NCBI GenBank assembly: GCA_034509925.1
Contig: CM067526.1
Coordinates: forward strand, 11,692,010-11,756,009
Origin: Hirudinaria manillensis
Taxonomy: Eukaryota > Annelida > Clitellata > Hirudinida > Hirudinidae
Length of the DNA: 64,000 nt
Direction of reading: 5' to 3'
Positions 1-64,000 of this stretch are shown here, one piece after another. Position numbers and translations under genes: made by a program. Under the pieces are notes generated by a model. That model had not been told where the DNA came from and searched no databases. It saw only the letters and a program-made list of their open reading frames with translations. Within the stretch, counting starts at the first letter, position 1, and each line of letters begins with the position of its first letter.

Positions 1-1
1 T

Positions 2-10283
<10,282 letters not shown>

Positions 10284-10798
10284 TACATATTCATCGTTCA
10301 TCAGGTGATGTTATAAGCGAGAGGCCAATCAAATAACCTATTGAAATTAGGTCATCCAATCAAAGCTAGCTTCGCATTGGAGGAACTCGTTGGCCAATTG
10401 GCCAATCACATCGATCGTTATCACTTTCGACCTTCAACAATCATCACCCTATGAACTGAATTACGAACGGACAATTTGAAAGCAATATCACTGAAAGCAT
10501 GCAATAACAACTCCATGTTTTTCTACTTGTAACTGTACGCGAGCGTGTTCGATTCCTGGTTTATCCAAACCGAAACACTTTCAGTATTCGGAAGTAGTTA
10601 CGATTTTTATTATTTAAAGAGTAACTTGTGCATTTAAATTTCCGGTTTAAATTAATTTATTTATTTAAATTCGTTTAATTATTCTTCAATGCCTCGATTC
10701 CAAAGTTTTTCCCTCCAAGAATTCTCATGAATTCTATTCGTTTATTAAAATTAATGACATTAGTTTTAATAATAACATTAATAATAATAATAATAACA

Positions 10799-10965
<167 letters not shown>

Positions 10966-12060
10966 TTCAAGCCAATAAAAATCATAGATAATCATCATAA
11001 TTATAGCAAAGTGATGATGAAATAATATTTAATTAAATAATTACTTATATTATTGGTAATAGACCAAACTAAACCTGTTATAAACTACTTCACTATTCCC
11101 TGAACTAACAATAAGTCCGTAAAGGAGCAGGAAGGAATAGCCTCAATAAATGAAATCCAGTGAATAAATATTATTGATATTAAATTAAAGTTTAATATTA
11201 AATATATAATAAATAAATATAATAAATTTGCTGATAACTTCGTGAAAATCTTTATTATTTCTCATACAATTCGATATAACTATCTGATTAAATGTGATAT
11301 TAAATTGTGTTCATAAATAATTATTTTTCATTTCAAATCCTTCTTTAAAGACTAAAAATGTCTAAAATCTCTCGAGTGTTTTTGAAAAACTAAACAATGT
11401 CAACAAACTGCAAGCCGTCAGAATGATAAAATCAACGTGGTCTTTTTAAGACTAACTTATAAAAACACGCACCAGAGATAAAAAAAAAAATAATTATTAT
11501 CGAAATTATAATTATAAAAATTATTACAGCGAATGACGATAAATATAAATCTCCTTTTCCTGTCTTAGTCTCTGGAGTGAAGCACTGGAGCTCAGGTCAT
11601 TAATTCCTGCTTTGATATTTGCACCTCTTTCTTGGGAAAATGGAAGATCCTCATTTAAATTTTTAATTAGCACCTAATTTGCATACGGTCCCAAGCTGTT
11701 GTTGTCGTCGTCGTTTCGATTTATTCTCATTTAAGAATTCTATTTTGACTTTTGTCTCGCTGTAAGTAAATTTTTTTGTGGAATTTCCAACAAAGTAGCT
11801 GAAACAATTTGATAAGTTAACCGTTTAATTTGAATAACTCCAATAATTTGAACAATTCAGAAACATTATCGTAGAAAATACGAAATAAAAACTAATTAAT
11901 AATTAAAATAAAATCTAATAAAACTAATTAATTACTTATTACAATTCATAACAGCTTATAATTTAGGCTCAAATTGATAGCAGTTGATCAAGTACTATTA
12001 CAAGGACCACTTTAGTTCAAGCCTAGCTCAAGATATAATGACATTATAACAAACGTTAAA

Positions 12061-12374
12061 TCAAACTTGGGTCAAATTACAATTACGACAAAAACCAATC
12101 AATAAACACCACCAATCCATCCCTTTCTCCATCAATCCATTTTTCCTCTCCAGCACGGATGAGGCGGTATTGGGCGCGGTATTAAACGGAAGATCAAAAA
12201 ACTTCCAGGCAGCTAATGGCGTCTGCTCAGCATCAGGAAGATGGAGATGGTCATCCGTGGTCTCGAATTGGACGACTGTGGGCGTTTTAATGGCCCCCTT
12301 GGTGCGGCCTTTGTTCCTGGTGAACTTTGTCTTACGGTGGAATAAAACTACCATTGGACTTGGAGACAGGTTAT
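12061..12374. other. isolated GC-richer island open on both strands, possible exon
   Basis: A block markedly richer in GC than its surroundings. On the minus strand it is open for 97 codons without low-complexity sequence (includes TPTVVQFETTDDHLHLPDA). On the plus strand it is bounded by a good acceptor (tttcctctccag, ending 12152) and a possible donor (GACAG/gttatg), and is open for about 70 codons. I recognise no family in either reading. It could be a lost coe or neighbouring-gene exon, a gene fragment or a transposon remnant; the strand is undecided. Confidence 0.3.
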
Positions 12375-14700
12375 GACTTAATATTATTATTGAGTTATTA
12401 TTGAAGAATTGCTTAGTTTATAGGGTGTCAGTCAAACATGGATTATTTAGTTTATCGTTTGTTTATCCATTATTTATTTAGAATTTCTTGTGGAAACTCT
12501 TCAAAATAAATAACTTGGTGGTTGTAATGATAACGAACAAATGTCAACATATTCTACTTGTCAATTGTTAGAGGAGAACTGATATTGCCTTAATCACTTA
12601 GTATGAAACCAATGTTCTCTGATGATAATGCCGATAATAATAATAATATTATAATATTATTGTGTCCTTCTCTACCACGTGTTAATTTACGCTTTATAAA
12701 GTAATTTTGTTTTATTTGTTCAAGTTATTTCTGATTCCAACAACCAAATTCGCTTATCAGATGTCGATTTAAAATGTTTTGAAATGAAACAAAGCACGTC
12801 AGCTCCAATTTGTTCGTATATATACAGGTCACCAGAGGCTTTAAATCAAGTTCTAAAATAAGACATTTCTCCTTAAAGGCGGGGCAATCATTTTGTATAC
12901 CTAGCACTTTTCGTATTTAATATTTAACGATATATTAAAAAACGTTTCAAACAAGTAATGATTGCAATCATAATTTTTTTTATAAATAATGATATTAAAT
13001 CATCACTTCATCAATCATCATTCCTTTCGTTATCCTTGGTCTTCTGTCACAGCACCTCCCTGGTTAATCTATATCTCTCATTATCAGGTGTTCGTTGTTC
13101 CCATCGTGTTTACCTCATCTCATAGTGTTGTCATTAATTGTCACATATCGTTAGCAACAGAAGTTTGGTCATCAAAATCTCAGTTTATCATTTATGTAAA
13201 GACCCTTTCATACGCCCCTTCAACTTTGTCAATATGAATTAGCCTATCCCCTAGACGGGAATTAAATTCCCTTGGGATAAACCATTGATAAATTTGTGAT
13301 TTCTTTTGGGCATGATTTGTGTATATTTCAAATTTGTTTTTGAATAAACGAATTCACTAACTAAAAAAAAATGCCCATATCCATGTATGTATTGTATATA
13401 CAGTAGTTTCTTAATCATTCCAAAGATGGCACAGTTCGCGAAAGTTCCGAAAAGTTTAGAATTTGTAAATTCATGCATTCTAAATTTTGAAAAGTTTAAC
13501 GCACTAAAAAAATAATTAATAAATTTCCTTATTTACATATTTATTTATAAATAAACACAAAATTATTCAAGATGGTAACAAATTGAGACCAACCCAAAAT
13601 CAAACTGATAACGATCTATTTCTAAAAACAATTAAAATTTATGCAAAAAATCATTAATTGTTTAAAGTTTAAAATAATGTTATTTTAAAATTAATTTCGT
13701 GCAACGAATATTGTTAATTAATTAATTAATTTATTTATTTATTTTCATTAGCATGTCATTTCTATAAATTTTTATTAAAATTTTTATTCTTGACGAATCA
13801 TCTTGAAAATTTAATTTAGTAAATTATTTTTTAATCAAGGTTCCGCTTTTAACAAGAAAGAGAACTTGAGAATAAATTATTATAATTGCAGGTTTAGTTG
13901 CTATGGTAACAAGCTACGCAGCTATGCATATCTAATAAAGCACGTTGTCTTAATGGGCGGTGCAAACTTATTTTTACTACAAGCGCTTCAAAACACAACT
14001 CCCCCTCGCTTGAATTTTTACTTAAATTTTGCTAAATTTGATAGAAATTTTTTTATTTATGATTGGATTTCTTAAAGAATAAACCCCATCTTAGCAATTT
14101 TTGTCTAAGCACATCTAAAATCCAAATTATTTTTGGTCATTTTGTGCGGAATTCTTTATGTTTTTGGGATTAAAGTTACGATAAAGTTTTTAAAATTATC
14201 ATTATAAATTTTTAAGACATCTAAAGTCGTAACTAATAAACATTCGTGCCCGATCAACGACTTGTGCCATCTTCATTATCATCTCCTTGAATAATTACAC
14301 AGCCTTGTTTACTTTTCATGGTAATGGATGTATTCATGAATAATGAATTATCTTTAAAACTTGAATATTGAACGTCGGATGTCACCGAAAGTTGTTCAAT
14401 TCTTTTATTTGTGGTTCTTTTAAGCGATTCTCGACCATTGGTGCGAAGTATTGCAAAGCATCGTTTATCGATGTTATGGTTTTTATGTAATTTTCAAGTA
14501 TTTTATGCAATAAGGCTCGCTTAAACCTTTATTTTTTCGTGATGGATGTCAGTTTGCTTCCATTACGGGGTCAGGAAATAGCTGACGATAAATTACTTGT
14601 TTTTTAGGCTAAGTGTAGCTCGTTCTAAAGGAGGAGAAGTTGTGAAGTGACGAGCAAGTTTGACTGTTAATTAATTTATAAACACGGGATCGTCGGTGAC

Positions 14701-17700
14701 ATGCCACCTGTACAGGAGATTTCGGAGACCATTGAAGTTCCGAACCAAACGCCAATTCCCCCTACTCACACTCCTGCATTTCCGAGAGGAATTTCTTCGG
14801 TCAATGGCGAAGAAAATGTTTATGGAGAAAATGACGTCGATATGGGAAGGATTCCATCAACAGCTGAGCAATGCAAGGAATCCATTTGCAGGTCAAAGCA
14901 ACAATCAATGCCTCTTCTGAATAATAATAACAACAACAACAACAGCAACATTAAAAATTACAACAACAACAATGACGACGACGATGATTGCTGGAATCTC
15001 ACAAGCCTGGATTGGCTGCAGGATAGAAATCTACTCAGAAAAGTCATTACGAATCCAGATTCAAACAGGTCGGGCGGCTTTCTTTCTGCGAGTCCCACTC
15101 CGTCTGACGAGGGCAAGTGCAATTCTTGCAAGTACGTGGTCCCCAAGAGAGAGTGTCTGTCTGACGCGGAGTGCTTCGAGCCTCTGATGCCGGAAGCCTA
15201 CCACCCCACGCGCCACGCGGACTGCAAGCCTCCTTATTCCTACAGCTGCTTGATCTTCATGGCCATCGAGAACTCTTCGGAAAAGAAACTGCCAGTGAAG
15301 GAGATTTACGCCTGGATTCAGAACAATTTTCCTTTCTACAAAAGAGCTCCGAGCGGATGGATGAATTCCGTCAGGCACAACTTGTCCCTCAACAAGTGCT
15401 TCACCAAAGTCGAGAAGGACAGGGGTGTTGTGAGTTGACTTTTGCTTTCTTTTTGCTTATTTAGGCAAAAAAAATTTGAATTTGATTTGAAAATAGTAGA
15501 AAAACAATTAATTTGGAAGGTGCAAAATGCACAAGTGTTTTTTTTGCTTCTGCATTGAAGAATGATCTCAGGCAGCTCATGATAGATTAGATCTATTATT
15601 TAGATAGATTATTAGATATTAGATATATTTGAATCCAGTGCCAATGAAAAATACCTTGTTAATAAATCATGTAGTGATGCATTCATTGCCATAGGCTTGT
15701 CTAAAGTCTTTTAAATATTAAGGATCTAATTGAGGAAAGTTAAGTTGACATTTTGTGGTATTTTGCGGGCAAATAATTTATATTATAATCAAAGTAGAAA
15801 TTAACGACTTTAATTAATCAATCCGCTGACAGGGCATTGGCAAGGGGTCGTATTGGTGCGTCGACCCGACCTACAAAGCCAACTTGTTGCACGCCCTTCG
15901 CAAGACACCATACCAGCCTTTCCATCAGATGCAAATGGTATCATCCAATCATGCCTCAGCATCCTTGGGGTTAGTTTAGCTTTCAGTTTTTTTTCTGCTC
16001 ATCTGATATTTCATAATTTTTTTTATTTTTGTTTAAATCTACTTTTATTTAATTATATGCAAGAAAGTCTAAGGACCAAAGAATTTTTATGCACAAAATT
16101 GACCAAAACAAAATACGTGATAATAACTTCTTTGTCTTCTTTTAACAAACAAATTTGTTTTTTTTTTGAAGCACTCCACTCACGTCTCAGGAAATGAAGC
16201 AGAATCAAAGTTTAAAAAGTAATAATTTTCAACCATTTAACTTAATTTGTGATTGAAATCATCACCATCATTGCAACTACTATCATCGCCGTCATCATCA
16301 TCGCCTTTGTCGTCATCATCACCATAATAATTCACTTGATGAATTATGGATCTAGTCAGTGAATGTTAAGATGGCTTATTAAGTTTTTGCAAATTGCTTT
16401 AAGTTTAAGTCTTTAGATCTCATCAAAGTTATTTCTTTTTAATTAGTTAATTATAACTAATTTTTAATTAAATTATTTACCAGTTACTTGTAAAGCAATT
16501 AGAATGTTCAGCTGGTAGTGTGTTTGTGTTTTTTCTTTGAAGGTCTATTTCCATATGTCAGCAAAAAGTCACAAGGGAAGCAGGCTGCAGGTTTGGAATG
16601 ATTTCTGTTCCAAATAATGTTGTTATCAATTTTAAACTGATTATAAATTAAGTATTATTTGATTATTAGTTAGTAAGTTTCTTTAAGATTCTTAGAAATT
16701 AATGATTGATTTGAAGATAATGTGCTGATAAATTTGTGAGAAATCGTTAGGTAATTGTAGAGAAGGAGAATCATGGCATCGTTGAAATTAGAATCTCATG
16801 TTCTTCGGGCGAGTTTAGAAATAAATAAATAAATCGGATTCAATTTCTGTTGCAGATTCCAGCGAAATCGACGTTGCCAATGCTCTCGTGTCGTTGAGAA
16901 AGTCCGGCAATCACTCGAACAAGGCGTGCGGCAGGAGGCACAGCGCCGGCGACGATGACGACTCCGACGATTGGGTCGACGAGGATGTCGACTCCGATGA
17001 AGCAGACGACAATGACGAGGAGACAACGACGGCCGAAATGGTGCACATGCTCAAGCAAAAGTTGGGGTTGGAACTGATGAAAATGTTTTTGATTAATTTT
17101 GTATGACGTTGTTGTACTCTCTGTTCACGCGTGTCTGTCGTCTGTTGGCTCACCATTATCATCATGTTTATTATATTGTTTTAAATCGTTGTGAAAATAT
17201 CATTATTGCTTTATATCACTATGGATATATCATTATTGCTCTGTACCATTGTGGAGATTTCATTATTGCTTAATATCATCTTGGAGATATCATTATTGCT
17301 CTGTACCATTGTGGTGATATCATGTTTGCTTTTTTATCTCTTGGCACAGACAACAGAAGGTGAAAAAGAATTTCTACTGCACTCCGCCCGTGTCGATAGA
17401 TCATCAGTACGGCATGTCGGACGACAGGGTCAGGGACATCCTGACGAGATTCGATTGCTTTGACGACGAGTGTTGCAGTCTTTCATCCATGTCCGAAGAC
17501 GAAAACGAAGAAGGAAGAGACGGCCTCCACGCAAACGTGGTCGCAAATCTACTCGCAGACGTTGAAATAAAACAGGAAATCAAAGAAGAGCCGTTGTCCG
17601 AAGAGGAGACCGCGGAAGACGTGCAAGGGAAGGCGAGTACGAAGCAGTCCAAGCCGAATGGTACCGGCAAGAAGTCGTTGAAACTCAGTTTTGGCAAAAA

Positions 17701-18589
17701 GACCAGATTCGTTTCCATCGTTAAAAAGTCGACGAAGAACGCTTCGAACGGCAAATCTGGAATTAAGCGAAAAAGAAAACTTTGCGACGCCGGAGACGAC
17801 GAGCCGTCGAACAAACGAGCGACGGAGGAGTTTGACGAAGAGGAGCAGAGGGTCAGGGAGGGTGCAGATGCTCTTTTGGAGCTTGCCACCAACATGGTCG
17901 CCGGCAGGTCCAACGAAGATGCGAACGACGCGAAGGTCGCTTCGGGGCAGGAAAAGGCAATGGAGACGAATCGGTCCGACGAGCCGAACAAGAAATCCGG
18001 CAAGAGAGGAAGGCCGCAGGCCAAAAGGAATCCGAAGCAAAAGTCTTCCAGGCACAAAGACACGAGCGGCGACGAATTGGCGGCGGAATCCGGCAACGCC
18101 AGAAGAGCCGAGGGTAAGAAGAGGGTTCCAAAAGATTTCGTTCCCAACGGGTTGACCTCCGTCGGTTCGACTCCCAGGTCGTTCCAGTCCAAGAGGTTGC
18201 AGATGAGGTACCTCGAGCAAATAGTCACCGCGGCCGAGGAACGGACTTCGAAAGCCGCCAAACTTCCGAAAGCGTCGACCAGAAGCAGAAGCGCCTCGCG
18301 TCACGTCGAGGCCGCCATCGGAGAGGATCGCTCGGAAAGCCTTCGAGACGGGGAGGATCTGGAGGAGCTGGACAGCAAGAACTGGACGTTGAACTTCAGC
18401 AGCATCGACCTCTCGGAGGTCAACTCCGTGGAGCTGGCGACCGGAGACGTTCTCTTCGACGAGCGTGGAAACGAGATGATGATTATGATCAAGGAGGAGC
18501 CTCTCGAAGAAGAGGAGGAGGAGGAGGAGGAGGAAGAGTTGAAGATCAAAGAGGAGGTCGTTGATGGCCACGAAGGTTACACGTACTAG
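14701..18589 (+). CDS. foxN2/3: forkhead transcription factor, FoxN2/3 type
   Basis: Exons: 14701-15429, 15833-15969, 16562-16590 (29 nt), 16856-17060, 17350-18589; 779 residues. The forkhead domain spans about residues 176-270: [20 protein letters not shown], helix 3 [16 protein letters not shown], and wing [15 protein letters not shown] across the first intron. The upstream motif [13 protein letters not shown] is the FoxN2/3 N-terminal signature. [14 protein letters not shown] in exon 4 matches the ESDIDAAAAMMLLN motif of vertebrate FOXN2/3. [17 protein letters not shown] near residue 531 matches the conserved C-terminal EEMKEAAGSLLHLAG block. So this is FoxN2/3, not FoxN1/4. FOXN3 is a repressor linked to the DNA-damage checkpoint. 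Unusual features: an Asn/Asp run near residues 75-98, an AT-hook-like KRGRPQAKR near 585, and an acidic C-terminus with repeated IKxE motifs and an 11-Glu run. The total is 2340 nt, all phases consistent. The microexon is the least certain part. Confidence 0.93.
17191..17345. repeat. 30-bp tandem repeat in FoxN intron 4
   Basis: About five copies of a 30-base unit. The core CATTATTGCT recurs at 17201, 17231, 17261 and 17291, with a diverged copy at 17321. It lies just before the acceptor of the last FoxN exon, so it occupies the place where the branch point and polypyrimidine tract are expected. Confidence 0.9.
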
Positions 18590-20510
18590 TTTTTAAAAGG
18601 CAGAAGGCACTTGTTTTGTTGAATCATGTAATATATGCGCGTATTTTTGTTTACATTTTCACTTTCGGTTTCTTGACTTTAAAACTTTCAATCGTGTCGT
18701 CACGACTCCGTCTGTCACGTGCTCCATTGGCTGTGAATGATTCCGTGCAAATTATAAGTTGCCGTCTTTTTTTTTATTTTGCGGTCGACGGGAAAGCATC
18801 GCGAAACTCGAATGAGAAACTTGTTGTAATCTGCCTTAATCAGACTCGACGATTGACCCGTGGTACTTCGGTAGCGGGGGGTACGTAGTGGAATGGCGGA
18901 TCGCGGCCGTCGTGCGACTGCTTACGTCGTGTCTTCTCCAAGATGTGTTCGAGCGAGTTTCGGAACCCTTACGAGGATTCCTCTCGAGAACTATGCATTT
19001 ACGTTACTTTTCTCGTAAGAATTCGAGACGATCATGGCGTTCTGATTATTATTTGCTGCTGAAGATTTTACAAGCTCTTCTCTCTAGATGGATGCTGGAA
19101 ATGATGTTAAGATGATATTGCCGTCGATATGTTAAGGTTGACTTAATCTGGGCACTTGTTCTCGATTTTACTTTTTCAAGTATTTTTCCCCCCGAATTCT
19201 TGAGTCCAATTTGTCGTCTGCATTTTAGTCGGGTTCTGCTCGCGTTCACTTTCAAACTTCCTCGACGTGCGACATGCATACGTGTTCATCGAGACTCATT
19301 TTCTGCCTTTCTTTCACTCGAGATCTTATTTCAGGAATTGAATTCAATTCTGTCTTTGATTTCTTATTTACACCAGAAGTGTTCACGACTTGTCGTCTCG
19401 AAAGACGTCCTCGAGGTTTCTTGACTCGCATTTTAAAATAATTTTAAATTATTATTTTAAACGATTAATTCGTAAAATGGCTGGCTTTAGTTTGCCTAGT
19501 TTATTTACGCAGTCAAACTAGAATTATTTTCCTATTTGTTCATTTTCTGATGTTTATGCATCATCCCTCCAGTCTGTACATTGAGCGAGAATGTTTGCAC
19601 AATTTTTTTTTTGTTCCAAATTGCAAATTATTATTATTATTATTATTATTATTTTATTTATTTTTGTTCACGAATCATGAAGAGTTCAGAGATTTGATAT
19701 TTATTTTGTTTGATTTTATTATTATTATTATTATTACTTTTTCAAATACCAAATAACTGGATAGAATTTAGCGTTCATTAGTGACAGAAGAAGATGCGGA
19801 TGACTCGAAGGCGTTCAACGGACAGACAGATGGACGGCTTGTTGCGTTTGTCGCTGGTGGATTCACTGGAATTCTTGCTTTGTTTCAAAATATATTCACG
19901 TTGTTACTTTTGGAGATTGGAATGTTGATGAATACCAAATTACTATTTACAACGACGACAATAATAATAATAATAATAATAATAGTGTTAATACATTTAG
20001 GCCAATATTTACATTGAGACTTCAAATCTACATCGCTAGGAGACTTGTGATAGTATTGGGTATCAATACATTTCAGGGTTGGCAATGATGAGGAGTATCA
20101 ATTAATTGGCTCAATTATTTACAAGCAGTCAAAATTATAACATGACCAAGTTGAGATGCAAGACCAGAAAGAGACTGAGGATATTTGAAATTTGCTGGCA
20201 GGATTCAGGAAGCATTTTAAAAGCAGGTAACAAATGCTGATGGGAATGGTTTAACGAAAAATAACAAAATTTTAACAACGGGAATAATCAATTTAAGTTT
20301 TAAAATTTAAAAAAATGAAGCTGGGAGCGAAACTTGCATAGATTTCAATGTAGGATCCCTTAACTAATTACTAACTACAATACAATTACTGAAATGGTCA
20401 TCATAGATAAGTCACGAGACAATCACAACGACATCTTTCCTTTACACTGTTTCAAACATACGATCGTGGTGTCTGAGACGTCGACCAAGTCTTAAATTTG
20501 ATCGAATCGA
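18590..20510. other. 3' flanks of two convergent genes
   Basis: The FoxN 3' UTR and the mos 3' UTR must lie here. The first 800 bases keep a fairly high CG content (about 18650-19400) although no open frame resembles a protein. Short ATT runs occur at about 19629-19655 and 19718-19736, and AAT at 19959-19984. I found no convincing AATAAA near either stop. Confidence 0.5.
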
Positions 20511-22654
20511 TCACCTAAATCCTGACAGACATGTCTGAAATGTCTCAATGAGTTCGCTCGGCCAGGGACGGTCGCTTTGATTGGCCATCCAGCATCTTTC
20601 CACGATCTCCCTGTAGCGTCTCTCCACCGGATCATCTTTTCCAGGCCCGGCATAGATCGGTCTTGCACAAGGAACCTCCAGTCGTTTGGGTTTCGGAAGT
20701 GGCAGCAGGTAATGCGTGTCGAAGTCGAACTCCGTAAAGTTATCGAAGTCGAAGCTCGGACGTAAGTTGTAGGCGACCACGCCAAAGATGATGGCGTGTC
20801 GATCCTTTCCCGCATACGGACTACGTCTCGAAAGCATCTGCCACATCGTCACTCCGAGGGAATAAACGTCAGAACGTGGACCTGGAGGTTCGCCTTTCAG
20901 CAGCTCCGGTGCCCTGTAGACGAACGTTCCGGCCAACTGACTGATTTGGCGTTTCCCCTTGAGCACGCAGAAGTCATTGTCGTTCAAAGGAGAGGGACTG
21001 GCTTTGTCGTCGGTAGCAGACGAGGCACCTTTTCCGTCTGCTTCCCTGCGCTGCGGTCGAAGCAGACGACAGCAGCCGAAGTCGCCGAGTTTGCATTCGT
21101 CCCTGGACGTGATGATGACGTTGGCTGGCTTCAAATCCAGATGAACCACTCTGTTGGAGTGGATAAACTGAAGAGCTCTCGTTATCTCCAGCGAATATCT
21201 TTGAAAGCAATGCAATAGATATATAATATTATTTGTGCTGAGTAATCTGTAATAGGGACAATTAATTTCCTGACCAATTTAGTCACTTAGAGCTACTGGA
21301 GAACGTGGTATTGATCTATTTAAGATTACAATTTGATGTTTCAATTACCATTTTACAGTAACAGTCACAAAATCGAGTAGAATTTCATTCGCAACGAGGG
21401 CCTCAACTCACTTCAGTCTCCTCGGAAGGCCGAGAGCCTGTTTGGGGTCGTTAATGACGTGGAGGAGGTTGCAGTCTCCAGCAAATTCCATGACAATCAC
21501 AGCTTCCTGCGTCGGATCGCCAATGCTTGCTGCCAGGACTTGCACTATGTTCGGGTGCTTCAGATTCAAGACGTTGCATTCTGCTCTGAAACTCTCTAGC
21601 TTGGCTCGTGCATTTTTCACCCGTCTGATTAATTTAAGTTGTAGTTAATAATAAGTATCACAAATAATCTAAATATCTAAAAATTAACACTTAAAAAAAT
21701 CTAAAATATGGAAGAATTTTAAAGTTTCGTGTCTAGTAATGTCTAGAAAATGAAATGAGTCTACATTAAATCTAATATAAAACATTGTAATTTAACTTGT
21801 GAAGTCTTTTCACAGCTACGATTTTGTCTTTGATGACTCCCAAATAGACGGCCCCAAAACCCCCATGTCCAATGAGTTTCTTGAGTCTTATTCTCGTGAT
21901 GTCCTTGTGTGAAATGTGAGGTGGAGAGGTACTGATCCTATCTCCACTCGAACCAAGTCTGTATCTCCAAATTCGTCGTAGCTTTGAGGCCGCAGCTTGT
22001 TTAGGACTGTCGGGTTTCGCGAGAATCGACTTTTTGTAGTTGTAGCTGTCATTATTGAACGAAAAGACTTTGCCGGACAAGTAGCCAGGATTGATGCCGC
22101 TGTTGATAGCAAGATGGCCGTCGTTGTCATGCAATTTGGAGTTTTCTAAGTCTTGTCCCGTGCTGTTGCTGATATCGAAGAAGATTCTTCGTTCGCGACC
22201 ATCTGCCTTTGGAACTGGCGGAGGCGATTCTTTCGTCGGAGTCTTGAAAACATTGTCGTCCAATTGTTCGACTTGAAATTGGCTAAAAGTGAGCCAAAGC
22301 TATTACAAACCTCATAAAGGAACTTGATGCAATTCGATGCAACCATAAAGGATAACACAGTGCGCTCGCCTATATCGTGTTCCCGTCACAAACGTTAACA
22401 ATTTAAATGTCGTTCAATCTTTATAAAGACATAATTTCGAAGAAAACGTTTTGCCTGGGAAAACTTCCTATGCTGGAATGGAAGCACTTTATTCCGGGTT
22501 TGACGTAAGACCAGTCACTCTCCTCTTCTCCCAATTTGTTCTCCAATTGTCTCGCCAGCAACAAACTCTTAGCCTTGCCATTCCTGTCGACTTTGACTCC
22601 ATGTCGTTCGATGGAAATGGAATTGGCGAGAGGCTCCAATTCATTCCGTAACAT
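20511..22654 (-). CDS. mos: Mos-type serine/threonine protein kinase
   Basis: Exons on the minus strand: 22654-22488, 22282-21797, 21624-21412, 21198-20511; 517 residues, 1554 nt, all phases consistent. Kinase landmarks: Gly-loop LIGHGGFGAVYLG (about residue 192), VAVK lysine (about 215), catalytic loop VHLDLKPANVII (about 309), DFGCC (about 327), RAPELLKGE, SDVYSLGVTMWQM, and VVAYNLRPS. These lines, with HLDLKPAN and APELLKGE, are typical of Mos, the MAPKKK that drives the MEK/ERK pathway in maturing oocytes. The N-terminal region before the kinase (about 185 residues) is longer than in vertebrate Mos. About 35 polar residues are inserted between DFG and APE. Vertebrate mos is intronless; this copy has three introns. 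The first exon is assigned from phase and GC content and is less certain than the kinase exons. It faces FoxN tail to tail. Confidence 0.9.
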
Positions 22655-24283
22655 TCTCAGGTAGTACGAATTTCTTCAGAACAAGCAGAACGAAACCAAG
22701 AACGCCAGTCGAAACAATCGTCAATTGTGAGTTGTTACAATTGGTTATTATTATTCTATAACGATTTATTGCTGGAATTCATTTGACAAATACCGCTCGC
22801 GAGAGAAACATTGCTAAACCAAATTTAAAGACCACTATGCAAAAATTATACAACGTATTCGATATAGATTCCTAACAGAGCCAGCAACAGTTCTGTGTTT
22901 TCAAACCCCTCGAAGGATTGGTTTCTGCGTTTCGAGCTCAGTTTTATTTGGCCTCAATAGTATTTAAAAGAAATTTATAACATCAAGACATTTACAAACA
23001 AGTTAACTGGTCCTATCGTAATCACCAGTTACACTTAATCATTATATTTCAAAATATATCTGCATTATAATTAATGACTTATCTAAAGTCATCACTTTGT
23101 AGTCATTTAGAGAAATATCGTTTAACTTATATATTAGCAAGGATTAAAATCAAAAGTTGTTGATAACAATAGTTTGATTTAATATATTTATATTTATAAT
23201 TTACAATTTATATACGACTATCATCTTCATGCTCATCATCATCATAAAGCAAGGCTTGACACCTTAACATCATTGAGTCTTAACCACAAAACTGCTACCA
23301 CCAAACATTAAATCGTCATCATTATCATGATCGTAACATTCATCGTCATCATTATCATACTCATGGTCATTTTAGCTTAGAATTTTGGCTTGCAAACACA
23401 CAGTGGAATTTGGGACAGGATCTTTTTGATGTCCAAAATTAACGACATCGTAGTCCTCATCATCTTCATCTTCATCACCATGACAATTTGTATGTTTGCC
23501 TTCACTGTCACCATGTCCTATTATGACCATTACAGATATTCATTATCATCACTATTGTCATCGTCGTCAAAGGTCGTCGATGCCGTTGATGATTATCATC
23601 ATCATCATCAATGGTCAATGTCATCGTCGTCGTCATCTTCTTTTAATTCAGGATATTGTTGCAGTAACAACTTGTTCAAAAAAGTCACCAGATTGCAGAA
23701 ACAGATTGTACCCTATTATATGCATATGTACTCATATGTACATATATTCCCCTGTTTTACCCCAGCATCAACCCTTCTGTTATCCCCTGTGATTAAGTTA
23801 CACACTGAACGGTGAAATATAACTTCTTTCAAGACACGAACTGAATCAATTTTAGCATTGAACTAAATTGAGAGAATTTGTCAAAGTGGATTGCGTGGAA
23901 GGTAAAGCAAAAATAAAGATATACACAAAGTTTAATCTAAATTCGCATCTAATCTTAATCGGATTCATACTCGTCATTCGCTTAATTTGGTTCTTGCCAT
24001 CTTCTCGACACCAACCCTGTTGACAATTATTGTATCTTATAAAGTAGTTTAATTATATATTATTTAAGATATAGATATTTAAATATTTAATCAAATAATT
24101 AAGCATTTATTAAACATCGCTTGTTAATTGGATCATTAAAATAATGGCCTGGAATAATGGCCAATAAAATTATAATAAAAATAAAAGTTTTTTACGACGA
24201 GGTTTGTAATAATAATAATAATTATCTTTGCACAAACCTCAAACTTGGGGTTGGAAGTTCAACCTTATAGGTTCATTGAGTCC
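22655..24283. other. intergenic, AT-rich with scattered TCA repeats
   Basis: This lies between the mos start codon and the stop of the next minus-strand gene, so it should contain the mos promoter and the other gene's 3' UTR. TCA/ATC-rich patches occur at 23221-23370 and 23457-23640. A TTTATT (AATAAA on the minus strand) at 24106-24111 is a possible polyadenylation signal for the gene at 24284. No supported gene. Confidence 0.45.
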
Positions 24284-25564
24284 TTATCTTCGTAACTGAT
24301 CTTGGGCGTGTCCTGTGACCTTGAAATGTTTGTCTTTCTTCTCCATTTTCGCCTCCAGCGCCCAAGTAATGTCACCAGTGACTCCTAACTTCGTCTGTTC
24401 AATCATTTTATTAGTTATTATCGTCTGATGGCCATGGCGAGCACGATAATAATAACAGTAAGTAAGTAAAAATAATAATAATAATAATAATAATAATTGA
24501 ATGCCAAGGTCTCAGATGTTTTAAGTGTCTTATGTATCACAATGGGACGAGATGGAGTTTGATAATAATGGCACTAATAATATGCGACCATTTATTCATC
24601 CTCCCGTCCATCCGTCCATGCCCTACTCGAGGGCATTCTTTGGCATATCACCCGACGTACGCTTTGCCTTACTGACGGAATGCGAGAATGTTATTCTGAG
24701 CGCAACGAATCTTGAATAAACTCACGAGTTGATCTTGATCTGATTTGGAGATATTTGCTTTCCTGAACGTCACCAATCGTGCTTCTCCTCCCTGGTGGTC
24801 CACGACATTTCTTGCCGCTTTATTTACAGACTGGAGCTTCGTCATACTAGACAGTTTCCTATGAAAATATAAAACTGTAACTTATAGCGGAATGATTCGC
24901 TATGTCGATGAAAAACAAGTTAGAATATTAGGGTCTAAGTCAAGACTTTACTAGAGTGATTAAATCATTCGTTTCCCTTACTCTCTGACTGTGGAGATAT
25001 TATCTTCAGTGGAGAAGATGCATTGAAAGCTTCCCTGGAGAGGGAAGTCTTCGTCGACTCCAACCGAGCGATTGAATGCTTCGAGAATGTCGCGTATATT
25101 ACTTTTGATACAGGCTGAGAAGATGCTGCCAGAAGGAAATTAACAAATTGAAATGGAAACACAGTGAGAATGAGAAAAACGAGGACCCCCAATCACCCAA
25201 TAAATATTGTCCAGCACTTCAGAAAGTGAATAGCGAAATACATACCGTCCTTTGAACAGAAATGCAATATCCTTTTTAAGTACTGCTATCTGCCCACTGC
25301 TCAGATTACCGCTGGCACCAATTACAAAGAGATTTACGATTGACTTGGCTCCTCTTCTGGATTTTGAACCTGAAGAGCTTAATTCGTGCAACTGGCTAAC
25401 TTCAAGGTCCTAAAAGATTATAAAACTATCTTTGTTAGTCCATCTTATCGAGAAGCAAAGAAAAGTTTCAAATGCCTCTTGTCACACCGAGAAAGTCGCT
25501 CTACAAAACCTTGAGCTACCGTTAGTTAAAAGCGGAGTTAATTACTAACCAATTTGGTATCCAT
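24284..25564 (-). CDS. unrecognised 188-residue protein, five exons
   Basis: Exons on the minus strand: 25564-25550 (15 nt, encodes MDTKL), 25409-25246, 25125-24982, 24858-24726, 24394-24284; 567 nt, all phases agree and every intron is GT-AG. I do not recognise the family. What can be seen: a basic patch (SGSKSRRGAKS), a hydrophobic beta-like stretch SIVNLFVIGASGNLSSGQIA, a Lys-rich helix (AVLKKDIAFLFKGR), a middle section with SNIRDILEAFNRS, a heptad-like helix around EKLSSMTKLQSVNKAARNVV, and a charged C-terminus ending QDQLRR. There is no signal peptide or membrane segment. If the gtgagt donor at 24725 is not used, the fourth exon reads on to a stop at 24669 (170 residues). Good splice sites and the lack of simple sequence support a real gene. 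Function unknown. Confidence 0.65.
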
Positions 25565-25982
25565 TGTTTGCAAAATAAGTCAATTTAGTCTTAAGCAAAT
25601 TAATTTCAACACAGTTCGAACCATCCTTTGTTTTTGTTTCCAAAGATCATCAGTTACCTTTTAAATTAAATATTTGCCACAAAGTGTAAATTATTAGCAG
25701 ACGAGAACTGCACTTTAGAATTAAAATCATTTGTGAAATTTATAAAATATTAGTTTACGCATTTAATTAAACAATAATAATAAAATACTTGATATTGGAG
25801 ATATTTGAAAAGAGAAATGAAATATTTCAAAATATGACGTCTATTCGAAACAAAAATCTGAATTTGTAAAAAGCATCAAAGATTAAAGTTGACAGTTGTT
25901 ATGGCTGTCGTCGGAATAACTTAATAACTCTTTTAACGTTCAAAAAATCAATGTCGTTCAATAATCACCATCATCACTATCG

Positions 25983-26016
25983 CTAACCTAACCCTAACCC
26001 TTAACCCTAAGGTTAG
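25983..26016. repeat. telomere-like CCCTAA tract, short interstitial copy
   Basis: CTAACCTAACCCTAACCC followed by TTAACCCTAA and the inverted GGTTAG. It matches the animal telomere unit CCCTAA/TTAGGG with slips. Far too short to be a telomere. Confidence 0.75.
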
Positions 26017-26285
26017 ACAAAGAGGTAAAAGTCAACTATATTATGAATGCCCCAGTCATAAATCTCGTGGCTCTCTTAGGTTTCATTTTACATATATTCC
26101 ACGTGCACGTCAAACAAAGTGGACTTAAGTCATCAGTTTGTGAATATATCGGCCTTTCGTTTCTTAGTATTTGTTTTGAAATCATTGCATTGTTAAATCT
26201 GATAATTTCGTTGGTATGCAACGTTCTAACTAAGATATACAGCTATAAATAAATATCCTACATGTCTTAACCATTTTTAATTATT

Positions 26286-26940
26286 GTGACTTCAAGACTC
26301 TGGAAGAGAAACAATCGTTGTCGGACATTGGAATCAGAATCGGATGTCAGATCCAATACTGTGTGGATGGTAAGGACTTTCAGTGAATCTTTTTTAGATA
26401 TCTTGTTCGGTGGGGGAACCGTGTGCTTTGAAGTATGTTATTCTTTTTTTAATGATAATGATAGTGACGATGACGACGACAGCGATGATGACAATTACGA
26501 AGATGTTATCGATCGTAAAATGTCCAAAATTTCTCGAAGAGCACTCTTTGATCAGATCTTTGCTGTTCTACGGAAACCGTTTTTTGGTTTAATTCTAATA
26601 ATTTCTAATAATTCTACAATGGTTCAACATTGCAATACTACAGGATCGTGCATCTTCAACCGTGGCTATGGACTTCAATTTAATCATGCGATATTTAAAC
26701 TTTAAAGAATTGAAATGTCGAAACGTGAAATTATATGGATGCCATGATAATGTGTTCTTCAAAACTAAAGAAACACCTGGAAATATTTTTATCCAATCAA
26801 ATTGTTCCATTTCTTATGGATCGTGGTTATTACTCGAAAATTTTGAGATTCGCGCCTTATTACAATTACAAAGTAATAAAGTGGTACAAGTCCAAGCGTC
26901 AAAAACAGCGCCAAATTACAACTTTAAAAAGTCATCTTAA
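26286..26940 (+). CDS. doubtful two-exon gene, frame undecided
   Basis: A consensus donor at 26370 (GATG/gtaagg) and an acceptor at 26641-26643 (tactacag) bracket an intron-like stretch with an acidic GAC/GAT run. Two phase-consistent joinings exist. One reads through LWKRNNRCRTLESESD and continues for about 95 residues to the stop at 26940 (includes MDFNLIMRYLNFKELKC and GNIFIQSNCSISYG). The other reads TLEEKQSLSDIGIRIGCQ, which resembles the end of a ubiquitin-like fold, but stops at 26705. No start codon or upstream exon is convincing. It could be a small gene or a decayed fragment. Confidence 0.25.
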
Positions 26941-27027
26941 GACTCAGATATTGGATTTATATATTTTTTAATATATTTTTACCCCTAATAATATGCCGGC
27001 AACATAAATTTAAATAGCCTACATTAT

Positions 27028-27051
27028 ACCCTAACCCCAGCCCTAACCCTT
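27028..27051. repeat. second short telomere-like CCCTAA tract
   Basis: ACCCTAACCCCAGCCCTAAC, same orientation as the tract at 25983-26016 and about 1 kb away. Confidence 0.65.
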
Positions 27052-27286
27052 GTGCTATAAAGCTGTAACGTGAAATTATATATAATACCACAAAATCACA
27101 AAAATTGTTGGTAAAATTTCCAAGTGATGTCTTGATTATAATTGTTTTAAAAAGTTATTAGACTTTGACACATCGAATCTCTTTAGAGCGACTGAATGAA
27201 ATGTCTCAAATCGGAGGAAAGCATCCACGGGCAAAAAGAAATTTTGGGCTATTTCGTGCTTTTGAAGCTATTTCAATGTAATTTCA

Positions 27287-27292
27287 TTTATT
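27287..27292 (-). promoter_or_regulatory. polyadenylation signal AATAAA for the ZYG11-like gene
   Basis: TTTATT on the plus strand, 36 bases past the stop codon at 27328. Confidence 0.5.
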
Positions 27293-27327
27293 GCCAAAAC
27301 TAATTTTAAATGCAATTTATCATTTGA

Positions 27328-27347
27328 TTAATGTACACCATAGTCAT

Positions 27348-27402
<55 letters not shown>

Positions 27403-30400
27403 GAACCATAAATAACCACCCTCAATTTCTTGATCTTCTTCAATGATTTCCATTATCTTCTTCAATCCCGCCACAAGTTTTCCAAGAATTGTGCAGTCGT
27501 GACAGGCATTTTCCTCAGCTTTATCGAAAGTCTAAAATGTGAATAATAATAATAATATTAATAGTTGATTAAAGAAAATTAAAATATAATGAAATTAATT
27601 AATAATAATAATAATAAATCGGGTTAACTAACATCTCTTAAACCAAGCTGGTCAATTATTTCCGGACACTCACTAGAGAAAACTACGAAAAGAACAGCGC
27701 AAATCTTTTTAGGAAGTCCTTCTTTCAAATCTTTGTCTATCATTTGCAGCATTTCTTTCTTCACGCGTGGAATTTTGAACTGAAATCGAAAATTGAACTT
27801 ATCACAAATCCTTTTTTTAAATTTCTTAACACTTAAAATATTATTAAAATAACATTTAATTTATAATTTAAGTAAACATTACGAATTTCAACGAATTGTG
27901 GTCTAATGCACGTCGACATGGTAATACCTACAAATAAAATTCTATTAATTACTTAACTTAGTAATTATTTTTTAAAACATTATGAAACTTTATTTACGTC
28001 AACGAAGCAAAAGCGACTTTCGAAGGAGCTACAGTAATAATAAATCATTTTTCTGAAACGAATGTTACATAGTCATTACATAATAATTTCTCATTATATT
28101 AATATGAAATGTTAATAATAATAATAATAATATATTCTAAGAAATATGTATATAACGATGGAAAAATAATATTACCACCGTCATTATTGTTATGATTAAT
28201 AATAATAATATAACTTAACTTACATAATAAAACGTCTCGTTGCATAATCAGACTCCAAATAATTTCTCAAGTCGCTAAATCTTAAATATAATAAGAAATG
28301 TTATTTAATAATTCGAATATAGAATCAATGAAACTTAGATAAGAAGCAATTACTTCAATGGGCCGTGGGAGAGAGTGGTCTCAAGAAAATATACAAGAAA
28401 CTGAAAGAATTGATAACATGAATAATTACTTTTAGGGAATAAAAATAAAATATTTTTTTAACATTATTAAAACTAAATAATTTTTATGTTATTATTTGGT
28501 GGTTTTGCTCAGCTTTCTCAATCCCTCAAAAAACTACCCATCATTCCTCTGACATCTTGTTGTAGTGCAACATGGTTTTCGAACAATACACGTTGGGATA
28601 TTTCGGTTAACGCAGTATTGCATGGAATCAGGTTCTAACGACACTTAAGACTATTCGAACTCATACGACGATACAAATTTATATAAAACGTCTATAATTT
28701 CTTACGTTTTCCATCTTTGAATTGTTTATGGTTTCATGATTTCTATTAAGACAATCTGCAAAATTCAGTCTCGTTGATATATCACTTCTCTTAATTTCTA
28801 AGTAGTTGAAGTAAGTCGACAACATCGTTTCGTCGTACATACTAAATATCTGTTGATTATATTTATACATACATTAATTCATATTATATATTAAATTCTT
28901 AAAACATTAATTATTACAGAAACGTTATTATAGAAACATTAGTTCTTAAGTGAAATGATTATAGTTACTGGTTTGTTACTGGTATAATCAGATTATAATA
29001 ATAATTTGTTCTAATTAGTTGCTTAATTGTAACAATTGTCTGAATTAATATGGTGCAGTAGATTAGTGAACCCTTCTAACCTCGTCGGCGAGTGGTTTTA
29101 CTTCTTCGTAGGGCGGTCGAATACATATTCTTGAAGTTTGAAAAGAACTATACAATCCAAGTCTCTTCCATTTTCTACACTTCAAAATTGCCATAAAATT
29201 TTCATCCCTTTGTTTGAAAAATTAGTTTAAACGGAGATTGAGATAATAATATATTGAGAAATATAATTCTAAAATATATACTCACTCGAACGTCGGCAAG
29301 GACAATTCCAGATTCACTAAATTTGGCATATCGTCCAATACGCTTAATAATTTTGATGTTAACTCTGGCCATCCATCGTAACGAAAATTGTTGGTAGACC
29401 TGTTATAAAAAACGGGGTTGTCTCTCAAATCTAACGACCTACAAAATATGAATATGCAGTTATGGGAAGATTAATATTAGCACGTGATGAGATTTGCATT
29501 TATAATTAATTATAAATATTTACCTTAACTGTTTCAATGAACTCAATATTTTAAAAAATGATTCACATTTAACGATTGTAAAAGGTAGAGAAAGGACCTT
29601 TAAGTTCTTAAGACAGCCAATAGATTTGACGGTGATGCGATTGATATTTTGTCTTTCAAGTTTCAATTCCTCCAATGTCTGAGAACAGTGCCCGAATTTG
29701 AGCTTCAAAGGAGTCTTCATGGTCCGCTCACTCGTTATGTGCAGCTTTTTCAGCTTAGTAAACGAAGCGTATGGAAACTTATCTGTATTTCTAAATATTA
29801 AAATTTTATCGTAAAGAGCAATTGTAATTAATGAAAACAGAAAAAGTAATCTAACCTCCTGTCGTACGTAAGATTTAAATATTCAATCGTTGAACCTAAC
29901 GCACCCAGACTCTTCATCCCTTCATCGGTAATGTAATCAATGGCTATCTTAAGACTTGTTATTGGATACTTAACTTTGTCAATGATCTCCAGGATATTCT
30001 CATCGTAATGAGTACCGGCTTGACGATAATCAGGCTCTAATGTCAAATCTATATTCTTCCAACAAAGAAGATATCTCAAGTCTAATAATTCTATCAGCCT
30101 ATAAGCATCTATGATCCATTGTAATTCTATGCTTTTCAAAATAATTCTTTCAAATAGACAGGGAGGCATCTGTTTTATTTTAACATTGGGTTCACCTGTT
30201 GAATACGTAACAATGTCGTCATATAATATTCATTTATGGCTTTACTCCATTTTGACATTAAATAATGGGGAATGTTATTTAAAACATAACTTACAGATGC
30301 AAGAGTTTAGCACAAAATCTTATATCGCTTGTAAAAAATATACACGAGTTAAATAATAAAAAGTATTATCAATAAATTGAAAACACACCTCCGAAGAGAA

Positions 30401-30473
30401 ACATTTTTGTGAAGTTAAAGACGGCGAATTCTAACAAATTATCCTGCATGCTTTTGAGTTTATTTGATTCCAT
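27328..30473 (-). CDS. leucine-rich-repeat protein, ZYG11/ZER1-like
   Basis: Exons on the minus strand: 30473-30389, 30195-29856, 29790-29524, 29438-29286, 29207-29081, 28849-28706, one near 28634-28553 with an uncertain 3' end, 28400-28354, 28280-28224, 28028-27998, 27927-27883, 27779-27633, 27531-27328; about 565-575 residues. The N-terminus MQDNLLEFAVFNFTKMFLF looks like a BC/VHL box, followed by an F-box-like MPPCLFERIILKSIEL, then LRRs (LEELKLERQNINRI, LKNLKVLSLPF, LRSLDLRDN, MPNLVNLELSLP). This order matches ZYG11/ZER1, substrate receptors of CUL2 ubiquitin ligases. The second half should correspond to the start of their armadillo part but is shorter than usual. The protein ends in a Glu-rich segment plus 18 Asp encoded by a microsatellite. 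The family call is inference from layout; the exon chain is well supported except for the exon near 28600. Confidence 0.6.
27349..27402 (-). repeat. (GAT)18 microsatellite translated as poly-Asp
   Basis: Eighteen uninterrupted GAT codons in frame within the last exon of the ZYG11-like gene, between LWF and YDYGVH-stop. The same triplet forms non-coding microsatellites throughout the window. Confidence 0.85.
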
Positions 30474-30742
30474 TGCTTGTGCTGAACTTAAATTAGGAAA
30501 TTTATAAAATTGTTTCGTAATTTATGGCTTTTGGCTTGCAAATGCATCTTTTGAAAATTATTCTCGCTAAGCACAAGACATTTATTATTTCCAAAGATTG
30601 CGAATCGATGTTTTTAAAATTATAACTGGGTAAAATTTAGTAGTAAATCATAAAAAATAACTTTTGTGGTAAAAGCAATGCTGGATTCGTTGGGAAGTCA
30701 CCTTCATTGATGTCGAGATCATCACTATGATCATTTGAATTG

Positions 30743-30780
<38 letters not shown>

Positions 30781-30879
30781 GAACAACTCTAGGAAACAGA
30801 TGTAACCTTGGATGAATACATCCCTGCTGAGGTCTTCAAATGCAAAAACCAAATTATATTGAACTTTCCTTCAATACCC
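30474..30879. other. 5' flank of the ZYG11-like gene with (CAT)n
   Basis: This should hold the promoter of the minus-strand gene ending at 27328. A (CAT/ATC)n run of about 11 units occurs at 30747-30780. No open frame free of the repeat is convincing. Confidence 0.45.
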
Positions 30880-31662
30880 CACATATCAAAATAAACAGGT
30901 TTTCATTACCTTCAGAAACACTTTCAGGAAAACTAAATTAGCTGCTAAAAAGATGTATTATGACAATCTCTTTATCAAACATAAATCTAATATGCACCTT
31001 CATTGATGTCCCAAAACTTGGGATGTTATTAAATCTCTCATAGGATATCATTCCAGCACTACAAATAACTCTGGGTCCTTTGCCTTTACAAACAATAATC
31101 TACCAAGTGTATCGCAAGTTCATAAATTACAAACTGCCCTTTTTATGTTTGCTTATCACTTCAATTCTCTTCCTAAAATATTTTCAGGCTTTTTCATAAC
31201 AAGCAATAATTATAACAATCCTTCTTATTTCTTACGTAACACTCATGAATACAGTCCTTCTTTTGCTAAATCTGCTTTGAAATTATTTTCTATACAACGT
31301 GAATGTCCCAGATTATACACTTTAATACCAGATTCAATTAAGGAGTTAACTTGTTTACATTCCTGTCCTTTCGAGTTATTGTTCTTGTTGTTTAAAAAAT
31401 TGTATAAGTCACATCTAGTGAGAAATGCCTCAGTTGTTTGGGTTTACATGTTTGTGTTATGTATATTATGATTTTCAGGGCCAGTCTGTCTAGCAAAAGC
31501 TTGCGCTTCCTTAAGACTGACCCTATGACTTTATTTTGTTGTTTTTTAAGTTCATTTGTTTCATTTTGTTATGTACATAATTGTTTGTTTAATATTGTGC
31601 ACGTCCAATTTGCTATTTGTTCTTTTAGTTGCTTTGATACCTTAATAAACTCATGAAAGAAA
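30880..31662 (+). mobile_element. decayed non-LTR retrotransposon (LINE) 3' fragment
   Basis: The reading starting near 30912 (FRKTKLAAKKMYYDNLFI, then a TGA stop, then KTWDVIKSLIG) has the Lys/Tyr-rich helix and TWxxIxxLI pattern found between the endonuclease and reverse transcriptase of many LINEs. It runs straight into the pattern typical of the extreme end of the reverse-transcriptase ORF (YHFNSLPKIFSGFF, then RLYTLIPDSIKELTCL and LFLLFKKLYKSHL). The whole polymerase core in between is missing, so the copy is internally deleted and carries a stop. An AATAAA at about 31643 and a GAAAGAAAAAA tail near 31656-31666 mark the 3' end. I could not define a target-site duplication. Confidence 0.6.
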
Positions 31663-31681
31663 AAACATGACTTTTTAACCA

Positions 31682-32701
31682 ATGAATATCTCTGCGAGAT
31701 CAAAAATTCCCATAAGATTTCGCAAAAAACGGTACGTTAACGGTAAGTAAACGTTCGATTAAAACTTGGAGGACAACGCGTGATGATCGATTGAGATTGA
31801 AGTCAATTGCAAGAAATTCTGCGAAACTGACAAGAAAGTGGCCTAACCAGGACCGCTTAGAGAAAAGCAATGCTAAGCCCAATTCAACGTTATAAATTAT
31901 TGTCAGCTATTGACATCAAACCTCAGTTCTGATGACGTCCGTCACATGTCGATCGGCTCTTGCACCTGATCCCTTTTCTCCCTGTCGTCGTCGCGATTGG
32001 GAATTTTGAAGCCACCTTCCAGAACTGCTTCCAATGCAACCTTCACCTTGTTCTGCACCTATTGCCTCTCCTAAGAAGTGCAATTAAACGATGGTTTCAT
32101 AATATATTAGAAGCATCTACAATAAATCTCATTCGAAATGAAATCGAACATTGTCATGGTTTCAAACTTCTAATAAGCTCACCATCTTCTGACGATTTTC
32201 TTCGTTCATCTTCGCTTTGGAGGAATAGAGGACATTTGGAAGGGTTAACCTATTTCAAAATAGGCGCCATTAGGTTGAGGTAAATAATATTGTATCGATA
32301 CAAAATAGATACAAGTAATTGTATGAAATTAAACACTGGACTTTTGTCAGTTTGTATATTTTTTGTAATTCTTTTTCATTAAATACTGTTATTATAATAA
32401 TACAATATATTCAACATAACGTTATCTGAAATGGAATTGTAAATTTTAAAATCAAATACAGTAAATTCGACTTTTCCTAATTATTCCAGAGGTGGTTCTT
32501 GGACTACTCGTAATGTTGACCAACGTGGTTATCAGTGTCTTCGAGAAATTCGTCATCAAAATAATTTCAGATTATCAACATAGTTATTGTATGTTCGTCA
32601 TTACCATCATCATCATCATCATTATTATCATCAGCGTCGTCGTCGTCGTCACCATCATCGTTGTCATCATCAATTCTATGGACACATGGAATGTGACGTG
32701 A
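31682..32701 (+). CDS. doubtful small membrane protein, two exons
   Basis: ATG at 31682 gives MNISARSKIPIRFRKKRYVN up to a consensus donor (G/gtaagt) at 31743. An acceptor at 32489 (attccag) continues in phase with a hydrophobic stretch, VVLGLLVMLTNVVISVFEKF, that could span a membrane. After that the frame runs into an ATC microsatellite (poly-Ile), so the real 3' end is unknown. No family recognised. The large intron would contain the antisense candidate at 31942-32209; both may not be real. Confidence 0.2.
31942..32209 (-). CDS. candidate 47-residue protein, two exons
   Basis: Exons on the minus strand: 32209-32183 (MNEENRQKM, followed by a gtgagc donor) and 32058-31942. They join in phase to give a soluble, charged 47-residue protein with a central helix KVKVALEAVLEGGFKIP and an acidic/basic tail NRDDDREKRDQVQEP. 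It is free of simple sequence and GC-richer than its flanks, which favours coding. The acceptor (aggcaatag) has another AG shortly upstream, so the junction is not certain. I do not recognise it. Confidence 0.35.
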
Positions 32702-33032
32702 CGTCTTTGGCATGGAAGACAATCAGATGGAAAGGAGAGGTTGATGACGCCATCGAAAACTATGCATAGCCATTCACGGGCCCAAAAATATTATAAAAAT
32801 GTTTACGAAAGATAATTATAACATAATAACGTAACATATTAATTATAACATAAATATTCATCGAATAATTTATAATAATAATGATAATAATAATAATAAC
32901 AACGATAACGATAACAATAATGACAACGGATAATTAAATTTAACAAAACATTAAATATGTCTTTGCATCTTGCAAATATCCTTCAAACCAATTGCTTGAA
33001 AGTTCTTCTGGCCACAGTTTATTAAAATTATT

Positions 33033-33408
33033 TATTAATTAATATTTATGTACATTAAGTACATGTATTAAATAATATTTATGTACATTAAGTACATGTA
33101 TTAATTAATATTTATGTACATTAAGTACATGTATTAATTAATATTTATGTACATTAAGTACATGTATTAATTAATATTTATGTACATTAAGTACATGTAT
33201 TAATTAATATTTATGTACATTAAGTACATGTATTAATTAATATTTATGTACATTAAGTACATGTATTAATTAATATTTATGTACATTAAGTACATGTATT
33301 AATTAATATTTATGTACATTAAGTACATGTATTAATTAATATTTATGTACATTAAGTACATGTATTAATTAATATTTATGTACATTAAGTACATTTATTA
33401 ATTAATAT
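33033..33408. repeat. 33-bp minisatellite, about 11 copies
   Basis: An exact 33-base period. The unit is ATTTATGTACATTAAGTACA followed by TGTATTAATTAAT. The first unit (TTAAATAAT in place of TTAATTAAT) and the last (ACATTTATT) diverge; the inner copies are identical. Each unit contains a dyad (TGTACATTAAGTACA) and the palindrome ATTAATTAAT. Confidence 0.95.
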
Positions 33409-33829
33409 CCTTTCAACTTTCATCTCAGAACTTTTGTTTATCAACACGAAGGTCGAAAGTACCGAGCAGACGTCATAAACAGCAGGAAGTGACGTCACCT
33501 CGTGGCTATATAATAACCCTTTGGACGGTGATGGGTGACTCCAACTGCGGCCATTATGACGGCGAAGAAGACGACGACGTTGATGACGGTGACGATGACG
33601 ATGGATTGGAAAGGAAATCGTAGTGATGGCGATTATGATGATGACGACGATGATGATGATGTTGGTGATGACGATTGAATTATATGGAAAAGGGGAAAAT
33701 CTGGAGAGCGATGTTTTGAGACAACTGTTTTGTTTACTCTGTCCCAACCACGTGACGTTACCATGGTGACGTAACACGCTTACGTAACATCGGTACATCT
33801 TCCGTGTGTTCCTGAATTGCATGACACGT

Positions 33830-33946
33830 GGATGGTTGCGTGCAAAACTTGTGTCGTCATAATAATAATTATTATTATTATTATTATTGCAGTTCGTACT
33901 CGGAATTACCTGCGCATGACGACACAAGTTTTGCACGCAACCATCC
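33830..33946. repeat. perfect 31-bp inverted repeat with 55-bp spacer
   Basis: 33830-33860 is the exact reverse complement of 33916-33946 (arm begins GGATGGTTGCGTGCAAAACT). Each arm is followed on its right by ATAATAATAATTATTATT-type sequence. This would form a long hairpin in single-stranded DNA or RNA. It could be a foldback/MITE remnant or an inverted duplication. Confidence 0.95.
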
Positions 33947-34120
33947 ATCCATAATAATAATTATTATTATTATTATTTCTATTTTGTAATTTATCTTAAT
34001 TAAACTCGTTCTGTTTATTCTGTTAATTAAACTTAAACTATTTGTAAACACAAGTCGGTGATAATGATGCGACAAATGTCGGAAAGTAGAAACTTCTTGT
34101 ATGCGAGTCATGTGAGCGTA

Positions 34121-36089
34121 TTAATTTCTAAATTCTAAATACAGAATTGCACGCCCCTGCATTTAATAATAATAATGCATTTAATAGCAGTATTTAATAA
34201 CGCGTATTTAATATTTTATATAAAGTATTTAATAGCAGTGTTTAATAATTTTCTGAAAAAATAACTAAATAAATGAAGTGCTGAAGAAAAACAAATCTTA
34301 TAAAAATATTGAGAATAAAAAATATTTGGATAAATAAGAAAAGCAAAACAAGAACATGGCGACAGACTCATCCAAGATGGAAATCCATGGAACGAAGTGG
34401 GCACAGGAAACATTTTCTGTAATTTATATTTAAATTGTTTCTATTTTTCCACATTTAATTTTAATAGGCTAGAAATATTCTGCCCTTGGGTTTATTCTAT
34501 TAATAATTAAATTGTTTTTATTGTTGTTCGACTTGTAATTATAATAACATTAATATTAATATAATAATAATTATTATTATTATTATAAAAAAGATTATAC
34601 TGCATATATAATAATAATAATAATAAATATACATTGTGTGAGAAAATAATTTCTGATTTTATCTCAAAAGAAGCGGGAAACATTTAAATATTATTAAATT
34701 TAAATATTTTTAATATTTATTATTTAAATTTCGATGTTACTGATTCTTGTTTTGGAGAATTTGAAAGAAGTTTGACCTCATTGTGACAATTCGTTCATTC
34801 GTTCATTCGTTCATTCATTCATTCATTCATTCATTCATTCATTCATTCATTCGCTCGCTACAAATGCTTCTTAACCGGAATTGATCCATCATCTTTGAGA
34901 CGTGGAAACCCATAGAATGAATTTCGAGATGAATGACTGAATGAATGAATGGATGGCGAACGAACGAACGGATGGATTGAAAAACCATGAATTTTAAATT
35001 GGATGACATCAGGCAATGACATGACTTTACATGTTTAAAGTCATCGTGCCACGTCGGATACTTTGCGATGAAATATGGTCAGGAAAGTGAAACCGGAAAC
35101 ATCCCTTGGAAAAGCCGGACCATCGTACTGTCCATGTTTGGATCACTCCAGCTGAGAGGATACGTGGTGGAGATGCATGCTTGAATTCCTGGAAAGAGAT
35201 TGGAGACCGCATTTTCCATTCAGTACATTCTTTTAAAGAGTCGTTGCATGTCATTCTGGCAACTCTGAGTTTTTCATAAATATTTGCTTCAGGGAATTGC
35301 ATTAAAATAATCTTCGGCGAATTTATAAATTGAATTATAAATTTAAGTCGTGAAATAATTATTCGTTAAATATATAATGTACAAATAAATAAATAAATAA
35401 AATATTGAAAATAAAAAAAATTGCTCAGTCGACTTAATTCAATATTTTGGAGTCAAGATTAACAATGTCTTCGATCGTAAAATAATAATTGTTTAATATT
35501 AATATTAATAATATTAATAATAATAATAAAAACAATATTATTATAACGATAATAATTTCTGAGCAGATTTTGCCTTGACATCTGAGCATGTTTTAAGTGA
35601 TTATTATAAGGATTTATTGCTGGAAAAGAATTTAATTCGAACTTGTAATATTTAAGTATTACTGGAACCTTTCTCAAACCAGGTAAATATTTAAATAAAT
35701 GTTTTATTTAAGTAATTATTAATTTATAAAATATTTAAATATTTTTTAACAATTTTTCTTAAATCGTGATATTAAATTTATATTAATATTTAATAACAAA
35801 TTATTTTAGAATATAATATAATTTAATAGTTTGTAATCTTTTTTCTAAATATAATTTATATTTCTTATAAAAATCAATTTGATATTATATCGACTTGCTT
35901 TTCTACAGATACCAAAAGTTTCTGGCAGTGAGTTCTAATATTTTGATTTGTTTTTAAAATGAAAAATATTGGAAATTAGTTGAATTGAAAGTTATATATA
36001 TAAATAAAAGATATTATTCATGCCATTAAATGTCAACACTGCTTGAGGGCGATAATAAGTGGATGTTGTTCTTTCTATGCTTCCCAGTC
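34121..36089. other. gene-poor AT-rich spacer upstream of the basigin-like gene
   Basis: Mostly A+T with a (TTCA)n tract at 34790-34852, ATTC/GAAT islands to about 34980, and AAT patches near 34545-34625 and 35500-35530. A GC-richer block at about 35030-35290 is open on the minus strand for 91 codons but I could not tie it to a family or to good splice sites. The promoter of the gene starting at 36090 should lie near its right end. Confidence 0.4.
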
Positions 36090-39000
36090 ATGAGGTGTTT
36101 GGCACTTTTCCTGACGATCGGCTTCACTTTTTGTCTTCCTTCAGCCGTTCAAGGTGAGATGTTGCTATGGTGACGACGCTGCTTCTGCTGACGACGACGA
36201 CGACGACCTGCGATGATGATGATGATGGTGGTGGTGATGGTGGTGATGGTGGTGATAGTATTGATTAAGATGATTATGATTTCCGGTGATGATTATGATG
36301 ACGGCGATGATGTTGGCGACGAAGCGGAGAGGCGTGGCAAAGGCGGACAAAACGAATTTGTTAATAAAAAAAGGTAGAGGTGTTGACGGAGGAATAAAAG
36401 AATGAAAGCAGAACAATGGAAATCCATGGAATGATTGAGGCGGGAAATATCGTGATGCAATATCGCTCGGAATATTCGATTTTTTTTTCAATGGATCCGT
36501 GTTGCCGGATTTGTTGTTGATATGTGCTCTAAATTTCTTCAACATCGTTCATCTGTTCCCTCCATTAGAATCACCATCGTCGTTCTAGTCGTCATCGTGG
36601 TGGTTGTCGTCTTCAGCGTCACCGACCACACTCGGCACACGGACGTCGACAACTTTTTTCGGAATTCAAAATGCGCCCTTCGCGAGAGGGGCGGTACTTG
36701 TCCATCATTCCTCTCTCTTTCTTTCTTTCTTTTTTTTTCTCTCTGTCTTCCAAGACCATGCTTATGCTTCGAGTCAACCTATGCCATCTTCTTTTTCTTC
36801 CTCCTCATCTTCATTATCGTCGTCGTCGTCGTTATCGTTATCGACGGCTACACTCGACACACAAGAGGTCGCCAACTTGTTCCAGATTGTGCTTCTGATG
36901 AGAGACGCATCCGTGGTAAGAGCGATCGGACATGGAAAGCTACCGTGGATGGCATCGAAGCAGCTTCTTCGATGGAAGCATCGATTTTTTCGCTCCTACA
37001 TTCATCCAATTTATTCGAGCCTCTCTTCCTCCATTCCTTCAACATCTCTCCACCCTTCCATCCATCGATCCCTTTGATTTAATCCACTTACCCATCCCCG
37101 ACGTTCGAGTTTTCAATCAGTCCATCCCTTTATTCGTTCATTCATCCTTCCTTCCATTCCTTCGTTTATAGTACTTTCCACCCGTCTGCCCATCCGTCCG
37201 AGCAGACACTTTTCCGCTTCGCACCATGTTTAATTCCTTCCTTTCCATCAGTCTTTCTGTCCCTCGTGACCTCAGAAGATATTTATTTTTAAAATAGAAA
37301 GGAATTTTTACCATTTATTTGAGTTCCGGTTTAAAAAAAAAATTTAACATTTTTAATCATTTAAAATTTTGTCGAATAAGGAGAAAATAAAAAGAGATAC
37401 TCGAAATCACAGGATGAAATTGACATTTTCTAGGCGCCATTTTGGAGCCTCAAAGCAGACGACTCGATGCCAAAGAAGGAGATAAGATGGAGTTGATATG
37501 CATTAGACGTTCATCTCTTCACAAACCGTTCGTGTGGTCGCGACGACTCGCCAACGACAGCGACTTCGTCGTTATAGAAACGACGACGACCAACAACTCA
37601 AAGTCGAAAGCTCACCACGACCACCAACAACAACAAACGCAGCAACAACAACAGCATTCGAAGCGTCAACACAAACATCGCCAGCATCAACAAGGCAAAC
37701 AACAAGAGGCTCAAAATTCCACGCCCGACTCCGAGCAGAACCAGCAACAAATACGACACCAGCAACGACCACGAAAGCATAAAACACCGAAAACGACGAC
37801 GACGACGATCACTTCATTGCTTCCCTCGCCACAAAAGAAACCATCAAAACTCAGGAGAGCCATTGCTATGGAAAAAAACGGAGATATCCAGGGAACTGCA
37901 AACCAAGAAAAGCCGAAGAAAAACAAGCAAACAAAGCAACAACAGCAACAAGACAAACGACAACACAAAACAAAGACCGAGACTGCGACGACCAACAAGA
38001 CCCACAACTCTCAACAACAACAACAACAGCAAAAGCAACCTCCCACGAAACAACAGAGAAACAACGAAACCAAAGCATCGACACCCAGGAAAGCTTCCAA
38101 CCGTACCGGCGACAAGCAGGTGACTCCTAGCCACAGGCAGGCGACTCCTAGCGACAGGCAGGCAACTCCTAGCGACCGCCGGGACGATTTCTACGTCTTC
38201 GTGACCACAGACGCCAACACGAAGCTCAGTTACCTGCGCAAGAATCACCTGGAAGTTATTGATAGCGGCGAGTATCGTTGCATGGGCGAAGGCCTTCCCT
38301 CTGATGTGGTCGTTGTTTCAGTCGCCAGGAGTGAGTAGTTGAGGGTTGTTGTTGTGGTCGTCGTTGTCGTTGTTTGTTGTTGTTGTTGTTGTTGATGATG
38401 AGATTCAATTACTTTCCACGCGCAACAATCTGGTTGCTCTCTAATGCAATTTGTCCAGGTTGATGCTTTTATCAGGTTGGACGTGCAAAATAGTGGTGAT
38501 GATGATGATGATAATAATAATAGTAATAATCACTAGTATATTATAATAGTTAGAATTATGTTTATAATAAATATAATTTTATTATATATTATAATTATAT
38601 TATTATATTTATTATTATATAATAATAAATAAATGGTTAATAATAACATAAGCTTTCAAATGATTAGTCGAAATATTTCTTTATTGTTCATAATTTCACA
38701 ATTACCTTCCACCTGCTCTACATTGTTGTTCACGATCGTCCAATCAAGTAATTATCCACGATTTTTTTTTAAACATTTAATTTAAATTTTAAATTTTAAA
38801 ATCGATAAAATAATAAATTCTTAAGAAATATTACTTCTTAAGTATTAATTAATTAATATTAAATAATTAGATAATAAATTGCAATTAAATTAAATTTAAA
38901 ATTAAACGAAATAATTCGAACGACAGCATATTTTCTTTTGTATTAACGAAGTCCGAATTTGGAATAAATAATTTTATATATATTAATAAATAATTTATGG

Positions 39001-40142
39001 AATTAAATTTTAAAAAAAAATTAATATTTTCTTTTCTCCAAAGATATCTTGTTGGAATACAAAAACGCAACAATTGATAAAACGTGCCCGGAATACAACA
39101 GACCAATCTGTCGAAGACTATCATCACCACCACCACCATCATCATCAGCATCAACCTCATCGTCGTCGTCGTCTTCTTCTTCTTCATCACCTTCCAGTAC
39201 AAACGGTGACGGATGGATGACACCACCGCCATCATCGCCATCGTCATCATCACCACCGAATCGTGAAGGATGGGAGCATTCCTTAATTACTCCAAGCACT
39301 TCGCTGGCATCTTCATCAACAGCATCATCATCATCATCATCATCAACGTCATCGTCGTCGTCGTCGTCATCCGTAAAGTGGTCACGCTTCAATGACTCTT
39401 CGGTCATTCAATTCGGTGATGTTTTGGAACTGACCCGACCAAGTAACCTCGCCTTGAATTCTAATTTTTTTGACAAGAATAAATAATTTCCTTTTATTTA
39501 ACAATTTAATATTATTATCGTTATTTTCGGTCTTTTATAATTTAAACCTGGAATATGCAAATATTACAAGCCCACGAGAACGCAGGCCTGTACTCTTGTC
39601 GTGCCAGCGACCAATCAGGAGAAGAACACGTGGTCACCGTGCATTATTTCGGTAGGAAATCGTCATTCATTATTCATGATCTGCTCATTATTCATTACTC
39701 ATTAATATTACAATACTCATTAACATTCATATTATTACCATAAGAGGGTGGAAGTTTTTGATTTGTTGCATTTATTATTGTAATTATTACGTTTTATTAA
39801 TTTATAATCTACGTTAATTCCAGATTATAATTTGAAAATAATAATAAAACATTTAAAACAAATGACGGGCATTAAAAATTCCTTCAACTTTTTCAACTGA
39901 ATTCTTTCAACTTCTACAGTAAGACTTCCTGAGAATGAAGCTCTTAAATCAACATCACCGAACAATTCATTATTTATTGACGTTAAATAATAAATTTTAA
40001 TATTAATTTTAATGTCAAAATATAAAATATGAAACCTCTCAGTGAAATTCTAAAAAACCATCTCAAATGCTTTTCACTCACCCGATAAGAAGTAGATTGC
40101 ATCATCATCGTCCTCGTCTTCGACTTCGTCATCATCATCATC

Positions 40143-40173
<31 letters not shown>

Positions 40174-40525
40174 CCAACCCTATAGTCATCATCGTCGCTA
40201 TCATCATCATCATCATCATCATCATAAAGAAACTAAAGAGAAAAGTCAGAGCAGTTCATAAAAGTTTAAAATGAATAATTTGACAGAAAATGTTACACGA
40301 GAAACAAATTCTTATTCTAGATGACATCATCTCATCTTCCTCCTCCTCCTCCTCCTCCTCTTCCTCTTCCTCTTTCTCATCTTCATTTTATGTTCCTTTG
40401 AACTTTTCAGAAAGTTCATGAAAATATTCAGCTTTTTTCCTTCGTCTCGTAGCGATGGTGCCTGTCATTATCGTCCATTGCATAATAATAACCATATATT
40501 ATATGATTATATGATATATTATATA

Positions 40526-40568
<43 letters not shown>

Positions 40569-42001
40569 GTTGTTATTATTATTATTATTACGTAAACCTA
40601 TCAGCAGTGCTTATTATACATGGCCAAATGGAGTAGCACTTGTTCTCCTGGATACTTGACGTCATGGTTTAATTACATTTTTAAACCATTAAACCTTAAA
40701 TGACCGGGAAAGTACTTTCAGGCCATCTCCGTGTACTTGTACTCGTACAAAGTAATTGAGATGAAGTACAAAGTACATGGTTTACCATCTGAGACTTCGA
40801 CCCGAAATGGCTTTTAAAATTGCACTTATTTTATGGCTTCGTACACTGAAGAGCCTTAGTGGGAGGGGTTTAACATTACATATTAATAGAATTCATTAAT
40901 TATTCATTAGATTCATTAACATTTCGGTTTCAAATGCACGGACTTATTTATCCGAAACAGCTCCTCCGGCGACCAAAATCCAAGAGAAGACAAACAAAAT
41001 CGTCGAAGGTCACGACTTGACCTTGAGATGTCACGTCTGGGGTTGGCCCCTTCCGGAAGTCACGTGGTGGAAAGACGGCAAAGAAGTGGACGCAACTGAA
41101 ATTACGAGAATCAAAATGGCGGATAATTCCACCGGAAGTGCTTCTACGCACGGCGAGTGGAAGGTTCGAGAATATAATGCAATTGCGAGCAACAACAACA
41201 ACAGCAACACCGTCACGTTCAACATCTCCGTCAACAACAACAACAACAACAAAACATCCCAATCACGTGATTTGAGATTAAACGTTTGGAGAGAAGATTT
41301 GCTGACAGCCAAGCTGCAGACGGCGCACAATTCTCCAGGTTTCGTTTCAGTCCTCGGAATTTCCAGGGTGAAATTTTCCGACAGGGCTAAATATAGCTGC
41401 GTGGCTACCAACACCATACCGCTACCATGTTACAATGGCACTCGGCTCATTTCTAACGCCACCGTCATGGTTAGAATAAGCGGTGAGTAAATTGAAGATG
41501 ATGACAACGATGGTGGTGGTGGTGATGACGACTACGATGATGATTATGATGATGATGATGATGATGATTATTATAATGACAACTACGACTACGTCGGCTA
41601 ATGGAAATGGGCCGTCATCCATTAAGCTGTTGACATTAATGGTCTTTTCATTGAAAACTGAAACGTAGAATAACATGAACGCTGGATGTATAAAACTGCG
41701 TCTCTTTGGGTTTATTGTTGTCATCGCTTTGAACGTCGTCATCGTCGTCGTCGACTTCAACGTCATTGTAGTCATCATCATCATCATCATCATCATCACC
41801 ACGGGCACTATCATCGTCGTCGTCGTCATCACCATTGTTTCAGGAAAACTAGATTTCTTGTGGCCTCTGCTGGGTATAATAGCTGAATTCATCATCCTGT
41901 TCATCATCATCATCATCTACGAAAACAACAAGAAGAGGAAGAAGCGGGAAGATGCAGACGACGACGATGACGAGGAGAGCGGAAGTTCAAGGGCAAAGTA
42001 G
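36090..42001 (+). CDS. bsg: basigin/neuroplastin-like Ig membrane protein with low-complexity insertions
   Basis: Exons: 36090-36153, 37434-38330, 39044-39442, 39571-39651, 40961-41482, 41844-42001; 706 residues, 2121 nt, phases consistent. Exon 1 is a signal peptide ([20 protein letters not shown]). Three Ig domains follow. Ig1 has ELICIRRS and DSGEYRCMG, Ig2 has VKWSRFND and [13 protein letters not shown], and Ig3 has [20 protein letters not shown] and [13 protein letters not shown]. The membrane segment reads [14 protein letters not shown] then [11 protein letters not shown]; LWPxLGIxAE with its buried Glu is the hallmark of basigin/neuroplastin. A basic then acidic tail ([15 protein letters not shown]) also fits. 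Basigin escorts monocarboxylate transporters to the plasma membrane and mediates adhesion. The protein is about twice the usual length because of a Gln/Lys/Thr insertion in Ig1 (about 198 residues), a Ser insertion in Ig2, and Asn runs in Ig3. A further C-terminal exon is possible (42380-42467). Confidence 0.9.
37590..38183 (+). repeat. Gln/Asn/Lys/Thr low-complexity insertion inside Ig1 exon
   Basis: CAA/AAC/AAG/ACG-rich coding sequence between the Ig1 tryptophan region and its second cysteine, open in frame throughout. At 38117-38179 it ends in three tandem 21-bp units, each translating to a variant of QATPSDR. Confidence 0.85.
39118..39375 (+). repeat. Ser-rich low-complexity insertion inside Ig2 exon
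   Basis: TCA/TCG/TCC-rich microsatellite-like sequence translated as Ser and Pro runs between the first Ig2 cysteines ([10 protein letters not shown]) and VKWSRF. The frame stays open into the conserved Ig sequence. Confidence 0.85.
40100..40590. repeat. (CAT)n and (ATT)n microsatellites in basigin-like gene intron 4
   Basis: CATCAT/CACCAC runs at about 40100-40225, CTC/TTC at 40337-40375, and (ATT)n at 40527-40590, in the 1.3-kb intron between the Ig2 and Ig3 exons. Poly-His and poly-Tyr frames here are artefacts. Confidence 0.85.
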
Positions 42002-42317
42002 GACGTCATAGCCAATTTGTCACTTTCCAATAACACTGTCGACCATAAGGACACTATGACAGTTGCATATGAACGTATTTGGACCGCATTTTTATATAAA
42101 TGGCATCTATGCTTTATGGCACACGACCCTACACGTATTAACGCGTCAGAAGCATCTTTGTTTTTAAATTAAAATGTTGTTTTTATTAATTAAATCATTA
42201 AAATCATTTAACCTTTTATTCCAGCAATTAGTGCAATTAAATATTATTCTTAATTTTCACTTTAATATCGCAACTTAACTGATTCTCAAGTGAAAAAATG
42301 TATTTTTTTATTACTGC

Positions 42318-42354
<37 letters not shown>

Positions 42355-42379
42355 TCAAAACAATGGATTTATTCGGCAG

Positions 42380-42467
42380 GCTTCACAACAGGAGAAACAA
42401 AACGGGAAAGAGCATAGAATCGAACAGGGACCAACAGATGCCGATGAACAGACTCAGGAAACCCTGA
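42380..42467 (+). CDS. bsg: possible alternative last exon of the basigin-like gene
   Basis: If the donor AA/gtagga at 41998 replaces the TAG stop at 41999-42001, this exon joins in phase after acceptor ttcggcag (ending 42379) and adds LHNRRNKTGKSIESNRDQQ and ten more residues. Basigin and neuroplastin tails also end in Asn/Lys/Arg-rich sequence. The donor is weak, so the stop at 42001 may be the normal end. Confidence 0.35.
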
Positions 42468-43706
42468 AGAAAGGAAGGACAGAAGACCAAGTTGGGCTCC
42501 TCTGGAATCGCATTCCGGTGAAATTGGTGAAAGTGGACAAACAGTTTTTCTTTTTCCACCTCGCACTTTTGCTATAATTCCAGACTAAACCGTTGTAATT
42601 TTGCCTACTGATTGTAATCGTTCACGTTTTCTACTTCACTCTGTAAACTGTAATCTCCCGATTATTTATTCCAATCAAGTCAAAAATGTTCATCGTTCTT
42701 TTAAATATCATTGACGTAATGAAACTCTAGAAGTTACCTTCTCGGAGGTTGAAAAAGCTTCAAATAACCTTGTTGTCCGTTTGGCCAATAATCAAGGCGA
42801 TAGCTAAATGTTTACCATTAGCTATTTAAGGTCACCATAACCTAGTCTCAAATTCTAGCTACGCCTGCATATGGAACTATCTGGGTTTCGGATAATTTAT
42901 CAGCTATAAATATTCAGGAAGAAAATCTAATTATATTTTATTCTGCGGCCAGACTGAATAAGACTTTCCAAAGAACACATAAAAAAAACTTTATCTGAGA
43001 TAAAATCAAACCAAGGATCAAAATCTAATAAATCACATCCTGGCAAGCGTATTGTGAGTCCAATAAATACAACTCGACATCATTAGATTGAATTCGAATC
43101 CCTCTCGAAGTGTCCTCACAATTTTTAACTTCCTTCCCACATTGTTCCGCCAGACCACCACACGATTGGTCGGCCCCGTGACACCTGACCACACCCTCGT
43201 AGGTCAGGTCGAAACACCAACCAACCAAAACTCACGCAACCAATCCCCGGCAAAATTGATTTCCAGCGCTGCCCCTCCAAGCGGTGCATCGGCCGAATGC
43301 AAATAGCACACATACACCACCACGCCTTTCCGACACCCAAAATCGAACCTAATCCCAACCCGACCAAATTTTTTCTGAAACCTTTTTTGGTTTTGACCAA
43401 GCATCGAGGTAACAACTCTCACTGGATCAGAAACTAAATGAGACATTTCAGATAAATAATAAATAATAAATAAGAGTCGCCGATCATGTCAGGACACCTG
43501 TCAAGGTGTTTATAATTTACAAAGAGCGACTCTCAATTGGATTGACGAAGATTCCAAAAAAAAAAAATGGACGACTTCGGCGCATCGTAGCTTTTAGTTA
43601 AGAAGACCTAACAACTGCACAAGACGACACCAACCGAAGACGATGCGCATACGATGACGAATATATAAATATTTTTTTCTTTCTTAAAAACATCCAGGAA
43701 GACAGT
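42468..43706. other. spacer between convergent basigin-like and Mi-2 genes
   Basis: Should contain both 3' UTRs. A C-rich block at about 43090-43390 is compositionally unlike its surroundings and open on both strands, but none of its frames resembles a known protein and no splice context ties it to a neighbour. I see nothing else. Confidence 0.4.
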
Positions 43707-57115
<13,409 letters not shown>

Positions 57116-58360
57116 TTCCCAATTAATTTCGAAACCACGATTAATAAACCCCAATTCAGATCAACAAATAACGGGCTTTCGACAGGCCTAGTAACCGCAT
57201 AAGCACCTCAGAAAGTCTACAGTAATTGTATATGATAACGACATAGAACAACCAATTTCATATCTGGGGGGGTGACGGCATTGTAACTCAACCCTGATTG
57301 GTGGAACGTGAAATGTTCTAACTCCTTCATAGAGATTATATTAGGAGAATAATTTCTAAAGAATAAGTTCTTATCCATAAAAATTTAATTTTCACGTTAA
57401 AAAACTCATCAGTGAGCAGTTTTTATTCTTGTGCACCCACAGATATCTTAGTGGAATCGACCGCTTCTTACCGCCATGTTGACTTGTATCGACATTTTTC
57501 GAATTGAAATACCTTATGATAATAAAGAGCATTCAATCCTAAGAAAACTTTTACTTTTTCATAAAAAAAGCTATAATTTGTTTATAAATTTTTCTCTAAG
57601 TAGCGAAGTACCAATAAACCAAAAATTTGTTTAAGATTCACAGAACGAGTAAATCTTTAATGGAGCGAATTAAAACACTAGTTGCTGGCTGGAACGTTTC
57701 CCTAATGAAAATTATAAATAACATAATGTGACACTGAACATAGACATCCATAATTTCACTAAACTTCATTAGCCTGCAATGCTTTTATTGAAGAGTTAGG
57801 TAATAAATAATAAGCAGATTCTTATTAACGAGCGGTTATATGTAATCATTTTCATTACGTAGTTTCCCATCTAGATTTTTCTGATCAATCTCATCCTAAC
57901 TATTCGGAAAATAGAGGTCTCTTTCCAGCCTTTTTCAACGTGACAACCCTCGCGCCATCTGGTGACCTGATAGTCTCACCAATTTTTATTTCTCGTCAAA
58001 AGCATTTTTTGTACGGATTAATTGAGCAATTTTCTTTTTCGAACTCTTTAGTGATTTCTGCTTGCATGCATTCATTTTTAGATAATTTTTTTTTACATCT
58101 CTTGCTCTTAAATCTTAGACATTAGAGACTTTTCTCAAAATTCAGAAAACTAACAAACCCACTTTTCGACTCGATTGAAATCGCTAATAACAAATTTAGA
58201 TTCAAAATGTTCACCTTTACCTTATTTGTCACTGGTTAACCATTATGACCTTAACTGGTTGCACAGTGAACTTTTTTGCTTTCAAAAATATATATAAGTA
58301 AGCATGTGTTTCATAGTGTTTATTTATTATTATTATTAATTTAATTCAATCAAAAATATT
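57116..58360. other. Mi-2 upstream region
   Basis: The spacer between the Mi-2 start codon and the next minus-strand gene. It should contain the Mi-2 promoter and 5' UTR. CCAATCAGG on the minus strand (CCTGATTGG at about 57292-57300) is a possible CCAAT box 180 bases upstream. No gene seen. Confidence 0.4.
58319..58328 (-). promoter_or_regulatory. polyadenylation signals AATAAA (two overlapping) for DYNC2I2
   Basis: TTTATTTATT on the plus strand, 33-42 bases past the stop codon at 58361. Confidence 0.5.
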
Positions 58361-59984
58361 TTAAAACAGCTTTAACAGATTGTCCATATCCCTCTTTTTC
58401 TCATTGTAAAAGCTTGAATTGAGTTTCCACACTGTTACCTTCCCATTGGTGTCTCCTATACATAAAAGTCCTGGCCTGTTGCAATAATATATAACTGTTA
58501 ATGTAAATTATTTGTTAATTATTTATTAACCATAAAATACTAAATAACACATTGCAATACATACAAAACATTAGAATTGTGTTTGCAATGCATATCAGTT
58601 AAGTAATCTAATGATACATTATCCACCATCCATCACCTTTTGCTGTTGAACTTGACACACGTCAAAGGATCCTTCTCTGATGCTTGGATCTCTTGCAGAG
58701 GGAGGGCATGGTCTGATGAAAGGTCATAGAGCTGCAAGGCCCCTTCGAAAGTCGCCACGGCAACAAAGCCGGGTCTCCAGGGCAACCACTGGGCATGGAT
58801 GGCAGAGGTCGAGTTTGTGTGGATTTGTTTCAGGGTCTTCATCTGCAGGTGAAGATGAGAAATGTGTGTGTGTGTGATTGTTTTGACTTTTGCTCTTCAT
58901 TTCAGATTTGAAAATTAATTCGGAAAGTAAACGTAAACGTATTTCAATGAGATGAACTCATAGAATCAGAAAGTAGAAGTACTGAGTCAAGCCAATCATT
59001 TTTTGCAAATCTTAAGAGTAAGCTCTTTTAAGTTCTCAAAGTAACATAGTTTATTTTAAACGAGGAGAACATCATGACGACCGTCACAAACCTGTTGGAA
59101 GGAGTGAACGACGAAAGTGCCGTCATAACCGGCAGACACGAAAATGTCGTCGTGGTGGGGAGAGAAGTGGATCGAGTTGACGGGTCCCCTGTGGGGCCAC
59201 GAGGAAGAAACGACGGGTGACTTTGTTTGGATTGATGACTGCCTGTCACCTGTCACCATTATTAAACAGAACAATATGTATTAAAAACTTTAAAACAAAA
59301 ATTTATATTTACTGAAAAAGAATTTTTGAACAAAGTTTTGTAAATTAATGGAATTAATAGAATTAATCTAAAAACCCATGCAACTCCAGACTATGATGAT
59401 CAAAACTAGCACGATTGCATCATCGATCAAGGCAATCAAAACAACAACAACAACAACAGCAGCAACAATGAAAACAACAACCACATCAAAAATTATTACA
59501 CAATATTATTTCTAAATGTGCTAACTTAGTTTTTACCTGCTGAGTTCCCAACGAGCAAAGAACAGCGAAACAAATATCCTCCGTCGGATCCCACGACGAA
59601 AGACGACTCGTCCGAGCGACTGAAGTCGCAGCAGGTCAACGCCAGGAGCTGTCGACTTCCGACCTTGGCTCTGATTTGTCGCGGGAGACACTCGGATAGA
59701 AGGAAGAATCTGAAAGGTGGATGCACTGTAATTACCGTATTGGAATATAAAATACAAACTAGCCTCTGAATAAATTTGAGAGTTCATATGTCTTTGCTTT
59801 GTGTTGCTGCCATCAGCGATATCATCACCAGTATCATCATCATCATCATCATCATCATCAATGCCATAAAAATGGGACTGACTTGTTTATTGCCTTCAGA
59901 GTTCCTTTCAGTTGATTGTACTCCCATAGATACATTCTCCCATCTTCTCCAATGCTGAACAACTGCAATGAAATCAACAACAAC

Positions 59985-60019
<35 letters not shown>

Positions 60020-61720
60020 CAACAACAATAATAACAACATCAACAATAACAACAACAACAACTACAACAAAGAAAGCAATATCAACAAAATGATGATGAC
60101 TTTAAATAAAAGCATTAACAAGAAATTTTGCAACATAACATGGCAAAACTAACTTTGAATCATCCTTTTATGTTCACAACCATCGCAATCACCTTTTCAA
60201 TGATCATCCTTATCATCATTATCACCACCAGAACCATCGTCATCATTATCATCGTCGTCATCATCATCAACATTGTTATCACCTGCTGTGACCTTCCTCT
60301 TGAAATCCATTTCAATCCAGAGACTGCCTCCAGGTGCGAATCTCCGCTTCTCTCGGTACCTGCCTGGAAAAAGTCTTCCTTGCTCAGATCCCAGACTTTT
60401 ATATCACCTGAAGATGACATATCAATGTTACAATTGGGATTATTGACAAGGTTGTTGCTATTGTTATCAGTTGCAATGTCATCGATGCCGATGTCCATCA
60501 TAACCATTGAACGTTCCACCGACGATGACCGAGGGGTGCACGGGATGCCAGGAGACGAAGGTGACGCAAGAATTCAACTCGATGGTTTTGTCCGCCTTTG
60601 TCTGATTCAGTCTGCTCCTATCGACATTCCAGGTGCACAGAAATGAGGTGTGCATGCAGCAGTCCTCATGGTATGACCTCCCGAAGGTTTGTCAGTCAAA
60701 GAACTCCAACGTTTTAAAAAGTTTTAACATTTATTCCTAAAATAATCTTATCGTTGAATTTTCACTTTTCTTTTCAAACCTTATTTTATATTTAAGTCCA
60801 GCTGAAAGACATGCCTTAAGATTATAGCTGTTGCAAGATTGATTTTTTTTAATCAACATAATGTCTATCTCATCATCATCATCATCATCCCATCATAAAA
60901 TGGCTCAAAAGGATATGATGCTGCTATCACAGAGGAAGAGGCATTCCACGACAGAGCTGTGACAGACATCTGAAAACATGAGAACTTCTTACAATAGAAA
61001 TTTCTTACAGTTTTTAAAATTGTCTCTAGCTACTTTTTCTTCCATTTTATCAATGCTCAATTTTAGTGAACAGGTAATTTCCAAGTCTTCTTGCCAGGTC
61101 ACTTGGTAATCTGTAAAGGTTTCCATACAATTTTTAACAACTTTTTTTTTTAAATTTTCAGCTCTTTAGCAGATGATTAAAAGTGAGAAATATTAAAATC
61201 TAAACATAATTTGGAATTTGCTCATTTACAAAACTTATGAATTTAAATTTCAAGTGAGTTAAATAATATGAGAAGTATTGATTTTTTTTACTCACTTGAA
61301 AATGCTCGGCTTTTGATATTATCTTGCAGCATTTCGATTACAGTTGGCACATGCTTTCGCAGAAACAAAATAATATGTTGAGATTCGTCTACTTTGTTTT
61401 CAAAATTTATGAAGTTTCTATCAGTTTGACTCTGTGGACACAATTCCAAGTGAAAATCGTTTACAATATAACAATATTCACAAAAAAGCCATTTTAGTTG
61501 CATTACTTCTTCATTTTTCGTTTTGTAAGATTGTATAGACGTTTCTTTGAAAGAAAGTTTTGACGTTTGAGAACCGTGATCAGAGACATACCTTAAAGCA
61601 AAGGTCTTTCCAAATTACCCTTTTGTTACTTTCATTGAATAAATGTTATAAATACCTATCTTCTTTATTGGTAGAATCAAAACCATAATGCTGATTCGTT
61701 TTATCAGTGAAATTCAACAT
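58361..61720 (-). CDS. dync2i2: dynein-2 intermediate chain 2 (WDR34)
   Basis: Exons on the minus strand: 61720-61656, 61591-61296, 61110-61034, 60969-60917, 60686-60505, 60407-60283, 59962-59883, 59709-59537, 59249-59092, 58842-58637, 58475-58361; 509 residues, 1530 nt, phases consistent. The N-terminal half contains LFLRKHVPTVIEMLQDNIKS then RAFS/NYQVTW, matching WDR34 (LRRVExxVxRELxxNxxSxAFDGFEVNW). WD repeats follow: VTALSWNASSSVIAASFGR, SFLCTWNVDRSRL, VSWHPVHPSVIVGGTFNGDI, KVWDLSKED, SIGEDGRMYLWE, ESSFVVGSDGGYLFRCSL, PVNSIHFSPHHDDIFVSAGY, VAVATFEGALQLYDLSS, CIGDTNGKVTVWKL. The spacing and C-terminus match human WDR34, a chain of the cytoplasmic dynein-2 motor that drives retrograde intraflagellar transport in cilia. 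One intron (60916-60687) looks like a U12 AT-AC intron; without it the frame breaks. Confidence 0.92.
59968..60065. repeat. AAT/AAC microsatellite in a DYNC2I2 intron
   Basis: AACAACAAC then (AAT)n then AAC-type triplets, close to the acceptor of the exon at 59962. Confidence 0.9.
60687..60916 (-). other. apparent U12-type AT-AC intron in DYNC2I2
   Basis: On the minus strand the donor is ATATCCTTTT, identical to the minor-spliceosome 5' consensus. The intron ends TTCTTTGACTGACAAAC, giving a branch-like TTCTTTGAC about 10 bases before a terminal AC. Removing these 230 bases joins GCAGCATC to CTTCGGG in phase and restores IAASFGRSYHED, as expected for WDR34. No GT donor in the exon gives the right frame. 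Confidence 0.75.
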
Positions 61721-62445
61721 TTCGAGGACTGTAACAAAAGTGGTCCCTAGACGTTGTCATAGAAATTTGTCTAAACAAGGTTAGAGAGCCACAAAGATAG
61801 TTTTAAGTAATACTGACAATGTATTCATTGTACTAAATTTTATTTGTACATTAAATTCTACTTTTTTAGCAGCACATATTATTGATATGAATGACCATTA
61901 ATATTGCGCAGAAATTTAAACACTGTATTACCTTCAGGAAAGTAAGGACATGATTTATTAATGTATAGTCTTGCACACTTTTTTTTGCATTCACAAATCT
62001 TTAAAAGTGCACGAGATAACGAATAAATCTAATATACCATCACGAACTCAAAAGAGCCTTACCTTAGAGGTTCGCTATTCAAGAAGCAGTTATCATTTGA
62101 ATTGTACTTCTATTTCTGGGTAAAAACTTCATCCCTGCCTACCAGACAACCAAATCCTCGCATCGCACCCCATCATAAAATTGGTAAAACTATGCAACAA
62201 ACGTGTTTCTATACGTTAATGTGAAGAAATTGCAATGGAAGGAATGAATAGTTGTGGAAAAAGTAATCAGGTTAAGAGCTGAGTCAGTTCATTTATTAAG
62301 CATCTCACAAAAATATAGAATCAATGAAAAATAATCTTTCTTTGCTCATTAAAAGTAGTAACTCAAATTTAATGACATTGAGATTCAAAACAAAAAAATG
62401 AGATTCAAAAGACTAGATTGAGAGTTTTTATATCAGATAGTAGTA
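61721..62445. other. spacer between DYNC2I2 and the 66-residue gene
   Basis: AT-rich, no supported gene. TTTATT at 62292-62297 (AATAAA on the minus strand) is a possible polyadenylation signal for the gene ending at 62446. Confidence 0.4.
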
Positions 62446-62646
62446 TCAATCCTCATGATCATTGTCTTCAGGATCGCCATCTTTCAACTTGATGTATCTT
62501 GATGCAATTATGGCTCCCACAATGGTAGCAATGGCAAATAAAATCGCAAATATGTAGAACCCCTCTTCATCAAACAGGTCCCCAAAGTTTGGGAGTATTT
62601 CAGATATGGCACCCACAAATTTCCTTTTGGTGCCTCCCTTATGCAT
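62446..62646 (-). CDS. 66-residue single-pass membrane protein
   Basis: Single open exon, ATG at 62646, preceded by a good acceptor (attttcag/AATG), so a 5' UTR exon probably lies upstream. The protein has a basic N-terminus (MHKGGTKRKFVGAIS), an amphipathic part (EILPNFGDLFDEEG), a membrane segment FYIFAILFAIATIVGAIIAS and an acidic tail (DGDPEDNDHED). The position of the membrane helix and the acidic Asp-rich end recall TRIQK, a small ER membrane protein, but the QxxK/R repeats of that family are absent here. I do not assign it. Alternatively it is the last exon of a longer gene. Confidence 0.6.
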   Translation of the reverse strand: MHKGGTKRKFVGAISEILPNFGDLFDEEGFYIFAILFAIATIVGAIIASRYIKLKDGDPEDNDHED

Positions 62647-64000
62647 TCTGAAAATAACTTTAAAAATAACTTGTTTTTATTTTGTGAATTATAACTTTTA
62701 TAATTATAAAACTTCTTCCAACGTTTGATATAAGTTAGCCAAAATATCAGAGGCAAAATCCATTACTTAAGTTATATATAAACTTAGTTAATAGAAATTA
62801 CTAATCTCCATGGCTTCATAAGTTCTGCATACTCAAATATACGCTATTTGTCACTTTTACGTGCCATGATTTTCGGCAGTTAATGAAGCGAGTCAAACAT
62901 GTATAAAACTGGAAAAGAAACCCTTTCACTATCTAGTGAAATCACTAGACTATCACTACTTATCTCTTTCGAAAGAGATAAGTAATCTCTTAAAATTCAA
63001 CAAATCTTTATTTGAATTCAACTTTTACAGGGCCAAAATCGTAAGCAGTTTGGGACTAAAGAAATGATTATTTAGAATCATATCAGAATTAAGACATTTA
63101 ATGAGATACAATCAGCTTAAGAATAACGAAATATTTGTCATAAATATCTCTATAAAAACTACATGGAGTAATTGAAATGAAATTAAACAAAATAAAATGA
63201 AAATTTATTTTCAAATGACTGTAATTTCGACTTTGAAGTCAACAATATCCAAATTAAAACAACAAATACCACGAACTGGCTACCTCGCTAAAAGTAAACT
63301 CGAATATGATCTTTATGGAGATTTACATTGCACACTCGGAAATAATATTGCACATTTTTTTAAAATTATCATTGTTTTAATGATGACGACTTAACAAAAA
63401 GTAACAATCTGCAAATCATTAAATTTGTAGAAAGACATGGCCATGAAAAATAATGAAGCTGCATTAAAATTTGTTCCTATTAAAAACTTTTCGGCTTGCG
63501 TGACTTCTGATATCTTTAAATTTCCGGTTAATCATGGAGTATTAAATAAAAGCAACGTTATAAAGGCTATGTCCCCAACAACAATTTTATTCAAATATTC
63601 GATAAATGAAAATTGATTCATGTTGAAAATAATATTTCAACTTTGATTTCCATTTATAAGAAATCTTTCAAAGGCTTTGGTGATTTAGTTTTAAGTCGGA
63701 GAATATTTTGAATATCAATTAAGGAAATTAATGTCGAATCAAGAAATTATTGAAAAAGTCTACTTTGTCAAATTCTGGAGACCTTTGCGGAAAATTATTC
63801 GAAGCCAGAACAATGAAGGCAGTTTATTATGCCCTGTCATCTGCGATCATGAAAACGATGTCGAACGTTTGACAATCGCTAAATGCTGCTGGAAACAATA
63901 AGGATGATGGAAGTGAGAATGGTTTTATATTGATGGTCTTAACCAAGATGGCCGTTCTGGACGAATAATAATAATAATAATAATGATGATAATAATAATA
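62647..64000. other. AT-rich flank, no supported gene
   Basis: Contains a weak plus-strand frame at 63197-63394 (65 codons) without recognisable features, and an inverted-repeat-like TTATCTCTTTCGAAAGAGAT at about 62960-62979. The end of the window is an (AAT)n tract (63966-64000). Confidence 0.4.

Follow-up and report, generated by a model that had tools for sequence, protein, structure and literature searches.

A probable basigin/neuroplastin-family gene in the leech Hirudinaria manillensis with low-complexity sequence within its immunoglobulin loops

Can a compact immunoglobulin (Ig) fold of an animal membrane protein take in long stretches of simple sequence while its gene stays intact? 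The question is raised by a gene on the forward strand of the Hirudinaria manillensis contig CM067526.1, at 36090-42001 of a 64 000-nucleotide stretch, here called the window. We modelled it as six exons encoding 706 amino acids and a stop codon (Table 1). All five introns are GT-AG and phase 1, and no stop or frameshift interrupts the exons. The predicted protein has a hydrophobic N-terminus that we read from sequence as a signal peptide (mean Kyte-Doolittle value +1.37 over amino acids 1-22) and 14 N-glycosylation sequons. Low-complexity or extended-loop inserts, in Ig1, in exon 3 and in Ig3 (inserts 1, 2 and 3), make up 353 of its 632 ectodomain residues, all of them free of cysteine. The gene looks real, and would be an extreme case of a kind of change that is already known.

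Table 1. Modelled exons and inserted sequence of the gene, in window positions
Feature	Position	Strand	Description
Exon 1	36090..36153	+	Start codon and putative hydrophobic signal peptide, aa 1-21; donor score 6.5
Exon 2	37434..38330	+	Whole Ig1 including insert; single open frame, phase 1 at both ends
Ig1 insert (insert 1)	37580..38182	+	201 aa, strands C' to D/E; rich in Gln, Thr, Lys and Arg, net charge +28, no Cys; boundaries set visually by comparison with L018 and L026
21-bp tandem repeat at end of Ig1 insert	38109..38176	+	3.2 copies, 7 codons per unit (Tandem Repeats Finder)
Exon 3	39044..39442	+	Presumed Ig2 strands A-E and Ser-rich stretch; A-B half unsupported by paralog model
Ser/Pro-rich stretch in exon 3 (insert 2)	39127..39372	+	82 aa, 44 Ser, no Cys; boundaries by eye
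Exon 4	39571..39651	+	Ig2 strands F-G
Exon 5	40961..41482	+	Whole Ig3, I-set
Ig3 extended C'-E loop (insert 3)	41128..41337	+	70 aa, two Asn runs; boundaries by eye
Exon 6	41844..42001	+	Transmembrane helix with Glu, then basic and acidic tail, stop

By its membrane segment, the predicted protein is a member of the basigin/neuroplastin family. Neuroplastin and basigin account for each of the best five among the 12 PDB matches to the transmembrane segment and tail of exon 6, with E-values between 3.1e-8 and 2.1e-6; this bears out the basigin-like identity proposed for this segment in the earlier note; embigin comes ninth (E 0.82). The single transmembrane segment carries an embedded glutamate and is continuous with a membrane-proximal I-set domain, Ig3: neuroplastin 9gsd_B matches Ig3 and the membrane segment as one stretch (E 6e-20), as do basigin 7daa_A and 4u0q_B (E about 1e-10). 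When the inserts are removed and the protein joined, the span from Ig2 through the membrane segment matches 9gsd_B in one stretch (E 4.2e-21). Ranked by plain E-value, DSCAM and titin are the best PDB matches to this joined protein, with neuroplastin fifth, and over Ig3 alone DSCAM, titin and other Ig proteins reach better E-values than neuroplastin or basigin. The Ig domains supported number two, Ig1 and Ig3; Ig2 is weakly supported, by strands E-F and by the exon split described below. With basigin, neuroplastin and embigin the leech gene has in common a signal peptide, Ig domains, a Glu-bearing transmembrane helix with an LWPxxGI-type start and a short basic-acidic tail; it differs from them in the share of its ectodomain given over to low-complexity sequence or extended loop, and in its poorly recognisable Ig2.

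The mitochondrial gene order of the genome, COX3-Gln-ND6-CYTB, fits an annelid. At least six genes in the genome have the basigin-type membrane segment, and the five others (L018, L019, L020, L022 and L026) served as controls. A first search with the membrane segment gave 15 places, of which nine were set aside; five of these nine were fetched, and the remaining four have E-values of 0.0742 to 3.88. When a paralog's membrane segment was the query, matches up to E 0.05 came from these six loci alone; counts from such searches are lower bounds. A motif scan of the open frames at C13:2755255, C2:9043396, C8:453502, C2:3158944 and C11:6982690 found nothing Ig-like in four of the five. We rejected C2:3158944, a single motif match without Ig appearance, and C2:9043396 and C8:453502, where the hydrophobic runs are repeat-coded; the Pfam Ig_6 (PF18452) was dropped as a family probe after one sub-threshold match. 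All six family genes share the membrane segment with its invariant glutamate and a split of Ig2 between strands E and F, and for L018 and L019 a phase-1 reading of the donor at this split is possible.

Against these paralogs the inserts of Ig1 and Ig3 can be placed. From the strand-C Trp to the strand-F Cys, Ig1 spans 247 residues, versus 58 and 51 in the two paralogs with a found Ig1, which lack any such insert; the excess of about 190 residues agrees with the figure of about 198 given earlier. Both Ig1 flanks fall in order on a model built from these two paralog sequences, and none of 500 shuffles reaches the joined score. The corresponding Trp-to-Cys distance in Ig3 is 110 residues, versus 31-45 in the four paralogs whose Ig3 is compact (L019, L020, L022 and L026), an excess of about 65-80 residues; in L018, at 113, the C'-E loop is similarly long, rich in Ser and different in sequence. 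Ig3 is recognised as Pfam I-set (E 7.8e-14), and its flanks too fall in order on a paralog-only model, again with 0/500 shuffles reaching the score. In both domains removal of the insert slightly raises the score on the paralog model, from 12.6 to 14.0 bits for Ig1 and from 53.3 to 59.3 bits for Ig3. Without its insert, Ig1 still passes none of the Pfam cut-offs (E 0.0069 for V-set), so that its assignment rests on the two-sequence paralog model. The length excess of the inserts lies far beyond that of the 133 complete Ig_3 matches in the genome (median excess 2, maximum 38), a list skewed to compact domains. AlphaFold2 models of the Ig3 and Ig1 exons, run singly and without an alignment, had mean pLDDT of 39 and 42, too low to judge folding.

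Ig2 is less clear. Its presumed strand-B Cys lies 97 residues from the Trp of VKW, versus 5-13 in the five paralogs, with anchors chosen by hand; in the automatic alignment the strand-C column is occupied by a Trp from within the Ser-rich part, that of GWEH. The half of exon 3 upstream of the Ser-rich stretch found no match on the paralog Ig2 model, and 15 of 500 shuffles reached the joined score. The exon's own frame scored -1.5 bits on that model, under several frames of intron 2, and the best frame for strand A-B sequence anywhere in 38331-39460 reached 1.4 bits, above the exon's own score yet at noise level. The earlier note had all three inserts lying in frame between conserved strands, with flanks that homologs would place in one Ig fold; this stands for Ig1 and Ig3 by the spacings, paralog models and shuffles, and is not supported for the upstream half of Ig2. 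The insert of about 85 Ser-rich residues that it described in Ig2 is a real Ser-rich stretch, of 82 residues, preceded by sequence unsupported as Ig, and the two Asn runs noted in Ig3 are present as parts of a whole extended loop that is expanded in L018 also.

Among 2000 dinucleotide shuffles of each insert, the share that keeps the frame open is 5.85% for insert 1, 38.6% for insert 2 and 10.3% for insert 3; an open frame over such composition is not rare by chance and is weak evidence for coding. Codon-position entropy was rejected as a sign of coding selection: the spreads of the three inserts (0.37, 0.60 and 0.10) fall within the range of 0 to 1.09 among 19 non-coding arrays, some overlapping one another, and several of these arrays are equally or more asymmetric. 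The sharing of triplets between inserts and nearby introns is borne out for insert 2, with an ATC-class share of 0.32 versus 0.298 in intron 5; it holds only in part for insert 1, whose AAC class stands at 0.238 versus 0.078-0.12 in introns 2 to 5 and is outside the six classes listed for intron 1.

A possible objection is that part of the low-complexity sequence is absent from the mature mRNA, exon 3 being mis-modelled or alternatively spliced, the Ser-rich stretch an intron or optional part, and Ig2 built otherwise. We scored splice sites with generic weights, untrained on H. manillensis, under which the five modelled donors score 0.35 to 6.5 and the five modelled acceptors -6.3 to 5.6. Within exon 3, the sequence at 39196 resembles an acceptor and scores 6.5, above every modelled acceptor, although this comparison is soft because two of those five are themselves negative under such weights; a weak in-frame candidate intron of 117 bases lies at 39206-39322, and the unlikeness of upstream exon 3 to the paralog Ig2 points the same way. 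The site at 39196 is however out of phase, needing phase 2 where exon 2 ends in phase 1, and the region 38331-39460 offers no convincing alternative strand A-B sequence. Nor does exon 2 hold a comparable pair of sites for the Ig1 insert: it has 23 donor-like sites, of which only 38120, in the insert tail, scores above zero and the rest -3.3 or less, and a scan of the exon for GT-AG introns that would remove the insert found no plausible one. We regard splicing-out as unlikely.

Retention of the inserts leaves two further readings. They might have a function and be under selection, with a basic Gln/Lys-rich arm on Ig1 and a Ser/Pro-rich, mucin-like stretch that bind matrix, mucus or other surfaces. 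The charge of insert 1, its five of the 14 sequons (amino acids 75, 116, 209, 232 and 244) and the serine content of insert 2 would suit this, and the expansion in L018 of the place of insert 3 means that an expanded loop may have persisted; but the L018 loop differs in sequence, and the triplet classes of nearby repeats are mirrored in the make-up of insert 2 and partly in that of insert 1, so we consider selection very unlikely. Alternatively the gene may be in decay, already or almost a pseudogene, with repeats gathering in its exons for want of constraint. Its long branch in a FastTree family tree (0.98 substitutions per site) and its barely recognisable Ig2 could be taken that way, but the branches of the other five genes span a comparable 0.50 to 1.02, the reading frame and splice dinucleotides are intact throughout, and the membrane segment and Ig3 core are well preserved; decay seems to us the least probable of these alternatives.

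The best explanation, to which we give a probability of about two in three, is an intact, working gene of the basigin/neuroplastin family whose weakly constrained Ig loops gained low-complexity sequence through slippage; we infer its translation, folding and function, the disorder of the loops and the slippage itself. The product would be a single-pass membrane protein, probably working like its relatives, with the Glu-bearing helix pairing with a transporter or similar partner that is thereby brought to the cell surface. Replication slippage would have grown low-complexity codon repeats within the exons, between strands C' and E in Ig1 and Ig3 and perhaps between B and C in Ig2, and these would be translated as long, polar, Cys-free and probably disordered loops. 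We propose two reasons why they are tolerated: members of the family bind their partners through the membrane segment, and the inserts leave the core strands of Ig1 and Ig3 intact. According to PMC2409183, CD2-basigin chimeras (Kirk et al. 2000, cited there) indicate that the extracellular domain is uninvolved in the interaction with monocarboxylate transporters (MCTs), and the earlier suggestion of a strongly altered partner for these transporters is weakened, because the ectodomain would not be needed for binding. A likeness to these inserts is found in Plasmodium P5 ATPases, where low-complexity inserts are said to form disorganised loops (PMC12655044); these too are polar, repeat-bearing, tens to hundreds of residues long, inside a conserved fold and modelled as loops, although they belong to protist ATPases whereas the leech inserts lie in the extracellular Ig domains of an animal.

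Long loops at the C'-E place also occur in further Ig exons of the genome, an observation that goes beyond the claims of the earlier note. In-frame Trp-to-Cys spacings are 113 in L018 and 78, 101 and 74 in L038, L043 and L044, the last three being Ig exons chosen for oddness, and the loops of all four contain no donor-acceptor pair in which both members score positively under the generic weights. It is conceivable, if quite unlikely, that the C'-E loops are, across the Ig domains of this leech, the usual place for triplet repeats to grow, as exemplified by these four and the window gene. If that were true and the repeats varied between individuals, slippage could generate individual diversity on extracellular recognition proteins while leaving the Ig core untouched.

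For the genome at large, domain searches on H. manillensis may miss Ig domains or split them. Translation of the inserts of the window gene would mean that an Ig domain of an animal can bear a loop roughly two times as long as the domain itself, and that repeats and extended loops can form over half of the outer part of a transporter-escort protein. Nature would then have provided, in the leech gene, a test of the least basigin ectodomain with which the membrane function can be kept.

Splice signals and reading phase were used to reconstruct the gene at 36090-42001, which encodes 706 residues plus a stop codon in six exons; its introns are GT-AG and phase 1 throughout. The earlier note had called its membrane segment basigin-like, and this was borne out: a PDB search with exon 6 alone, which carries the transmembrane segment and tail, gave 12 matches with E no higher than 10, the five best being neuroplastin and basigin (E 3.1e-8 to 2.1e-6) and the remainder having E of 0.46 or more (embigin ninth, E 0.82). 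With the inserts removed, the protein aligned in one unbroken stretch, Ig2 through tail, with neuroplastin 9gsd_B in the PDB (E 4.2e-21); DSCAM, titin and Robo2, which have many Ig domains, beat 9gsd_B on E-value. In the transmembrane helix, five units of a TCA/ATC repeat code for the isoleucine run (41901-41915), whose residues still align with the paralogs.

Coordinates of the gene, its paralogs and neighbouring genes (window positions unless a contig is named)
Feature	Position	Strand
Exon 1	36090-36153	
Exon 2	37434-38330	
Exon 3	39044-39442	
Exon 4	39571-39651	
Exon 5	40961-41482	
Exon 6	41844-42001	
Paralog L018	C8:9546019	
Paralog L019	C5:6888996	
Paralog L020	C1:5911462	
Paralog L022	C11:4292984	
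Paralog L026	C4:546078	
Forkhead domain, neighbouring gene	14671-15435	+
Protein kinase domain, neighbouring gene	20514-21278	-
CHD-type helicase (DUF1087, Helicase_C), neighbouring gene	47051-47416 and 48301-48789	-

When the genome (148.4 Mb, 23 contigs) was searched with this membrane segment, 15 places matched at E up to 10, six of them basigin-type genes including the query; the reverse search with one paralog's segment returned those six loci and nothing more at E up to 0.05. On these searches there are at least six predicted basigin-family genes in the genome. Three Ig-like domains were found in the window gene (its Ig2 a putative one), L018 and L026, and two in each of the others. Ig2 is divided between strands E and F in all six, with phase 1 at the split readable in the window gene, L018 and L019. 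The six genes are old, with pairwise identities of 28-40% over the Ig3 and membrane columns. The window gene clusters with L018 with moderate support (FastTree 0.872; IQ-TREE 78 for the same split).

The lengthening of the ectodomain is large. Counted between hand-chosen core anchor residues, the strand-C Trp and strand-F Cys of Ig1 are 247 residues apart, versus 58 in L018 and 51 in L026; in Ig3 this spacing is 110, versus 113 (L018), 43 (L026), 31 (L019), 41 (L022) and 45 (L020); and the presumed strand-B Cys and strand-C Trp of Ig2 are 97 apart, versus 13, 12, 5, 6 and 9 in the paralogs. Among 133 complete, stop-free genome matches to the Ig_3 profile (16 of 149 listed matches, seven with stops and nine partial, being excluded), the excess over the profile had a median of 2 and a maximum of 38, in a sample biased toward compact domains because scoring covered only 150 of the 819 candidates. 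The three inserts, whose boundaries were set by eye, make up 353 of the 632 ectodomain residues. None contains cysteine; the first is Gln/Thr/Lys-rich with a net charge of +28, the second Ser/Pro-rich and the third Asn-rich.

That each Ig domain carries such an insert, and that its flanks belong to one Ig fold, was supported for Ig1 and Ig3 and is putative for Ig2. We scored the flanks on models built from the paralogs only. Both Ig1 flanks matched in order, with a joined score of 14.0 bits (on a model of two sequences) that none of 500 shuffles reached; the joined Ig3 flanks scored 59.3 bits, again with no shuffle of 500 as high. The joined Ig2 flanks scored 2.7 bits, a value reached by 15 of 500 shuffles, and the flank upstream of the Ser-rich stretch scored below zero. 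All frames of 38331-39460 gave noise on the Ig2 model (exon 3 frame -1.5 bits; best, an intron frame, 1.4). Pairwise, this upstream flank was most similar to L019, with 9 of 500 shuffles reaching the score in what was one of five comparisons, and automatic alignment positioned the window gene's Ig2 tryptophan elsewhere than the hand-chosen anchors.

Are the inserts translated? Their open frame is hardly evidence of coding: 5.85%, 38.6% and 10.3% of dinucleotide shuffles of inserts 1, 2 and 3 stay open, and their codon-position variation falls inside the range of non-coding arrays. The case for translation comes instead from the uninterrupted gene structure and the single-exon flank matches on either side of inserts 1 and 3. 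Removal by splicing was scanned with generic weights, a guide only, since they give negative scores to two of the five modelled acceptors; scores of the modelled donors, also five, run from 0.35 to 6.5. Just one of 23 donor-like sites in exon 2 lies above zero, at 38120 within the tail of insert 1, and the other 22 score -3.3 or lower, so no plausible internal GT-AG intron would cleanly remove insert 1. In exon 3, an acceptor-like site at 39196 (score 6.5) is phase-incompatible with exon 2, and a weak in-frame pair, 39206-39322, would excise part of the Ser-rich stretch. The assembly of the Asian buffalo leech, Hirudinaria manillensis, described in PMC10671345 was made from PacBio HiFi reads and comprises 13 chromosomes, ranging in size from 14.76 to 8.30 Mb, with nine additional scaffolds and a 15,581-base mitochondrion; gross repeat misassembly seems less likely because such reads were used.

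The proposed identity between insert triplets and those of nearby intronic microsatellites applies to insert 2 (ATC class 0.32, nearly equal to 0.298 in intron 5) and partly to insert 1, whose AAC class (0.238) is about twofold or more that of introns 2 to 5 (0.078 to 0.12); this class forms one seven-unit run in intron 2 and is absent from the classes printed for intron 1. Elsewhere in the window are very long arrays of ATT (7948-8176, 76 units) and TAA (10767-10962, 65 units), and a 33-bp AT-rich tandem array (33033-33408, 11.4 copies, 99% matches). Telomere-like TTAGGG clusters lie near contig ends, with 39 copies at the start of C2 and 22 at the end of C8.

The window gene is not alone in having a long Ig loop. 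In L018 the loop lies at C'-E of Ig3 and is rich in Ser and Asn; Trp-Cys spacings in open frame reach 78, 101 and 74 residues at L038, L043 and L044, the loop of L038 being Ser-rich. These three are Ig exons of other genes with in-frame insertions at C'-E; they were drawn from 15 places picked for odd-looking matches and so yield no rate, and several others of the 15 are interrupted by stops or break off after the strand-C half, as expected from introns. The generic-weight scan found no donor-acceptor pair with both scores above zero in these four loops, the nearest being in L018 (donor -0.4, acceptor 3.8).

In a narrow look at open-licence PMC papers, no title among those listed concerned leech basigin, the match for annelid basigin dealt with Drosophila Miple, and nothing turned up on microsatellite insertions in Ig domains. 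For Plasmodium P5 ATPases, PMC12655044 reports comparable low-complexity inserts that are modelled as disordered loops. Transporter interaction in the basigin family is ascribed to the membrane helix and its glutamate. A passage of PMC2409183, citing Kirk et al. 2000, relates that in CD2-basigin chimeras the extracellular domain is uninvolved in MCT interaction, and PMC2409183 also reports that the membrane glutamate is replaceable by glutamine. With the essential contact in the membrane, the outer loops could lose constraint, and triplet slippage may then extend them.
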